A model generated the notes under the pieces. That model searched no databases. It worked only from the letters and a program-made list of their open reading frames with translations, and had not been told where the DNA came from. This document shows positions 1 to 64,000 of a stretch of DNA of 64,000 nt, piece by piece. This stretch comes from Allobosea robiniae (lineage in GTDB: Bacteria; Pseudomonadota; Alphaproteobacteria; Rhizobiales; Beijerinckiaceae), in NCBI RefSeq assembly GCF_900102525.1, contig NZ_FNBZ01000001.1, positions 1,054,001-1,118,000 on the forward strand. The letters are read 5' to 3'. Both the position numbers and the translations under genes were made by a program. Position 1 is the stretch's first letter. Every line of letters begins with the position of its first letter.

Positions 1-1
1 T

Positions 2-541
2 GTCGGTTGCGGTGACGGCGCCCTGCTCGCGCTGCTCGCCGAAAGCCGGCAGGTCGATGCGCGCGGCATCGAATTATCGCGCGAGGGCGTGGCCGGTTGC
101 GTGGCGCGCGGGCTTTCGGTGATCCAGGGCGACGCCGATACCGATCTCGGCGACTACCCGGACGACTCGTTCGACTATGTCATCCTCTCCCAGACGATCC
201 AGGCGACGCGCAATCCGCGCCTCGTGCTGGAGCAGATGCTGCGCATCGGCCGGCACGCCATCGTCTCCTTCCCGAATTTCGGGCATTGGCGGATGCGCAG
301 CCAAGTGTTCTTCCAGGGGCGGATGCCGGTGACCGACTCCCTGCCCTATGCCTGGTGGGACACGCCCAACATCCATTTCTGCACGATCCGCGACTTCGTC
401 ACGCTCTGCGACCAGATCGGCGCCAAGAAGGAGCGCGCCGTCGCGCTCGACGCCGCCGGCGGCAAGGTCGGCGTCAACGCGCCCTGGTGGTTCTGGAACC
501 TGTTCGGCGCACAGGCCGTGTTCCTGCTGAAGCGGGGCTGA
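2..541 (+). CDS. metW: MetW family methyltransferase-like protein (5' end cut by window)
   Basis: The reading frame is open from the first bases of the window, so the start lies upstream. The visible protein begins in the SAM-binding loop (GCGDGALL) and continues with the MetW-typical stretches RGIELS, DYPDDSFDYVILSQTIQATRNP and FPNFGHWRMR. About 180 residues are visible, close to a full MetW of roughly 200-220, so only the N-terminus is missing. MetW usually sits directly downstream of metX (homoserine O-acetyltransferase) and is thought to act with it in methionine synthesis; metX is therefore expected just left of the window. The protein ends with the usual hydrophobic segment near AQAVFLLKRG. 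Family assignment is secure from motifs; the biochemical role is less well established. Confidence 0.9.
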   Translation, partial: VGCGDGALLALLAESRQVDARGIELSREGVAGCVARGLSVIQGDADTDLGDYPDDSFDYVILSQTIQATRNPRLVLEQMLRIGRHAIVSFPNFGHWRMRSQVFFQGRMPVTDSLPYAWWDTPNIHFCTIRDFVTLCDQIGAKKERAVALDAAGGKVGVNAPWWFWNLFGAQAVFLLKRG

Positions 542-617
542 AGGGCGCAGCCGTCATGCTCGCCCCTGTGGCGAACATCCACGTCTTGAACATCGCATTG
601 CCCGCAGGAAGACGTGG

Positions 618-640
618 ATGGTCGGGACAAGCCCGACCAT
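618..640. repeat. REP-like palindrome, family A
   Basis: Nine-base inverted arms ATGGTCGGG and CCCGACCAT flank a 5-base loop. It lies between the convergent metW and clpB stop codons. The same core recurs at 27741-27773 and 29060-29082, which marks it as a dispersed repeat and not a gene-specific terminator. There is no T-run. Confidence 0.8.
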
Positions 641-678
641 GACGAAAGAGCGCCGCCCGAAGGCGACGCTCCACCAGA

Positions 679-3297
<2,619 letters not shown>

Positions 3298-3392
3298 TCA
3301 GCTATCTCCGCCCGCAGGCCGCGCCCCGTAGCGACGTGAACCTGCTGCCCTTTCATCAGGATGGGGCGCCGCGATGGGCCGCCCCTCGCCCT

Positions 3393-3418
3393 CCAAGATA
3401 GTGTGACATTGGCGCAAC
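3393..3418 (-). promoter_or_regulatory. candidate heat-shock (RpoH-type) promoter of clpB
   Basis: On the minus strand, about 95 bases upstream of the clpB ATG, a GTTGCGC element is followed by CACTATCT. This loosely resembles the alphaproteobacterial sigma-32 pattern (CTTG... and CCATnT). The -35-like part lacks the ideal C and the spacing is only approximate. The call rests mainly on clpB normally being heat-shock regulated. Confidence 0.25.
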
Positions 3419-3472
3419 GGAAGAGGCCCGTACCAGAATTGACCTGGCGCAAGCGGCAGGCGCAGATCGGGC

Positions 3473-3781
3473 ATGGCCGGGACCAAGCGACAGCAGGCGA
3501 TTCGGAAAGCCTTGAGGGCGCTGGCGCCCGGCATTCCGCTGTCGGATGCCGAGGCCGTCGTGACGCTGGCGGAGCGGCGCCACATGAAGGACCTGCCGCC
3601 CTCGACAGCGCTCTGGCTCGCCCTCGGCAGCCATGTCCGCCACGTCCACACCGACTACGAACGCCTGCTCGGCGAGGGCTACGATCGCGACGCCGCCCGT
3701 TTCTTCGTCGCCGAGGAGACCGACGCCGTCCTTGCCGGCTGGGGTTGCCTGCGTTCGGTCAGCGAGGGCGAGGACGAATGA
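3473..3781 (+). CDS. small DUF2293-like protein
   Basis: A 102-residue soluble protein divergent from clpB. The centre and end carry a pattern recalled from DUF2293 proteins: SHVRHVHTDYERLL, GYDRDAARFFVAEE and DAVLAGWG. The N-terminus is basic (AGTKRQQAIRKALRAL). No catalytic motif is visible and the function is unknown. The ATG at 3473 has only a weak purine-rich upstream segment (GGCAGGCGCAGA). The domain assignment is from memory of the family pattern, so it is less certain than the gene itself. Confidence 0.7.
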   Translation: MAGTKRQQAIRKALRALAPGIPLSDAEAVVTLAERRHMKDLPPSTALWLALGSHVRHVHTDYERLLGEGYDRDAARFFVAEETDAVLAGWGCLRSVSEGEDE

Positions 3782-3899
3782 CGCGATCTCCCTGCCATGT
3801 GCCGATGCAGGCGGCTGATCGAAACGGATACAAGATTTGATCTGTCAGGGCCGGCCGACGAGGCTATGGTCCGCGACCTTGCCTGAACGGGACCCGACC

Positions 3900-4685
3900 A
3901 TGCGCATCGAAACGCTCTATCGCTATCCCGTGAAGGGCCTCTCGCCTGAACGACTCAAGCGCGCCGCGCTCTCGGCCGGCGGGTATTTCCCCGGCGACCG
4001 GCTCTTCGCCATCGAGAACGGCCCTTCCGGCTTCGATGCGGCCGAGCCCGTGCACCAGCCCAAGATCAAGTACCTGATGCTGATGCGTAACGAGTCGCTC
4101 GCCCGGCTGAAGACTCGCTACGACGATGCCAGCGGCGATCTCGTCATCCACGAGGGCGGGCAGGAGGTGCTGCGCGCGGCGACCGCCAATGGCGAGGGCC
4201 ACGCCGCGATCGCCCGCTTCTTCTCCGGCTTCATGCCCGAGGAACTGCGCGGCGAGCCGAAGCTGCTGACGGCGCCGCCGACCTATCGCTTCACCGATTC
4301 GCGCTCGGGTTTCGTCTCGATCATCAACCTCGCCAGCGTCGCCGACCTGGAACAGCGCCTCGGGCAGCCGGTCGACCCCTTGCGCTTCCGCGGCAACCTG
4401 ATGGTCAGCGGGCTTGCACCCTGGGCGGAGAACGATCTCGTCGACCGCGAGTTGACTGGCCCCGGCGGGCTGCGCCTGCAGGTGATCAAGCGGATCGAGC
4501 GCTGCGCCGCGACCAATGTCGACCCAGAGACCGGCGCGCGCGACATGCAGATCCCGAAGGCGCTGATGAAGAATTACGGCCATGTCGATTGCGGCATCTA
4601 TTGCCGCGTCCTCGCCGATGGCGCGCTCGGCGAAGGAGACGGGCTGGTGGTCGCGGAGGCACCGGCGCGGCTCGGCATCGCCTGA
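3900..4685 (+). CDS. MOSC domain protein, YcbX-like
   Basis: A 261-residue protein with an N-terminal MOSC_N beta-barrel region (IETLYRYPVKGLSPERL, residues 2-18) followed by a MOSC domain containing the conserved cysteine motif ERCAATNVDPETGARD and then GHVDCGIYCRVL. In this family the cysteine binds molybdenum cofactor, as in the mARC/YcbX enzymes that reduce N-hydroxylated compounds. No C-terminal 2Fe-2S ferredoxin domain is present, unlike E. coli YcbX, so an external electron donor would be needed. The frame stays open upstream to 3837, but MRIETLYRYPVKG is the family's normal N-terminus. A bidirectional terminator follows at 4732-4755. Confidence 0.85.
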   Translation: MRIETLYRYPVKGLSPERLKRAALSAGGYFPGDRLFAIENGPSGFDAAEPVHQPKIKYLMLMRNESLARLKTRYDDASGDLVIHEGGQEVLRAATANGEGHAAIARFFSGFMPEELRGEPKLLTAPPTYRFTDSRSGFVSIINLASVADLEQRLGQPVDPLRFRGNLMVSGLAPWAENDLVDRELTGPGGLRLQVIKRIERCAATNVDPETGARDMQIPKALMKNYGHVDCGIYCRVLADGALGEGDGLVVAEAPARLGIA

Positions 4686-4731
4686 TACCGCCTGCCGTCA
4701 TTCTCGGAACATCGGCAGATTCCAGACAAGA

Positions 4732-4755
4732 AAAAGGGCCCGAACGGGCCCTTTT
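4732..4755. terminator. bidirectional intrinsic terminator between MOSC gene and DUF4167 gene
   Basis: Arms AAAAGGGCCC and GGGCCCTTTT with loop GAAC form a perfect ten-base stem. The T-run on one strand and A-run on the other let it serve both converging genes (stops at 4685 and 4785). Confidence 0.92.
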
Positions 4756-4784
4756 CCATATTCGATCGATGATGCCGGAGCAGC

Positions 4785-5813
4785 TTACTCGCTCGAACCA
4801 TCCGTCTCCGAACCCAGCGCATCCATGACCTCGCGCGGCGAACGGCGGCGGCGAGTGCGCTTGGGCGCAGCCTCATCCGCAGCCGGTTCTGCCGGCGCGG
4901 CAGCGGGCTCGACGGCCGGGGCCTCGACCGGCTCCGGCGCGGGGACACGCACCGGAGTGGTCAGGAAGGACGGCAGCGCGGCGGCGACATCATCACCCGC
5001 ATCGGCCTCGACCTCGCGCTCGCGGCGCGGGCGACGCTCCCGCTGAGGGCGCTCGGCCCGCTCGGGACGCTCGAAACGGCGCTGTTCGCCCTGAGCCTGC
5101 TCGGAAGCAGTCTCGACGGCACCGCCCTCGCTGACCGGGATGTCGGAACGCGGCGCATCGGGACGCGGGGCGTAACCGCCGGGAGCCCCCTGGCCTTCGG
5201 CATTGCGGTCGAAACGACGCTCGCCGCGATCCGGACGATCGAAGCGACGCTCGTTGTTGTTGCTGTTATTGCGGTCGTTGTTGAAACGCTCGCGGCGGTT
5301 GTTGCGGTCGAAACGCTGGCCGCCCTGCTGCTGACCCTCGCCGCCCTCGCCCTCATTGCGCTGGCCACCGCCATGGCCGTTATAGCCATTGGCGTTGGCA
5401 TAGCCGTTCGAGCGCATCTCCGGCTGCGGGCCGGCGCCAGGCTGGAAGGACTGGCTCTCATCGTCGCCCTCTTCCTCGCCCTCGTCCGCGTCTTCGACGA
5501 AGGCGCGATTCGGCGGGAAGGAATGGCCAAATTGCTGAGCCATCTGCTCCTGCGCCGCGAGCAGGATGCGGTAGTAATGCTCGGCGAACTGGAAATAGCT
5601 CTCGGCAGCAACGGTATCGCCCGAAGACTGGGCATCGCGCGCAAGCTGGAGATATTTCTCGGCGACATTCTGCGCCGTGCCGCGAACCTTTACGTCCGGT
5701 CCGTTGGATTCGTAGCTACGCTGCAACGGATTGGGAGATTTGCGATTGCCGTTATTGTTGCCGCCACCGCTATTGTTGCGGCCGCGCATACGCCGGTTCT
5801 GACCTGGTCTCAT
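4785..5813 (-). CDS. DUF4167 protein, low-complexity and probably RNA-binding
   Basis: A 342-residue protein typical of Hyphomicrobiales. The N-terminal region (about 1-95) is DUF4167: a basic, Asn/Gly-rich head (RPGQNRRMRGRNN), then a helical part with KYLQLARDAQSSGD and ESYFQFAEHYYRIL. The rest is disordered: an acidic patch (EDADEGEEEGDDE), Asn/Arg-rich repeats (RFDRNNRRERF, RNNSNNNERRFDRP), Arg-rich RPQRERRPRRERE, then an Ala/Pro/Glu stretch and a basic TRRRRSPR end. Clustered Arg, Asn and Gly suggest nucleic-acid binding or condensate formation, but no function is proven. It lies directly downstream of prfA-prmC, an arrangement I recall as conserved in the order. The start at MRPGQNRRMRGRNN matches the family. 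Confidence 0.88.
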   Translation of the reverse strand: MRPGQNRRMRGRNNSGGGNNNGNRKSPNPLQRSYESNGPDVKVRGTAQNVAEKYLQLARDAQSSGDTVAAESYFQFAEHYYRILLAAQEQMAQQFGHSFPPNRAFVEDADEGEEEGDDESQSFQPGAGPQPEMRSNGYANANGYNGHGGGQRNEGEGGEGQQQGGQRFDRNNRRERFNNDRNNSNNNERRFDRPDRGERRFDRNAEGQGAPGGYAPRPDAPRSDIPVSEGGAVETASEQAQGEQRRFERPERAERPQRERRPRREREVEADAGDDVAAALPSFLTTPVRVPAPEPVEAPAVEPAAAPAEPAADEAAPKRTRRRRSPREVMDALGSETDGSSE

Positions 5814-6194
5814 TCGCGTCTGTCTCGCGCTTCTGTGTTCAAAGCAACCGTGGTGCCGTCATGCGCGTTGCGATGCACAGCGGGTTGCGACGCTGTGTCG
5901 GACGAAGGTGACCTGAAGGGGCGATCCGCCGTTCCTGGTCTTCACGCGCTCTTTTCCAAAAAGGGGGTTTCAACCCCATGAGCCGATCGGCGCCACGCGC
6001 CTTCGGGGCTCCATCCGGCTTGTCAGTTGCATCGCTGCGGGAACACGCCCTCAAACGATGCCGTACTCGAGCAAATCCTGTACGATCGGGAACTGCCCAG
6101 AGGCTCGGCTCTGACGCCACCAGCTTCGGCTGGATGCTGCTTAGCTCGTTTTGGCTGCTTCTCCAAGCGAAATCGACCAAAAGCCTGTGCATTA
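5814..6194 (-). other. 381-base gene-free interval between prmC and the DUF4167 gene
   Basis: No credible ORF is present on either strand; the short frames here have no ribosome site or recognisable content. On the minus strand the interval holds about 215 bases of sequence after the prmC stop, then an intrinsic terminator (5958-5977), then about 145 bases of leader for the DUF4167 gene. A small hairpin CCAGC/GCTGG lies in the first part. The first segment could be a long 3' UTR or a small RNA; the sequence alone does not decide. Confidence 0.6.
5958..5977 (-). terminator. intrinsic terminator downstream of prmC
   Basis: Read on the minus strand, GGGGTT and AACCCC arms form a tight hairpin followed by TTTTT and GGAAAAG. 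It lies about 215 bases after the prmC stop and upstream of the DUF4167 gene, so it probably separates the two transcription units. Confidence 0.75.
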
Positions 6195-7034
6195 TCAAGC
6201 GAGCGTGAAGATCAACGCCCGCTCATGCCCTCCCAGATCGTTCCGGCTGCCACTGAATTCAAGCCCGCCGGCCCGCATCAGCGCAACGACATCCGGCCCC
6301 TGCCCGGCTCCGATCTCGAAAACGACGATGCCGCCGGGCGCGAGCAAGGGCGGCAGGGATGAAGCCAAGAGACGATAGGGCCCAAGCCCGTCTGCGCCCC
6401 CGTCGAGAGCGAGCAGCGGATCGTGCTCGCGCACCTCAACGGAGAGCGTCGCAATCTCGCCCGAGGGAATATAGGGCGGGTTCGAGACGATGAGATCGAA
6501 GCTGCCAGCGAGACCTTCGGTCCAGCTGCCTTGCTGGAACGCGGCGCGGCCTTCGACGCCGTTGAGCGCGGCATTGCCAGCCGCGGTCCGGCAGGCCTCC
6601 TCGGACAGGTCAATGCCGAGGCCGTGCGCCTGTTGCAACTCGCTGAGCAGGGCGATCAGCAGGCAACCGGTGCCGGTTCCGAGATCGAGCAGCGCCAGCT
6701 CCTCGCCGCGCCGGCCGGCAAGCTGCGCGAGTGCCGCCTCGACGATCGTCTCGCTATCCGGGCGCGGCTCCAGCGTCGCCGGCGACAGACGGAACGGCAG
6801 CCCCCAGAACTCACGCTCGCCGAGAATGCGCCAGACCGGCTCCCCCGCGAGGCGACGAACCGCGAAATCGTCAAGCCGCGCGCGTGCTTCCGCCGGCAGG
6901 AGCGTATCCGGATCGGCATTGTCGGCGCCCAGGCTGCCTTCGACCAGCAGCCGCGCATCGAGCCCGGGGCTCGCCGAGCCCGCGCGCAGGAGGCTCTGCG
7001 CAAGATGGCGCCGCGCCTCCCAGACGGTCGGCAC
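6195..7034 (-). CDS. prmC: release-factor glutamine N5-methyltransferase PrmC
   Basis: A 279-residue SAM-dependent enzyme that methylates the glutamine of the GGQ motif in RF1/RF2. The SAM loop LLDLGTGTGC (115-124) and the catalytic NPPY (185-188) are plain, with GGADGL and VVFEIGAGQG further on. The frame is open far upstream, but the GTG at 7034 is chosen: it is preceded by GAGGGGAGGG at ideal spacing, gives the family's usual length, and avoids overlapping the small secreted-protein gene at 7100-7348. Its substrate gene prfA lies just upstream in the same direction, a classical pairing. Confidence 0.95.
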   Translation of the reverse strand: MPTVWEARRHLAQSLLRAGSASPGLDARLLVEGSLGADNADPDTLLPAEARARLDDFAVRRLAGEPVWRILGEREFWGLPFRLSPATLEPRPDSETIVEAALAQLAGRRGEELALLDLGTGTGCLLIALLSELQQAHGLGIDLSEEACRTAAGNAALNGVEGRAAFQQGSWTEGLAGSFDLIVSNPPYIPSGEIATLSVEVREHDPLLALDGGADGLGPYRLLASSLPPLLAPGGIVVFEIGAGQGPDVVALMRAGGLEFSGSRNDLGGHERALIFTLA

Positions 7035-7062
7035 GGCGCCCTCCCCTCGAACGCTTCCCGCA

Positions 7063-7079
7063 GAACCCGCTTCGGGTTC
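7063..7079. other. small intergenic hairpin upstream of prmC
   Basis: Seven-base arms GAACCCG and CGGGTTC with a 3-base loop sit between the secreted-protein stop (7100) and the prmC GTG (7034). There is no T-run, so it may stabilise or process the transcript more than terminate it. Confidence 0.45.
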
Positions 7080-7099
7080 CGCACCTCCCCGAATGGAGG

Positions 7100-7348
7100 T
7101 CAGTTGCCCTGCATCTTCAGATTGACGCAGGTTATCATCTTCTTGTTCAGCGAGGCCTTGCTTTCGCGCGTGCCGCGCATCTCCGTCCGGCACGCCTTGC
7201 GCGCCTGCGACTGCGTCATCGCGCCCTGCAGAGCCGCCGGCTGGCCCGACGTCATCTTGCGGAAGGTGCGCTCCTGAGCCTGCGAGACGCCGCTCATCGC
7301 CAGCGCCATCAGCCCGGTCACCGCTATCGTCGAGAACATCTTGATCAT
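7100..7348 (-). CDS. small secreted two-cysteine protein, PsiF-like
   Basis: An 82-residue exported protein: signal peptide IKMFSTIAVTGLMALAMSGVSQAQ (cleavage after AQ), then a short basic mature part with two cysteines (KACRTEMRG, MITCVNLKM) spaced about 20 apart. The cysteine-flanked ESKASLNKKM segment recalls PsiF-type repeats, but the match is loose and I do not assign the family firmly. The start is the ATG before ATCAAG, preceded by GGGGGGACC; an upstream in-frame start would spoil the signal peptide. It sits between prfA and prmC in the same direction, which is unusual for that pair. Confidence 0.75.
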   Translation of the reverse strand: MIKMFSTIAVTGLMALAMSGVSQAQERTFRKMTSGQPAALQGAMTQSQARKACRTEMRGTRESKASLNKKMITCVNLKMQGN

Positions 7349-7422
7349 GAGAGGGTCCCCCCTTTGCTGGTGTCGATGCATCAACAACGCGGGACGGGCG
7401 CTTTGGTTTCATCGCGCGGGCC

Positions 7423-8508
7423 TCACGCCATGCCCTCGGCCGCGAGAAGCTTCGCCTGATGCTCGGCCGTGAGTGCATCGATGATCTCGTCGAGCACCAG
7501 CCCCTGCATCATCTCGTCGAGCTTGTAGAGCGTCAGGTTGATGCGGTGGTCGGTCACGCGCCCCTGCGGGAAATTATAGGTGCGGATGCGTTCCGAGCGA
7601 TCGCCCGAACCGACCTGCGAACGTCGGTCCGCCGAGCGCTCGGCATCGATGCGCAGGCGCTCCATGTCGAAGAGCTTGGCGCGCAGCAATTCATAGGCCC
7701 GCGCCTTGTTCTTGTGCTGGGAGCGCTCGTCCTGGACCAGAACGACGGTGTTGGTCGGGATATGGGTCAGGCGCACCGCCGATTCGGTCTTGTTGACGTG
7801 CTGGCCGCCGGCGCCGCCGGAGCGCAGCGTGTCGGTGCGGATGTCGGTCTCGTTGAGGGTGACATCGACATCGGTGGCGAGCGGCAGCGTCGCCACCGTC
7901 GCAGCCGAGGTGTGGATGCGCCCGCTCGCCTCGGTATCCGGCACGCGCTGAACGCGGTGGACGCCGGATTCGAACTTGAGACGGGCATAGACGCCGCGGC
8001 CGTTGATCTCGGCGATGACCTCCTTGTAACCGCCGGCCGTGCCCTCGCTCTCGGAGAGGACATCGAGGCTCCAGCCCTTCTGGGCGGCGTGGCGCTGATA
8101 CATGCGCAGGAGGTCACCGGCGAAGAGCGCGGCCTCGTCGCCGCCGGTGCCCGCCCTGATCTCGAGAATGACGCCGCGCTCGTCGGCGGCATCCTTCGGC
8201 AGCAGGGCGACGAGGATCTCGCGGGCGCGCGCCTCGATCTCGGCGCGGGCGATGTCGCGCTCCTCATAGGCGAGATCGCGGAACTCGGAATCGGTCGCGG
8301 GATCGGCGATCAGCGCCTCCGCCTCGTCCAGCGAGATCTGCGCCTGCCGCCAGGAGGCGATCGCCGCGACCACGGGATCGAGCTCGGCCAGTTCCTTCGC
8401 GAGCTCGACGGTGCGCGCCGCCTCGGTGGCATGATTGATCTCGTCGGTCGCGGCGGCATGGCGCGCCACGATGACGTCGAGACGATCCTGAGGGAGCTGG
8501 AGGGACAT
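7423..8508 (-). CDS. prfA: peptide chain release factor 1
   Basis: RF1 recognises UAA and UAG stop codons and triggers peptidyl-tRNA hydrolysis. The 361-residue protein has the codon-recognition PxT motif (PDT, 190-192, within [15 protein letters not shown]) and the catalytic GGQ (234-236) in [13 protein letters not shown]. PxT in place of SPF identifies RF1 over RF2. The chosen ATG gives [13 protein letters not shown], the usual N-terminus; an extension to 8553 has no ribosome site. Its GGQ is the expected substrate of PrmC, encoded downstream. Confidence 0.96.
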
Positions 8509-8564
8509 CAAATGAACTCGTGAAACAAAAGGGAAAAGCGGCAGCGGCTGCAAAAGCAGCGTCG

Positions 8565-10832
8565 CTAGACCGGGACCTTGAACTCGGTCGCGAAGGCGGC
8601 CAGTTGCGGGCGCAGATTGGTGGCGCCTTCCGGAGAGGCCAGCATCCAGTCCATGCGCTCGCGCAGTTTGCCGGCGTCGAGCGCGCGCAACATCGCCTTG
8701 ACCGGTCCGATCGAGGCGGCCGACATCGAGAAGCCGCGATAGCCCAGGCCGATCAGGGCCATGGTTTCCAGCGGCTTGCCGCCCATCTCGCCACAGACGG
8801 TGACGGGGCAGCCGGTCTCGGCAGCAGCCTCGATGATACGCCTGAGAGCCCTGAGGGCGCCGACGCCGAGCGGATCGAAGCGGTCGGCGACACGCTTGTT
8901 CTCACGATCGGCAGCGAAGAGGAACTGCATGAGGTCGTTGGTGCCGATCGACAGGAAATCCGCCTCGCGCGCGATCTCCCGCAGCTCGAACAACAGCGAC
9001 GGCACCTCGACCATGACGCCGACCCTGAGATCGCGCGGCGGGGCAACGCCCTGCTTCTCCAGCATGGCCTGCTCGCGACGGATGATCATGCGGGCGCGGC
9101 GGAACTCCTCGGTGGTCGCGACCATCGGCAGCATGATCTTGAGATCCCGCCCCGCCCCGGCCCGCAGCATCGCGCGCACCTGCGCCCGGAGCAGCCGCGG
9201 CTTGTCGAGGCCGATGCGGATCGCGCGCCAGCCGAGCGCCGGGTTCTCCTCCTCGACCCGCTCCATATAGGGCAGCACCTTGTCGCCGCCGATATCGAGG
9301 GTGCGGAAGGTGACCGGCAATTCCGCCGCAGCCTCCAGCACGGCCGCATAGAGCGCCTGCTGCTCGGCGGTGGTCGGCATGTGCTGCGCCACCATGAACT
9401 GCAATTCGGTGCGGAACAGGCCGATGCCGGAGGCGGCCGTCGCCTCGATGTTCGGCATGTCGACGATCAGGCCGGCATTGATCTGCAGGGTGATGTCGAC
9501 CCCGTCGCGGGTGACGGCCGGAAGCTCCTTGAGCTTCTGGTACTGCTTCTGCTTGCGGGCGCGCAGCCGCGCCTTGTCCTTGTAGGCGTTCTCGACGTCG
9601 GGCTGCGGGCGGATCTGCACCTCGCCCGCCTGACCATCGACGATGATGGCATCACCCGCCTCGACCAGCGCGGTCGCATTGACGACCTCGCCGACGGCGG
9701 GGATGCCGAGCGCGCGGGCGACGATCGCGATATGGCTGGTCGGCCCACCCTCCTCCAGCACGAGCCCGCGCAGATGGGCGCGATCGTAGTCCAGCAGCGC
9801 CGCCGGGCCCATCGAGCGGGCGACGAGGATGGCATTCTCCGGCAGGTTCTCGCGGGCGACGCCGTTCGCCTTGCCGACCAGCGTGCGCAGCAGCCGGTTG
9901 GCGAGATCGTCGAGATCGTGCAGCCGCTCGCGCAGATAGGGGTCTGTCTGGCGCAGCATCTTGGCGCGGGTGTCGGACTGGACGCGCTCGACCGCCGCCT
10001 CGGCTGTGAGTCCGGTCAGCACGACCTCGCGCATGCGGCGCAGCCAGCCCTGGTCATGGGCGAACATGCGGAAGGTCTCGAGAACGTCGCGATGCTCGCC
10101 GGTATGGGCGACGTCGCCGCGCTCGACCAGTTCGTCGATCGAGGCCCGCATCTCGCCGATTGCCGCTTCGAGCCGGCCGACCTCGGCAGCCGGATTCTCG
10201 GCGATGAGATTGGTGATCGCGACGCGCGGCTCGTGCAGCACGACATGGCCGAGGCCGACGCCATCGGCCAGCGCCACGCCGACGCCATGGATCGGACGAT
10301 CGAGGCCAATCGAGGCGCCGGGCGCCGCCAGCGACTTGAGGCCGCCGGCCGCGATCATCTCCGCCATCAGCATGGCGGTGGTCTGAAGGGTCTCGATCTC
10401 GTCCTCGGAATAGAGCCGCGAGGCCCGATTCTGGATGACGAGCACGCCCATCACGGCGCCGCCGCGCAGAATCGGCACGCCGAGGAAGGAGCGGTAGACC
10501 TCTTCGCCCGTCTCCGGACGGTAGGAGAAGGAAGGGTGAGCCTGCGCGTCCGACAGCGCCAGCGGCTCGGCCTCGCTCGCGATCAGGCCGACGAGGCCCT
10601 CGCCCGCCCGCATGGTGGTGAGGTGGACCGCCTCGCGGTTGAGGCCTTCGGTCGCGTAGAGTTCAAGCGAGCCGTCCTCGCGCAGGACGTAGACGGAGCA
10701 GACTTCGGCGACGAGATTGCCAGCGATCAGGACGACGAGACGGTCCAGCCGCTCCTGCGGGCTGATCGATGCCGCCATGACCTCGCGGAGACGGCGCAAC
10801 AGAACGCCCGGTCCTCCGAGAGCGCCTCGCAT
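8565..10832 (-). CDS. ptsP: PEP-protein phosphotransferase PtsP (EI-Ntr)
   Basis: First enzyme of the nitrogen-related phosphotransferase system; it passes phosphate from PEP to NPr and then EIIA-Ntr, tuning potassium, carbon and nitrogen responses. The N-terminal third is a GAF domain (about 20-160, with [17 protein letters not shown]). The phosphohistidine is H367 in [15 protein letters not shown], and the PEP-binding barrel has [31 protein letters not shown] and the catalytic-cysteine CGEMGG near the end. The start [19 protein letters not shown] is preceded by GGAGGG; an upstream ATG (10865) in the same frame lacks one. About 755 residues, normal for the family. Confidence 0.94.
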
Positions 10833-11013
10833 CGATCTCAGCCCTCCGCCCGCCTCCTCAGCCATCGACGATACGATGCCTGTCCAGACCTGAGTCGCCC
10901 ACTCCGGTCATGCTGCCTTCTAGCGACCAAAGACCTTATTCGGCAAGGGCCGCGAACAGGGTCCGTAGCATCACCCCAAGATTTCCGTCGTTTTTGGGCT
11001 CGAGGCCCAAGTC

Positions 11014-12579
11014 TCAGGGCCGCACCAAAACGAGATGAGAGGCCTCGGCGGCACTCCGCTTCCGGCGCGATCCTGCCGACATCTTGCGGACACCGGCTTC
11101 CGGGGCAGCCGATGCCGCGGCCGATGTCTCGCCCCGGCCCGTCCGCCGCGCACCGGCACGTGGTTCCTTGCGCTCTTTACCCACGGCCAATGCCTCGGCC
11201 GCCCCGGCCTCACCGGACAGGGCCAGCAGGTATTGCCGCGTCCACCAGTCGATATCGGTAGCCGCGATGATGGCGTAGAGCTTCTCGAAGCGGCGGATGC
11301 GCTCGGTCTTCGGCATGGCGAGCGCGGTACGGATCGCTTCCGCCACCTCATGGGAATCGAAGGGATTGACGATCAGCGCCTCGCTCATCTGCTGGGCCGC
11401 GCCGGCGAAGCGCGAGAGCACGAGCACGCCCGGATCGGCCGGGTCCTGCGCCGCGATATATTCCTTGGCGACGAGATTCATGCCGTCGCGCATCGGCGTG
11501 ACCAGGCCGACCTGGGCGCGGCGGTAGAAGCCGGCCAGCGCCTTGCGCGAATAGGCCTTCTTGACCACACGGATCGGCGTCCAGTCGAATTCGCCGAGCT
11601 GGGCGTTGAGACGGCCGGCAACTTCGTCGGACTGGCGATCCAGATCCGCATATTCGGGCACGTCGCTGCGCGAGGGCGGGGCAATCTGCAGCAGGCTGAC
11701 CCGCCCGCGCTCCTCCGGATGGTCGCGCAGGAACTCGCCGAACGCCTCCAGCCGCTGGACGATGCCCTTGGAGTAGTCGAGCCGGTCGACCCCGATGACG
11801 AGCTTGCGCTGACCGAGGGATTCACGCGTGGCGCGCAGCGGCGTCGTCGCCTGGCGGGCGGAGGCGGCGGCGAGCCGGCGGAAGCCCTCCACATCGATCC
11901 CGATCGGGAAGGCCCGCACCGTGGTCTCGCGCGGGCCCAGCCGCACGCGCCTGCCGTCGGAGCGGGCGCCGCAAAGGGAGACGAGTCCGTCGATCAGGTT
12001 GCGCGCATCGACCTCGGTCTGCATCCCGACAAGGTCGTAAGCTGCCATGGTGCGGATCAGCGTCGCGCTGAACGGCAAGACGCCCATGATCTCGGCCGCC
12101 GGCCAGGGGATATGGTGGAAATAGCCGATGCGGTTGGTGACGCCGCGCCGGCGCAGTTCCGCCGCCAGCGGGATCAGGTGGTAATCATGGATCCAGATCA
12201 TGTCGTCGGGCTTGATCAGCCCGGCAAGCGCGCGGGCAAAGCGCCGATTGACGCCGAGATAGCCCATATAGTCGCTGCGCTGGAACTCGGTGAGGCCGAG
12301 ACGATAGTGCATCAGCGGCCAGAGCGCCCGGTTCGAGAAGCCGAGATAGTAGCTCTGGCGCTCGGCCTCGCTCAGATCGGTCACGGCATAGGTCACATTG
12401 CCATGCTCGACCTGCCTGACCGGCGCCGGCGCGCCCTCGCTGACCGCCCCGCTCCAGCCGAACCACAGACCGCCGCGCTGCTCCAGCGCTTCGCGCAGGG
12501 CGACCGCCAGCCCCCCGGCCATCACCTTTTCATGGCGATCGGGAATCGTGACGCGATTGGAAACGATGACAAGACGCAT
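11014..12579 (-). CDS. otsA: trehalose-6-phosphate synthase OtsA
   Basis: A GT20 glycosyltransferase that joins UDP-glucose and glucose-6-phosphate to trehalose-6-phosphate, the first step of osmo/stress-protectant synthesis. 521 residues from MRLVIVSNRV. Seen: the glycine loop AGGLA (21-25), HDYH (131-134), GYFHHIPWPA, GVDRLDYSKGI and RDGMNLVAKEY, all typical substrate-binding motifs. The last 60 or so residues are a basic Ala/Arg/Ser tail beyond the GT20 fold. The frame is open to 12723, but only the chosen ATG gives the family N-terminus. It diverges from otsB, with candidate stress promoters between. Confidence 0.96.
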   Translation of the reverse strand: MRLVIVSNRVTIPDRHEKVMAGGLAVALREALEQRGGLWFGWSGAVSEGAPAPVRQVEHGNVTYAVTDLSEAERQSYYLGFSNRALWPLMHYRLGLTEFQRSDYMGYLGVNRRFARALAGLIKPDDMIWIHDYHLIPLAAELRRRGVTNRIGYFHHIPWPAAEIMGVLPFSATLIRTMAAYDLVGMQTEVDARNLIDGLVSLCGARSDGRRVRLGPRETTVRAFPIGIDVEGFRRLAAASARQATTPLRATRESLGQRKLVIGVDRLDYSKGIVQRLEAFGEFLRDHPEERGRVSLLQIAPPSRSDVPEYADLDRQSDEVAGRLNAQLGEFDWTPIRVVKKAYSRKALAGFYRRAQVGLVTPMRDGMNLVAKEYIAAQDPADPGVLVLSRFAGAAQQMSEALIVNPFDSHEVAEAIRTALAMPKTERIRRFEKLYAIIAATDIDWWTRQYLLALSGEAGAAEALAVGKERKEPRAGARRTGRGETSAAASAAPEAGVRKMSAGSRRKRSAAEASHLVLVRP

Positions 12580-12628
12580 AAACTCGCATTCTCCGGCAGG
12601 GGCCGCCCGCATTTCGCCATCGGCGGCA

Positions 12629-12661
12629 GGAACAGAACGCTTCCGAAAGCGTAATGTTTCC
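12629..12661. promoter_or_regulatory. candidate overlapping divergent EcfG-type stress promoters of otsA and otsB
   Basis: The alphaproteobacterial general-stress sigma factor EcfG recognises GGAAC-N16/17-cGTT. On the plus strand GGAAC (12629-12633), 16 bases, then CGTA (12650-12653) match but for one base. On the minus strand GGAAA (12661-12657), 17 bases, then CGTT (12639-12636) also match with one mismatch. The minus pair would give a leader of about 50 bases to otsA. The segment is itself an imperfect inverted repeat. Trehalose genes are common EcfG targets; assignment is inference. Confidence 0.45.
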
Positions 12662-12859
12662 GTGGTGCGGACGCGGTCACATGGCAGCGCTGTGGCAGCC
12701 GTGCGGTGAAATCGCGACGACATGGTAGGCTTTCGACAGATCGAGGCAACCCCTCGACCTCTATTTTCGACGCAGCTATGGCTAGGCGACAGGACAGAAA
12801 AGGATGTCCTTGGTCGCTTGGCCGCTCTTCTGCCGCCTTCTCTGCCCAGATACGAAACG

Positions 12860-13660
12860 ATGACGATATTGATCGAACCCGATACTGCCTCAAGGCCCGA
12901 TGAGATCGCTTCCCCGGGCAGCGAGATCGCTCTTTTTTTGGATTTCGACGGAACGCTCGTGGAAATCGCCCCTTCACCGGAGGACGTGCATCTCGACCGA
13001 CGGGTGGCTCCGGCGCTGATGGCGCTGCGTGCCCAGCTCGGCGGTGCGCTGGCGCTCGTCTCCGGCAGGCCGATCGGCTTCCTCGACGGCGTCCTTGCAC
13101 CGCACCGCTTCGATATCGCCGGGCTGCACGGGGCTCAGATCCGCGTTGACGGCGAGATCCGCTCGCAGGCCGATACGCATGAGGGCATGCATGGGGCGCT
13201 GCGCGATCTCGTACGCTTCGCCAACAGCCATGTCGGCATCATCGTCGAGGACAAACGCATCTCGATCGCACTGCACTGGCGCCTGGCGCCTTCGCTGGAG
13301 GCCGAGGCCCTGGCGCTGATGCGCAGCATCGCCGTGAAGCTGGGGCCGGGCATGCGCCTGCAGGAAGGCAAAGCCGTAGCCGAGCTGGTTCCCGCCGGCG
13401 CCAGCAAGGGCAGTGCCATCGCCTGGCTGATGGCGACGCCGGTCTATGCCGGCCGCATCCCGGTCTTCATCGGCGACGACATCACCGACGAGGACGGCTT
13501 CGAGGCGGTCAACGCCATGGGCGGCGTCTCGGTCCGCATCGGCGCCGACCGCGAGAGCCATGCCACCTGCCGGCTGGCCTCGCCGACCGCCCTGCGGCAT
13601 ATCCTTCTCGAAGCCGCCGAAGGTGGCCATCTTACCGCTTCCAGCTTCAAGCAGGACTGA
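12860..13660 (+). CDS. otsB: trehalose-6-phosphate phosphatase OtsB
   Basis: A HAD-superfamily phosphatase that converts trehalose-6-phosphate to trehalose. HAD motif I is FLDFDGTLVEIAPSPE with nucleophile and acid Asp, SGRP follows as motif II, and GDDITDEDGF is motif IV. About 266 residues from MTILIEPDTA, matching OtsB. The longer frame from 12722 would add 46 unrelated residues, so it is not used, although the ribosome site before 12860 is weak. The GH15 gene starts 3 bases after its stop, so they are surely co-transcribed; otsA is divergent. Confidence 0.94.
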   Translation: MTILIEPDTASRPDEIASPGSEIALFLDFDGTLVEIAPSPEDVHLDRRVAPALMALRAQLGGALALVSGRPIGFLDGVLAPHRFDIAGLHGAQIRVDGEIRSQADTHEGMHGALRDLVRFANSHVGIIVEDKRISIALHWRLAPSLEAEALALMRSIAVKLGPGMRLQEGKAVAELVPAGASKGSAIAWLMATPVYAGRIPVFIGDDITDEDGFEAVNAMGGVSVRIGADRESHATCRLASPTALRHILLEAAEGGHLTASSFKQD

Positions 13661-13662
13661 TC

Positions 13663-15504
13663 ATGACCGTAACGACTTCGACCGCGGGGCAGCACTCCGC
13701 CTCGCTCGACCTCGGCGTGATCGGCAACTGCTCGATCGCCGCCCTTGTCGACCGCCGCGCCCGCATCGTCTGGGGCTGCTTCCCGCGCTTCGACCGCGAC
13801 CCCGTCTTCTGCTCGCTGATCGACAACAAGGCCGAGGACGGCGATGCCGAGCCCGAAAAGGGCGTCTTCGCCATTGAGCTCGTCGGCATGACCCGGTGCG
13901 AGCAGGGCTATCTCGACAACACCGCGATCCTGTCCTCCGTGCTCTCCGACGACCAGGGCAATGCGATCGAGATCCTCGATTTCGCACCGCGCTTCGTGCG
14001 CTACGAGCGCTTCTTCCGGCCGCCGCAGCTGGTGCGGCGGGTCCGGCGCGTCTCGGGCCGGCCGCGCATCCGCGTCCTCGTCAGGCCCTGCCTCGGCATC
14101 GGCGAGGAGCCCGACGAGATGACGCGCGGCTCCAACCATGTCCGCTTCGTCGGCGCCGACCAGACGATCCGGCTGACGACCAACGCACCGCTTTCCTATG
14201 TCGTCGAGGGCACGCCCTTCGCCGTCGACCAGGCCTATTCCTTCTTCATCGGCTCGGACGAGGCGCTGCGCGCCGAGATCGAGACGACTTCGCGCGAGTT
14301 CCTCGACAAGACCACCGACTACTGGCGCGACTGGGTGCGCTCGCTCTCCGTCCCGTTCGAGTACCAGAAGGAAGTCATCCGGGCCGCGATCACGCTGAAG
14401 CTCTGCTCCTTCGAGGAGACCGGCGCGATCGTCGCGGCATTGACGACCTCGATCCCGGAGGCGCCGGGCACGCAACGCAACTGGGACTACCGCTATTGCT
14501 GGCTGCGCGACGCCTATTTCGTCGTCCATGCGCTGAACCGGCTCGGCACGACGCGGACGATGGAGGACTATCTCGGCTTCATCACCAATATCGTCGACAC
14601 CTTCTCCGAGAGCGGGGCCGAGCATCTGCCGCCGCTCTATCCGATCACGCGAGGCGGCTCGCTCACCGAGTTCGAGGCGAAGAACCTGTCAGGCTATCGC
14701 GGGCACCAGCCGGTGCGCTTCGGCAACGGCGCGGCCGTGCAGATCCAGAATGACGGCTATGGCGCGGTCGTGCTGGCGGCGACGCATTCCTTCTTCGACC
14801 GCCGCCTGATCCAGCCCGGCAAGGAGACGCTGTTCGGACAGCTCGAGCGCATGGGCGAGATCGCCATCGCCGTGTTCGACAAGCCCGATGCCGGCCCCTG
14901 GGAGTTGCGCGAGAAGGAGGCGGTGCACGCCTTCTCGAGCGTGATGTGCTGGGCGGCCTGCGACCGGCTCGCCCGCATCGCCGGCACGCTCGGGCGCGCC
15001 GACCGGAAGGAGTACTGGAAAGGCGAGGCCAAGCGCCTGAAGAACACCATCGCCGAGCAGATCTGGAACGAGCAGAAGGGCCATTTCGTCTCGACCTTCG
15101 GCGGCGAAGAGCTCGATGCGACGCTGCTGCTTCTCGCCGAACTCGGCTTCGTCAAGGCCGACGATGCCCGCTTCGTCGCCACGGTCGAGGCGATCGGCCG
15201 CGACCTCAAGCGCGGCGACCTCCTGCTGCGCTACGCCACGCAGGACGATTTCGGCTACATGCATACCGGCTTCCTGATCTGCGCCTTCTGGTATGTCGAC
15301 GCGCTGAACGCGATCGGACGCAGCGAGGAGGCGAAGGAGCTGTTCGGGCGCATCCTGCAGCGGCGCAACAGCTTCGGCCTGCTCTCGGAGGATGCGGACC
15401 TCAAGACCGGCGAGCTCTGGGGCAATTTCCCGCAGACCTATTCGCATGTCGGCCTGATCAACTGCGCGATGCGCCTGAGCCGGGACTGGGAAGAGGCGTT
15501 CTGA
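13663..15504 (+). CDS. glycoside hydrolase family 15 protein (glucoamylase/trehalase-like)
   Basis: A 613-residue cytoplasmic GH15 enzyme. Seen: an N-terminal beta-sandwich beginning LDLGVIGNCSIAALVDRRARIVWGC, then an (alpha/alpha)6 barrel with the diagnostic NWDYRYCWLRDAYF, and GNFPQTYSHVGLINCAMRL near the end, the region of the catalytic base. GH15 enzymes hydrolyse terminal alpha-glucosidic bonds; bacterial members beside ots genes include trehalases. Coupling to otsB suggests that it degrades trehalose or a related glucan, so synthesis and turnover would be encoded together. No signal peptide is seen. Substrate cannot be fixed from sequence. Confidence 0.9.
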   Translation: MTVTTSTAGQHSASLDLGVIGNCSIAALVDRRARIVWGCFPRFDRDPVFCSLIDNKAEDGDAEPEKGVFAIELVGMTRCEQGYLDNTAILSSVLSDDQGNAIEILDFAPRFVRYERFFRPPQLVRRVRRVSGRPRIRVLVRPCLGIGEEPDEMTRGSNHVRFVGADQTIRLTTNAPLSYVVEGTPFAVDQAYSFFIGSDEALRAEIETTSREFLDKTTDYWRDWVRSLSVPFEYQKEVIRAAITLKLCSFEETGAIVAALTTSIPEAPGTQRNWDYRYCWLRDAYFVVHALNRLGTTRTMEDYLGFITNIVDTFSESGAEHLPPLYPITRGGSLTEFEAKNLSGYRGHQPVRFGNGAAVQIQNDGYGAVVLAATHSFFDRRLIQPGKETLFGQLERMGEIAIAVFDKPDAGPWELREKEAVHAFSSVMCWAACDRLARIAGTLGRADRKEYWKGEAKRLKNTIAEQIWNEQKGHFVSTFGGEELDATLLLLAELGFVKADDARFVATVEAIGRDLKRGDLLLRYATQDDFGYMHTGFLICAFWYVDALNAIGRSEEAKELFGRILQRRNSFGLLSEDADLKTGELWGNFPQTYSHVGLINCAMRLSRDWEEAF

Positions 15505-15546
15505 GGCGATCTGCTTAGCGGGCCTGCCCTCCGGGCCCGTGGCCCT

Positions 15547-15768
15547 TCAACGCGGCGCGCCAAAGCGGAAGGCGACCGGGATCACCCCGTAGACCATCGC
15601 CAGCACCATGGGCGGCACGGCCAGCGCCGTGACGCCGAAAATGGGCCAACCCGCGGTGAAGGGCGCCAACGCGGCCAGCACAAGATTGATCGCGGCATAG
15701 GCGCCCAGGGTCGCGACAACCAGAAAGCGCAGACGCGAGGCGAGGCGCGACAGGAAAGACAGAGCCAT
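15547..15768 (-). CDS. small two-helix membrane protein next to TetR
   Basis: A 73-residue hydrophobic protein with two predicted transmembrane helices (FLVVATLGAYAAINLVLAALAPF and WPIFGVTALAVPPMVLAMVYGVIPVAF). The ATG is preceded by GGAGAAGCTTG, a good ribosome site; a TTG one codon earlier is less likely. It is transcribed away from the TetR gene, with the double operator 15783-15832 directly upstream, so it is the probable regulatory target. No family recognised. Confidence 0.72.
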   Translation of the reverse strand: MALSFLSRLASRLRFLVVATLGAYAAINLVLAALAPFTAGWPIFGVTALAVPPMVLAMVYGVIPVAFRFGAPR

Positions 15769-15782
15769 CAAGCTTCTCCACG

Positions 15783-15832
15783 TAACGAAACGTTCCGTTT
15801 CTATTTGTTGAACTAAACGGACCGTTTCGTTA
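15783..15832. promoter_or_regulatory. paired TetR-type operators in the divergent promoter
   Basis: Two 18-base sites (15783-15800 and 15815-15832) are inverted copies of each other with one mismatch, 14 bases apart. Each is itself palindromic: AAACGGACCGTTT is perfect about a central A; the other reads AAACGTTCCGTTT. They lie between the small membrane-protein gene and the TetR gene, the expected place for an autoregulated TetR repressor. Confidence 0.82.
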
Positions 15833-15871
15833 TGTCAAGGAGCGAGCGGCCCGTGCGAGGAGTTCGATAGG

Positions 15872-16453
15872 ATGGAGCCAAAACCGAAGCGCCGGGCCTC
15901 GATCGGCGCTCGCCGCAGTCCCGAGACGGAAGCCGCGGTGAAGGCGGCGGCGCGGGAGCTGCTAGCCGAGAAAGGCTATGCCGGCTTTTCGATCGAGGAA
16001 GTCGCCCGCCGCGCCGGCGCGGGCAAGCCGACGATCTATCGCTGGTGGCCGAACAAGGCCGAGCTCTTCATCGCGATCTACGGGGTCGAAAAGGACGCCG
16101 CCATTCCCGTCCCGGATGAAGGCTCGTTGCGCGCCGACCTGCTGCGCTACACCAGGGATCTCTGGCGCTTCTGGCGTGAGGATGCGGCGGGGCGCGTTTT
16201 CCGCGGACTGATCGCCGAGGCGCAGACCAGCGCGGAGGCGCTTGCCGCGCTGCGCTTCAAGTTCATGCCGGAACGCCTCGCCTCACCGCGCCGAATGTTC
16301 GTGCGCGCCGCCGAGCGCGGCGAGTTTTCGCCGGAAGAGATCGACGACCGGCTGGAGCTCTGGGTCGGCTTCAATTGGCTGCACGTGCTGACCGACCGGC
16401 TGAGCGAGGACGAACCTTCGCTCAGCCGCAAGATCGACCTGCTCTGCCGCTGA
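15872..16453 (+). CDS. TetR/AcrR family transcriptional regulator
   Basis: A 193-residue repressor. The N-terminal helix-turn-helix is clear (GYAGFSIEEVARRAGAGKPTIYRWWPNKAELF, residues 36-67), followed by an all-helical ligand-binding domain with LWRFWREDAAGRVFRGLIAEAQ. AGGAG precedes the ATG by about ten bases. It is divergent from the small membrane protein and probably represses both genes from the paired operators. Ligand unknown. It converges on the M20 peptidase gene with a 6-base gap. Confidence 0.92.
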   Translation: MEPKPKRRASIGARRSPETEAAVKAAARELLAEKGYAGFSIEEVARRAGAGKPTIYRWWPNKAELFIAIYGVEKDAAIPVPDEGSLRADLLRYTRDLWRFWREDAAGRVFRGLIAEAQTSAEALAALRFKFMPERLASPRRMFVRAAERGEFSPEEIDDRLELWVGFNWLHVLTDRLSEDEPSLSRKIDLLCR

Positions 16454-16459
16454 GCTCCG

Positions 16460-17668
16460 TCACTCCACCTTGGCGGCAGCACGCATCACGGCGAGCGCCA
16501 GCACCTGCGCGGCCGGGACGATGCTCTCCACCTCCAGGAACTCGTCCGGCGTATGGGCCATGCCGCCGATCGGGCCAACGCTGCAGAGCGTCGGAGTGCC
16601 CTGCGCGGCGGTGAAGCCGGAATCGGCGCAGCCGCCGGTGAATTCCGCGGTGACGCCGATGCCGAAGGCGGAAGCCGCCTCGCGATAGGTGTCGTAGAGC
16701 GCGGCAGAATCCGAAGAGCGCTCCAGCGGCAGGAACTCGCCCTTGATCGAGAGCACGGCGCTGGTGCCGGCAACCTCGGGCTTCTCGATGATCGCCTTGA
16801 TCTTGCCGACCATCTCGTCGCGCTGGGCGGCGGTGACATAGCGCAGGTCGATCTCGCACCAGGCGCTGGGCGCGATGGTGTTGACGGTCTGGCCGCCGCC
16901 GATCAGGCCGACATTGACGGTGATGCCCTTCTCCAGATCGGTGAGGCCCTGAAGCTTCGGGATCTTGTGGCCGAGATCGACGATGGCCGAGGCGCCCTTC
17001 TCGTAATTCGCGCCGGAATGGGCGGGCTTGCCGGTGAACTCGGCGCGCATGAAGACGCCGCCCTTGCGGCCACTGGTGACCGACTGCTTCTGGTCCCTGG
17101 CGAATTCAGTGCCGGCCGGCAGGCGGCTGGGCTCGGCATTGAAGACACAGCGCGACTCGCGGGCCGCCGCCTCGATGACCGGACGAGAGGACGGCGAGCC
17201 GATCTCCTCGTCGCTGGTCGTCAGCATCAGCAGCGGTGCGGCCAGACCGCCGCATTCGGCGAAGGCGGCAGCGACGAAGGCCGAGATCATGACGCCCGCC
17301 TTCATGTCGGCGACGCCCGGCCCATAGGCGCGGCCGCCCTTGATGGTGAAGGGTCGGCGGGTCGGTTCACCTTGCGGGAACACGGTGTCGCGATGGCCGA
17401 GCAGCATGACCGGGCGCTGGTCGTTGGCCGTGGGATTGGGCAAGCGTGCACGGACCGCGTCGCCGAAGCGGCTATCCGGCACGATCTCGACATCGAGCCC
17501 GTTCGCCTTGTGGAAGCGCGCGACGACATCGCCGGCCCGGTCGACGCCGGCCTTGTCATAGGAACCGGAGTCGGTGTCGACCAGCTCGCGCAGCAGCGCG
17601 ACCATGCCCTCCTTGCGGCTCGCCAGCCACTCGGTGACCTTCTTCTCCTCGGGGGTCAGGGCGCTCAT
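16460..17668 (-). CDS. M20 family metallopeptidase, CPG2/ArgE-like
   Basis: A 402-residue zinc amidohydrolase of the carboxypeptidase G2 type. Metal-binding motifs are visible: GHRDTVF with the first His, GVADMKAG with the bridging Asp, TSDEEIGSPSS with the catalytic Glu, and a late PIGGMAHTPDEF His. The lid/dimerisation domain lies between (GKPAHSGANYEKG). Members cleave C-terminal glutamate from folates or peptides, or deacetylate amino acids; the substrate is open. There is no signal peptide, so a cytoplasmic enzyme is expected. The neighbouring genes give no metabolic hint. Confidence 0.88.
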   Translation of the reverse strand: MSALTPEEKKVTEWLASRKEGMVALLRELVDTDSGSYDKAGVDRAGDVVARFHKANGLDVEIVPDSRFGDAVRARLPNPTANDQRPVMLLGHRDTVFPQGEPTRRPFTIKGGRAYGPGVADMKAGVMISAFVAAAFAECGGLAAPLLMLTTSDEEIGSPSSRPVIEAAARESRCVFNAEPSRLPAGTEFARDQKQSVTSGRKGGVFMRAEFTGKPAHSGANYEKGASAIVDLGHKIPKLQGLTDLEKGITVNVGLIGGGQTVNTIAPSAWCEIDLRYVTAAQRDEMVGKIKAIIEKPEVAGTSAVLSIKGEFLPLERSSDSAALYDTYREAASAFGIGVTAEFTGGCADSGFTAAQGTPTLCSVGPIGGMAHTPDEFLEVESIVPAAQVLALAVMRAAAKVE

Positions 17669-17714
17669 CAGCTCACTCGCATTCGTTCCGGATGGGACAA
17701 TGCGGGCAGCTTAT

Positions 17715-17740
17715 CGCCAATGCCGCGAGCGGCAATGGCG
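17715..17740. other. intergenic hairpin between TPR gene and M20 gene
   Basis: Twelve-base arms CGCCAATGCCGC and GCGGCAATGGCG with one mismatch and a 2-base loop follow the TPR-protein gene (minus strand). No T-run follows, so it may protect the mRNA end or be a weak terminator. Confidence 0.5.
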
Positions 17741-17791
17741 AGCGGTGGCGGCCATGCCATTCATGTCGCGCATGGCCTTAAGCCCCCAAGC

Positions 17792-20560
17792 CTATTTCCG
17801 GGCGGCCATCCGCCGGATCAAGGCATCGCGAGCCGTGCGGGTAGCGTCGCGGGTCGCTTCATCGGCCGGCGCGCGCGCCGGCTGTTCCAGCGCCTTGGCA
17901 TAGTAGCCGAGCGCGAGCTGGTCGGAGGCGATCCCGGCATAGAGATCGCCCAGACGCTTGTTGGCCTGGAGAGACGCTTCGGACCGTGCCGCAGCAGCCT
18001 CGAAGGCGCCGATCGCGCCGGGCACGTCGCCCAGCTTGGCCTTCAATTCCGCCCGCGCGAGCAGGAGGCGCGGGTCGTTTGCCTTCGCCCCGAGCGCCGT
18101 CTCGACATCGGCGAGCGCGGCAGCGGCATCGCCCTGTCCGAGCCGGGCATCGCTCCGCAGCAGCAGGGCATCCGCATCGCCGGGAGCCACTGCGAGCCGG
18201 GCCGTCGCATCCTCCGCCGCTTCAGCGAAGCGTCCGAGGCCGAGCCTCGCTTTGGCCCGCAGCAGCAGCAGGTCGGCTTCCGGCGAAGGCGCGGCGAGCG
18301 CGGCGGTGGCGAAACGCTCGGCGGCAGCGGGATCGCCGGTCGCGAGATTGATCCGGGCTGCAAGCGCCTGCCAGCGCAGCTCGCTCGGCTCGATCCGCAG
18401 GGCCATCGCGATATCGGTCAGGGCGGCCGGATTGTCGGAGCGCAGGTTCAATGCGGCCCGCTCGGCATAGGCGCGGGCCCGATCGGGCGCCCGCTTGATG
18501 ACCTCGGCGAAATCGGCGCGCGCAGCGTTGATCCGGTTCAGTTGCACGCGGGCAAGGCCACGCCAGAGGAAGAGATCGGCGACGAAGCCCGGCGTCAGGC
18601 CAGAGTTGCGGGCGCGGAACGGGATGTCGACCGCATCGTCGATGACCTTGCTCAGGTCCGATTCCGCGTCGAGCACATCGCCCAATCGGGCGGCGGCAAG
18701 GCCATTGACGGCCCGCGCCGCGATGTTGAAGCGGTTGTCAGTGAGCGCAGCCGCAGCCTGCTCCCGCGCCGCAGCCATGTCGCCCCGGACCAGCGCAACG
18801 CGAGCCCGCAGAGCCTGCTCGGCATAGGCACCCGGCAAGCGGTTGCTGCGCCAGTTATCGAGAATCGAGACGGCCTCGTCGAGCGCGCCGGTTTCGATGA
18901 GCGCCACGACGAGATCATCCTCGCCCTCCGGTCCCGTGGGGGCATCCATCGGCAGCCGCGCCTTCTCGCGCATATCCTCCAAGGCCTGGGCCGGCCGGCC
19001 AGCCATGAGAAAGGCGTTGGCGCGCTCCTCGCGATAGTACCGCGCCTTGGGGTCGTGCTCGACGAGCGCGGTCAGATCGGTGACCGCCGCATCGTAGTTT
19101 CCCCTGCCCTGCGAGACCGCGGCCCGCGCCAGCATGGCTCGCGCCCAGATCTCCTTGTCGGCACCAGAGCGACGGACGGCACTGTCAGCGTCGGCCCAGG
19201 CGCGATCGAAAGGCGACATGTCCTTGTCATAACGATAATCCGCCATATGCGCGTAGGCCCGCGCCAGGGTGGCGGGGAGATAATCGGGTGCCGCTGCCAC
19301 GGCCAGTTCGAAATCTCCCAGCCGGTCGGCGAAGGGCCTGGCCCCGGCCCGCAGGATCAGCCTGTCGGCCTTGTCCTGCGGGGTCGTCGCCGTTTCGACG
19401 AGCCGGTCGCAGCTCTGCATGCGCAGCGGATCGTCGCGGGTGGCACAGCGCTTCTTCAGTTCGGCCTCGCCGAGATCGGCCACGACGATGGGCTTCGGCT
19501 TGTCGAATTCCGCGACCCGCGCCGCGTGACGCTCTTTCGAGGCGACATCATAGACCATCTTCGCATCCGTGCGCGCCGCGGAACGGGCGAGGATGGCACG
19601 GGCGCCGGGCTGATCGCCCGAAGCGAGCAGGATGTCCGCCTTGAGCTCATGGGCATCGAACAGGCCGGGATCGAGTTCGATCGCCTTGTCGGCATCCACC
19701 GTGGCTGCGGCAATGTCCTTCATCGCCAGCTTCACCGCACCACGCGTCGCATAGGCGCGTCCGAAACGGGGCTGCGCTTCTGCGACGATTTCGGCATCGG
19801 CGAGCGCTTCCGGCAATTCGCGACGCGCCAATCGCGCCCGGGCGCGGATCTCGATCAAATCGACCTGCTTCGGGAAGGCGACAAGCCCCTCGGTCGCTTC
19901 CTTCGCCGCGGCCTCGAAGGTGCCGAGATAATACAGGCTGCGGGCGCGGGTGATGAAGGTTTCCGAGGTACGGAAGCCGCCCTCGCGCGCCTTGTCGATA
20001 TGCGCGACGGCGTCGCTATAGCGGCCGGTGGCATAAGCGAGCAGGCCGAGGAGATAATCGCTGCGTGGATGCTGCTTTTGCCAGAACAGGCCCTTGCGCA
20101 GGTCCTCGCCTGCCCCGGCGAAATCATACTGCAACAACCTGAGATAGCCGCGATTGGCGTGGTTGTCGGGGTCGAAGGGATCGTTCTCGACGGCTGCGGT
20201 GAAATCCGCCATGGCCCCGTCGCGATTCCCCAGCGTGAAGCGGACGCGGCCGCGATCCCGGTAGAGCGGCGCGAATTTCGGCGCGATGGCCAGCGCCTCC
20301 GTGTAGTCCTTCTCCGCCTCGGCGGGACGGCCGAGCGCGAGCTGGGTATGGCCGCGCGCGACATGGGCCATCGCCTTGACCTTGCGGTCGGGGCGCCCCT
20401 TCAGCAGCGTGTTGCAGGCGGCGAGCCCCTTCTCGGTGCGATCATCCTTGCAGAGCGCAACCGTTCCGGCCTTCTGGGCCTGGGCCGTCTGCGAGCCGAG
20501 CATGGAAAGCATCGGCAGTGCGAGGACAAGGAAGGCCATCCGCGAGAGCAAGCTGGGCAT
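17792..20560 (-). CDS. large exported tetratricopeptide-repeat protein
   Basis: A 922-residue protein with a signal peptide (MAFLVLALPMLSMLGSQTAQAQ) and TPR-type helical repeats along its whole length, for example AHVARGHTQLALGRPAEAEKDYTEAL, RDRGRVRFTLGNRDGAMADFTAAVENDP and ARLGLGRFAEAAEDATARLAV. Such proteins act as scaffolds in the periplasm or outer membrane. GGAGGT stands just before the ATG. Two cysteine pairs are visible (LCKDD... ACNTLL near the N-terminus, KKRCATRDD... SCDRL in the middle). No enzymatic domain was seen and the neighbours do not reveal a partner. Confidence 0.85.
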   Translation of the reverse strand: MPSLLSRMAFLVLALPMLSMLGSQTAQAQKAGTVALCKDDRTEKGLAACNTLLKGRPDRKVKAMAHVARGHTQLALGRPAEAEKDYTEALAIAPKFAPLYRDRGRVRFTLGNRDGAMADFTAAVENDPFDPDNHANRGYLRLLQYDFAGAGEDLRKGLFWQKQHPRSDYLLGLLAYATGRYSDAVAHIDKAREGGFRTSETFITRARSLYYLGTFEAAAKEATEGLVAFPKQVDLIEIRARARLARRELPEALADAEIVAEAQPRFGRAYATRGAVKLAMKDIAAATVDADKAIELDPGLFDAHELKADILLASGDQPGARAILARSAARTDAKMVYDVASKERHAARVAEFDKPKPIVVADLGEAELKKRCATRDDPLRMQSCDRLVETATTPQDKADRLILRAGARPFADRLGDFELAVAAAPDYLPATLARAYAHMADYRYDKDMSPFDRAWADADSAVRRSGADKEIWARAMLARAAVSQGRGNYDAAVTDLTALVEHDPKARYYREERANAFLMAGRPAQALEDMREKARLPMDAPTGPEGEDDLVVALIETGALDEAVSILDNWRSNRLPGAYAEQALRARVALVRGDMAAAREQAAAALTDNRFNIAARAVNGLAAARLGDVLDAESDLSKVIDDAVDIPFRARNSGLTPGFVADLFLWRGLARVQLNRINAARADFAEVIKRAPDRARAYAERAALNLRSDNPAALTDIAMALRIEPSELRWQALAARINLATGDPAAAERFATAALAAPSPEADLLLLRAKARLGLGRFAEAAEDATARLAVAPGDADALLLRSDARLGQGDAAAALADVETALGAKANDPRLLLARAELKAKLGDVPGAIGAFEAAAARSEASLQANKRLGDLYAGIASDQLALGYYAKALEQPARAPADEATRDATRTARDALIRRMAARK

Positions 20561-20668
20561 GCCGACCTCCCTGACAACGCACCGGGGTGACGTTGGGAGA
20601 TGCTAGCATGATGGCGGGGGTAGCGTCATGCCATCCCCCGAATGCACGACCGGTGCTGCCGCTCGCGC

Positions 20669-21208
20669 TCAGGCGATACCCGCATACCAGGCGAGGACAT
20701 AGGCGAGCGTGCCGACCGCCATCGGCACGAGAGGATTGACCTTGGAGCGATAGGTCACCAGCGCCGTCGCCGCCGTGATCGCATAGCCAATGACGCCGGC
20801 ATCAGCGGCCAGCGTCGCAACGACGCCGCTCGCCAGCATCAGGCCGAGCGCGATCGGCACCAGCGCAAGCGTGGCGATCCGGACCACGCGATGGCCACCG
20901 AAGCGCTGGAGACCGCGGCTCGAGGCGAGCGCCAGCAGGCAGGAGGGCAGCAAGAGGGCCGTCGTCGCGACCAGTAGGCCGGCGGTGCCGGCGACATGCC
21001 AGCCGATGACGCTGCCGAGCATGATGTTGGGGCCGGGCGCGGTCTGCGCGATGGCGAAGAGGCGGGCAAAGGTCGGTGCATCCATCCAGCCAAGGATTTC
21101 GACGACCTGGCGGTGGATTTCCGGCACCACGGCATTGGCCCCGCCGATCGCCATGAGCGAGATCGTGCCGAAAGTGACGACCAACTGGAAGAAGACGCCG
21201 CGCTCCAT
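20669..21208 (-). CDS. chrA: chromate transporter, short-chain CHR subunit 2
   Basis: A 179-residue membrane protein with one CHR domain: FGTISLMAIGGANAVVPEIHRQVV, then AIAQTAPGPNIMLGSVIGWHVAG, followed by hydrophobic helices. It is the second half of a split ChrA; its ATG overlaps the TGA of the first half (TGATG at 21208), so the two are translationally coupled and probably work as a heterodimer. The family exports chromate by proton exchange, though many short-chain pairs are uncharacterised. Confidence 0.88.
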   Translation of the reverse strand: MERGVFFQLVVTFGTISLMAIGGANAVVPEIHRQVVEILGWMDAPTFARLFAIAQTAPGPNIMLGSVIGWHVAGTAGLLVATTALLLPSCLLALASSRGLQRFGGHRVVRIATLALVPIALGLMLASGVVATLAADAGVIGYAITAATALVTYRSKVNPLVPMAVGTLAYVLAWYAGIA

Positions 21209-21774
21209 CAGACCCGCCGCGCTCCCAGCGTCGCCGCGACCAAGCCGAGCGGCACCAACACCAGCAGGGTCGGCAACATCGGCAAGCGCAGCAGGCCAAC
21301 CGCGACGAAGGCGGCGGCAGCCATGACCCAGGCCCAGCGCGCAAGCCCGGCCTTCGTCAGGAGCCGCAGGGCAGTACCGAGGATGAGCCCGGCGGCGCTG
21401 GCGGCGGCGCCGGTCAGGGCGATCTGCGCCAAGGGGTGGCCGGAGACGGCATCATAGCCGTTGGCGAGCGCGACCAGGCAAAGCAGCGGCATCGCCATCA
21501 GCGCGAAGACGCAGGTCAGAGCGCCGATACCGCCGCGGAAGCGGTCGCCCAGCATCACCGCCGCATTGACGGTGTTGGCGCCGGGCAGCGCCTGGCAGAT
21601 GCCGATCAATTCGGCATAGCCGCGATCGTCGAGCCAGTTGCGCTCGGTGACGATGATATGGCGCGCGATCGGCCCCACGCCGCCGAAGCCCATCAGGCCG
21701 ATCTTGAGAAAGCCGGTGAACAGGTCCGGCAGGCTCGGCCGCGGCGCTTCCGATGCGGTTTCGAGGGTCGACAT
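21208..21774 (-). CDS. chrA: chromate transporter, short-chain CHR subunit 1
   Basis: A 188-residue membrane protein with the N-terminal CHR signature FLKIGLMGFGGVGPIARHIIVTERNWLDDRGYAELIGICQALPGANTVNAAVMLG. With the gene at 20669-21208 it makes a short-chain ChrA pair instead of one fused protein of about 400 residues. It follows the lysE-like gene by 9 bases in the same direction, so the three exporters probably form one operon. Confidence 0.88.
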   Translation of the reverse strand: MSTLETASEAPRPSLPDLFTGFLKIGLMGFGGVGPIARHIIVTERNWLDDRGYAELIGICQALPGANTVNAAVMLGDRFRGGIGALTCVFALMAMPLLCLVALANGYDAVSGHPLAQIALTGAAASAAGLILGTALRLLTKAGLARWAWVMAAAAFVAVGLLRLPMLPTLLVLVPLGLVAATLGARRV

Positions 21775-21783
21775 CCGGGTTGG

Positions 21784-22416
21784 CTAGCGCCGCGATTCCA
21801 TCGCCATGCGCAGCGCGAAGCCGGCGAGCACGGTGCCCATGATCCAGCGCTGGACCAGCGACCAGAACGGCCGCGTCCGCAGGAACAGCGCGATGCTGCC
21901 GGCGGCCGTCGCAATCAGGGCGTTGACGCTGCCGCTGATCGCGATCTGGACGAAGCCGAGCACGACCGACTGGCTGAGCACATGGCCGGCGGCCGGGTCG
22001 ATGAATTGCGGCAGCAGCGCGAGGTAGAACATCGCGATCTTCGGGTTGAGCAGGCTGGTCAGGAAGCCCATGGCGAAGAGCTTGCGCGGCCCGTCATGAG
22101 GCAAATCGCGGACATGGAAGGGCGAGCGTCCTCCCGGTCGCACCGCCTGCCAGGCGAGCCAGAGCAGATAGGCCGCGCCGCCGAGCCGCAGCACGTCATA
22201 GGCATAGGGCACCGCGAAGAGCAGCGCCGTGATGCCGAAGGCGGCGCAGAACATGTAGACGAAGAAGCCGAGGATGACGCCGCCGAGCGAGATCAGCCCC
22301 GCGCCCCTGCCTTGCGCGATCGATCGCGAGATCAGGTAGATCATGTTGGGGCCGGGCGTCAGCACCATGCCGAGCGCGATCAGCGAGAAGGTGATGAGGG
22401 TCGTCGTCTCGGGCAT
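21784..22416 (-). CDS. LysE/RhtB family amino-acid exporter
   Basis: A 210-residue inner-membrane protein of about six helices. The family start pattern is clear: ITFSLIALGMVLTPGPNMIYLISRSIAQGRGAGLISLGGV. Then GFLTSLLNPKIAMFYLALLPQFI. The frame is open 58 residues upstream, but the ATG of MPETTTLI has GGAG at good spacing and gives the standard length. It heads a probable operon with the two chrA halves. The substrate (amino acid, homoserine lactone or other) cannot be told from sequence. Confidence 0.9.
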   Translation of the reverse strand: MPETTTLITFSLIALGMVLTPGPNMIYLISRSIAQGRGAGLISLGGVILGFFVYMFCAAFGITALLFAVPYAYDVLRLGGAAYLLWLAWQAVRPGGRSPFHVRDLPHDGPRKLFAMGFLTSLLNPKIAMFYLALLPQFIDPAAGHVLSQSVVLGFVQIAISGSVNALIATAAGSIALFLRTRPFWSLVQRWIMGTVLAGFALRMAMESRR

Positions 22417-22588
22417 CTGAAGCGCTCCGGCGGAACTCAGCGCTTGGACCATGGATCGCGAGAGCCGGCAATCGGCTGCGCCATGGGAGCGGCCATGCAA
22501 GCGTCGCCATGCTGGGAGCCTCGCCCCGCCGCAAGGGAACCCACCGGTTTTCCGACGGTTGTCGCCTGCAAGCGGATCGGGGGGAAAC

Positions 22589-23161
22589 ATGACGCTGTTC
22601 AGCCGACTTCTCTACACCATCATCTCTGTCGCGCTGCTCGGCGCCTCGATCGTGCTGATCGGCGTGGCGGTCTGGCGGACCTCGCAGGGCTTCTGGACCG
22701 GCGAAGGCGCACTCGACACGATGCTCGATGCGATCGGGCTCGTGATTATCGCCGTCGCCGTCGCCGATGTCGGGAAATTCCTGTTCGAGGAAGAGGTGGT
22801 CGCCGATCGCGAGATGCGCCGTCCGGCCGAGGCGCGGGGATCGCTGACCAAGTTCATGTCGATCATGATCGTGGCGCTCTCGCTGGAATCGCTGGTGCTG
22901 ATCGCCAAGACCTCGCGCGAGACGATGGGCGACGTCGTCTATCCCGGCCTGCTGATGCTGCTGGCCGTGCTGGCGCTGGTCGGGCTCGGCCTGTTCCAAA
23001 AGCTCAGCCAGAACGCGACGGCGGCCGTGCCTCCGGATCGGAAGGAGGATGAGGAAGGGGAGAGTTTTGAAACGAAGTCTTCGGCGCCGAACCCCAAACG
23101 CGGGTCATCCCGGCCGAAGCGAAGCGCAGAGCCGGGATCCATGCCTGAACCTATCCGATAG
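22589..23161 (+). CDS. four-helix membrane protein with repeat-derived C-terminus
   Basis: A 190-residue protein starting MTLFSRLLYTIISVALL after a strong ribosome site (CGGGGGGAAAC). Four hydrophobic helices are visible (about 8-28, 46-66, 90-110, 118-138), with a charged cytoplasmic loop FEEEVVADREMRRPAEARG. No family was recognised. The last 25 or so codons (PNPKRGSSRPKRSAEPGS...) are encoded inside the palindromic repeat at 23096-23218, so the tail is probably acquired from repeat DNA. Longer frames start upstream without a ribosome site. Confidence 0.72.
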   Translation: MTLFSRLLYTIISVALLGASIVLIGVAVWRTSQGFWTGEGALDTMLDAIGLVIIAVAVADVGKFLFEEEVVADREMRRPAEARGSLTKFMSIMIVALSLESLVLIAKTSRETMGDVVYPGLLMLLAVLALVGLGLFQKLSQNATAAVPPDRKEDEEGESFETKSSAPNPKRGSSRPKRSAEPGSMPEPIR

Positions 23162-23218
23162 GGCGTTCAGGCATGGATCCCGGGTCTCCCTGCGGTCGCC
23201 CGGGATGACTCGCGTTTG
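23096..23218. repeat. large nested palindromic repeat (REP-like cluster, family C)
   Basis: Inner arms of 18 bases (23133-23150 and 23165-23182, beginning CGGGATCCATGCC) are perfectly complementary around a 14-base loop. Outer arms around TCATCCCGG (23105-23113) and CCCGGGATGA (23199-23208) flank them, and AAACGCG/CGCGTTT extends the ends. The whole 120-base block is close to self-complementary. It overlaps the 3' end of the membrane-protein gene and ends just before dinB. Confidence 0.88.
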
Positions 23219-23232
23219 AAATGAAACACCGC

Positions 23233-23739
23233 TCACCGCAGCTCGTCGACCAGGAGCAGATCGGTGTCATCCGGCTTCGCCCCCGCCGCCGTGAGCATGG
23301 CGTGGATCTGGCCGCGATGATGGGTCTGGTGGTTGAAGAAATGCGCGAGCACGAAGCCGCGCGGCTTGCCCATCTCGCGGCCGGCGGCGCCGGAATACCA
23401 GATCAGCGTACCGCGCAGCCAATCGGCCGTGACCTTGTCCGCCCAATCAAGAATGAACTCATCGCGCTGGCGCCGGCGCGCGCAGAACTGCGCCCAGCCC
23501 TCGAAATAGACAGCCGAATCACGGCCGCCAACGGCCGGTTTCTCGCTGCCGATGAGGCGGCTCAGCCAAGTCTCATCGCCCCAGAGGATATGGTTGAAGG
23601 TGCCGTGGATCGACTTGAAGAAGGCGCCACGGTCGAGCTTGCGGGCCTCGTCGGTCAAGCCGTCCGCCGCCGCCATCAGGCTGCGGTTCTGCCAGGCGTT
23701 GTAGCGGGCCATGGTCTGGACGAAAGCCGGATCGACCAT
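23233..23739 (-). CDS. DinB family putative metal-dependent hydrolase
   Basis: A 168-residue four-helix-bundle protein. The three metal-ligand histidines of the family are visible: H50 in HGTFNHILWGDETWL, and H137 and H141 in HFFNHQTHHRGQIHAML. The start is the ATG of MVDPAFVQ, preceded by GAGGAGGAGG; the longer frame to 24120 reads through the oxidoreductase gene and is rejected. DinB/YfiT-like proteins use a divalent metal, and some are thiol S-transferases, but the substrate is unknown here. It is 13 bases downstream of the FAD oxidoreductase gene, so probably co-transcribed. Confidence 0.88.
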   Translation of the reverse strand: MVDPAFVQTMARYNAWQNRSLMAAADGLTDEARKLDRGAFFKSIHGTFNHILWGDETWLSRLIGSEKPAVGGRDSAVYFEGWAQFCARRRQRDEFILDWADKVTADWLRGTLIWYSGAAGREMGKPRGFVLAHFFNHQTHHRGQIHAMLTAAGAKPDDTDLLLVDELR

Positions 23740-23752
23740 GGCGGCCTCCTCC

Positions 23753-24976
23753 TCAGATGACGTTGGCCTCCTTGAGCGGCCTGCCCTCAACGATGCGCGC
23801 GTGGCCGAGATCGGCAAGGTCAAGCGCGCGATAGCGGCCATGCGCGATATGCTCGGCAAGGCCACGCCCGACCGCCGGAGACTGCTGCAGGCCGTGGCCT
23901 GAGAAGCCGTTGGCGAGATAGAGATTGGGCAGGCCGACCGCCGGGCCGATGATGGCGTTATGGTCGAGCCCGCACATGTCGTAGGGACCGGCCCAGGCGC
24001 GGCCGGGCTTGATCTGCTCGAAGGCCGGGATGCGGGTGGCGAGCGAGGGCCAGACCACCTCCTCGAAGAAGCCCCAGTCGACATCCTCGGCCGCCGGGTC
24101 GTTCTCGATCCATTCGACATCCTGCTCCGGCGTCAGCGGCGAGCAGCTGCCGATGAAGAGCTGGCCTTCCGCCGTGCGCTTGCCCTCCTGCCGGCACCAG
24201 GCGCCGGTCGTGTCGATCAGGAGCGGGCAGCCATCGACATCGCCCTTGCAAGTGAAGGTGAAGACATAGCGCTTCATCGACTTCACCGGGATTTCAATCC
24301 CTGCCGTCGCGGCGAGCTTCGCGCCATGAGTGCCGCTGGCGTTGACCACCGCACCGCAGGCGATGCGGCTGCCATCGGCGAGCTCGACAGCGGTGACGCG
24401 TCCGCCGTCCGTGACATAGCGGGCAACCTCGCCCTGCCGGTATTCGACGCCGAGGCTGCGCGCCTTCTTGCGGAAAGCCTGAAGCAGCGCCCAGCCGTCG
24501 AACCAGCCCTCGCCGCTGACGCCGAAGGTGCCGCAGGCAAGATCCTCGGTGTTGAGCCAGGGGAAACGCTGCTTCAGCGTCGCGGGATCGTAAAGGGCGA
24601 TATCGGCACCCTCAGTGGCTTGCAGCTTCTGGTTGGCCTCGAGGATGGGGGCGCCGGCCTCGCTCGCGAGATAGAGATAGCCGCCTTCATGCAGGTCGAT
24701 CGCGGGAACCTCACCGTCGACAGCCAGGTGCTTCCCGATATTGCGCAGGAAATCGATGCCGAAGAGCGAGATGCGGATGTTCACCGCGCTGGAGAATTGC
24801 TGGCGGATCGAGGCCGCCGAGAGCGCCGAGGCAGAGAAGCGATAGGTCGGGTCCTTCTCGATCACCACGACCTTGCCGGTGAAGCCGGGATCGGCGGCGA
24901 GATGATAGGCGACGGAGGAGCCGATCGCGGCGCCACCGCAGATCACGACATCGGCGCTTTCGGAGACGGGCGGCAT
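23753..24976 (-). CDS. FAD-dependent amine/amino-acid oxidoreductase (DAO family)
   Basis: A 407-residue protein with the Rossmann FAD motif VVICGGAAIGSSVAYHLA at residues 10-27, FAD-contact ASALSAASIRQQF, and the C-terminal NLYLANGFSGHGLQQSPAVGRGLAEHI that closes the flavin site. The family includes sarcosine/glycine oxidases, D-amino-acid dehydrogenases and pipecolate oxidases. LysR, ALDH7 and glutaryl-CoA dehydrogenase genes nearby make an L-pipecolate or related cyclic-amine oxidase attractive, but that is an inference from context. Followed by dinB. Confidence 0.85.
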   Translation of the reverse strand: MPPVSESADVVICGGAAIGSSVAYHLAADPGFTGKVVVIEKDPTYRFSASALSAASIRQQFSSAVNIRISLFGIDFLRNIGKHLAVDGEVPAIDLHEGGYLYLASEAGAPILEANQKLQATEGADIALYDPATLKQRFPWLNTEDLACGTFGVSGEGWFDGWALLQAFRKKARSLGVEYRQGEVARYVTDGGRVTAVELADGSRIACGAVVNASGTHGAKLAATAGIEIPVKSMKRYVFTFTCKGDVDGCPLLIDTTGAWCRQEGKRTAEGQLFIGSCSPLTPEQDVEWIENDPAAEDVDWGFFEEVVWPSLATRIPAFEQIKPGRAWAGPYDMCGLDHNAIIGPAVGLPNLYLANGFSGHGLQQSPAVGRGLAEHIAHGRYRALDLADLGHARIVEGRPLKEANVI

Positions 24977-25070
24977 GGCAGGCCTCGCGCAGCCGACTTC
25001 GCTGAGGAAAGCCGGGTTGGTGAATTTCGCGCATGAATGAACGAGCGCGAGGCGCTTGTCGAGAGGCGCT

Positions 25071-25985
25071 TCAGTTTGCCGGCGCGCATTCCCCGAGCAG
25101 CCAATCCCGGAAGGCGATCACGGTCGGCAGATTGGCCTTCTCCTCGGGATAGACGAGATAATAGCCCTCCTTGCCGGTCACCGGCCGGTCGATCGGGATG
25201 ACCAGCGAGCCGGAGCGCAACTCCTCCTCGACCAGGAAACGCGGCACGATGGCGAGCCCTAGGCCCGCCACTGCCGCCTGCGCGATCATGGCGAACTGCT
25301 CGAAGCGCGGGCCCATCAAGGCCCGTTCGGGAGCGAGACCCTGCTGCTCCAGCCAGTTCGCCCAGGCACGCGGCCGTGTCGATTGCTGCAGCAGCGGCGC
25401 ACGCAGCATGTCGGCCGCCTCCGTGATCCCGACGCGCGCCAGCAGGGAGGGCGCAGCGACGGGCACCACCTCCTCGCCCATCAAGCGATGCAGCCTTGCG
25501 CCCGGCCAGCTATCGGCGCCGAAATGCACGGCGGCGTCGACCTGCTCGCGGGCAAAGTCGAAGGGCACCAGCTTGGTGGTGAAGTTGATGGTGATGCCGG
25601 GATGAGCCTCGATGAAGCGCGGCAGGCGCGGGATCAGCCAGCGCGTGCCGAAGGTCGGCAGGATCGCGAGATTAAGCACGCCGGCCGCACCGCGAAAGGC
25701 CATGGCGGAGACGGTCGCGGCTGCGAGACGGGACAGGCCGTCACGGATGTCGTTGGCATAGGCCGCGCCCGCCGCCGTCAGGCTGACACGCTTCTTGACG
25801 CGCTCGAACAGGCTGACGCCGAGCACCTTTTCGAGATGCGCGACCTGCCGGCTCACCGCGCCCTGCGTCAGGTTCAGCTCCTCAGCTGCGCGCGTGAAGC
25901 TGCCATGCCGGGCCGCCGCCTCGAAGGCGGCGAGCGCGGACAGCGAAGGCACCGAGAGCCGGCCGGGAACCAGAATATCATCCAT
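25071..25985 (-). CDS. LysR family regulator, GcvA-like
   Basis: A 304-residue regulator with N-terminal winged helix (LSALAAFEAAARHGSFTRAAEELNLTQGAVSRQVAHLEKVLG, residues 14-55) and a type-2 periplasmic-binding-like effector domain. It lies between the FAD oxidoreductase gene (downstream, same strand, 94 bases) and the divergent ALDH7 gene, so it is placed to regulate both. An imperfect inverted repeat at 25992-26011 beside its start codon fits an autoregulatory site. Possible ligands are pipecolate or aminoadipate intermediates, by context only. Confidence 0.93.
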   Translation of the reverse strand: MDDILVPGRLSVPSLSALAAFEAAARHGSFTRAAEELNLTQGAVSRQVAHLEKVLGVSLFERVKKRVSLTAAGAAYANDIRDGLSRLAAATVSAMAFRGAAGVLNLAILPTFGTRWLIPRLPRFIEAHPGITINFTTKLVPFDFAREQVDAAVHFGADSWPGARLHRLMGEEVVPVAAPSLLARVGITEAADMLRAPLLQQSTRPRAWANWLEQQGLAPERALMGPRFEQFAMIAQAAVAGLGLAIVPRFLVEEELRSGSLVIPIDRPVTGKEGYYLVYPEEKANLPTVIAFRDWLLGECAPAN

Positions 25986-25991
25986 GATAAA

Positions 25992-26011
25992 TTCTCACCA
26001 AGTGATGAGAA
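25992..26011. promoter_or_regulatory. candidate LysR operator
   Basis: TTCTCA and TGAGAA form a 6-base inverted repeat with an 8-base spacer, 6 bases upstream of the lysR ATG, in the divergent region shared with the ALDH gene. The AT-rich setting stands out locally. Consistent with a LysR-type dyad. Confidence 0.5.
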
Positions 26012-26150
26012 CATATCGGTTGCCGCCGCCCCAAGAAAGAGGGCATTCTGCAGGCCTCAAGCGCGGCGGCCTCCGGTTCCCGCGCCTTTATGTCATGCGC
26101 CCTAGGGCATGCGCCCTTTGGCTCCCGCTCGCGACCGCTGGAAGACAAAG

Positions 26151-27671
26151 ATGGCCACATCCCTGCCGAAAGACACGCTCGCCCTGCTCAAGCGCCTCGG
26201 CGTTTCCGAAGCGTCTTACGCCGATGCCGGCCTGTCGGCCCGTTCGCCGATCACCGGCGAGACCGTCGTGACCCTGCGCGAGACGTCGCCGGCCGAGGCC
26301 GAGGCCGCGATCGGCCGGGCCCAGTCCGCCTATCTCGCCTGGCGCAAGGTGCCGGCGCCGCGCCGCGGCGAGTTCGTCCGCCTGCTCGGCGAAGAGCTGC
26401 GCGCCGCCAAGACCGATCTCGGCCTGCTGGTGACGCTGGAAGCCGGCAAGGTCACCTCCGAGGGCCTCGGCGAGGTCCAGGAGATGATCGACATCTGTGA
26501 CTTCGCCGTCGGCCTGTCGCGCCAGCTCTACGGCCTGACCATCGCCACCGAGCGCCCGAACCATCGCATGATGGAGACCTGGCATCCGATCGGCATCTGC
26601 GGCGTGATCTCGGCCTTCAACTTCCCGGTCGCGGTCTGGTCGTGGAACGCGGCGCTCGCCTTCGTCTGCGGCGACAGCGTCGTCTGGAAGCCCTCCGAGA
26701 AGACCCCGCTAACCGCGCTCGCCGTGCAGGCCATCGTCGAGAAGACGATGAAGCGCTTCGGCCCCGAAGCGCCGATCGGCCTGTCGGAAGTCCTGATCGG
26801 CGGCCGCGAACTCGGCGACATCCTGGTCCAGGATCATCGCGTCCCGGTCGTCTCGGCCACGGGCTCGACCCGCATGGGCAAGGAAGTCGGCCAGAAGCTG
26901 GCCGCGCGTTTCGCCCGCGCCATCCTCGAGCTCGGCGGCAACAACGCCGCGATCGTCGCTCCCTCCGCCGATCTCGATATCGCCCTGCGCGGCATCGCCT
27001 TCGCGGCGATGGGCACAGCCGGCCAGCGCTGCACCACTTTGCGCCGCCTGATCGTGCATGAAAGCGTCTATGACGCGCTCGTGCCGAAGCTCGCCAAGGT
27101 ATACGGCTCCGTGAAGATCGGCGATCCCCGCGAGGCCGGCGTGCTGGTCGGCCCGCTGGTCGACGAGGCCGCCTATCAGGGCATGCAGAAGGCGCTCTCC
27201 GAGGCCAAGGCCGAGGGCGGCAAGGTCCATGGCGGCGAGAAGGTCGATGTCGGTTCCGGCGGCTTCTATGTCCGCCCGGCGCTGGTCGAGATGCCCAAGC
27301 AGTGCGGCCCGGTCGAGCGCGAGACCTTCGCCCCGATCCTCTATGTGATGAAGTACAAGTCCATCGACGAGGCGATCTCGATCCAGAACGCGGTCGGCGC
27401 CGGCCTGTCCTCTTCGATCTTCACGCTCAACATGCGCGAGGCCGAGCTGTTCGTCTCCGACGAGGGTTCGGATTGCGGCATCGCCAACGTGAATATCGGC
27501 CCCTCGGGCGCCGAGATCGGCGGCGCCTTCGGCGGCGAGAAGGAGACGGGCGGCGGCCGCGAGGCCGGCTCCGACGCCTGGAAGGCCTATATGCGCCGCG
27601 CCACCAACACCGTGAACTACGGCACCACGCTGCCGCTGGCTCAGGGCGTCAGCTTCGACGTGGATGCGTGA
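26151..27671 (+). CDS. amaB: aminoadipate-semialdehyde / piperidine-6-carboxylate dehydrogenase (ALDH7)
   Basis: A 506-residue aldehyde dehydrogenase of the ALDH7/antiquitin branch, which oxidises alpha-aminoadipate semialdehyde (in equilibrium with piperidine-6-carboxylate) to aminoadipate in lysine breakdown. Catalytic Glu is E260 in ILELGGNN; catalytic Cys is C294 in MGTAGQRCTTLRRL. The stretches WHPIGICGVISAFNFPVAVW and FGGEKETGGGREAGSD are typical of this branch. The ATG of MATSLPKD has GGAAGACAAAG before it; the upstream frame is rejected. Followed by glutaryl-CoA dehydrogenase, which supports the pathway. The symbol amaB is the Pseudomonas name and an inference for this organism. Confidence 0.88.
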   Translation: MATSLPKDTLALLKRLGVSEASYADAGLSARSPITGETVVTLRETSPAEAEAAIGRAQSAYLAWRKVPAPRRGEFVRLLGEELRAAKTDLGLLVTLEAGKVTSEGLGEVQEMIDICDFAVGLSRQLYGLTIATERPNHRMMETWHPIGICGVISAFNFPVAVWSWNAALAFVCGDSVVWKPSEKTPLTALAVQAIVEKTMKRFGPEAPIGLSEVLIGGRELGDILVQDHRVPVVSATGSTRMGKEVGQKLAARFARAILELGGNNAAIVAPSADLDIALRGIAFAAMGTAGQRCTTLRRLIVHESVYDALVPKLAKVYGSVKIGDPREAGVLVGPLVDEAAYQGMQKALSEAKAEGGKVHGGEKVDVGSGGFYVRPALVEMPKQCGPVERETFAPILYVMKYKSIDEAISIQNAVGAGLSSSIFTLNMREAELFVSDEGSDCGIANVNIGPSGAEIGGAFGGEKETGGGREAGSDAWKAYMRRATNTVNYGTTLPLAQGVSFDVDA

Positions 27672-27682
27672 CACAGAACGTC

Positions 27683-27716
27683 ATTCCCGGGCGCCTGATA
27701 GCGGCGGCCCGGGAAT
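27683..27716. repeat. REP-like palindrome, family B
   Basis: Ten-base arms ATTCCCGGGC and GCCCGGGAAT flank a 14-base loop directly after the ALDH7 stop. It shares its CCCGGG core with the palindrome at 29011-29033. It is one of two palindromes in this 127-base gap. Confidence 0.8.
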
Positions 27717-27740
27717 CTCATGACAAGAAGACACTGGTTT

Positions 27741-27773
27741 CCGTCATGGTCGGGTCAAGCCCGACCATGACGG
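27741..27773. repeat. REP-like palindrome, family A (longest copy)
   Basis: Fourteen-base arms (CCGTCATGGTCGGG and its complement) with a 5-base loop TCAAG. Same core as 618-640 and 29060-29082. It lies just upstream of the glutaryl-CoA dehydrogenase start. Confidence 0.85.
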
Positions 27774-27798
27774 TCTGAATATCAGGGAGACGAACACC

Positions 27799-28995
27799 AT
27801 GGCCGGCAGCCACAAGCTCGCGAAGTTCACCTGGGACGATGCCTATCTGCTCGACGAGCAGCTGAACGAGGACGAGCGGCTGATCCGCGACACGGCCCGC
27901 GCCTATGCGCAGGAGAAGCTCGCTCCCCGCGTCACCGAAGCCTATCTCGACGAGAAGACCGATCGCTCGATCTTCAACGAAATGGGCGAGCTCGGCCTGC
28001 TCGGCGTCACCGTTCCCGAGGATTACGGCTGCGCCGGCGCCAATTACGTCTCCTACGGGCTCGTCGCCCGCGAGGTCGAGCGCATCGACTCGGGCTATCG
28101 CTCGATGATGTCGGTGCAGTCCTCGCTCGTGATGTACCCGATCTACGCCTATGGCAGCGAAGAGCAGCGCAAGAAGTACCTGCCCAAGCTCGGCTCGGGC
28201 GAATGGGTCGGCTGCTTCGGCCTGACCGAGCCGGATGCCGGTTCCGATCCGGGCGGCATGAAGACCCGCGCCGAGAAGGTTGCCGACGGCTACAAGCTGA
28301 CCGGCTCCAAGATGTGGATCTCGAACTCGCCGATCGCCGACGTCTTTGTCGTCTGGGCGAAGTCATCAGCGCATGACAACCAGATCCGCGGCTTCATCCT
28401 CGAAAAGGGCATGAAGGGCCTGTCCGCGCCGAAGATCGGCGGCAAGCTTTCGCTCCGCGCCTCGATCACCGGCGAGGTCGTCATGGACGGCGTCATCGTG
28501 CCGGAAGAGAACCTGCTGCCGAACGTCTCGGGCCTCTCCGGCCCGTTCGGCTGCCTCAACCGCGCCCGCTACGGCATTTCCTGGGGCGTGATGGGCGCCG
28601 CCGAAGATTGCTTCCACCGCGCCCGCCAGTACGGGCTCGACCGCAAGCAGTTCAACAAGCCGCTGGCCCAGACGCAGCTCTACCAGAAGAAGCTCGCGGA
28701 CATGCTGACCGAGATCACGCTCGGCCTGCAGGGCTCGCTCCGCGTCGGGCGCCTGCTCGACGACGGCAAGATGGCCCCGGAGATGATCTCGCTGGTCAAG
28801 CGCAACAATTGCGGCAAGGCGCTCGACATCGCTCGCCAGGCCCGCGACATGCATGGCGGCAACGGCATCCAGATCGAGTATCAGGTGATGCGCCACGCCG
28901 CGAACCTCGAGACGGTGAACACCTACGAGGGCACGCATGACGTCCATGCGCTGATCCTCGGCCGCGCGATCACCGGCCTGCAGGCGTTCTTCTGA
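27799..28995 (+). CDS. gcdH: glutaryl-CoA dehydrogenase
   Basis: A 398-residue FAD acyl-CoA dehydrogenase that oxidises and decarboxylates glutaryl-CoA to crotonyl-CoA in lysine and tryptophan catabolism. The N-terminus [36 protein letters not shown] and the [20 protein letters not shown] flavin loop match GCDH closely. The catalytic base is E377 in [20 protein letters not shown]. The upstream CAGGGAGACGAACACC supplies the ribosome site. The CoA transferase gene follows after a pair of palindromes, so glutarate activation and oxidation are encoded together. Confidence 0.94.
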
Positions 28996-29010
28996 GCGCC
29001 GTCAGCCGTC

Positions 29011-29033
29011 ATGCCCGGGCTTGACCCGGGCAT
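29011..29033. repeat. REP-like palindrome, family B
   Basis: Arms ATGCCCGGG and CCCGGGCAT around CTTGA, just after the gcdH stop. Confidence 0.8.
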
Positions 29034-29059
29034 CTCGTCCCACGCGAACCTCCCCGGAG

Positions 29060-29082
29060 ATGGTCGGGTCAAGCCCGACCAT
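29060..29082. repeat. REP-like palindrome, family A
   Basis: Arms ATGGTCGGG and CCCGACCAT around TCAAG, third copy of the core seen at 618 and 27741. It is 21 bases before the CaiB-type gene start. Confidence 0.82.
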
Positions 29083-29103
29083 GACGCCCGAGTCGAACCC
29101 GCC

Positions 29104-30291
29104 ATGACGACCTCCCCTCTTGCCGGCCTGCGCGTCCTCGAACTGGCGCGCATCCTCGCAGGTCCCTGGATCGGCCAGCTCCTGGCCGATCTCGGCGCCG
29201 ATGTCGTCAAGGTCGAGGCGCCCGAGGGCGACGACACCCGCAAATGGGGCCCGCCCTTCGTCGAGGGCACCGGCGACGAGCATCTCTCCGCCGCCTATTT
29301 CCACGCCGCCAATCGCGGCAAGCGCTCGATCACCGCCGATTTCCGCACGCCGGAGGGGCAGGCGCTGGTCCGGCGCCTCGCCGCTCATGCCGATGTGGTG
29401 ATCGAGAATTTCAAGGTCGGCGGCCTCAGCAAGTACGGGCTCGACGCGGCCTCGCTGCGCAAGAAATTCCCGCGCCTGGTCTATTGCTCGGTCACCGGCT
29501 TCGGGCAGGACGGCCCCTATGCGCCGCGCGCCGGCTACGACTTCCTCGTCCAGGGCATGGGCGGGGCGATGTCGATCACCGGCGAGCCTGAGGGCGCGCC
29601 GATGAAGGCGGGCTATGCGGTCGCGGACATCTATACCGGGCTCTATGCCACGGTCGGCATCCTCTCGGCTTTGCGCCAGCGCGACGCCACCGGCGAGGGT
29701 GCGACGCTCGATCTCGCGTTGCTCGACTCGCAGGTCGCGGTGCTCGGCAACCAGGCGATGAACTATCTCGTCGGCGGCAATCCCCCGCCGCGGCTCGGCA
29801 ACGCCCACCCGAACATCGTGCCCTATGACGTGTTCCCGGTCGCGGACGGCCATATCATCATCGCGACCGGCAATGACGCGCAGTGGCGCAAGCTCTGCGA
29901 AGTGCTGGGCGAGCCGACGCTGGCCGACCATCCCGACTATCTCGACAACAAATCGCGCGTGAAGAACCGCGTCGCGTTGACCGCCAAACTGCACCTGCTC
30001 TGCCAGCGTTATGCCAAGCTCGATCTGCTGGCCGCGCTGGAGAAGGTCGGCGTGCCCGCCGGCCCGATCAACGATATCGGCGAGGTCTTCGCCGATCCGC
30101 AGGTGATCGCGCGCGGCGTCCGAGTCGACCTGTCGAGCGCGGCTGCGAAAGCGGGCAGCATTCCGACTGTCGCCTCGCCCATCGTCATGAACGGCGTGCG
30201 GCAGGTGGCAGGAAGTCCGAGCCCACGGCTCGGCGAACATGCCGACGACATCTTGAACGACCCGGCCTGGGGAGGGCCGCAGCATGGCTAA
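29104..30291 (+). CDS. CaiB/BaiF family CoA transferase, probably glutarate-activating
   Basis: A 395-residue class III CoA transferase: LRVLELARILAGPWIGQLLADLGADVVKVEAPEGDD (residues 9-44), ANRGKRSITADFRTPEGQ, CSVTGFGQDGPYAPRAGYDFLVQGMGGAMSITGEP and the LALLDSQVAVLGNQAMNYL region with the expected catalytic Asp. Members move CoA between carboxylic acids; the close human relative is succinyl-CoA:glutarate CoA transferase. Standing between gcdH and the thiamine enzyme, it most likely makes glutaryl-CoA. The start MTTSPLAGLRVLEL is chosen; the frame upstream runs back through the palindromes. Confidence 0.88.
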   Translation: MTTSPLAGLRVLELARILAGPWIGQLLADLGADVVKVEAPEGDDTRKWGPPFVEGTGDEHLSAAYFHAANRGKRSITADFRTPEGQALVRRLAAHADVVIENFKVGGLSKYGLDAASLRKKFPRLVYCSVTGFGQDGPYAPRAGYDFLVQGMGGAMSITGEPEGAPMKAGYAVADIYTGLYATVGILSALRQRDATGEGATLDLALLDSQVAVLGNQAMNYLVGGNPPPRLGNAHPNIVPYDVFPVADGHIIIATGNDAQWRKLCEVLGEPTLADHPDYLDNKSRVKNRVALTAKLHLLCQRYAKLDLLAALEKVGVPAGPINDIGEVFADPQVIARGVRVDLSSAAAKAGSIPTVASPIVMNGVRQVAGSPSPRLGEHADDILNDPAWGGPQHG

Positions 30292-31960
30292 TCGCACTGG
30301 CGGGCAGATCCTCGTCGACCAGCTTCTGATCCACGGCGCCACCGACGCCTTCTGCGTGCCGGGCGAGAGCTATCTCGCCGTGCTCGACGCGCTGCACGAC
30401 GCCTCGATGAAGGTCACCATCTGCCGGGCCGAAGGCGGCGCCTGCATGATGGCGGAAGCCGCAGGCAAGCTCACCGGCAAGCCCGGCATCTGCTTCGTGA
30501 CGCGCGGTCCCGGCGCCACCAACGCCTCGCCCGGCATCCATATCGCCGACCAGGACTCGACCCCGCTCATCCTCTTCGTCGGCCAGATCGACGGCAGCAT
30601 GCGCGAGCGCGAGGCCTTCCAGGAGCTCGACTACCGTGCCGTCTTCGGCACCATGACCAAATGGGCGACCGAGATCGACGATGCCGCGCGCATCCCGGAG
30701 ATCATCAGCCGCGCCTTCCATGTCGCGACCTCCGGTCGCCCCGGCCCGGTCGTGATCGCGCTGCCCGAGGACGTGCTGACCGATCTCGCGGATGTCGCCG
30801 ACGCCGAGCCCTATCAGGTCACGGAGCAGCACCCTGCCCCGGCGCAGATGGCTGATCTCGCCAAGCGCTTTGCTGCTGCCAAGTCGCCGGTCGCGATCCT
30901 CGGCGGCTCGCGCTGGAGCCCGGAGGCAATCGCCGATTTTCAGGCCTTTGCCGAGCGTTTCGACCTGCCCGTCGCAGTCTCGTTCCGCCGGCAGATGCTG
31001 TTCCCGGCCGATCATCCGAACTTCGCGGGCGATCTCGGCATCGGTCCCAACCCGAAGCTGCTCGCCCGCATCAAGGAGAGCGATCTCGTCCTGCTGGTCG
31101 GCGGGCGCCTCTCGGAGATGCCGAGCCAGTCCTACACCCTGTTCGGCATCCCGAATCCGGGCCGGCCGCTGGTGCATGTCCATGCCGATCCGGAAGAGCT
31201 CGGCCGGGTCTATCGCCCGACGCTGGCGATCAATGCCTCTCCCGCCGGCTTCTGCGCCGCGCTCAAGACGATCGAGCCGCCCAAGGCCCCGGCCTGGAAG
31301 GGCGCCGGCGCTGCCGCGCATGAAGCCTATATCGCCTGGAGCGAGCAGCCGGCGCCCGTGCCCGGCGAATTCCATCCCGGCGAGATGGTGCGCTGGCTGC
31401 GCAGCCAGCTCCCCGAGGACGCCATCCTATGCAACGGCGCCGGAAATTACGCGACCTGGGTGCATCGCTTCCATCGCTTCAACAAATTCGCGACGCAGCT
31501 CGCACCGACCTGCGGCTCGATGGGCTATGGCGTTCCGGCGGCGATCGGCGCCAAGCGGCTCTTCCCGGAACGCACCGTCATCGCCTTCGCCGGCGACGGT
31601 TGCTTCCTGATGAACGGCCAGGATTTCGCGACGGCCGTGCAATACGACCTGCCCGTCATCGTCGTCGTCGTCGATAACGGCATGTACGGCACGATCCGCA
31701 TGCATCAGGAGCGCGAATACCCCGGCCGCGTCTCGGCGACGACGCTGAAGAACCCGGATTTCGCTGCTTATGCCAAGGCCTTCGGCGGCCATGGCGAGCG
31801 CGTCGAGAAGACCTCGGAGTTCGCTCCGGCCTTCGAGCGTGCGGTGAAGAGCGGCAAGCCCGCGATCATCCACTGCCTGCTCGATCCCGAGGCGATCACG
31901 CCTGCCAAGTCGCTCTCGACAATCCGCGCCGAGGCCTTCGCGGCTCAGAGGAAAGACTAA
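30284..31960 (+). CDS. thiamine-diphosphate-dependent decarboxylase/synthase-like enzyme
   Basis: A 558-residue enzyme of the acetolactate synthase / benzoylformate decarboxylase superfamily. The conserved cofactor-activating Glu is E50 in CRAEGGACMMAEAAGKLTG; the metal/ThDP motif starts GDGCFLMNGQDFATA at 437 and runs to VVVDNGMYG. A middle domain (about 190-330) lies between. Its ATG overlaps the CoA-transferase stop by 8 bases, with GGGAGGG before it, so the two are translationally coupled. The substrate is not determined; a 2-oxo acid of the lysine/glutarate route, such as 2-oxoadipate, is suggested by context only. Its TAA interlocks with the stop of the convergent cytochrome b561 gene. 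Confidence 0.86.
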   Translation: MANRTGGQILVDQLLIHGATDAFCVPGESYLAVLDALHDASMKVTICRAEGGACMMAEAAGKLTGKPGICFVTRGPGATNASPGIHIADQDSTPLILFVGQIDGSMREREAFQELDYRAVFGTMTKWATEIDDAARIPEIISRAFHVATSGRPGPVVIALPEDVLTDLADVADAEPYQVTEQHPAPAQMADLAKRFAAAKSPVAILGGSRWSPEAIADFQAFAERFDLPVAVSFRRQMLFPADHPNFAGDLGIGPNPKLLARIKESDLVLLVGGRLSEMPSQSYTLFGIPNPGRPLVHVHADPEELGRVYRPTLAINASPAGFCAALKTIEPPKAPAWKGAGAAAHEAYIAWSEQPAPVPGEFHPGEMVRWLRSQLPEDAILCNGAGNYATWVHRFHRFNKFATQLAPTCGSMGYGVPAAIGAKRLFPERTVIAFAGDGCFLMNGQDFATAVQYDLPVIVVVVDNGMYGTIRMHQEREYPGRVSATTLKNPDFAAYAKAFGGHGERVEKTSEFAPAFERAVKSGKPAIIHCLLDPEAITPAKSLSTIRAEAFAAQRKD

Positions 31961-32499
31961 GAACGGCCGAACCACATCCGCTGCATCAGCCCATCCCTGA
32001 GGACGAACTGATGCAGCAGGGCCGCGCCCGCATGGATGAAGGCGAGCGCGGCCATGATATCGAACAGCGCCGCATGCGCCCGCAGCATCGCATCATAGAT
32101 GGCCTGATCCGGGCCGATCGGATGCGGCACGGAAAAGAGCCCGAAGAACAGCGTCGGGATCTGGATCGGCGCGGCAGCAGCCATCAGGAAGCCGGAAACC
32201 GGCAGCGCCAGCAGGCAGAGATAGAGCCCGCCCTGCACCGTCGCAGCCACGGCTCGCTGCCAGCGCGGCATCGGGACCGGCGCGGGCGTCGGCAGCAGAC
32301 GCCGGACAATGAGGCGCAACAGAACCAACCCCGCGAGTGTCAGGCCGAAGGACTTGTGCCACTGGTAGAGCGCGAAGCGGGAAAGCAGGTCGCGTGTCTC
32401 GTCGCCCATCAGGCGGGACAGCCCATATTGCAGCAGGATAAGCATCACCGTCGCCCAATGCAGCAGGATGATCAGGGGATGCCAGGTGCGGGAGCGCAT
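31957..32499 (-). CDS. cytochrome b561 (YceJ-like)
   Basis: A 180-residue integral membrane di-haem cytochrome with four helices. Haem-ligand candidates are H14 (ILLHWATVML), H48 (WHKSFGL) and the later FIHAGAALLHQF histidines. It passes electrons between quinol and periplasmic partners, and is often paired with YceI. It begins 11 bases after the yceI stop in the same direction, so they form an operon. Its TAG shares two bases with the TAA of the thiamine-enzyme gene. Confidence 0.92.
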   Translation of the reverse strand: MRSRTWHPLIILLHWATVMLILLQYGLSRLMGDETRDLLSRFALYQWHKSFGLTLAGLVLLRLIVRRLLPTPAPVPMPRWQRAVAATVQGGLYLCLLALPVSGFLMAAAAPIQIPTLFFGLFSVPHPIGPDQAIYDAMLRAHAALFDIMAALAFIHAGAALLHQFVLRDGLMQRMWFGRS

Positions 32500-32510
32500 C
32501 GCCGGCCATC

Positions 32511-33077
32511 CTAGCGCGAGATCACGCCCTTGATGTCGATCTCGACCTGATCGTCGACGATATTGACCTCGCGCCCGATCGCGAAGGCTGCACGCGAGAA
32601 ACTCGCGCTGGCATGGAAGGGCAAAGTGCCGCCCGCGCGCATGCCGGCCGGATCGCTCTCGGCGACGGCGATAACCGTGACAGGCTGCGACGCGCCCCGG
32701 ATCGTGAGCTGGCCCGTGATCGAGAGGCTGCGCTCACCGGTGCGCGCCACCTGTTGGGAGACGAAGCTGGCAACCGGATAATGCGCGACGTCGAGCATCG
32801 TCTGCCCCTTGATGAAGCCGTCGACGAGATCGGCGCCCGTTCGCAGGGATGCGGTCTGGATCGTCATTCTGATCCGACTGCGCTCCGGCCGGTCGAAATC
32901 GAGTGCGATGGTGCCGTCGACAGTGCCGAAACGGCCGCTCGCCGTCGGGATGCCGAAATGACGCGCCACGAAGGCGACCGTGCCGCCGTCTCTCGACAAG
33001 GACCAGACGTCCTGCGCGAAGGCAGAAGCGGACGACGGCCCCAGGAGGGCCACGGCAAGCAGCGCACGCATCATCAT
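32511..33077 (-). CDS. YceI family periplasmic lipid-binding protein
   Basis: A 188-residue exported protein: signal peptide (MMMRALLAVALLGPSSASAFAQ) followed by the YceI lipocalin-like beta barrel (VWSLSRDGGTVAFVARHFGIPTASGRFG, MLDVAHYPVASFVS, LTIRGASQPVTV). The family binds isoprenoid quinones or long lipids, consistent with the adjacent cytochrome b561. The start is the first of three ATG codons with GAGGAG at 8 bases. Longer frames upstream read through non-coding sequence. Confidence 0.93.
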   Translation of the reverse strand: MMMRALLAVALLGPSSASAFAQDVWSLSRDGGTVAFVARHFGIPTASGRFGTVDGTIALDFDRPERSRIRMTIQTASLRTGADLVDGFIKGQTMLDVAHYPVASFVSQQVARTGERSLSITGQLTIRGASQPVTVIAVAESDPAGMRAGGTLPFHASASFSRAAFAIGREVNIVDDQVEIDIKGVISR

Positions 33078-33265
33078 GGCATGGCTCCTCGGCAGCCGGA
33101 TGGCCCACATCTTAGGCCTGGCTCCCCACCGGCTGGCAGGGGCAGACACGCAGTTGTGAGGAAGCCCGGCCTCCGCGGGAAAGATTCTTAACCGCTTTCG
33201 TGAACCCGGACCGAACCTTTCGCGACCACTCGTCGTTGGTAAGACGACGACGTGGAGGCAAGGCG

Positions 33266-33760
33266 ATGACGCGGGCATGGATGATGCGATTGGCGACTGT
33301 CGCAGCGCTCGCCTTTTCGGCTGCGCCCAGCGCCCAGGCGGCAGGCCTCTTCGACGATCTCGCTCGCGCGCTGTTCGGCGGCGGGCCGCGCCTGCGGGCC
33401 TCGCCGATCTACGAATATGACGACGAACCGCGCAGGCGGGCGCCCCGCGCCCGCGCGCCGGAGGTTTCCTCGAAACCCAAGCCACCCGTCGTGCAGCTCG
33501 ATCCCCAGGCCGACAAGGAATGGTATCTCAAGGACCCGACGCTGCGGCGCGGCGACATCGTGGTCACCGCGGGCGGCGTGCTGGTCTATCAGGGCCGCAG
33601 CGCCGATGCGGCGCGTCCGGCCGATTTCGTCGCGCTCGGCGGCAACGATGCCAAGGGCTGGAAGCAGCAGTTGCAGACCGCAGCGGCCGGCGGGCGCGCT
33701 CGCTTCAGCGATCTCAGCACGCCGGCCAAGGCTTCCGTGACGGCCGAGGCCGCCGAGTAG
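33266..33760 (+). CDS. secreted protein with GD-VVT domain (paralogue of 46596-47147)
   Basis: A 164-residue exported protein: signal peptide (MRLATVAALAFSAAPSAQAAG), a disordered Arg/Pro linker (RRRAPRARAPEVSSKPKPP), then a small domain with RRGDIVVTAGGVLVYQGRSADAARPADFVAL. The same domain occurs in the protein at 46596-47147, so this window holds two paralogues. Preceded by GGAGGCAAGGCG. No known family recognised; the GD-[VI]-VVT and P-[AE]-DFVAL motifs may define a small uncharacterised domain. Confidence 0.85.
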   Translation: MTRAWMMRLATVAALAFSAAPSAQAAGLFDDLARALFGGGPRLRASPIYEYDDEPRRRAPRARAPEVSSKPKPPVVQLDPQADKEWYLKDPTLRRGDIVVTAGGVLVYQGRSADAARPADFVALGGNDAKGWKQQLQTAAAGGRARFSDLSTPAKASVTAEAAE

Positions 33761-33770
33761 GCGGCCGGCT

Positions 33771-34370
33771 TCAGCGCGGTTTCACCCCATCGAAGGTCGA
33801 GCGGATCGCGCGGGCGAGCGCAATCGCGGCCCAGCCCTGGAAGATCAATTCGACCGCGAAGAAGGTCCCGAGCACCCACAGGCTCGAACCCGGCCATTGC
33901 GCCAGGATCATGCCGCCGAGCAGCAGCGACAGCGCGCCTGAGAAGGCGATCCAGCCCCAGGCTGGCAGTTCCCGGTTCTGGAAGGCGACGACGAGGCGCA
34001 GCACGCCGGTCGCGACCAGCGCCGCACCGGCCAGCAGCGTCAGCGAGGCCGTGGCGAGCAGCGGGTTGGCAAAAGTCATCAGGCCGACCGCGACATAGAG
34101 CAGGCCGATGAGGATATGCAGCAGGCGGCTCTTCCAGCCTTGATGCCGGAAGGCGTCGATCAGCACGACGATGCCGCCGACCAGGATCATCGCGCCGAAC
34201 CAGATCGCACTGGCAAGGCTGAGCAGCGCGACCGCTCCGAGGCCGACGACGCCGAGAATGATGAGGGCGACGCCTGCCGCCATCAGCCAGCCGGAATTGC
34301 GCCGAAGCGGGACGAGATGCGTTGCAAGAGAGGAGCCCGAGCGGGGCGCGGATTCTGCGGGCGTGGTCAT
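33771..34370 (-). CDS. HdeD family membrane protein
   Basis: A 199-residue protein with six hydrophobic helices in three repeated pairs, the HdeD/DUF308 pattern (LMAAGVALIILGVVGLGAVALLSLASAIWFGAMILVGGIVVLIDAFRH, then LLHILIGLLYVAVGLMTFANPLLA). E. coli HdeD is linked to acid resistance and membrane stress, but the molecular function is unknown. Convergent with the secreted-protein gene with a 10-base gap. Confidence 0.86.
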   Translation of the reverse strand: MTTPAESAPRSGSSLATHLVPLRRNSGWLMAAGVALIILGVVGLGAVALLSLASAIWFGAMILVGGIVVLIDAFRHQGWKSRLLHILIGLLYVAVGLMTFANPLLATASLTLLAGAALVATGVLRLVVAFQNRELPAWGWIAFSGALSLLLGGMILAQWPGSSLWVLGTFFAVELIFQGWAAIALARAIRSTFDGVKPR

Positions 34371-34480
34371 GGCCGACTCCGATTGGACGGGCCGCGACAG
34401 CCGGGGCGGCCTCGTCAGTGCAGGTCGCTATCAGAAGCCCGCGCGCAAGCCGCGTCAATGATATGGCGCAAGGCGCGCCG

Positions 34481-35191
34481 TCAGTAGGTCGCGCGACCGC
34501 CCGAGAGATCGAAGACCGCACCGGTCGAGAAGCTGCAGCGCTCGCTCGCGAGCCAGGCGACGAGTTCCGCCAATTCATCGACCGTTCCGAGCCGCTTCAG
34601 CGGGCTCTTGCCGATCATCGTTGCAACCGTCTCGGGGCTCATCTGCTGGAGCAGATCGGTCTCGATCGCGGCCGGCGCGACGGCATTGACGAGGACACCC
34701 GTGCCAGCCAGCTCCTTGCCATGCGCCTTGGTGAAGGCGATGACGCCGGCCTTGGCGGCGCTATAGGCGGAAAGCGTCGGCGTGCCCTCCTTGCCGGCGA
34801 GGGAGGCGGTGTTGACGATGCGGCCGTAACCGCGCGGCAGCATCGCTTTCGCCACAGCCTGCGAGCAGAGAAAGGTACCGGTCAGGTTGATCGCCTGCAC
34901 CTTCTGCCATTGTGCCAGCGGCGTCTCTGCCACTGTGGTCGAGGGGCCGGTCAGGCCGGCATTGTTGACGAGTACGGCGATGGGGCCGTGCTCGCGTTCT
35001 GTTGCGGCCAGGGCCTGTGCGACGGAAGCCTCGTCCGAGACGTCACAGGCGAGATGCCGGCGGCCCGCTGTCGCGGGCGTCGCGATATCCCAGACAACCG
35101 GGACGAGGCCGTCCTGCTCCAGCCGATCGGCGACCGCGGCGCCGATGCCCTTGGCGCCGCCGGTGACGACGGCGATCCGCCGCTCCGCCAT
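34481..35191 (-). CDS. short-chain dehydrogenase/reductase
   Basis: A 236-residue NAD(P)-dependent oxidoreductase. Cofactor motif TGGAKGIGAAVADRL (10-24), NNAG, catalytic YSAAKAG, and LSGG at the end are all in place. It follows the transaldolase gene by 8 bases, so it probably belongs to the sugar-uptake operon and may oxidise a sugar alcohol or sugar. Substrate cannot be fixed. Confidence 0.9.
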   Translation of the reverse strand: MAERRIAVVTGGAKGIGAAVADRLEQDGLVPVVWDIATPATAGRRHLACDVSDEASVAQALAATEREHGPIAVLVNNAGLTGPSTTVAETPLAQWQKVQAINLTGTFLCSQAVAKAMLPRGYGRIVNTASLAGKEGTPTLSAYSAAKAGVIAFTKAHGKELAGTGVLVNAVAPAAIETDLLQQMSPETVATMIGKSPLKRLGTVDELAELVAWLASERCSFSTGAVFDLSGGRATY

Positions 35192-35199
35192 GGCTGGGC

Positions 35200-36168
35200 T
35201 CAGCCGAGCTTCGCGGCGACGAGCTTGCGCAGGCCGCGCAGGTCCTTGACGAAGCCGCGGATGCCTTCGGCCAGCTTCTCGGTGCCCATCGCATCCTCGT
35301 TCATGGCGAAGCGGAAAGCCTTTTCGTCGTAACCCAGCTTCTTGGCGACGCCCCCTTCCATCTGCGGCGACGAAGCCGGCGAAAGGCGGCGCGGCAGGTC
35401 GCCGGTCGCGGCGGCGAGCTCGTCGAGCAGGCCAGGCCCGATGGTCAGGCGGTCGCAGCCGGCCAGCGCCTCGATCTCGCCGGTGTTGCGGAAGGAGGCA
35501 CCCATCACGACCGTCTTGATGCCGAAGGCCTTGTAATAGGCGTAGATGCTCTTGACCGAGACGACACCCGGATCGGTCTCGGCCGTGTAGGGGCCGCCGC
35601 CGGCCTTGACGTGCCAGTCGAGGATGCGGCCGACGAAGGGCGAGATCAGGAAGGCGTTGGCCTCAGCCGCCGCGACCGCCTGCGGCAGCGCGAACAGCAG
35701 GGTCAGGTTGCAGTCGATGCCCTCGCCCTGCAGCACCTTGGCGGCCTGCAGGCCCTCCCAGGTCGAGGCGATCTTGATGAGGATGCGGTCCTTCTCGACG
35801 CCACGCTCCTTGTAGGCGGCGATGATGGCGCGCGCCTTCGCGATGGTCGCTTCCGTGTCGAAGGAGAGATCGGCGTCGACCTCGGTGGAGACCCGGCCGG
35901 GGACGATCTTGGTCAGTTCCGCGCCGAAGCTCACGGCGAGGCGGTCGCAGACAGCATGGACCGCCTTCTCGCCGCTGCCCTGCTTCTTGCCCCAGCCGAT
36001 CGCCTCGTCGACGAGATGGGCATAGGCGGGGGTCTCCACCGCTTTCAGGATGAGGGTCGGGTTGGTGGTGCAGTCGACGGGCTTCAGGCGACGCACGGCC
36101 TCGATGTCGCCGGTGTCGGCGACGACGGTGGTCATCTGGCGGAGCTGGTCGAGCTTGGAGGCGGTCAT
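35200..36168 (-). CDS. tal: transaldolase
   Basis: A 322-residue pentose-phosphate enzyme that moves a dihydroxyacetone unit between sugar phosphates. The Schiff-base lysine is K132 in [12 protein letters not shown], the same position as in E. coli Tal[12 protein letters not shown] (31-41) is the N-terminal signature. GAGGATAG precedes the ATG; the frame extends to 36225 without a ribosome site. It is downstream of the CUT1 sugar importer and upstream of the SDR gene, so the set may take up and break down a pentose or sugar alcohol. Confidence 0.95.
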
Positions 36169-36276
36169 CGGTCTATCCTCGGCAATTCTTCTTGTCGTAA
36201 CGCATTCAATGTGGCGCCTGTTCACCGCAATGGCGAGAGCGATGAAGCAGTTCCGCCATGCGGCGAGCTGACGCCC

Positions 36277-36367
36277 GCGTCATGCCCCGGGCATCCCGTG
36301 AAGGAAGGGCGCCTTTTCCGGCCTGAGCTTCTCGGGTCGAAGCTGCGCTTCGCCCGAGAATGACGCG
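36277..36367. repeat. palindromic repeat cluster downstream of the sugar permease gene
   Basis: Stem TTCTCGGGTCGAAG (36329-36342) pairs with CTTCGCCCGAGAA (36348-36360) with one bulged base, and outer GCGTCAT/ATGACGC (36277-36283, 36360-36366) close the block. GCCCCGGGC lies between. It separates the permease stop (36380) from the transaldolase start and resembles the nested cluster at 23096-23218. Confidence 0.72.
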
Positions 36368-36379
36368 TGGGGGACTCCC

Positions 36380-37216
36380 TCAGCTCTTCACCGCGCCCGA
36401 GGTCAGGCCGCCGACCATGTTCTTGCGGAACAGGTAGTAGATCACCGCCGGCGGGATGGCATAGAGCAGGCCCGCCGCCATCAGCAGGTTCCAGGGCGCG
36501 TCGTCGGCCGATAGGAAGAGACCGAGGCCCACCGCCAGCGGCACGGCCTTCTCCGAGGAGAGGAGCAGGAAGGCGTAGAGATACTCGTTCCAGGCGAGCA
36601 GCAGCGCGTAGATGCCGATAACCACCATCGAGGGCCTCATCAGCGGCAGATAGACCAGCCGGAAGAGCTGGATCGAGGTGGCGCCGTCCATCACAGCGGC
36701 CTCGTCGAGCTCCTTCGGCAATTTGTCGGACGCCTGCTTCAGCACCCAGATCGCGTAAGGCGATGCGAGCGCGACCATCGCCAGGATCAGCGAGGCCTGC
36801 GTGTTGAGCAGGCCGTAGGAGCCCATCGCCTTGTACATGGGGATGGCGAGGAAGGCGGCCGGGATCAGATAGGTCGCGAGCGCGAGGTTCATCATCATGC
36901 GCCCGCCCCTCACCTTGAGGCGGGCGATGGCGAAAGCCGCGAAGGTCGCGACGAAGAGCGTGATCAGCCCGGTCGCCACCGCGATGAAGAAGCTGTTGAA
37001 CATCTGCCGCCAGAAATTGTGCAGGTAGTAGTGCTGCTGGGCGAAGACGATCTGGAAGTTCTGCAGCGTCGGCTGGTCGGGCCAGAGCTTTCCGGCGAGC
37101 ATCGATTCCTGGTTGGAGATCGAGAGCACGAAGAGGTGATAGATCGGCAGCAGCGTCCAGACCAGGACGGGGATCGCGATCAGCAGCAGCTTGCCTTCGT
37201 CGAGGAGCTTTCTCAT
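36380..37216 (-). CDS. CUT1 sugar ABC permease, MalG-like
   Basis: A 278-residue inner-membrane permease with six helices. The EAA-type coupling loop is DEAAVMDGATSIQLFRLVYLPLMRPS near residue 195. It forms the pore with the MalF-like partner, whose stop overlaps its ATG by 4 bases (ATGA), so they are translationally coupled. A longer frame upstream is a read-through artefact. No ATPase gene follows; transaldolase and SDR genes do. Confidence 0.92.
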   Translation of the reverse strand: MRKLLDEGKLLLIAIPVLVWTLLPIYHLFVLSISNQESMLAGKLWPDQPTLQNFQIVFAQQHYYLHNFWRQMFNSFFIAVATGLITLFVATFAAFAIARLKVRGGRMMMNLALATYLIPAAFLAIPMYKAMGSYGLLNTQASLILAMVALASPYAIWVLKQASDKLPKELDEAAVMDGATSIQLFRLVYLPLMRPSMVVIGIYALLLAWNEYLYAFLLLSSEKAVPLAVGLGLFLSADDAPWNLLMAAGLLYAIPPAVIYYLFRKNMVGGLTSGAVKS

Positions 37217-38103
37217 GCGTCGGGCCCCTTCGACAGGCGCTTCACCATCACGAAGACCATCGGCAGGATCAGCGGCATGGCGACGATGATCGAGGCGATG
37301 CCGAGATCGAGATTGTTGTTGCGCATGTAGCGGATGCCGAGCGTCGCCAGCACATGGTTGAGGTCGCCCGGCCCGCCGCCCGTGAGCAGGTAGACGCTGT
37401 TGAAATCGCCCAGCGTCCAGATCATCGAGAGCATCGTCGAGGTGACGTAGAGCGTCGCCAGCGAGGGCCAGGTGATGAAGCGGAACTGCTGCCAGCGATT
37501 GGCGCCGTCGACGCTGGCGGCCTCGTAGAGGTCCTGCGCGATGGCGAGCCGGCCGGTGATCAGGATCAGCGTCCAGAACGGCAGCGACTTCCAGATGTGG
37601 ACGAAGATCGAGGAGATGAAAGCGAGCGTCGGGTCGGTCAGCCAGCCCGGTCCCTCCATGATGCCGAACCACTGGAAGAGCTGCTGGTTCACCATGCCGT
37701 TCTCGGGATTCAGCATCACCCGGAAGGACAGGATGGTCGGGATCGAGGGCACCGCCCAGGGCAGGATGAACAGCACCAGCACGATCCGGATCCAGGGCCG
37801 CTGCTGTATGAAGAAGCCGGAGAGAGCGAGCGCGATCAGGAATTTCAGGTTCACCGCGACGAACAGGAAGATGACCGTGTTGACGACGGTGCGCAGGAAG
37901 ATCGGGTCGGCGAAGAGCGCCCGGTAGGAATTCCAGTTGAGGCCGAGCCAGAGGCCATAGGCCACCGGGTAGACCACCATGACGGCGAAGACGAGGACGT
38001 AAGGGGCCAGCATGATGGCACCCCACATCGCGCGGTCGCGGGTGAAGCCCGAGTTATCCTCGCGTGGCGCCGCAAACGGCGCGGTCATGACGGCTGAGCT
38101 CAT
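37213..38103 (-). CDS. CUT1 sugar ABC permease, MalF-like
   Basis: A 296-residue permease with six helices and the EAA loop EAASVDGANRWQQFRFITWPSLA. It begins MSSAVMTAPFAAPRED, with a short cytoplasmic N-terminus. It is downstream of the binding-protein gene and coupled to the MalG-like gene. The intergenic hairpin 38207-38254 lies between it and the binding-protein gene. Confidence 0.92.
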   Translation of the reverse strand: MSSAVMTAPFAAPREDNSGFTRDRAMWGAIMLAPYVLVFAVMVVYPVAYGLWLGLNWNSYRALFADPIFLRTVVNTVIFLFVAVNLKFLIALALSGFFIQQRPWIRIVLVLFILPWAVPSIPTILSFRVMLNPENGMVNQQLFQWFGIMEGPGWLTDPTLAFISSIFVHIWKSLPFWTLILITGRLAIAQDLYEAASVDGANRWQQFRFITWPSLATLYVTSTMLSMIWTLGDFNSVYLLTGGGPGDLNHVLATLGIRYMRNNNLDLGIASIIVAMPLILPMVFVMVKRLSKGPDA

Positions 38104-38206
38104 GGACTCTCCGTGGAATTGTCACCCTGTGAAAGATACGCCGCGGCAAGGATTGCCGCGGCGGGTCGTCGATGCAAGCGGAACGAGGACCGGGCTCTAC
38201 TGTCCT

Positions 38207-38254
38207 AGCATCGGCTTGGCCCGAAAAGTGGGAGCCACTTTTCGGGCCGATGCT
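38207..38254. repeat. long hairpin repeat between binding-protein and permease genes
   Basis: AGCATCGG and CCCGAAAAGTGG (38207-38231) pair with CCACTTTTCGGG and CCGATGCT (38235-38254), giving a 20-base-pair stem with a 5-base bulge and a 3-base loop. The GAAAAGTGG core recurs widely in related genomes as far as I recall. On the minus strand it follows the binding-protein stop directly, so it may stabilise that part of the mRNA and keep binding-protein expression above permease expression. Confidence 0.82.
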
Positions 38255-39636
38255 CAGCCGGCGATCTGCTTGATGCGTGCGATCATCTCGTCCACGGCCT
38301 GCTCGGCCGGGATCTTGTCCTGGACGACGCGGTTCACCGCCTTGGCCCAGACGTTCTCGGCATTCACGGTCGTGAAATTATAGTTGTAGACGAACTGGAA
38401 CGGCACGGTGCCGTCCTTGTACTGCTTGTAGACGACCGCGCGATGCGGATCCTTGCCATCCGACCAGAACGGCGCCTCGATCGCCTTCAGCGTCGTCGGC
38501 ACCCAGCGCCCGGCCGAGCCTTCGACGAAGGGCCGCAGGTTCTCGTCCTTCATGAAGAAGACCATGAACTCCTTGGCGCGCTTCTTGTTCTTGGCATCGG
38601 CGAAGATCACCGCGGTCTTCACGGCGGCGAGGTTGGTCATCTTGCTGCCGTCCGCCTTGAGCGGGAACTCGGCGGTGCGGATGTTGTCCTCGTAGTTCTT
38701 CTTGGCTGTCGCCCGCTGCTCGGCCGTGAGAGCCTGATTGCTCATGTCGTCCATGTGCTTGCCGGCGATCGAGATCGTGGCGTTGTGCGTGGCGACGGTG
38801 GTGCGATTGTGGAAGGCGACGTTGTTGTCGGGGTCGAGCCAGTTTACCGAGGAGGGCGGCGTGCAGCCGCGCTGGAAGATGTTGGCGTAGGACTTCACCG
38901 CCTCGACCATCGCCTTCTTGTTGGCGGGCTGGTCGAGCACGATCTTGCCGTTCTCGTCGACGACCTGGGCGTTATAGGCGTTGGCGAAGGTCAGGAACGA
39001 ATAGAAGGTGTCGGACGCCGCGATGCCCATCGGGTGGCCGATGCCATAGACGCGCTTGCCCTTGGCGCGCAGCGCGCCCTGGACCTTGTCGCACCAGAAG
39101 TCCCAGTAGCCGTTCCAGGTCTTCGGGATGTCGGCCTCCTTGAAGCCGGCCTCCTCGAGCATGTCCTTCCAGTAGGTGATGTGCATCATCTGCTGCTCGA
39201 CCGGGAAGGCATAGTATGACTTCTTGCCGGTCTTGCCGTTCATCAGGAAGGTGGTCGAGACCGCCATCGGCTGGAACTCGGCCTTCATCGGCTCGATCAC
39301 GTCCGAGACGTCCTCGAGCTTGCCGTCATAGGCCCATTTGCCGGTGGTGCGGAAATCATAGGTCGTGCAGAAGCCGACATCCGGGGGCGTGCCGGCATCG
39401 ACCGCGCCGACCGATTTCGTGACGCAGTCCTCGGTCGCGTAGAGCGAGAGCTCGACCTTGACGCCCGTCGCCTTCTGGAATTTGTCGACGACCGCCAGCA
39501 GCGCGTCGTCCTCTCCCTTGTAGAAGCCCTTGGTGAACCAGGCCGTCAGCGTCTCCTGCGCCATCGCGGCGCCGGACCAGCCCGCTACGACTGCCGCGAC
39601 AGCCGTTCCCATGGCGAAATGCCGTACAAGCTTCAT
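38254..39636 (-). CDS. CUT1 ABC sugar substrate-binding protein
   Basis: A 460-residue exported binding protein: signal peptide (MKLVRHFAMGTAVAAVVAGWSGAAMAQ) followed by a family-1 extracellular solute-binding domain with typical ends (TLTAWFTKGFYKGEDDALLAVVDKFQKATG, EFMVFFMKDENLRPFVEG). GGGAGGATATCGG precedes the chosen ATG. It starts the operon with the two permeases, then transaldolase and the SDR. The ligand is likely a sugar or polyol. A LacI-like operator overlaps the leader. Confidence 0.92.
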   Translation of the reverse strand: MKLVRHFAMGTAVAAVVAGWSGAAMAQETLTAWFTKGFYKGEDDALLAVVDKFQKATGVKVELSLYATEDCVTKSVGAVDAGTPPDVGFCTTYDFRTTGKWAYDGKLEDVSDVIEPMKAEFQPMAVSTTFLMNGKTGKKSYYAFPVEQQMMHITYWKDMLEEAGFKEADIPKTWNGYWDFWCDKVQGALRAKGKRVYGIGHPMGIAASDTFYSFLTFANAYNAQVVDENGKIVLDQPANKKAMVEAVKSYANIFQRGCTPPSSVNWLDPDNNVAFHNRTTVATHNATISIAGKHMDDMSNQALTAEQRATAKKNYEDNIRTAEFPLKADGSKMTNLAAVKTAVIFADAKNKKRAKEFMVFFMKDENLRPFVEGSAGRWVPTTLKAIEAPFWSDGKDPHRAVVYKQYKDGTVPFQFVYNYNFTTVNAENVWAKAVNRVVQDKIPAEQAVDEMIARIKQIAG

Positions 39637-39650
39637 CCGATATCCTCCCA

Positions 39651-39666
39651 TTTAAACCGTTTTAAA
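39651..39666. promoter_or_regulatory. candidate LacI-type operator upstream of the sugar importer
   Basis: TTTAAACCGTTTTAAA is nearly palindromic around a central CG (two mismatched positions), the hallmark of LacI/GalR sites. It lies 14 bases before the binding-protein ATG, next to its ribosome site, where a bound repressor could block expression. No LacI-family gene is in the window. Confidence 0.5.
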
Positions 39667-39869
39667 GCGACCTTAGTCGTCTTGCCGCGACCCTAATCGA
39701 AAAGCCCCGCCCGAAACAAGCCGGGCGAGTCCCGCTAAATAGTATTTCTAATTCCAGAGTGCGCAACTGGTCCGCGGCGTGGAAACCGGGGACCGTTTCA
39801 TGGAACTGTCATCTGCCGGGACTACCGGCAGCGCCATCTCGCAGACGCGATCAAGAGATGGAGTTTGAC

Positions 39870-40850
39870 ATGCAGCGCAAGGCCCTGAGCGCCTTCATCA
39901 TCGCGGCCAGCCTCGCGGCCGCGCCGCAGGCTTTCGCCATCGAAGGCAAGCTGGTGCTCTATACCAGCCAGCCCAATACCGACGCCCAGCAGACGATCGA
40001 CGCCTTCAAGGCGAAATATCCGAAGGTCGAAATCTCCTTCGTCCGCGACGGCACGCCGCGCGTGATGGCGAAGCTCAAGGCCGAGTTCGAGGCCGGCGCC
40101 CCGCAGGCCGACGTGCTGCTCATCGCCGATGCCGTGACCATGGAAGGTCTCAAGAAGGACGGCCGCCTGCTCGCCCATGACAAGGCCGATTTAGCCGCCT
40201 ATCCGGCCGGCATCCACGACCCGCAGAAGATGTGGTTCGCGACCAAGCTGATCACCACCGGCATCGTCTACAACACCAAGGCCGCGATGAAGCCCGCGAG
40301 CTGGACGGACCTCATCAAGCCGGAGGCGAAGAATCAGCTGGCCATGCCGAGCCCGCTGAACTCCGGCGCCGCGCTGATCCACACGATCACCCTCACCAGC
40401 AACCTGGGGGACGGCTGGGGCTTCTACGAGAAACTCAAGGAGAACGGCACGCTCGCCGCCGGCGCCAATGGCGACATCCTGCGCCAGGTCGCCACCGGCG
40501 AGAAGCTCTACGGCATGATCGTCGACTTCATGCCGATCCGCGAGAAGGCCAAGGGCGCGCCGGTCGAGTTCGTCTTCCCGAGCGAGGGCGTCTCCGCCGT
40601 CAGCGAGCCGGTCGCGATCCTGAAGACCACCAGGAACCCGGAAGCCGCCAAGGCCTTCATCGATTTCCTGCTCTCCAAGGAAGGCCAGGAGCTGGCGCTG
40701 AAGCAGGGCTATGTCGCCGCCCATCCCGACGTCGCCCTGCCGGCCGGCTATCCCGCCCGCAGCGCGATCAAGCTGATGGCCTTCGACGCGGCCAAGGCGC
40801 TCGCTGAAGAGACCGCCGCCCGCAAGCGCTTCGGCTCGATCTTCGAGTGA
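39870..40850 (+). CDS. ABC substrate-binding protein, iron/phosphonate-type family
   Basis: A 326-residue exported binding protein: signal peptide (KALSAFIIAASLAAAPQAFA), then LVLYTSQPNTDAQQTIDAFKAKYPKVEISFVRDGTPRVMAKLKAEF, the pattern shared by AfuA/FutA iron binders and 2-aminoethylphosphonate or putrescine binders. The ligand cannot be told from sequence. GGAG precedes the ATG by 6 bases. The permease gene follows at once. Divergent from the sugar importer. Confidence 0.88.
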   Translation: MQRKALSAFIIAASLAAAPQAFAIEGKLVLYTSQPNTDAQQTIDAFKAKYPKVEISFVRDGTPRVMAKLKAEFEAGAPQADVLLIADAVTMEGLKKDGRLLAHDKADLAAYPAGIHDPQKMWFATKLITTGIVYNTKAAMKPASWTDLIKPEAKNQLAMPSPLNSGAALIHTITLTSNLGDGWGFYEKLKENGTLAAGANGDILRQVATGEKLYGMIVDFMPIREKAKGAPVEFVFPSEGVSAVSEPVAILKTTRNPEAAKAFIDFLLSKEGQELALKQGYVAAHPDVALPAGYPARSAIKLMAFDAAKALAEETAARKRFGSIFE

Positions 40851-40866
40851 TGACGGCTTTGCTGCC

Positions 40867-42633
40867 GTGGTGGCCAGCGCCGTGACGCTGGCCCTTGCCC
40901 GAAACATCCGGCGGGAGCCCGTGATCGCGGCCCCGCCGGCTCCACGTTTGCGCCTGCCGGAAGGCTGGAGCCTGCCTGCGCTTGTCGTCGCGGTCGCACT
41001 GCTGCTCGGCGGCCTGCCCTTCTTCAGGCTGGCCGCTGCGGCGTTCGCCCCCGGCTGGCAGTTCGCGCCGGGCGAAGCCTTCGTCGAGATGGCAAGCCGC
41101 GCAGCGATGACCGCAACCTGGCATACGCTGGAAACGGCCTCGCTCTCGGCGCTCGGCGCGCTCCTTGTCGGCGGCATCGTCGCGCTGGCGCTCGGCGTCA
41201 CCGATGTCAGGGGCAAGCGCCCCCTCGCCTTCGCCTTCGTCTTCTCGATGATGATCGCGCCGCAGGTGGCGGCGCTCGCTTTCCTGAGCCTGCTCGCGCC
41301 GAACTCGCCAATCCTCTCGCTGATCGGGCTCGCGCCGCCGCCGGGCACCCCGAACCCGCTGCTCGGGCGCGGCGGCATCATCCTGGTCATGGCCCTGCAC
41401 CACGCGCCGCTCGTCGCGATCACGCTCTGGACCGGCCTGCGCAGCATCCCGCAATCGCTGGTCGAAGCCGCGCAGATGGAGGGCGCCACGCCTGCCACGA
41501 TCACCACGCGGATCGTCATCCCGGTGCTGCGACCGCAGATCATCGCCGCCGGGCTGATCGCCTTCGTCGCAGGCGTCGGCAATTTCGGTATTCCGGCCCT
41601 GCTCGGCCTGCCCGTGAACTACCTGACGCTGCCAACGCTGATCTACCGCCGGCTGTCGAGCTTCGGCCCGTCGAGCCTCGGCGAGACGGCCGCGCTCGCG
41701 GTGCTGGTCGGCGTGGTCGCGGCGCTCGGCATCGTCGCCGCCGCGCTCGCCGCCCGCAACCAGCGTGGCAAGGTCGAGATCGAGCGGTCTCTGGAGCCCT
41801 ATTGGCTGCTCGGCCCGGCCCGGCCCTTTGTCGCTGCTGGGCTCTGGCTGCTGCTCGCTCTCAAGCTCGGCTTGCCGCTGCTCGCCCTGCTCAGCGAGGC
41901 GCTGACCCCGGCCTTGGGCGTGCCCCTCTCCTGGCAGACACTGACCTTCGACAAGTTCACGGAAGTTCTGTTCCGGCAGGCGGTGACCATGCGCGCCTTC
42001 CGCAACTCGCTGATCTTCGCCGGCAGCGCCGCGCTGATCCTCGCTATCCTTGCCATCGTTTTCGCCTATGGGCTGGAAAGGCGGCTCGGCAGGTTCCGTC
42101 GCGCCGTCGAGCTGATGATCGAACTGCCCTATGCGCTGCCGGGCATCGTCCTGGCCATCGCCTGCATCCTGATCTTCCTGAAGCCGTTGCCGCTGATCGG
42201 CGTCAGCATCTACGGCACGCCCTTCATCATCCTCTTCGCCTATCTCGCCCGCTTCCTGCCGCTGGCGCTGAAGGCGCCGGTCGCGGCCATGGCCCAGATC
42301 GAAGCGCATCACGAGGATGCCGCGAAGCTCGACGGCGCCAATCTCCCGCAGATGCTGCGCTTCATCGTCGCGCCGATCCTGGCGCCGGCTGCCGCCGTCT
42401 CGGCGCTGATGGTCTTCCTCGTCGCCTTCAACGAGTTGACGGTGTCGGCCCTGCTCTGGTCCTCGGGCACCGAGACACTCGGCGTCGTGCTGTTCAGCCT
42501 GAAGGAGGCCGGGCTTGCCGGCGAGGCGGCGGCCGTCGCGATCAGTGCCTGCGTCGTCATCCTCGTCGTGATGCTGGCGCTCGACCTGATCGGGCGCTAC
42601 CGGCAGCACAATATCCTGCCCTGGCGGATCTGA
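40867..42633 (+). CDS. FbpB-like fused ABC permease
   Basis: A 588-residue permease made of two fused six-helix halves, each with an EAA loop (LVEAAQMEGATPATITTRIVIPVLRP about residue 198-223, and EAHHEDAAKLDGANLPQMLRFIVAP about 479-503). This architecture belongs to the ferric-iron/2-aminoethylphosphonate permease family and pairs with the upstream binding protein. The start is uncertain: the first candidate is the GTG at 40867, while a GTG at 40921 after GGCGGGAGCCC has a better ribosome site. No ATPase gene follows; the next gene is a GGDEF protein. Confidence 0.85.
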   Translation: MVASAVTLALARNIRREPVIAAPPAPRLRLPEGWSLPALVVAVALLLGGLPFFRLAAAAFAPGWQFAPGEAFVEMASRAAMTATWHTLETASLSALGALLVGGIVALALGVTDVRGKRPLAFAFVFSMMIAPQVAALAFLSLLAPNSPILSLIGLAPPPGTPNPLLGRGGIILVMALHHAPLVAITLWTGLRSIPQSLVEAAQMEGATPATITTRIVIPVLRPQIIAAGLIAFVAGVGNFGIPALLGLPVNYLTLPTLIYRRLSSFGPSSLGETAALAVLVGVVAALGIVAAALAARNQRGKVEIERSLEPYWLLGPARPFVAAGLWLLLALKLGLPLLALLSEALTPALGVPLSWQTLTFDKFTEVLFRQAVTMRAFRNSLIFAGSAALILAILAIVFAYGLERRLGRFRRAVELMIELPYALPGIVLAIACILIFLKPLPLIGVSIYGTPFIILFAYLARFLPLALKAPVAAMAQIEAHHEDAAKLDGANLPQMLRFIVAPILAPAAAVSALMVFLVAFNELTVSALLWSSGTETLGVVLFSLKEAGLAGEAAAVAISACVVILVVMLALDLIGRYRQHNILPWRI

Positions 42634-42719
42634 AGCCTCTCCGTGCAGGTCATCAAAGAGCAGCCGTTGTCCCAACAGATGTGACGGAAAATTAAACTTG
42701 GGGGCGCCCTAGATGGAGC

Positions 42720-44021
42720 ATGGGTGCCCATCAGACATTACAGGCCAGGCCGGAGCCCGTGCCGGACGATCGCCAGATTCTCGTCATCGAGGATTCACGA
42801 ACCTTCTCGCTGGCGCTGCGGCAACTTCTCCAGGCCGAGACCGGACTGCCCGTCACGACCTGCGCATCGCTGAAGGAGGTCAGCGACCTCATCGTCGCGG
42901 CGCCCGGCGCCTACGCGATCGCCGTGGTCGACCTCAACCTGCCGGATGCTCCGCGCGGCGAGGCGCTCGACTGGACCGTGACCCACGGCATCCCCTCGGT
43001 CGTCTTCACCGCCACCTTCGATCTCGCCACGCGCGGGCGGATCATGGAGCGGGAGGTGATCGACTACGTCCTGAAGGACAATGAATTCGCACTTCCCAAC
43101 ATTGTCGGCACGGTCAAGCGGGCGCTGAACAACCGCAACACCCGCATCCTCGTCGTCGACGATACCCGCACCACCCGCAAGGTGCTCGCCCGGATGCTGT
43201 CGATCCAGCAATATGCCGTGGTCGAGGCCGGCTCCGGGCAGGAGGCGCTGGCGATGCTGGAGAGCAATCCCGACATCCAGCTCGTCGTCAGCGACTACTA
43301 CATGCCCGACATGGATGGCTTCGAACTGGCCCGGCGCATCCGCCGCCGCCATCCGAACGTGCGCGTCCTCGGCATTTCCTCCTCGACCGACCGGCAGACT
43401 TCAGCGGGGTTCCTCAAGGCCGGCGCGCATGATTTCGTCTCGCGCCCGTTCGTGCTGGAGGAGCTGCAATGCCGCATCGCCTCCAATGTCGAGGTCCTCG
43501 ACCAGCTCAGGCAATTGCAGGACCTTGCAGCGCGCGATTTCCTCACCGGCCTGTTCAACCGCCGCCATTTCTTCGCCCGTGGCCGGCAGCTCGTCGGCGA
43601 AGCGCGCGATATGGACCTCCCGGTCTCGATCGCTATTCTCGACATCGACCATTTCAAGCGGCTCAACGACCGCTACGGCCATGACGGTGGCGACCAGGCG
43701 CTGACGGCGGTTGCGAGGACGCTGAGCATCATGGCCGAGCGCGGCTTCAACCTGCTCGCCCGCATCGGCGGCGAGGAATTCGCCATCATCTTCCCGGGTG
43801 CCGATCTCGCCGAGGCCGAGCGCCTGTGCGAAGGCATCCGGACGGCCCTCGCCGGCGCGCCGCTGACCATCGAGGGAGAAATCCTGCCGCTCACGGTCTC
43901 GATCGGCGTCGCTTCAATCGGCCCCGGCGATGCGCTCGAAGCTGCCCTCGGGCTGGCCGACCAGGCGCTCTACACAGCCAAGCAGGACGGGCGCGACAAG
44001 GTCCGCACCGCTGCCGCCTGA
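42720..44021 (+). CDS. REC-REC-GGDEF diguanylate cyclase (PleD-like)
   Basis: A 433-residue protein with two receiver domains and a GGDEF domain. REC1 has D71 (VVDLNLPD) and K119; REC2 has D192 (VVSDYYMPD) but R242 where the usual KPF lysine stands (SRPF). The catalytic site GGEEF is at 350-354. The product-inhibition RxxD site reads RGFN (341-344), so feedback by cyclic-di-GMP is probably weak. The two-REC layout matches Caulobacter PleD. The gene stands alone between the permease and the convergent LysR gene. Confidence 0.92.
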   Translation: MGAHQTLQARPEPVPDDRQILVIEDSRTFSLALRQLLQAETGLPVTTCASLKEVSDLIVAAPGAYAIAVVDLNLPDAPRGEALDWTVTHGIPSVVFTATFDLATRGRIMEREVIDYVLKDNEFALPNIVGTVKRALNNRNTRILVVDDTRTTRKVLARMLSIQQYAVVEAGSGQEALAMLESNPDIQLVVSDYYMPDMDGFELARRIRRRHPNVRVLGISSSTDRQTSAGFLKAGAHDFVSRPFVLEELQCRIASNVEVLDQLRQLQDLAARDFLTGLFNRRHFFARGRQLVGEARDMDLPVSIAILDIDHFKRLNDRYGHDGGDQALTAVARTLSIMAERGFNLLARIGGEEFAIIFPGADLAEAERLCEGIRTALAGAPLTIEGEILPLTVSIGVASIGPGDALEAALGLADQALYTAKQDGRDKVRTAAA

Positions 44022-44023
44022 GG

Positions 44024-44953
44024 CTATTCCGCTGCGATGCGCGACTCGGGCCTGTGCTCGCCCATCAGCAGGGCACGTGACGCCTTCACCTCGCGGACGA
44101 CGAAGTCGACGATGGCGCGAACTCGCGCGACATCCTTCAGGTCGGCATGGACCAGGAGCCAGAAGGAGCGCGTGATCGAGACCGTCTCGGGCAGGACGGG
44201 CACGAGCCGCTTCTCTCCTTCCGCCATGAAGTGATGGATCACGCCAATGCCGGCACCGGCGGCGACGGCATTCATCTGGGCGATGACGCTCGAGCTCTGG
44301 ACATGGGCGCGCAGGCCCTTGGCGACCTCGTCGAGATAGTCGAGCTCGGGCGAGAAGATCAGGTCGTCGATATAGCCGATGATGCGATGCTCGAAGAGAT
44401 CCTCCGGCTTGGTCACCGGCGGCATCGCGGCGAGGTATTCCGGCGAGGCGTAAAGCCCGAGGCGGTAGTCTGAGAGCTTGCGGGCGACGACCTTGCCTTC
44501 CTTGGGCGGGGCCAGCGTGATCGCGACATCGGCCTCCCGCTTCGACAGCGAGAGCAAACGCGGCATGGCGATGAGCTGGATCTCGAGGCCCGGATAGGAT
44601 TTCGCGAACAGGGCCAGGCGAGGCGCGAGGAACGAGGTGCCGAGACCATCCGGCGCGCCGATCCTGACGGTGCCCGACAGCGCCATGTCGGCGCCGCCGA
44701 TATCGCTCTGGATCGCGAGCGCCTCGGTTTCCATGCTTTCCGCCTTGGCGAGCAGGCGCTCACCGTGAGCGGTCAACATGTAGCCCTGCGGGCGGCGCTC
44801 GAAGAGCTTGGCCTTCAGCGCCTCCTCCAGCGAGGTGATGCGGCGCGAGACGGTGGCATGATCGGCACCGAGGCGGCGCGCCGCCGCGGTCAGGCGCCCG
44901 GAACGCGCGACGGCAAGGAAAAAGCGGAGGTCGTCCCAGTCGAAGCGCTCCAA
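44024..44953 (-). CDS. LysR family regulator of the valine block
   Basis: A regulator of about 309 residues with winged helix FFLAVARSGRLTAAARRLGADHATVSRRITSLEEAL. The start is put at the TTG of LERFDWDD because GGGGAGAGGACC stands directly before it and the length fits; an ATG at 45016 in the same frame adds 21 residues without a better site. It is divergent from mmsA, so it probably controls the valine catabolic genes. No clear inverted repeat was found between the starts. Confidence 0.82.
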   Translation of the reverse strand: MERFDWDDLRFFLAVARSGRLTAAARRLGADHATVSRRITSLEEALKAKLFERRPQGYMLTAHGERLLAKAESMETEALAIQSDIGGADMALSGTVRIGAPDGLGTSFLAPRLALFAKSYPGLEIQLIAMPRLLSLSKREADVAITLAPPKEGKVVARKLSDYRLGLYASPEYLAAMPPVTKPEDLFEHRIIGYIDDLIFSPELDYLDEVAKGLRAHVQSSSVIAQMNAVAAGAGIGVIHHFMAEGEKRLVPVLPETVSITRSFWLLVHADLKDVARVRAIVDFVVREVKASRALLMGEHRPESRIAAE

Positions 44954-45076
44954 GGTCCTCTCCCCGTATTTGTGTTTTCGCACGGCCGACGTTTCACTCT
45001 CGCTATAGCCGTGCATAAACGAGAATGGTAGGGAGGATGCGGGATCATCGCACCATCAGTTCGTAGGGAGGGCGCC

Positions 45077-46573
45077 ATGCGTCAGGTTGGACATTTCATC
45101 GGCGGCAAGCATGCCGCGGGCACGTCGGGTCGCACGGCCGACATCTACCAGCCGATGGACGGCACGATCATCGGCAAGGTGGCGCTGGCCTCGACGGCCG
45201 AGCTCGACGCCGCCGTGCGGAACGCCGCCGAGGCGCAGCCGAAATGGGCCGCCGTCAATCCGCAGCGCCGCGCCCGCGTGCTGATGAAGTTCATCGACCT
45301 GATCGCGCAGAACAACGACGCGCTCGCCGAGCTGCTCGCCCGCGAGCACGGCAAGACCATTCCCGATGCCAAGGGCGACATCCAGCGCGGCGTCGAGGTC
45401 CTGGAGTATTCGCTCGGCATCCCGGGCCTGATGAAGGGCGAGTTCACCGACGGCGCCGGCCCCGGCATCGACATCTATTCGATGCGCCAGCCGCTCGGCG
45501 TCGTCGCCGGCATCACCCCGTTCAACTTCCCGGCGATGATCCCGCTCTGGAAGCTCGGCCCCGCCATCGCCTGCGGCAATGCCTTCATCCTGAAGCCCTC
45601 CGAGCGCGACCCGGGCGTGCCGATGCGCTTCGCCGAGCTCTTCATCGAGGCCGGCGGCCCTCCCGGCATCCTCAACGTCGTCAACGGCGACAAGGAAGCG
45701 GTCGACGCCATCCTCGACCATCCCGAGATCAAGGCCGTGGGCTTCGTCGGCTCGACCCCGATCGCGGAATACATCTACGCCCGCGGCTGCGCGGCCGGTA
45801 AGCGCGTGCAGTGCTTCGGCGGCGCCAAGAACCACATGATCATCATGCCGGACGCTGACATGGACCAGACCGTCGATGCGCTGATCGGCGCGGGCTACGG
45901 CTCGGCCGGCGAGCGCTGCATGGCGATCTCGGTCGCCGTCCCGGTCGGCAAGGCCACCGCCGACGAACTGGTCAAGCGCCTGATCCCGCGCGTCGAAAGC
46001 CTGAAGATCGGCCCCTCGACCGATACCAGCGCCGATTACGGCCCGGTCGTGACCAAGGCGGCGATGGAGAAGATCAAGTCCTATGTCGATATCGGCGTGA
46101 AGGAAGGCGCCAAGCTCCTGGTCGACGGGCGCGACTTCAAGATGCAGGGCTACGAGAACGGCTTCTATGTCGGCGGCTGCCTGTTCGACAACGTCACCAA
46201 GGACATGAGCATCTACAAGGACGAGATCTTCGGACCGGTGCTCTCGGTGGTGCGCGCCGAGACCTATGACGAGGCGCTGAAGCTGACCAACGACAACGAA
46301 TACGGCAACGGCACCGCGATCTTCACCCGCGATGGCGATGCGGCACGCGACTTCGCCTCGAAGGTCCAGGTCGGCATGGTCGGCATCAACCTGCCGATCC
46401 CGGTTCCGCTGGCCTATTACACCTTCGGCGGCTGGAAGCGCTCCGCCTTCGGTGACCTCAACCAGCACGGCCCGGACGCGATCCGCTTCTACACCAAGAC
46501 CAAGACGGTGACGGCGCGCTGGCCGAGCGGTATCAAGGATGGTGCGAGCTTCGTCATCCCGACGATGAACTGA
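45077..46573 (+). CDS. mmsA: methylmalonate-semialdehyde dehydrogenase (CoA-acylating)
   Basis: A 498-residue enzyme that turns methylmalonate semialdehyde into propionyl-CoA at the end of valine breakdown, also serving malonate semialdehyde. Catalytic cysteine C281 is in GSAGERCMAISVAV. FGGAKNH (247-253) carries Asn where ordinary aldehyde dehydrogenases have the general-base Glu, the mark of the CoA-acylating branch. GGGAGGGCGCC precedes the ATG. First gene of the block mmsA, secreted protein, acyl-CoA dehydrogenase, mmsB. Confidence 0.96.
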   Translation: MRQVGHFIGGKHAAGTSGRTADIYQPMDGTIIGKVALASTAELDAAVRNAAEAQPKWAAVNPQRRARVLMKFIDLIAQNNDALAELLAREHGKTIPDAKGDIQRGVEVLEYSLGIPGLMKGEFTDGAGPGIDIYSMRQPLGVVAGITPFNFPAMIPLWKLGPAIACGNAFILKPSERDPGVPMRFAELFIEAGGPPGILNVVNGDKEAVDAILDHPEIKAVGFVGSTPIAEYIYARGCAAGKRVQCFGGAKNHMIIMPDADMDQTVDALIGAGYGSAGERCMAISVAVPVGKATADELVKRLIPRVESLKIGPSTDTSADYGPVVTKAAMEKIKSYVDIGVKEGAKLLVDGRDFKMQGYENGFYVGGCLFDNVTKDMSIYKDEIFGPVLSVVRAETYDEALKLTNDNEYGNGTAIFTRDGDAARDFASKVQVGMVGINLPIPVPLAYYTFGGWKRSAFGDLNQHGPDAIRFYTKTKTVTARWPSGIKDGASFVIPTMN

Positions 46574-46595
46574 GGCGCCACCGACGGAGGAGGCC

Positions 46596-47147
46596 ATGGA
46601 GCGACCGCTGCGCATCATCGCATCGTCGCTCGTCCTCCTCTGCGGTATGGGGCCGGCCCTCGCGACCGGCCCCTCGCCCGACGCCACATCCTCGTCCGAG
46701 GATGCGCTCTGCGAGCCGGGCGCATCCGAGAACGCGCACCTCGGCGAAGTGGAGCTCGCCCGCTGCCGCCGGCTCTGGCAGGAGCGGGTCGAGGCCGCCC
46801 GGGAGCGGAGCCGGAGCTATGTCGAAGGATTGATCGAGGATAGCCGGCAGCGGCGGGAACGCGCGGCGAGCCTGCCGCCGCCAACTCCTGCGCCCGTGAC
46901 GGTCGAAACCTTCCTCGGCAGCGATCTCGCCTATGGCGATGTGGTGGTGACCGACAAGGGACCGCGCGTCTTCGTCGGGAAGGCCGGAGAAGCTGCCGGA
47001 CCCGAGGATTTCGTCGCCCTCGACGCGGCCCGGTCGCCGCATCGCGGCCGTGCCCAGCCCTATGACGGGGCCTATCCGCAGCCCAACCCCCCTCAGGCCG
47101 CGAAGCCGCGGCCCGCCGCCCTCAAGCCCCAGGAGCGCCAGCCTTGA
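46596..47147 (+). CDS. secreted GD-VVT domain protein inside the valine operon
   Basis: A 183-residue exported protein: signal peptide ([21 protein letters not shown]), a helical charged middle with two cysteines ([21 protein letters not shown]), then [30 protein letters not shown] and a disordered Pro-rich end. The last domain matches that of 33266-33760. GGAGGAGGCC precedes the ATG. It is 22 bases after mmsA, and its TGA overlaps the TTG start of the acyl-CoA dehydrogenase gene, so an exported protein is translationally coupled to a cytoplasmic enzyme. Confidence 0.85.
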
Positions 47148-48298
47148 GCCCGTTTTCCCTGACCGAGGACCAGATCGCGATCCGCGACATGGCGCAGGAC
47201 TTCGCCGCCGAGACATTGGCGCCCCATGCCGCGCGCTGGGACGAGGAGAAGCATTTCCCGGTCGAGGAAATGCGCGCCGCAGCCGCGCTCGGCATGGGCG
47301 GCATCTATATCCGCGACGATGTCGGCGGCTCCGGCCTCTCGCGTCTCGACGCAGCCTTGATCTTCGAGGCGCTCTCGACCGGCTGCCCGACGGTCGCGGC
47401 CTATATCTCGATCCACAACATGTGCGCCTGGATGATCGACCGCTACGGTTCGGACGAGCAGCGCCAGCGCTTCCTGCCGAAGCTCTGCACGATGGAGCAT
47501 CTGGCGAGCTATTGCCTGACCGAGCCCGGCGCCGGCTCGGACGCTGCTGCGCTCAAGACGAAGGCGGTGCTGGACGGCGACCATTACGTTCTCGACGGGC
47601 AGAAGCAGTTCATCTCCGGCGCCGGCGTCTCCGACATCTATGTCGTGATGGCGCGCACCGGCGAGGCCGGCCCCGGGGGCATCTCGACCATCGTCGTCGA
47701 GAAGGACACGCCCGGCCTCTCCTTCGGCGCCAACGAGAAGAAAATGGGCTGGAACGCCCAGCCGACGCGCGCCGTGATCTTCGAGAACTGCCGCGTGCCC
47801 GTGACGAACCGCCTCGGCCCGGAAGGCATCGGTTTCAAGATCGCCATGGCCGGGCTCGATGGCGGGCGGCTCAATATCGGCGCCTGCTCGCTCGGTGGGG
47901 CGCAGGGCGCGCTCGACCGATCGCTGGCCTATGCCAAGGAACGCAAGGCTTTCGGCTCGGCCATCGCCGATTTCCAGGCCTTGCAGTTCAAGCTCGCCGA
48001 CATGGCGACCGAGCTGGAGGCGGCCCGCAGCCTGCTCTGGCGCGCGGCGGCGGCGCTCGACGCCAAGACGCCGGATGCGACCAAGCTCTGCGCCATGGCC
48101 AAGCGCATCGCCACCGATACCGGCTTCGAGGTCGCCAACCACGCCCTGCAAATCCATGGCGGCTACGGCTATCTCGCCGATTACGGCATCGAGAAGATCG
48201 TCCGCGACCTGCGCGTCCACCAGATCCTCGAGGGCACCAACGAGGTGATGCGGATGATCGTGGCACGCGGGCTGGTCGGCCGGTCCAAGGGGAATTGA
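47144..48298 (+). CDS. acyl-CoA dehydrogenase, probably isobutyryl-CoA dehydrogenase
   Basis: A 384-residue FAD enzyme. [19 protein letters not shown] is the flavin-binding loop; the catalytic Glu is in [19 protein letters not shown]. Context with mmsA and mmsB points to isobutyryl-CoA to methacrylyl-CoA. It starts with TTG at 47144 within the overlap with the previous stop, AGGAG 9 bases upstream; [17 protein letters not shown] is the expected N-terminus. No enoyl-CoA hydratase or hydroxyisobutyryl-CoA hydrolase gene is in the window, so the route is completed elsewhere. Confidence 0.92.
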
Positions 48299-48309
48299 CG
48301 CCGGAGGCG

Positions 48310-48342
48310 TCATCCCGACCGCCGAACGGCGACCTGGGATGA
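48310..48342. repeat. REP-like palindrome, family C
   Basis: TCATCCC and GGGATGA arms enclose a second small stem GCCG/CGGC in the gap between the acyl-CoA dehydrogenase and mmsB genes. The TCATCCC core also forms the outer arms at 23096-23218. Confidence 0.75.
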
Positions 48343-48446
48343 CAAGACGAGACAGCACCTTTCTCTGATGATGATCCCGCGTCTGCTCTTCGCGCAGCCC
48401 GGAATGACACCAAGAGCGACGACAAAAACGACGAGAGGATACGACC

Positions 48447-49334
48447 ATGACCAACATCGCCTTCATCGGCCTCGGCAATATGGGCGGCCCGATGGCCGGG
48501 AACCTCGTCAAGGCCGGGCACGCCGTCAAAGCCTTCGATCTCGTGCAGGCCTCGAAGGACGCCGCCGCTGAACTGGGCGTTGGCATCGCCGGCTCGGCGA
48601 AGGACGCCGTGGCCGATGCAGAGGTCGTCGTGACCATGCTGCCGGCGGGCAAGCATGTGCTGAGCGTCTGGGCCGATATCCTCCCGGCGGTGAAGCCCGG
48701 CACGCTCCTGATCGATTCCTCGACGATCGATGTCGAAAGCGCCCGCAAGGCGCATGCGCTGGCGGCCGAGCGCGGCTGTCTTTCACTCGATGCCCCGGTC
48801 TCGGGCGGCACCGGCGGCGCCAAGGGCGCGACGCTGACCTTCATGGTCGGCGGCACCGAGGATGCCTTCGCCCAGGGCGAGCCGATCCTTGCCAAAATGG
48901 GGCGGCGGATCGTGCATTGCGGCGGCGGCGGCAACGGCCAGGCGGCCAAGATCTGCAACAACATGATCCTGGGCATCTCGATGATCGGCGTTTCCGAGGC
49001 CTTCGTGCTGGCCGAAAAGCTCGGCCTGTCGCATCAGGCGCTATTCGACGTCGCCTCGACCTCGTCCGGCCAGTGCTGGTCACTGACGACCTATTGCCCG
49101 GTGCCGGGGCCGGTGCCGACCTCCCCCGCCAATAACGAGTACAAGCCGGGCTTCGCCTCGGCGCTGATGCTGAAGGACCTGAAACTGTCGCAGGAAGCGG
49201 CGCAGGCTGCGGGCGCCTCGACCCCGCTTGGCGCGGCGGCGGCGCAGCTCTTCGGGCTGCACAATGCCTGGGGCGAGGGTGGCACGGATTTCTCCGGCAT
49301 CATCCATCTTCTGCGCGGACGCGGACAGGCGTGA
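48447..49334 (+). CDS. mmsB: 3-hydroxyisobutyrate dehydrogenase
   Basis: A 295-residue NAD-dependent enzyme that oxidises 3-hydroxyisobutyrate to methylmalonate semialdehyde, the substrate of MmsA. Rossmann motif IAFIGLGNMGGPMAGNL at 4-20; substrate motif DAPVSGGTGGAKGATLTFMVGG; catalytic lysine in GNGQAAKICNNM. Preceded by GAGAGGATACGACC. Last gene of the valine block, separated from the acyl-CoA dehydrogenase by a palindrome. Confidence 0.95.
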   Translation: MTNIAFIGLGNMGGPMAGNLVKAGHAVKAFDLVQASKDAAAELGVGIAGSAKDAVADAEVVVTMLPAGKHVLSVWADILPAVKPGTLLIDSSTIDVESARKAHALAAERGCLSLDAPVSGGTGGAKGATLTFMVGGTEDAFAQGEPILAKMGRRIVHCGGGGNGQAAKICNNMILGISMIGVSEAFVLAEKLGLSHQALFDVASTSSGQCWSLTTYCPVPGPVPTSPANNEYKPGFASALMLKDLKLSQEAAQAAGASTPLGAAAAQLFGLHNAWGEGGTDFSGIIHLLRGRGQA

Positions 49335-49377
49335 GACGCGCTTGCGCGGCAAGGCGTCGCGGGTCTAGACCCTGACC

Positions 49378-50334
49378 ATGAACGATGCCCTGCCCCGCCG
49401 CGAACGCTCCTCCTTCACCGGTTTCGCGATCAACCGGCTCGACCGGCGCGAAGACCTGCGCAACCAGCCCAATGCGGTGACGGCCTTGCGCCACCGCTCG
49501 GACACACGGATTGCCGTGGTCGCCGGCGAGACGCCGATCCTGAAGCGCCTCGACGGCGAGGCGCTCACGGTCTGGTTCAGCCATGGCGAGACCGAGATGC
49601 TCGGCCCGGCGGCCGAGGAAATCTTCATGGGTACGGCCGAGGACGGGACGCCCCGCTTCGGACGCCTGCTCGACAAGGCCCTGGCCGAGCCGCTGAAGGA
49701 GCGGGCCGAGCTGTTCGTCACCGACCTGCGCTCGGTCGCGCTGAAGCGCATCGTGCCGGAAGACGAGGTCGGGCCGCTCGGCGAGGCCAAGGCCGTGCTC
49801 GACTGGCATGCCCGCCATCGCTTCTGCGCGCAATGTGGCGGGCCGACCGTCGCCGGCGCCTCGGGCTGGCGGCGTGAATGCACGGCCTGCGGCGCGATGC
49901 ATTTCCCGCGCACCGATCCGGTCGTGATCATGCTGGTGACGCGTGGCGATGCCTGCCTGCTGGCGCGCCAGGCCCGGTTCGCACCGGGCATGTATTCCTG
50001 CATCGCCGGCTTCGTCGAACCGGGCGAGACGATCGAGGACGCGGTCAGGCGCGAGAGCTGGGAGGAGGCCGGCTTGAAGGTTGGCGCCGTCCGTTACCTC
50101 GCCTCGCAGCCCTGGCCCTTCCCCTCCTCGATCATGATGGGCTGCATCGCAGAGGCGCTCGGCGACGAGATCACGCTCGACATGACCGAGCTTGAGGAAG
50201 GCCGCTGGTTCCCCCGTGAAGAGGTGCTGCAGATGCTGGACGGCAAGCATCCCGACGGGCTCGCCTGCCCGCAGCATATCGCCATCGCCAACACGCTGGT
50301 GCGGGCCTGGGCACTGGACGGCGAGCGGATCTAG
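49378..50334 (+). CDS. nudC: NAD(+) diphosphatase / decapping enzyme NudC
   Basis: A 318-residue Nudix hydrolase that splits NADH and removes NAD caps from RNA. Zinc ligands C150, C153, C168 and C171 are in place (FCAQCGG, RECTACGA). The Nudix box GFVEPGETIEDAVRRESWEEAGL occupies 211-233, and the NudC-specific SQPWPFPS follows at 243-250. It starts 43 bases after mmsB and may be read through from the same transcript. Confidence 0.95.
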   Translation: MNDALPRRERSSFTGFAINRLDRREDLRNQPNAVTALRHRSDTRIAVVAGETPILKRLDGEALTVWFSHGETEMLGPAAEEIFMGTAEDGTPRFGRLLDKALAEPLKERAELFVTDLRSVALKRIVPEDEVGPLGEAKAVLDWHARHRFCAQCGGPTVAGASGWRRECTACGAMHFPRTDPVVIMLVTRGDACLLARQARFAPGMYSCIAGFVEPGETIEDAVRRESWEEAGLKVGAVRYLASQPWPFPSSIMMGCIAEALGDEITLDMTELEEGRWFPREEVLQMLDGKHPDGLACPQHIAIANTLVRAWALDGERI

Positions 50335-50342
50335 CGGGACCT

Positions 50343-50358
50343 TTTACCATTCCTTAAC
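50343..50358. promoter_or_regulatory. candidate CtrA binding site upstream of the Fis-like gene
   Basis: TTTA-N7-TTAAC differs by one base from the CtrA consensus TTAA-N7-TTAAC. It lies about 65 bases before the ATG of the Fis-like gene, in an AT-rich patch. CtrA controls cell cycle and motility in alphaproteobacteria. Assignment rests on the motif only. Confidence 0.4.
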
Positions 50359-50421
50359 CGTGAAGGGCGTCCCCTTGCGCTGTCCACCGGGGCTTTTGGG
50401 GGCTCGGAAAGGACCGCGACC

Positions 50422-50649
50422 ATGCACGAGCTCGACCCTGAGCAGACCATCATGGAGCAGCTCGTCGGCCTGCCCGTTGCCGATGTCGAACGTGATCTGA
50501 TTCTCGCCACCCTGCGCGAAACCGGCGGCAACCGCACCCACGCTGCCAACCTCCTCGGCATCGCCATCCGCACGCTGCGCAACAAGATCAACAGCTATAC
50601 GGCGGCAGGCTACGAGGTGCCGGAAGCGCTCCAGCCGTCGGCGCAGTGA
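50422..50649 (+). CDS. orphan Fis-type DNA-binding protein
   Basis: A 75-residue protein that is nearly all Fis/HTH_8 domain: ERDLILATLRETGGNRTHAANLLGIAIRTLRNKINSY. This is the C-terminal DNA-binding part of NtrC-type activators, and the RTLRNKINSY end is much like FlbD, but no receiver or AAA+ module is attached. It may bind DNA as a nucleoid or regulatory factor. The gene that follows starts 6 bases after its stop. Confidence 0.86.
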   Translation: MHELDPEQTIMEQLVGLPVADVERDLILATLRETGGNRTHAANLLGIAIRTLRNKINSYTAAGYEVPEALQPSAQ

Positions 50650-50655
50650 GCGGCC

Positions 50656-50886
50656 ATGCGCATCACGGCATCGAATGCGGCGGCGGCCGGCCAGTTGGTC
50701 GCCGCGACGACCACGGCGGCGCTGCTGCGCTGCCTGCTCCACAAGGGGGTCCTGGCGCCCCACGACATCCGGGAAATCTACGAGGCCGCCCTTCTCCTGC
50801 TCGAAGAGCAGCAGGGGGCGGCGCCGGAGCACTCCGCCGCATTCGTTGCGGCGCGGGAGATCATCGAAGACGGCCTCAAGGACTGA
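50656..50886 (+). CDS. small helical hypothetical protein
   Basis: A 76-residue, Ala/Leu-rich acidic protein, probably all alpha-helical (GQLVAATTTAALLRCLLHKGVL, IREIYEAALLLLEEQQG). It is 6 bases from the Fis-like gene and surely in the same transcript, so it may be a partner of that regulator. No family recognised. Confidence 0.65.
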   Translation: MRITASNAAAAGQLVAATTTAALLRCLLHKGVLAPHDIREIYEAALLLLEEQQGAAPEHSAAFVAAREIIEDGLKD

Positions 50887-50932
50887 GGCGGTCTTCCTGC
50901 GCAGCGAACAGCCGTCGCTTGTTCACAAGCGG

Positions 50933-51787
50933 CTACTCGCCGGCTTCCTCGATCGTCGAGCGGAAGTCGTTGGCGGCATAGACGCCCATGATCTTCATCT
51001 CCTTGGAGAAATAGGAGAGCTCGTCGAGCGCGCGCCGCAGCGCCGGGTCGTCGGGATGGCCCTCGACATCGGCATAGAACATCGTCGCCGAGAAATGGCC
51101 GTCGACCATGTAGCTTTCGAGCTTCGTCATGTTGACGCCGTTGGTGGCGAAACCGCCCATCGCCTTGTAGAGCGCGGCCGGAATGTTGCGGACGCGGAAC
51201 ATCAGCGTGGTCACCGTCTTGGCCCCGCCCTGGCGCGCATATTCCGGGTATTTCGAGAGCACGACGAAGCGGGTGGTGTTGTGCTTCTCGTCCTCGATAT
51301 CCTCCATCAGGATATCGAGGCCATAGACCTCCGCCGCGATGCGCGGCGCGATGGCCGCGCGCGTGAGATCGCCGGCCTCGGCGACCTGCCGGGCGGAGCC
51401 CGCGGTGTCGGCGGCGACCTCGGCCTTGAGGCCGAGCTTGCGGATAATCTTCCGGCACTGGCCGAGCGCGTGGATATGGCTCTGGACCGTCTGGATCGTC
51501 GCGAGCGTCGCGCCCTTCACGCCCATCAGGTGAAAGCGGATCGGCAGGAAATGCTCGCCGATGATGTGCAGCCCCGAACGCGGCAGCAAATGATGGATAT
51601 CGGCGACGCGGCCGGCGATCGAGTTGTCGATCGGGATCATGCCGTAGCGTGCCTTGCCGTCGCTGACGGCCGAGAGCGCGTCCTCGAAGGTGGCACAGGG
51701 CAGAAGCTCGCAGTCCGGAAACACCTGAAGGGCCGCCTGCGAGGAGAAGGCTCCGGGCTCACCCTGATAAGACACGACGAAGGACAT
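50933..51787 (-). CDS. pheA: prephenate dehydratase
   Basis: A 284-residue enzyme that makes phenylpyruvate in phenylalanine synthesis. The catalytic TRF motif is in HNTTRFVVLSK, and the C-terminal ACT domain has TLMFRVRNIPAALYKAMGGF with the ESY motif (KLESYMVDG), used for feedback by phenylalanine. No chorismate mutase domain is fused. It lies 78 bases downstream of kdsB in the same direction. Confidence 0.96.
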   Translation of the reverse strand: MSFVVSYQGEPGAFSSQAALQVFPDCELLPCATFEDALSAVSDGKARYGMIPIDNSIAGRVADIHHLLPRSGLHIIGEHFLPIRFHLMGVKGATLATIQTVQSHIHALGQCRKIIRKLGLKAEVAADTAGSARQVAEAGDLTRAAIAPRIAAEVYGLDILMEDIEDEKHNTTRFVVLSKYPEYARQGGAKTVTTLMFRVRNIPAALYKAMGGFATNGVNMTKLESYMVDGHFSATMFYADVEGHPDDPALRRALDELSYFSKEMKIMGVYAANDFRSTIEEAGE

Positions 51788-51865
51788 GGGACGACTTCAG
51801 GCTCCAGCTTCTTGTTATCCGCCACTCCAGAGGGGGATCGTGATACGGCCCCTGCGGAAACGGCT

Positions 51866-52600
51866 TTATCGGGACTTCAGCAATACACGAGCGCGATCGA
51901 GATCGGGCGGCGTGTCGACGCCGCGCGGCACATGGTCGATGACCATGACGTCGATGCGCATGCCGTCTTCCAGCGCACGGAGCTGCTCCAGCTTCTCGCG
52001 CAGCTCCAACGGCGATTGCGGCAGGCTGACGAAACGGTCGAGCACAGCGCGGCGATAGGCGTAGAGACCGACATGGTGATAGAGCGGCCCCTCGCCGTAA
52101 GGTGCCGTGGCGCGCGTGAAATAGAGCGCGCGCAGATGGCCGGGTGCAATCTCGCTGCCGACGAGCTTCACGACGCTCGGCGCCGTCTTCTCTTCCTCGT
52201 CGTCGATCACGCCGGCGAGAGTTGCGATATCCACAGCCGGATCGGCAAGCGGCTTCACCGCCGCGGCGATGGCCGAGGGCGCCAGCGTCGGGAAATCGCC
52301 CTGCACATTGACGATGATGTCGTAATGCCTGTCAGGGTCGAGAATGTCGGCTGCTTCCTTGATCCGGTCCGATCCGGTCTGATGCTCGGCGCTGGTCATC
52401 ACCGCCTTGCCCCCGGCGGCTTCGATCGCGGCCGCGATTTCCGGCGCATCGGTCGCCACCGCCACATCGCCGGCCCCGGATTCGACCGCCCGGCGCCAGA
52501 CATGCACGATCATCGGCTCGCCATGGATATCGGCGAGCGGCTTGCCGGGCAGGCGCGTCGCCTGCATGCGGGCCGGGATCAGGATCAGCGGATGGGCCAT
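51866..52600 (-). CDS. kdsB: 3-deoxy-manno-octulosonate cytidylyltransferase KdsB
   Basis: A 244-residue enzyme that activates KDO as CMP-KDO for lipid A core. The nucleotide loop is [21 protein letters not shown] (5-25); NVQGDFPTL and [18 protein letters not shown] are family signatures. The start [11 protein letters not shown] is chosen over an upstream ATG that adds 17 unrelated residues. Divergent from the cytochrome c gene, with pheA downstream, an order I recall as conserved in the group. Confidence 0.95.
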
Positions 52601-52801
52601 TTTCGGATCGTGCTCGGCATGGGCACCGTCGGCAGAAGTCGGCGGCGGCAAAAAGTCTCAAACGGTGCGTGCTTATACGAGTTGCAATGAAGCGCGCAAA
52701 GCGGTTAAGCAACGGCGGAAGCTGGAGCCTTTCAAGACTCCGGCCAAGCGCTATCTCGTCTCCCGCGCCTCGGACGCGGAGGGCACCAGGGTTCGGATAC
52801 G

Positions 52802-53344
52802 ATGAACATCGAAGCCAACAAGATCGCCGGCGCGGTTCTCTCCACGCTGCTCGTCGTGCTGGGCCTCAATATGACGGCCGGTATCGTCTTCGCGCCGAAG
52901 AAGCCGGCAGTGACAGGCTTCGACCTGCCGAGCGAGGAGCCGGCTGCCGCAGGTGGCGCCGCCGCTGCCCCCGCAGCCGAGGAGCCGATCGCGGTGCGCC
53001 TCGCCAAGGCCGACCCCGCCAAGGGCGAGAAGGCCACCGCCGCCTGCAAGGCCTGCCATACCTTCGAGAAGGGCGGCGCCAACAAGGTCGGCCCGCATCT
53101 CTACGACGTCTATGGCCGCAACGAAGGCACGGTCGCCGGCTTCGGCTACTCGGCCGCGATGAAGGGCCGCAACGACAAGACCTGGGACGCCGAAGGGCTC
53201 GACCATTTCCTGAAGGGCCCGAAGGCGTATGTGCCCGGCACAATCATGGCGTTCGCCGGCATCGCCAAGCCCGAGACCCGCGCCGACGTGATCGCCTATC
53301 TCAACAGCCTCTCCGAAGCGCCGAAGCCGCTGCCGAAGCCCTGA
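52802..53344 (+). CDS. cycM: membrane-anchored cytochrome c, CycM type
   Basis: A 180-residue class I cytochrome c. An uncleaved N-terminal helix (about 9-30) anchors it to the periplasmic side; an Ala/Pro linker follows. The haem motif is CKACH at 82-86 and the axial Met is M149 (GTIMAFAG). CycM-type cytochromes carry electrons from complex III to the aa3 oxidase without free cytochrome c. A clear terminator follows at 53378-53402. Confidence 0.94.
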   Translation: MNIEANKIAGAVLSTLLVVLGLNMTAGIVFAPKKPAVTGFDLPSEEPAAAGGAAAAPAAEEPIAVRLAKADPAKGEKATAACKACHTFEKGGANKVGPHLYDVYGRNEGTVAGFGYSAAMKGRNDKTWDAEGLDHFLKGPKAYVPGTIMAFAGIAKPETRADVIAYLNSLSEAPKPLPKP

Positions 53345-53377
53345 GACGGCCCGGCAAACAGCCGATCAGCGATCACG

Positions 53378-53402
53378 AAGCCGGGCTCTGCCCGGCTTTT
53401 TC
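53378..53402 (+). terminator. intrinsic terminator of cycM
   Basis: Eight-base arms AAGCCGGG and CCCGGCTT with loop CTCTG, followed by a run of T and C, stand 34 bases after the cycM stop. Confidence 0.92.
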
Positions 53403-53521
53403 GTTTCGTGCCTTGCTCCCGCCCTGCGGCTGCCCGCACAATCCGCGCCTCACCAGCCATTGCGGTCGCGCCGCACGCAGGCGACACAGGACAACGGCGA
53501 ATCAGACGGAGACGCGAAACG

Positions 53522-55390
53522 ATGGCGATGCGCATCACACGCCGCAGATTGCTGGAAGCCGCAGGCACTGCTGCGGTCGCGGGCACCTTGCCCGGGCTTT
53601 CCGGCACGGCGCTGGCGCAGGATGCCGAATCGCATGGGCTCTCGACCTTCGGCGAACTCGCCCTGCCGCCGGACTTCCCGCATTTCGCCTATGTGAATCC
53701 GAAGGCGCCGAAGGGCGGCATGCTGACCGTCCAGATCAAGCGCGGCGGCGGCAACCAGAGCTTCGACACCTTCAACACGCTCAATACCTATGTCCTGCAA
53801 GGCGACGGCGCGGCTGGCATGGACGCCTGCTTCGACAGCCTGATGGCCAGCTCCGGCGATGAGCCGGGCTCGCTCTACGGCTTGCTCGCCAAAAGCGTCG
53901 CGGTCTCCCCGGACAAGCTGACCTACCGATTCCGGCTGCGCCCCGAAGCGAAGTTCCATGACGGCTCGCGGGTGACGGCGCGCGACGCCGCCTTCTCGAT
54001 GAACATCCTGAAGGCGAAGGGTCATCCCTCCTATCGGCTCCTGCTCAACGAGCTCGTCTCGTCGGAAGCCGAGGGCGACGACATCCTGGTGGTGAAGCTC
54101 TCGCCGAAGCGCGGGCGCGACCTGCATCTCGTCGTCGCCGGCCTGCCGGTCTTTTCCGAAAAATACTGGTCGACGCGGGACTTCACCGCATCGACGCTGG
54201 AGCCGCCGCTGGGCTCCGGCGCCTACAAGGTCGGGCGTCTCGAGCAGGGCCGCTTCATCGAATTCGAACGCGTGCCGGACTACTGGGCCAAGGATCTGCC
54301 GGTGAATGTCGGCACCAATAATTTCGACCGTGTGCGCTGGGAGTATTTCCGCGACCGGCAGGTCGCCTTCGAGGCCTTCAAGGCGGGCGCCATCACCTTC
54401 CAGGAGGAGTTCACCTCGCGCATCTGGGCGACGGGGTACGACTTCCCCGCCCTGCACGAGGGCAAGGTCAAGAAAGAGGCTCTGCCGAAGACCGAGCCCG
54501 TCGGCTCGCAGGGCTGGATCTACAATATCAGGCGCGAGAAATTCGCCGACCCGCGCATCCGCGAGGCGCTGGGGCTCGCCTTCGATTTCGAATGGACGCG
54601 CAAGACCATCATGTTCGGCTCCTTCGAGCGCATGACCTCCTATTTCGAGAACTCGGATTCGAAGGCCTCCGGCAAGCCCTCGGCCGAGGAAATCGCGCTG
54701 CTGGAACCCTGGCGCGGCAAGGTGCCGGACGAGGTCTTCGGCGAGCCCTTCCTGCCGCCGGTCTCCGACGGGTCGGGCAGCGATCGCGCCCTCTTGCGCA
54801 AGGCCGACGAGATGCTGCGCGCCGCCGGCTGCAAGCGCGACGGCAATGTGATGAAGCTGCCGAACGGCCAGCCCTTCGAGATCGAGTTCCTCGATTCCAA
54901 CCCGGCCCTGCAACCGCACACCCAGCCCTTCCAGGCCAATCTCAAGCGGCTCGGCATCAACGCCACCTCCCGCCTCGTCGACCCCGCGCAGTACCAGCGC
55001 CGCCTCGACCAGTTCGATTTCGACATCATCAGCATGGCGCTCTCGGGCGGTTCGATCCCCAGCGATACGCTCAGCATCGTCTATGGCTCGGAGGCCGCGA
55101 AGACCCGTGGCTCACGCAACGTCGCCGGCATTGCCAGCCCGGCCATCGACGCGATGATCGAGACGATCGGCCAGGCCAAGACCTATGCCGAATGCGTCGT
55201 CGCCGCGAAATGCCTCGACCGGCTGCTGCGCGCCGGGCGCTACTGGATCCCGATGTGGTGGAACGACGAGGAATGGCTGGCCTATTGGGACATGTACGAC
55301 CGGCCGGCGACCAAGCCGAAATACTCCTCCGGCGCGCCGGGAATCTGGTGGTACGACGCCGAGAAGGCCAAGCGGATCGGAAAGGCGTGA
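53522..55390 (+). CDS. yejA: ABC oligopeptide-type substrate-binding protein YejA
   Basis: A 622-residue family-5 binding protein with a Tat-type signal ([11 protein letters not shown], cleavage near ALAQ). It keeps YejA markers: [31 protein letters not shown] and [26 protein letters not shown]. In E. coli the YejABEF system imports peptides and the peptide-nucleotide antibiotic microcin C. GGAG precedes the ATG; the upstream frame is rejected. First gene of yejABEF-deoB. Confidence 0.93.
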
Positions 55391-55397
55391 GCGGGGC

Positions 55398-56486
55398 ATG
55401 CTGAGCTATATCGCCCGGCGCCTCGCGCTGATGGTGCCGACGCTGTTCGGCATCCTGCTCGTCTCCTTCGTCATCGTGCAGTTCGCGCCGGGCGGGCCGG
55501 TCGAGCGCGTGATCTCGCAGCTCCAGAACCCCAATAGCGGCGGCGCAGCCGACCGCGTCGGCGGCGGCCAGGGCGGCGATGCCGGGGCGCAGGGCGACGG
55601 CGCAGCCTATCGCGGCGCGCAGGGGCTCGATCCCGCCTTCATCAAGGAACTGGAAAAGCAGTTCGGCTTCGACAAGCCGGCGCATGAGCGCTTCCTGAAG
55701 ATGCTCGGCGACTATGCCCGCTTCGATTTCGGCCGGTCCTATTTCCGCGACGCGCCGGTGTTGCAGCTGATCAAGGAGAAACTGCCGGTCTCGATCACGC
55801 TCGGGCTGTGGATGACCCTGATCTCCTATGCGATCTCGATCCCGCTCGGCATCCGCAAGGCGATGAAGGAGGGCTCGCGCTTCGACACCTGGACGAGCGC
55901 CGTCGTCATCGTCGGCTACGCCATCCCGAGCTTCCTGTTCGCGATCCTGCTGATCGTGCTCTTCGCCGGCGGCTCGTTCTGGCAGATCTTTCCGCTCAGG
56001 GGCCTGACCTCCGACAACTGGGCCGATCTCAGCCTCTTCGGCAAAGCGAAGGACTACCTCTGGCATATCACGCTGCCGGTGTTGGCGATGGCGCTCGGCG
56101 CCTTCGCCACCTCGACGCTGCTGACCAAGAACTCCTTCCTCGACGAGATCCGCAAGCAATATGTCCTGACCGCCCGGATGAAGGGCCTCAGCGAGCGGCG
56201 CGTGCTCTACGGCCATGTCTTCCGCAACGCCATGCTGATCGTCATCGCCGGCTTCCCCGGCGCCTTCGTGCATGCGCTCTTCGCGGGATCGCTGCTGATC
56301 GAGACGATCTTCTCACTCGACGGGCTCGGCCTCCTGTCCTTCGAGGCGATCGTCAATCGCGACTACCCGGTCGTCTTCGCCAATCTCTTCATCTTCTCGC
56401 TGATCGGCCTCGTCGTGCACCTGATCACCGACCTGACCTATAGCTGGGTCGATCCGCGCATCGATTTCGAGAGCCGGGAGGCGTGA
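55398..56486 (+). CDS. yejB: ABC permease YejB
   Basis: A 362-residue inner-membrane permease of the DppB type: N-terminal helix [32 protein letters not shown], a Gly-rich insert ([21 protein letters not shown]) typical of YejB, then core helices with the C-terminal EAA-like [19 protein letters not shown]. The ATG follows yejA by 7 bases, and the start given keeps the real N-terminal helix; a longer frame reads into yejA. Confidence 0.94.
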
Positions 56487-56488
56487 GC

Positions 56489-57661
56489 ATGGACACGCTG
56501 ATCGACATCCCGCCGCCGGCCCTGCGCAGCGACACGCCCCTCGCACCGGCCGAGGCCAAGCAGGGCTGGCTCAAGCTCTCGCCGATCAACCGGCGCAGGC
56601 TCAACAACTTCAAGGCCAACAAGCGGGGCTGGTGGTCGCTCTGGCTCTTCCTCGCGCTGTTCGTGCTGACGCTCTTCGCCGAGTTCATCGCCAACGACCG
56701 GCCGCTCGTCGTCCGCTACAAGGACGAATGGCTGTTCCCGGTCGCGGTGAGTTACCCGGAAGAGAAGTTTGGCGGCTTCCTCGCGACCACCGATTATCGC
56801 GATCCGGTCATCGCCAAGGAGATCGCCGCCAACGGCTTCGCGATCTGGCCGCCGATCCGCTACTCCTATCGCACCCATAATCTCGACCTGCCGGTGCCCG
56901 CGCCCGCGCCGCCGACCTGGCTGCTCAAGGACGAGCAGTGCAAGCCGATCGCGGAACGTACGGGCGGATCGACCTGCCGCGATCTCGAATGGAACTGGCT
57001 CGGCACCGACGACCAGGGTCGCGACGTCGTCGCACGCCTGATCTACGGCTTCCGCATCTCCGTGCTGTTCGGGCTGATCCTGTGCGCCTTCTCCTCGGTG
57101 ATCGGGATCACGGCTGGCGCCATCCAGGGCTATTTCGGCGGCTGGACGGACCTGATCTTCCAGCGCCTGATTGAGATCTGGACCTCGATCCCTGCGCTCT
57201 ACCTGCTGATCATCGTCGCGGCGATCATCACGCCCGGCTTCTTCGTGCTGCTCGGCATCCTCCTGCTGTTCTCCTGGGTGGCGCTGGTCGGCGTCGTCCG
57301 CGCCGAGTTCCTGCGGGCCCGCAATTTCGAATATGTCCGGGCGGCCCGCGCGCTCGGCCTTTCGGACCGCACCATCATGATCCGGCATCTGCTGCCGAAC
57401 GCGATGGTGGCAACGCTCACCTTCCTGCCCTTCATCCTGAACGGCTCGATCACCACGCTGACCTCGCTCGACTTCCTCGGCTTCGGCCTGCCGCCGGGCT
57501 CGCCGTCGCTGGGCGAATTGCTGGCGCAGGGCAAGGCCAATCTCCAGGCCCCCTGGCTCGGCCTCTCCGGCTTCATCGTGATCGCCTTGATGCTGTCGCT
57601 GCTGATCTTCATCGGCGAGGCCGTGCGCGATGCCTTCGACCCGCGGAAGACCTTCGCATGA
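56489..57661 (+). CDS. yejE: ABC permease YejE
   Basis: A 390-residue DppC-type permease. The long periplasmic insert between the first two helices (DEWLFPVAVSYPEEKFGGF, IWPPIRYSYRTHNLDLPVP) is YejE-like; the coupling loop is RAARALGLSDRTIMIRHLLPNAM. The ATG at 56489 with GGGAGG before it is favoured over a GTG overlapping the yejB stop. Its TGA overlaps the yejF ATG. Confidence 0.94.
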   Translation: MDTLIDIPPPALRSDTPLAPAEAKQGWLKLSPINRRRLNNFKANKRGWWSLWLFLALFVLTLFAEFIANDRPLVVRYKDEWLFPVAVSYPEEKFGGFLATTDYRDPVIAKEIAANGFAIWPPIRYSYRTHNLDLPVPAPAPPTWLLKDEQCKPIAERTGGSTCRDLEWNWLGTDDQGRDVVARLIYGFRISVLFGLILCAFSSVIGITAGAIQGYFGGWTDLIFQRLIEIWTSIPALYLLIIVAAIITPGFFVLLGILLLFSWVALVGVVRAEFLRARNFEYVRAARALGLSDRTIMIRHLLPNAMVATLTFLPFILNGSITTLTSLDFLGFGLPPGSPSLGELLAQGKANLQAPWLGLSGFIVIALMLSLLIFIGEAVRDAFDPRKTFA

Positions 57662-59286
57662 CCGCGCCGCTTCTCTCCGTCGAAGATCTCTCCGTCGCCT
57701 TCCGCCAGGGCGGGCGGGAGACGCTCGCAGTCGACCATGTCTCCTTCTCGATCGCCAAGGGCGAGACGCTGGCACTGGTCGGCGAGTCGGGCTCCGGCAA
57801 GTCGGTCTCGGCGCTCTCGATCCTCAAGCTCCTGAACTATCCGGCGGCGCATCACCCCTCCGGCAAGGTGCTGTTCAACGGGCAGGACCTGATCGCTGCC
57901 GACGAGGACGCGATGCGCCAGGTGCGCGGCAACGACATCACCATGGTGTTCCAGGAGCCGATGACCTCGCTCAACCCGCTCCACACGATCGAGCGGCAGA
58001 TCGGCGAGATCCTCGAACTGCACAAGGGCCTGCGCGGCGAGAAGGCGCGCGCCCGCACGCTGGAGCTGCTCGACCTCGTCGGCATCCGTGACGCGAAGAG
58101 CCGGCTCGACGCCTACCCGCACCAGCTCTCCGGCGGCCAGCGCCAGCGCGTGATGATCGCCATGGCGCTCGCCAATGAGCCGGAGCTGCTGGTCGCGGAC
58201 GAGCCGACGACCGCGCTCGATGTCACCGTGCAGGCGCAGATCCTGAAGCTGCTCAAGGAGTTGCAGGGCCGGCTCGGCATGGCGATGCTGTTCATCACCC
58301 ATGATCTCGGCATCGTCCGGCGCATCGCCGACCGGGTCTGCGTCATGCTGAAGGGCAAGATCGTCGAGCACGGGCCGGTAGCCGAGATCTTCGGCAATCC
58401 GCAGCACGATTACACCAAGCGCCTGCTCGCGGCCGAGCCGAAGGGCCGCCCTGCCCCGGTTCCGGCAGATGCCGCGACGCTGCTGGAGGCCGGGCCGGTC
58501 AAAGTCTGGTTCCCGGTCAAGTCCGGGCTGCTGCGCCGTACGACCGGCCATGTGAAGGCGGTCGACGGCATCTCGGTGAAGGTCCGCGAGGGCGAGACGC
58601 TGGGCGTCGTCGGCGAATCCGGCTCGGGCAAGACCACGCTCGGCCTCGCCATCCTCAGGCTGATCTCCTCGGAAGGACCAATCGTCTTCCTCGGCGACCG
58701 GATCGACGGGCTCTCCAGCAAGCAGGTCCGGCCGAAGCGCAAGGATTTGCAGGTCGTCTTCCAGGACCCCTATGGCTCGCTCTCGCCGCGCATGTCGGTG
58801 GCCGAGATCGTAGCGGAAGGGCTCGCGATCCAGCAACCGAACCTGACCTACCCGCAGCGCCGCGAGGTCGTGGCGCAGGCGCTCGCCGATGTGGGCTTGG
58901 ATCCCACAGCGATGGACCGCTACCCGCACGAGTTCTCGGGTGGCCAGCGCCAGCGCATCGCGATCGCGCGGGCGATGGCGCTCGATCCGAAATTCGTCGT
59001 GCTGGACGAGCCGACCTCGGCGCTCGACATGTCCGTGCAGGCGCAGATCGTCGAATTGCTGCGCGGGCTGCAGGAGAAGCGCAAGCTGGGCTATCTCTTC
59101 ATCAGCCACGACCTCAAGGTCGTCAGGGCGCTGTCGCATCGGGTGGTAGTGATGCAAAACGGCAAGGTGGTCGAGGAAGGCCCGGCCGAGGCGATCTTCG
59201 CCTCCCCGCGCGAAGCCTATACGCAGGCACTGCTGGCGGCCGCGCTCAACCTCGACACCGCCAGCGCCGCCCCGGTGAGGGACTGA
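57658..59286 (+). CDS. yejF: dual-domain ABC ATPase YejF
   Basis: A 542-residue protein with two complete ATPase modules. Walker A sites are GESGSGKS in the first and GESGSGKT in the second; signatures are [15 protein letters not shown] and [15 protein letters not shown]; each has a Walker B VADEP or VLDEP. The ATG overlaps the yejE stop by 4 bases, so the importer is translationally coupled. This is the only importer in the window with its ATPase present. Confidence 0.96.
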
Positions 59287-59288
59287 GC

Positions 59289-60506
59289 ATGGCCCGCGCG
59301 CTCCTGATCGTGCTGGACTCGGTCGGCTGCGGTGGGGCGGCCGATGCGGCGGCCTATGGCGATGCCGGTTCGGACACGCTCGGCCATATCGCCGAGGCCT
59401 GCGCGGATGGGCGCGGCGATCGCGAGGGGCTGCGCAGCGGGCCGCTCAAGCTGCCGAACCTTATGCGGCTCGGGCTCGCCCATGCCTGCGAGGCGTCGAC
59501 TGGCCGGCCGCTCGCCGGGGTCGCGAAGCCGGCCAGGCCCGAGGGGCGCTGGGGCTATGGCGTCGAGGTGAGCCAGGGCAAGGACACGCCGTCCGGTCAT
59601 TGGGAGATCGCCGGTTGCCCGGTGCCGTTCCAATGGGGCTACTTCACCGATCTGGAGCATTCCTTCCCGTCGGAGCTCGTCGCCGGCATCGTCCAGCAAA
59701 GCGCCCTGCCCGGCATCCTCGGCAACAAGCATGCCTCGGGCACCGCGATCATCGAGGAGCTCGGGGCGGAGCATATCCAGACCGGCAAGCCGATCTGCTA
59801 CACATCGGTCGATTCCGTGCTGCAGATCGCGGCGCATGAGGAGCATTTCGGACTCGACCGGCTCTATGCCCTCTGCAAGGTCACGCGCGGTCTCGTAGAC
59901 CCGCTGCGGATCGGCCGCGTCATCGCCCGCCCCTTCGTGGGATCGCCGGAGGAAGGCTTCACCCGCACCGGCAACCGCAAGGACTTCGCCATCCCGCCGC
60001 CGGACGAGACGATCCTCGACCGGCTGGCGGCTCAGGGACGGACGGTCGTCACCGTCGGCAAGATCGGCGACATCTTCGCCCATCGTGCCACCGGCACCGA
60101 GATCAAGCCCTTCGGCAATGCGGCGATGCTCGATGCGGCGCTGGAGGCCTGGGACGGCCTGCCGGATGGCGGCTTCTGCTTCGTCAATCTCGTCGATTTC
60201 GACACCGAGTTCGGCCACCGGCGCGATATTCCCGGCTATGCGGCGGCGCTCGAAGCCTTCGACCGTCGCCTGCCGCATATCGAGGCGACCCTGCGGCTAG
60301 GCGACGTCGCCGTCATCACCGCCGACCACGGCAACGATCCGAGCTGGCCCGGCACCGACCATACGCGCGAGCACGTGCCGATTATCGCCTTCGGCCCCGG
60401 CATCGGCACTGAGCCGCTCGGGCGCCGCGGCAGCTTCGCCGATATCGCGGCGAGCCTCAGTGCCTTCCTCGGCATCGGACCTGTCGGTCCCGGCCGCCCC
60501 TGGTAG
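59289..60506 (+). CDS. deoB: phosphopentomutase DeoB
   Basis: A 405-residue alkaline-phosphatase-superfamily enzyme that interconverts ribose- or deoxyribose-1-phosphate and the 5-phosphate, linking nucleoside breakdown to the pentose pathway. Metal sites are in [32 protein letters not shown] (5-36) and [23 protein letters not shown]. It starts 2 bases after the yejF stop, so it shares the operon with the importer. It converges on the chemoreceptor gene with a 3-base gap. Confidence 0.96.
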
Positions 60507-60509
60507 CTG

Positions 60510-61967
60510 TCAGGCCGCCGCAACCCGGCCGCAGAAGCTCGCGACCTCCTGGCGGATGTCCTGCGCCTGCCGGGCGAGCGCGCTGGCGGCATCCTGCAAT
60601 TGCTGGGCGGCGCCATGGGTCTGGCGGGTCATGACCTCGAAGCCGCCGGCGACATCGGCGCTGCGCTGCGCGCCCTCGAAGGACAAGCGGACCTGATGCG
60701 CGATCTCGGCCGTGGCGCGGCTCTGCTCGTCGACGGAAAGCGCGATCGCGTTGGCAACGCTCTCGACCTCGCCGATCGCCTCGACAATGTCGCGGATCGC
60801 CTTGAGCGAGCGCTGCGAGGCCTGCTGCATCGTGCCGATCTGGTGAGAGACCTCATCGGTGGCCCTGGCGGTCTGGGCCGAGAGCGTCTTGACCTCGCTG
60901 GCGACGACGGCGAAACCGCGGCCCATCTCGCCGGCACGGGCCGCCTCGATCGTGGCGTTGAGCGCGAGCATGCTGGTCTGGGCGGCGATGCCGCGGATGA
61001 TCTCGACGACGGCGCCGACATTCTCGCTGCTCTGGGCGAGGTGCTCGATCTCGGCGCTGGCACGACGGGCGAGCCCTGCGGCCATCTTCGAACCATCGGC
61101 CGATTGGCTGGCGTTGCGGCCAATCTCGCCGATCGAGGCGACGAGCTCGGCGCTGGCGGCGGAGAGATGGTCGATACTGTCCATGGTGCCGGCGGCGGAA
61201 TCGGAGACCATCGTGGTCTGGCGCCGGACATGGTCGGAGGTTTCGGTCAGCGCGCCGGCCTCGGTGTTCATCGCTGCCGCCGAGTGATCGAGCACGGCCA
61301 TCGCCTGCTCCATCTGCGAACGAAAATCGACGACGACATCGCGCAGCATCTCGGCACGTCGCCCGAGCTCTTCGGCAAGATTGCGCTCCTTCTCGCCGGC
61401 GATCCGCTCACGCTCGGCCACTTCCTGCGCCCGCGCCAGGTTCTGCTCGTTCACGGCGAACATGCGCTGCAGGACCACGGCGAAGATCGCGAGGAACGCC
61501 GTCTCGATGATGACGATCACCGCATGGAGCAGCACGCGCAGCAGGCTGCCGCCCTGATAGAACACGGCGGCCGGCAGGGCGTATTGCAGCACGAGATGGT
61601 GCGCGGCCGTCAGCACGGCGCCCATCAGGATCGGCCGCCAGTCGCAGAAGCCGGCCAGCAGCGCCAGGATCGCGAAATAATACATGTGGATGTCCGGCTG
61701 CCAGGGATGGCCGGCAAAGCTGAACACCAGGATCGAGACCTGCCCGATCAGCACGACAGCAATGATCAGCTGCGTCACGATCGCCGGGCCGGCCAGGCGA
61801 TAGACCAGCACAGCCGTAACGGCAGCCAGCGCCGCCATCGCGACCGGGATCGCACCTGACACGCCGTTGGCCCAGAAGCCCAGCGCGAGCAGTGGCACAT
61901 GCAGCAGCCCGAGCGCGAGCAGGGCCTGCGTGACCCTGTGGCGCACTGCTGACAAGGTCCAGATCAT
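60510..61967 (-). CDS. methyl-accepting chemotaxis protein with polytopic membrane sensor
   Basis: A 485-residue chemoreceptor. The N-terminal 170 residues form about six helices with no periplasmic loop domain and a conserved-looking histidine-rich part: [12 protein letters not shown] (H87, D92, H94) and AAHHLVLQY (H123, H124). There is no visible HAMP; a short coiled coil ([24 protein letters not shown]) leads to the signalling domain with [32 protein letters not shown]. The ATG overlaps the stop of the upstream small membrane protein gene by 4 bases. Confidence 0.9.
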
Positions 61968-62335
61968 GACGATGCTTCCGTTCGGCCGGGGGTGTCGAGG
62001 CACCCGGCAAGGCCGGCCAGGACGAGGGAGAACCATGCGCCTTTCGGCAAGGCCGGCGCCTGCCCGCTCAGCGTCGGGGCGACCACGACGATCGCCGTGA
62101 AGCGGCCGCTGCGCAGGACGCGATGACCGGATGCGAAGCTCCGCGCCACGGCTTCCACGCCATCCGTCCAGGGCGGAAAGACGATCGCGACCGGCGCGCT
62201 GCCGTCGGTCGCCCGCGGCAGGCTCGCAAGGGCTCCGACGCTGACCAGCAGGCAGACGAGAGCGACGAGAAGACCGCCGCCAAGCGACAACCGTTCCGCG
62301 CCAGCCGCAGGTTCCGCAGGAGATGTCGAAGGCAT
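61964..62335 (-). CDS. small membrane protein coupled to the chemoreceptor
   Basis: A 123-residue protein with one clear helix ([23 protein letters not shown]) and a weaker second hydrophobic stretch near the end ([14 protein letters not shown]). Between them lies a segment with [25 protein letters not shown]. The stop overlaps the chemoreceptor start by 4 bases, so both are translated together. The start is uncertain: ATG at 62335, or GTG at 62386 with 17 more residues; neither has a strong ribosome site. No family recognised. Confidence 0.65.
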
Positions 62336-62390
62336 TGGCAGTGAATCACTCGGAGCGGCGGCGGCGTATCGGCGAACCAAATCCACTCGC

Positions 62391-62402
62391 GTAAAATTTT
62401 AC
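62391..62402. promoter_or_regulatory. perfect AT-rich palindrome upstream of the Tad genes
   Basis: GTAAAATTTTAC is a perfect 12-base palindrome in otherwise very GC-rich DNA, in the divergent region between the small membrane protein and TadE genes, about 110 bases before the TadE start. A regulator site or promoter element is plausible. Confidence 0.4.
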
Positions 62403-62514
62403 TTAAGCGATTCACGCGCGATGAACGGCGATTATCCGCCCCGCCCCGCATTTACTTTTCGTCAACAGGAGAGATTTACAACTTTTAGTTGCATTGACTG
62501 ATCGAGGAACGGCC

Positions 62515-62943
62515 ATGCTTCCCGCACTGTCCCGCCTCTTGCGAAACCAGCACGCGACGACCGCGATCGAGTTCGCCTTCATCGCTCCGATCCTGCTGCT
62601 GCTCCTCGTCGGCATCATGGGATATGGCTACGTCTTCGGCATCTACCACAGCATCCAGCAGATCGCAGCCGAAGCGGCACGCTCGTCCGTATCGGGCCTC
62701 AGCGACACCGAGCGCTCCCAGATCGCGCGCGATTTCATCAGGGCTCATGCCGGCGCCTACGCCTTCATCGATCCGGCGAAGCTTCGGGTCCGAACCGGCC
62801 AGACTGGCCCGCAGATGCAGAGCTTCGAGGTCTCCGTCGCCTACGACATGAGCGGCTCGATCTATGACGACCTCAGTCGGCTGGTTTCGCTTCCACAACC
62901 CGTGATTGAGCGCCGGGCTATCGTCCAGCGCGGCGGATACTGA
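62515..62943 (+). CDS. TadE-like pilus assembly protein
   Basis: A 142-residue pseudopilin-like protein. The TadE motif ATTAIEFAFIAPILLLLLVGIMGYGYVFG (about 14-42) holds the prepilin-type cleavage and membrane helix, with E19 in the conserved place. GAGGAACGG precedes the ATG; an upstream TTG is less likely. TadE proteins take part in assembly of Flp/Tad pili for surface attachment. The next gene is TadG-like. Confidence 0.86.
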   Translation: MLPALSRLLRNQHATTAIEFAFIAPILLLLLVGIMGYGYVFGIYHSIQQIAAEAARSSVSGLSDTERSQIARDFIRAHAGAYAFIDPAKLRVRTGQTGPQMQSFEVSVAYDMSGSIYDDLSRLVSLPQPVIERRAIVQRGGY

Positions 62944-62980
62944 ACGCTTTTTCGACGGCTCAAGGCCAAAGGGGGCACCC

Positions 62981-64000
62981 ATGCTCAGGCTCATGAACTT
63001 CGCCGGGAATCAGAGGGGCGGTGCCGCCATCCTTTTCGCGGTCTCTGCGACAGTCCTGTTCGGCTTCGGTGCGATGGCCGTCGATGTCGGCAACTTCTAC
63101 TACGAGAAGCGCAAGCTGCAGACGGCCAACGATCTTGCCGTTCTCGCAGCGGCGAGCGACCTGCCGCGCGCTCAGGCCGCGGCCCGGGCCAGCACGATGC
63201 AGAACGGCTTTTCCGGCAACGCGATCCAGACACTGCAGACCGGCATATACACGCCCGACCCGAAGCTGGCGGTCGAGGCACGCTTCGTCCCGAGCGCAGC
63301 CGCCAGCGTCAACGCGGTCAGGATCGACATGCGGACCACCACGCCGCTGCTGCTCGGCCGGGTCCTGGCATCGTCAACCGCGACCTCGCCGACGCCGGAC
63401 GCCCAGAACCCGGCAGGAGGCACGCAGCCCGTGGCGAGCCTCAGCGGCGGGGACGTGCCGATCGGTTCCAGCGCCATCGCGTTCCAGGATGCCCAGGCCT
63501 CGTTCGCCGTCGGCTCGCGCCTGCTCAAGCTCGATGGCGGCCTGCTCAACAGTCTGCTGGGTAGCCTGCTCGGGGGCGGCGTGTCGCTCTCCGTCATGGA
63601 TTACGACGCCCTGATCAAGGCGCGGGTGGACCTGTTCGACTTCTCGAAGCACCTCGCCACCCGTCTCAACCTGACCGCGGCGACCTATGATGACGTGCTC
63701 AAGGCCGATGCCCGCCTCGGCGACGTGCTGGCGGCCATCGTCGACGCCTCCCGCGATCACGACACGCGCAGCGGCACCGCCACCGCGGCACTGGGCCGGA
63801 TCGCGACCGCATCGGCGAGCAACCTGCCGGTCAACCTCGCTTCGCTGATCTCCTTCGGCCCGGCCGGCGACAAGCCGCTCTCCGGATCGAAGCCGCTCGC
63901 GGCCTCGCTCTCGGCGCTGGATATCGTCTCGGCGGTCGCGCAGATCGCCAACGGCAACCGCCAGATCGATGTCGGGCTCAACCTGAACCTGCCCGGGGTT
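62981..64000 (+). CDS. TadG-like Tad pilus protein (3' end cut by window)
   Basis: The frame opens at the ATG (62981, preceded by AAAGGGGGCACCC) and stays open to the last base, 340 codons. The N-terminus QRGGAAILFAVSATVLFGFGAMAVDVGNFYYEKRKLQTANDLAVLAAA is the Tad/DUF2134 transmembrane motif. A long periplasmic part follows with SLLNSLLGSLLGGG-like and Ala/Ser-rich stretches. It is 37 bases after the TadE gene, so both belong to a pilus locus that goes on to the right. Confidence 0.85.
   Translation, partial: MLRLMNFAGNQRGGAAILFAVSATVLFGFGAMAVDVGNFYYEKRKLQTANDLAVLAAASDLPRAQAAARASTMQNGFSGNAIQTLQTGIYTPDPKLAVEARFVPSAAASVNAVRIDMRTTTPLLLGRVLASSTATSPTPDAQNPAGGTQPVASLSGGDVPIGSSAIAFQDAQASFAVGSRLLKLDGGLLNSLLGSLLGGGVSLSVMDYDALIKARVDLFDFSKHLATRLNLTAATYDDVLKADARLGDVLAAIVDASRDHDTRSGTATAALGRIATASASNLPVNLASLISFGPAGDKPLSGSKPLAASLSALDIVSAVAQIANGNRQIDVGLNLNLPGV

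Follow-up and report, generated by a model that had tools for sequence, protein, structure and literature searches.

A thiamine diphosphate enzyme that takes the place of HglS beside amaB is a proposed 2-oxoadipate decarboxylase of bacterial lysine catabolism

INTRODUCTION

For lysine breakdown via 2-aminoadipate, two ends are described for 2-oxoadipate, namely HglS and the 2-oxoadipate/2-oxoglutarate dehydrogenase complex, the latter being a multi-enzyme system that yields glutaryl-CoA directly. HglS is an Fe(II)/O2 enzyme whose product leads to 2-oxoglutarate, according to excerpts of its description (PMC7286885). Excerpts of a paper on lysine in Phaeobacter cover pipecolate and 2-aminoadipate routes and report 2-oxoadipate as undetectable there (PMC5653290), and the excerpts of PMC9007349 do not contain the term 'oxoadipate'. 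Neither a 2-oxoadipate decarboxylase, under several spellings, nor the protein family PRK08199 was mentioned in the literature searched, a body that leaves subscription papers and preprints outside its scope and is no proof of novelty. In our main sample of 377 Pseudomonadota genomes, which holds 107 amaB loci in 100 genomes, 58 of the 100 amaB genomes had no match to the HglS domain PF07063. Here we describe a locus from a 64,000-nucleotide stretch of the Allobosea robiniae genome (hereafter the window), in which amaB is followed by genes for glutarate metabolism and for a thiamine diphosphate (ThDP) enzyme.

RESULTS

Layout of the locus and its partner enzymes

In the ORF list of the window, four open reading frames lie in a row on the plus strand, in the order given by the initial annotation: amaB/ALDH7 (26151–27671, with an alternative in-frame ATG at 26109), gcdH (27799–28995), a CaiB-type (family III) CoA-transferase gene (29104–30291) and the gene of the ThDP enzyme, a proposed 2-oxoadipate decarboxylase (30284–31960). 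The start of the ThDP gene and the stop of the transferase gene share the 8-base overlap ATGGCTAA (30284–30291, plus strand), again as first described. The minus strand carries a divergent gene for a LysR-type (GcvA-like) regulator (25071–25985; NF008352, 304.1 bits, cut-off 288) and one for an FAD oxidoreductase of the DAO family (23753–24976; PF01266), which is a candidate pipecolate oxidase by predicted substrate. Homologues of the regulator and of the oxidoreductase were located within 8 kb of amaB at 27 and 34, respectively, of the 46 ThDP-type loci defined below.

The ALDH7 protein scored 810.6 bits on NF050084, the model of the L-piperidine-6-carboxylate (2-aminoadipate semialdehyde) dehydrogenase AmaB (P6C dehydrogenase; cut-off 730), and its matches include solved alpha-aminoadipic semialdehyde dehydrogenases and antiquitin. 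Because this score exceeds the curated cut-off, ALDH7 is placed before 2-oxoadipate, where it most likely makes 2-aminoadipate, rather than at the semialdehyde oxidation step to which it had initially been assigned; that it oxidises glutarate semialdehyde too, or is the sole such dehydrogenase, is only a possibility. The gcdH product closely matches solved glutaryl-CoA dehydrogenases over its full length (3gnc, E = 5e-189; 3eom, 1.6e-188; 1sir, 1.8e-176), and scored 218 bits on NF045552 (glutaryl-CoA dehydrogenase Acd), under the cut-off of 470. The CaiB-type protein (PF02515) is probably a succinyl-CoA:glutarate CoA-transferase, with the succinate-glutarate CoA-transferase model NF052585 as its best NCBIfam model, though at 582.4 bits it misses the cut-off of 750, as does a Phyllobacterium relative adjoining a ThDP gene (712.5). 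An oxalate-type pair of formyl-CoA transferase and oxalyl-CoA decarboxylase was considered and dropped: the transferase fits best as the glutarate type, formyl-CoA-transferase models were far under cut-off for it, and oxalyl-CoA decarboxylases fit the ThDP protein worse than acetolactate synthases.

The ThDP protein

The ThDP protein carries the three TPP domains PF02776, PF00205 and PF02775 and falls into NF006052 (PRK08199), a family that has no functional name (913.3 bits, cut-off 539; residues 2–553 on positions 6–557 of the 559-position model). Glu50, cofactor-activating by position (codon 30431–30433, plus strand), and the GDG motif, both noted initially, are present and invariant in an alignment of 53 family members, and N465, also an invariant column, completes the GDG...N ThDP/Mg motif (GDG437–439 to N465; 31592–31678, plus strand). 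Within R472-M473-H474 (31697–31705, plus strand), R472 and H474 are invariant in 53/53 members and occupy, in an alignment to 1jsc read by eye, the Thr and Trp positions of yeast acetohydroxyacid synthase. The nine columns checked were all invariant in the 53 members and thus hold no active-site signature of the lysine-linked members; candidate pocket residues failed to split linked from unlinked members.

Linkage to amaB

NF006052 genes over the cut-off occurred in 129 of the 377 genomes and lay within 8 kb of amaB, the linkage window, at 10 of the 107 amaB loci, against about 0.2 expected (binomial P ~9e-15; this and the Fisher tests below ignore phylogeny); the ten genomes are spread over seven genus codes. 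The grouping turns up again in relatives much more often than chance would give. In a class sample of 241 genomes, the ThDP gene and amaB were at most 8 kb apart in 4 of the 41 genomes holding both, and the ThDP gene directly adjoined a lysine or glutarate gene at only 4 of 119 loci. The class-sample loci are the best-scoring 120, down to about 619 bits, with lower over-cut-off loci outside the set; one of the 120 (L205) had no match above the 40% limit. The arrangement extends to distant branches, with saccharopine-dehydrogenase-like, ThDP and amaB genes in a row at two loci (L108 and L225; ThDP identity 52%) and a gcdH-CaiB-ThDP row at another (L119; 55%). Parsimony on 199 rows gave 13 linkage changes, the tree excluding 6 of 205 loci for a stop in the aligned stretch (L053, L064, L083, L107, L166 and L196).

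Exchange with HglS beside amaB

HglS was found within 8 kb of amaB at 21 of the 107 loci, the ThDP gene at 10 and both at none, and at the level of loci this exclusion alone was not significant (Fisher 0.20). Anywhere in the genome, HglS was present in 0 of the 10 genomes with a ThDP-amaB pair versus 42 of the 90 other amaB genomes (Fisher 0.0046), in a count where short-type HglS matches were entered only for amaB genomes. Of 47 genomes whose ThDP gene is linked to amaB or gcdH, one contained HglS. In genome G460 the HglS and ThDP genes are only about 1.6 kb apart, with a LysR-like gene between them. The A. robiniae genome (99.99% complete) gave no PF07063 match for an HglS-type route. Genome-wide mutual exclusion of HglS and NF006052 was also considered and proved false, as 13 of 21 HglS-linked genomes have an NF006052 gene elsewhere.

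The neighbours of amaB were compared between 46 ThDP-type loci (20 labels, with three Bosea labels merged) and 13 HglS-type loci (13 labels), where genus codes were not matched to names and some labels may share one genus. Three loci (L001, L210 and L223) were omitted from the ThDP-type counts as duplicates, and the window's own locus is thus outside them. The HglS-type neighbourhoods covered 14 of 28 known HglS-linked amaB loci; 13 were classed as HglS-type, and the 14th (L251), below the BLAST limit, was put in the class 'none' with three others. CaiB stood beside amaB in 7/20 ThDP-type versus 0/13 HglS-type labels (Fisher 0.027), and gcdH in 6/20 versus 0/13, which is borderline (Fisher 0.060; 8/22 and 0.015 before the labels of the window's genus were merged). 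A PF01565/PF02913 oxidase, taken as D-2-hydroxyglutarate dehydrogenase, showed the reverse (0/20 versus 6/13; Fisher 0.0015), and aminotransferase and saccharopine-dehydrogenase-like genes were present at both locus types. With gcdH and CaiB at some ThDP-type loci and the D-2-hydroxyglutarate-dehydrogenase-like gene at none of them, the downstream genes thus fit the proposed product. The seven labels in which gcdH or CaiB accompanies a ThDP-amaB pair all belong to Hyphomicrobiales, going by their names, or are closely related to the window's genome, so lineage may account for part of the gcdH/CaiB difference.

DISCUSSION

What we observed is the order of the genes, their families, their linkage and the swap with HglS next to amaB. 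On this basis we propose, with a probability of roughly two in three, that the ThDP enzyme serves the pipecolate/2-aminoadipate branch of lysine catabolism by decarboxylating 2-oxoadipate non-oxidatively; its substrate, its product and every flux of the route are inferred. Pipecolate, via the adjoining FAD oxidase, or alternatively saccharopine, via the product of a dehydrogenase-like gene that lies at another place in the genome, would yield piperideine-6-carboxylate/aminoadipate semialdehyde, which AmaB would convert to 2-aminoadipate and a transaminase further to 2-oxoadipate. The ThDP enzyme would then release CO2 and glutarate semialdehyde. The latter would be oxidised to glutarate by an aldehyde dehydrogenase, either AmaB itself or an unlinked enzyme of the SSADH/GabD type, after which the CaiB enzyme would produce glutaryl-CoA and GcdH would deliver crotonyl-CoA. 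The initial annotation had likewise suggested a ThDP 2-oxoadipate decarboxylase feeding glutarate, and this part finds support in the context: the ThDP gene is found again and again near amaB, gcdH and genes of the saccharopine-dehydrogenase-like, aminotransferase and glutarate-type CoA-transferase kinds, and it occupies the HglS place beside amaB. Its role for ALDH7 most likely needs correcting, and so does the view that the four genes explain the whole route, which requires a transaminase and a glutarate-semialdehyde oxidase, neither of them among the four. The operon contains no dedicated glutarate-semialdehyde dehydrogenase, and two SSADH genes (TIGR01780) over cut-off are located elsewhere in the genome, which gave no PF08943 match for the CsiD glutarate hydroxylation route. 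Counter to the ThDP route, 2-oxoglutarate dehydrogenase may act on 2-oxoadipate.

It is unlikely, but the most credible of the alternatives, that the enzyme decarboxylates another oxo acid (2-oxoglutarate, 2-oxo-6-aminohexanoate from lysine, or 2-oxo-dicarboxylates broadly) and that its lysine linkage reflects a neighbouring branch. NF006052 is broader than the lysine pathway, with 76 of 117 carrier genomes in the class sample lacking amaB and a Methylobacterium member that neighbours an aldehyde dehydrogenase gene and, as judged by eye, one for a GntR-like regulator, and unlinked members may differ in function. However, at other amaB loci the place of the ThDP gene is held by HglS, whose substrate is 2-oxoadipate, and glutarate genes accompany the ThDP gene in several lineages.

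The AlphaFold model of the ThDP protein (pLDDT 95.4) has the acetolactate-synthase fold, its closest folds being acetolactate synthases (4rjj, 9zgl and 5d6r) and the HKA synthase BbmA (8x3x), and most NCBIfam runners-up are acetolactate synthases, as a carboligase that joins an oxo acid to an aldehyde or to a second oxo acid would lead one to expect. Such an activity is nevertheless improbable: the protein reached 335 bits on the acetolactate synthase equivalog TIGR00118 (cut-off 538) and stayed under the cut-off of all other acetolactate-synthase models among the best 25 of 56 models, it has the invariant residues His474 and Arg472 where the yeast enzyme has Trp and Thr, and the gene context is catabolic. 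A ThDP oxidase of the pyruvate-oxidase type, turning 2-oxoadipate directly into glutarate, would need no semialdehyde dehydrogenase and would account for its absence from the operon; the profile matches do include pyruvate oxidases (277 bits), but the best acetolactate synthases fit better (347 bits), and the PRK08611 pyruvate oxidase model gave 267 bits against a cut-off of 742, making this reading highly improbable. There is only a very slim chance that the ThDP enzyme plays no part in lysine breakdown and is an unrelated passenger of a known glutarate unit, of which excerpts on the co-transcribed gcdH and gcoT of Pseudomonas putida (PMC6667623) give an example, as Microvirga, Acidovorax and Azospirillum have loci that pair the ThDP gene with amaB and show no gcdH or transferase homologue over the cut-offs nearby.

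If the 2-oxoadipate decarboxylase assignment is true, it would give a testable end step to part of the amaB genomes without PF07063, a function to the unnamed family NF006052 and natural enzymes for glutarate production from 2-oxoadipate. An iron oxygenase and a ThDP enzyme exchanged for one another at the same step would make a clear example of non-homologous replacement. For the wider proposal the odds appear even: NF006052 could be a natural 2-oxoadipate decarboxylase family that provides a third bacterial fate of 2-oxoadipate, via glutarate semialdehyde, and has traded places with HglS next to amaB on more than one occasion, and AmaB might oxidise two different semialdehydes of a single pathway.

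Among known systems, the 2-oxoadipate/2-oxoglutarate dehydrogenase complex also carries 2-oxoadipate toward glutaryl-CoA. The acetolactate synthases and BbmA share the three-domain ThDP fold and cofactor residues with the window's protein, but at 24–29% identity in the fold matches listed, with its His474 and Arg472 standing where yeast has Trp and Thr and with scores under the acetolactate-synthase cut-offs listed. The 5-guanidino-2-oxopentanoate decarboxylase (PRK07524) resembles the window's enzyme, as proposed, in being a bacterial ThDP enzyme that decarboxylates an oxo acid derived from an amino acid, but its model, with a cut-off of 500, gave 238 bits. HglS (DUF1338; 2-oxoadipate to D-2-hydroxyglutarate) has the same proposed substrate, from which it too removes CO2, and the same place beside amaB in clusters with LysR and aminotransferase genes, whereas it differs in fold and in its Fe(II)/O2 chemistry, and its product leads, in the excerpts of its description, to 2-oxoglutarate and not to glutaryl-CoA (PMC7286885). 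The gcdR-gcdH-gcoT cluster of P. putida shares the glutaryl-CoA dehydrogenase, the glutarate CoA-transferase and the LysR regulator but, as described in the excerpts, is without a ThDP enzyme and amaB (PMC6667623). The kivD and gabD route from alpha-ketoadipic to glutaric acid comprises the identical two steps, decarboxylation and then semialdehyde oxidation; it is an engineered route in the excerpts of a review (PMC12861294), whereas the genes in the window would form a natural version of it.

Results

The initial annotation had proposed a row of ALDH7, glutaryl-CoA dehydrogenase, CaiB-type and thiamine enzyme genes, and same-strand ORFs were found in that order: amaB, encoding ALDH7 (26151-27671), gcdH (27799-28995), the CaiB-type transferase gene (29104-30291) and the gene of the thiamine diphosphate (ThDP) enzyme (30284-31960). 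The last two overlap by exactly the 8 bases claimed, ATGGCTAA, and the ThDP enzyme retains the reported E50 and GDG motif (GDG437-439), along with N465. Upstream of the row, and divergent from it, are genes for a LysR regulator and a FAD oxidoreductase. An identical 27-base palindromic element, ATGGTCGGGTCAAGCCCGACCATGACG, occurs at 27746-27772 and 29060-29086, once between amaB and gcdH and once between gcdH and the CaiB gene. Elsewhere in the window, a minus-strand ORF (21208-21774) scores below cut-off against models of chromate efflux transporters, and the adjoining minus-strand ORF (20669-21208) may be its partner half.

The profile search identified the ALDH7 protein as L-piperidine-6-carboxylate dehydrogenase (810.6 bits against a curated cut-off of 730). 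The transferase was best described as succinate-glutarate CoA-transferase, but its 582 bits fall below the model cut-off of 750, and solved glutaryl-CoA dehydrogenases match the window GcdH. The ThDP protein belongs to NF006052 (PRK08199; 913 bits), a family whose sole description is 'thiamine pyrophosphate protein', and reached none of the acetolactate synthase cut-offs among the models listed. The genome (5.28 Mb, 99.99% complete) is that of a Bosea-like alphaproteobacterium, and the ThDP protein shares 95% identity with that of Bosea thiooxidans and 96% with that of a Bosea MAG.

The 80 loci with the greatest similarity to the window ThDP gene were chosen on ThDP similarity and not on neighbours, and over-represent close kin; in 45 of them the ThDP gene directly adjoins, on the same strand, amaB, gcdH or a gene for a transferase or an aminotransferase. 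The arrangement is amaB-gcdH-CaiB-ThDP in Bosea, Chelatococcus and most Alsobacter, saccharopine-dehydrogenase-like-amaB-ThDP in Microvirga, LysR / amaB-FAD oxidase-solute-binding protein-aminotransferase-ThDP in Acidovorax, LysR / ThDP-amaB in Azospirillum, LysR / ThDP-gcdH in Achromobacter and Bordetella, and CaiB-ThDP in Mesorhizobium and Phyllobacterium. At four Methylobacterium loci (L042, L072, L075 and L077), a GntR-like regulator gene (judged by eye), the ThDP gene and an aldehyde dehydrogenase gene (PF00171, far below every listed NCBIfam cut-off) adjoin, perhaps as a decarboxylase-dehydrogenase pair for some oxo acid.

HglS (DUF1338; PF07063) converts 2-oxoadipate to D-2-hydroxyglutarate in other bacteria. 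In 377 Pseudomonadota genomes, 107 amaB loci were spread over 100 genomes; within 8 kb of these loci the ThDP gene was found at 10 (about 0.2 expected by chance), HglS at 21 and both at none, an exclusion that is not significant at the locus level alone (Fisher 0.20). HglS was present in 0/10 genomes with ThDP-amaB pairs, which represent seven genus codes, three counting twice, versus 42/90 of the remaining genomes with amaB (Fisher 0.0046, uncorrected for phylogeny). It was not found in the window's genome, and was missing from 46 of the 47 genomes whose ThDP gene is near amaB or gcdH, the sole exception being Achromobacter denitrificans, in which the ThDP gene is gcdH-linked. Of the 21 HglS-linked genomes, 13 carry a ThDP family member elsewhere. 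One genome (G460) has HglS and the ThDP gene separated by about 1.6 kb, with a gene that resembles LysR by eye in the interval; this arrangement speaks against strict exclusion but is compatible with a shared substrate. At this locus (L224, G460:C165, about 7361-11770) both genes are on one strand, and the 377-genome comparison gave no other HglS-ThDP pair less than 10 kb apart. Several genomes have a divergent PF07063 subfamily beside amaB, with matches of about 80-96 bits (e.g. G120:C1:482030, G410:C1:4481454 and G405:C1:3301997), probably also lysine-pathway HglS.

Because HglS yields D-2-hydroxyglutarate, HglS clusters are expected to contain the matching dehydrogenase and to lack gcdH and glutarate CoA-transferase, and the decarboxylase route leads to the reverse expectation; the contrast was set up as a prediction able to fail. 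The 46 ThDP-type amaB loci had gcdH at 12, the transferase at 14 and an FAD-linked oxidase homologue (PF01565/PF02913) at none, versus 0, 0 and 6 of 13 HglS-type loci. From its Pfam domains and genomic place, this oxidase is taken as a putative D-2-hydroxyglutarate dehydrogenase. Counted per label with the window's genus merged, the respective numbers were 6, 7 and 0 of 20 versus 0, 0 and 6 of 13 (Fisher 0.060, 0.027 and 0.0015). Each of the seven labels in which gcdH or the transferase occurs either has a Hyphomicrobiales name or is related to the window's genome, and shared descent may thus explain part of the gcdH and transferase contrast. In the 377-genome sample, the transferase occurred in 4/10 ThDP-amaB pairs, the four being two same-genus pairs, versus 0/13 HglS-type loci (p 0.024). 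Aminotransferase and saccharopine-dehydrogenase-like genes were found in both types. The lysine module seems to stay the same as far as 2-oxoadipate and to be swapped at the 2-oxoadipate step.

The association with gcdH and CaiB sought by the initial annotation in other genomes recurs, but in the alphaproteobacterial class sample the ThDP gene directly adjoins a lysine or glutarate gene at only 4 of 119 loci. The NF006052 family is larger than the lysine pathway. Among 241 alphaproteobacterial genomes, 117 had an over-cut-off ThDP gene, 62 had amaB and 41 had both, at most 8 kb apart in four; 76 of the 117 had no amaB. A tree of 199 of the 205 loci shows linkage at several unconnected positions, with 13 parsimony changes; some of the branches concerned (L108, L119 and L192) are no more than 46-55% identical to the window ThDP protein.

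Discussion

On the basis of the gene order, the family and the HglS exchange observed beside amaB, we propose 2-oxoadipate and glutarate semialdehyde as the putative substrate and product of the ThDP enzyme. 2-Oxoadipate would bind the ThDP ylide, CO2 would be lost and glutarate semialdehyde released, to be oxidised by an SSADH-type enzyme or perhaps AmaB; two SSADH (TIGR01780) genes above cut-off lie elsewhere in the window's genome. The CaiB enzyme and GcdH would then take glutarate on to crotonyl-CoA. Elsewhere in this genome, a saccharopine-dehydrogenase-like gene (L208, G000:C12, 6274-8053), 52% identical to that of Microvirga, follows an Lrp/AsnC-like regulator gene (by eye), and Bosea may thus be able to enter the pathway from saccharopine as well as from pipecolate. 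At G000:C12:132969-136009 (L002, L211), a second ThDP enzyme gene, its product 32% identical, is followed directly by an aldehyde-dehydrogenase-family match.

The scattered linkage and the wide family allow either of two histories. Either 2-oxoadipate decarboxylation is ancestral and the genes have since scattered, or NF006052 comprises several activities and the lysine role arose more than once.

HglS and the 2-oxoadipate dehydrogenase complex both appear in pathway collections, which are not known to include the enzyme proposed here. A literature search, with most subscription papers outside its reach, found no paper on 2-oxoadipate decarboxylase or PRK08199 by name. Published work already describes HglS chemistry (PMC7286885), an engineered route in which kivD and gabD turn alpha-ketoadipic acid into glutaric acid (PMC12861294), and the gcdR-gcdH-gcoT cluster (PMC6667623).

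The AlphaFold model of the ThDP protein (pLDDT 95.4) shares its fold with acetolactate synthases and with the HKA synthase BbmA, to which the protein is 24-29% identical. Arg472, His474, Arg74, Arg109 and Arg235 are all invariant in the 53 aligned family members, whereas yeast acetohydroxyacid synthase has, in alignments judged by eye, Thr and Trp at the first two positions and Ser, Thr and Gln at 74, 109 and 235. Judging from these residues, the family may have a basic pocket, which would suit a dicarboxylic oxo acid.
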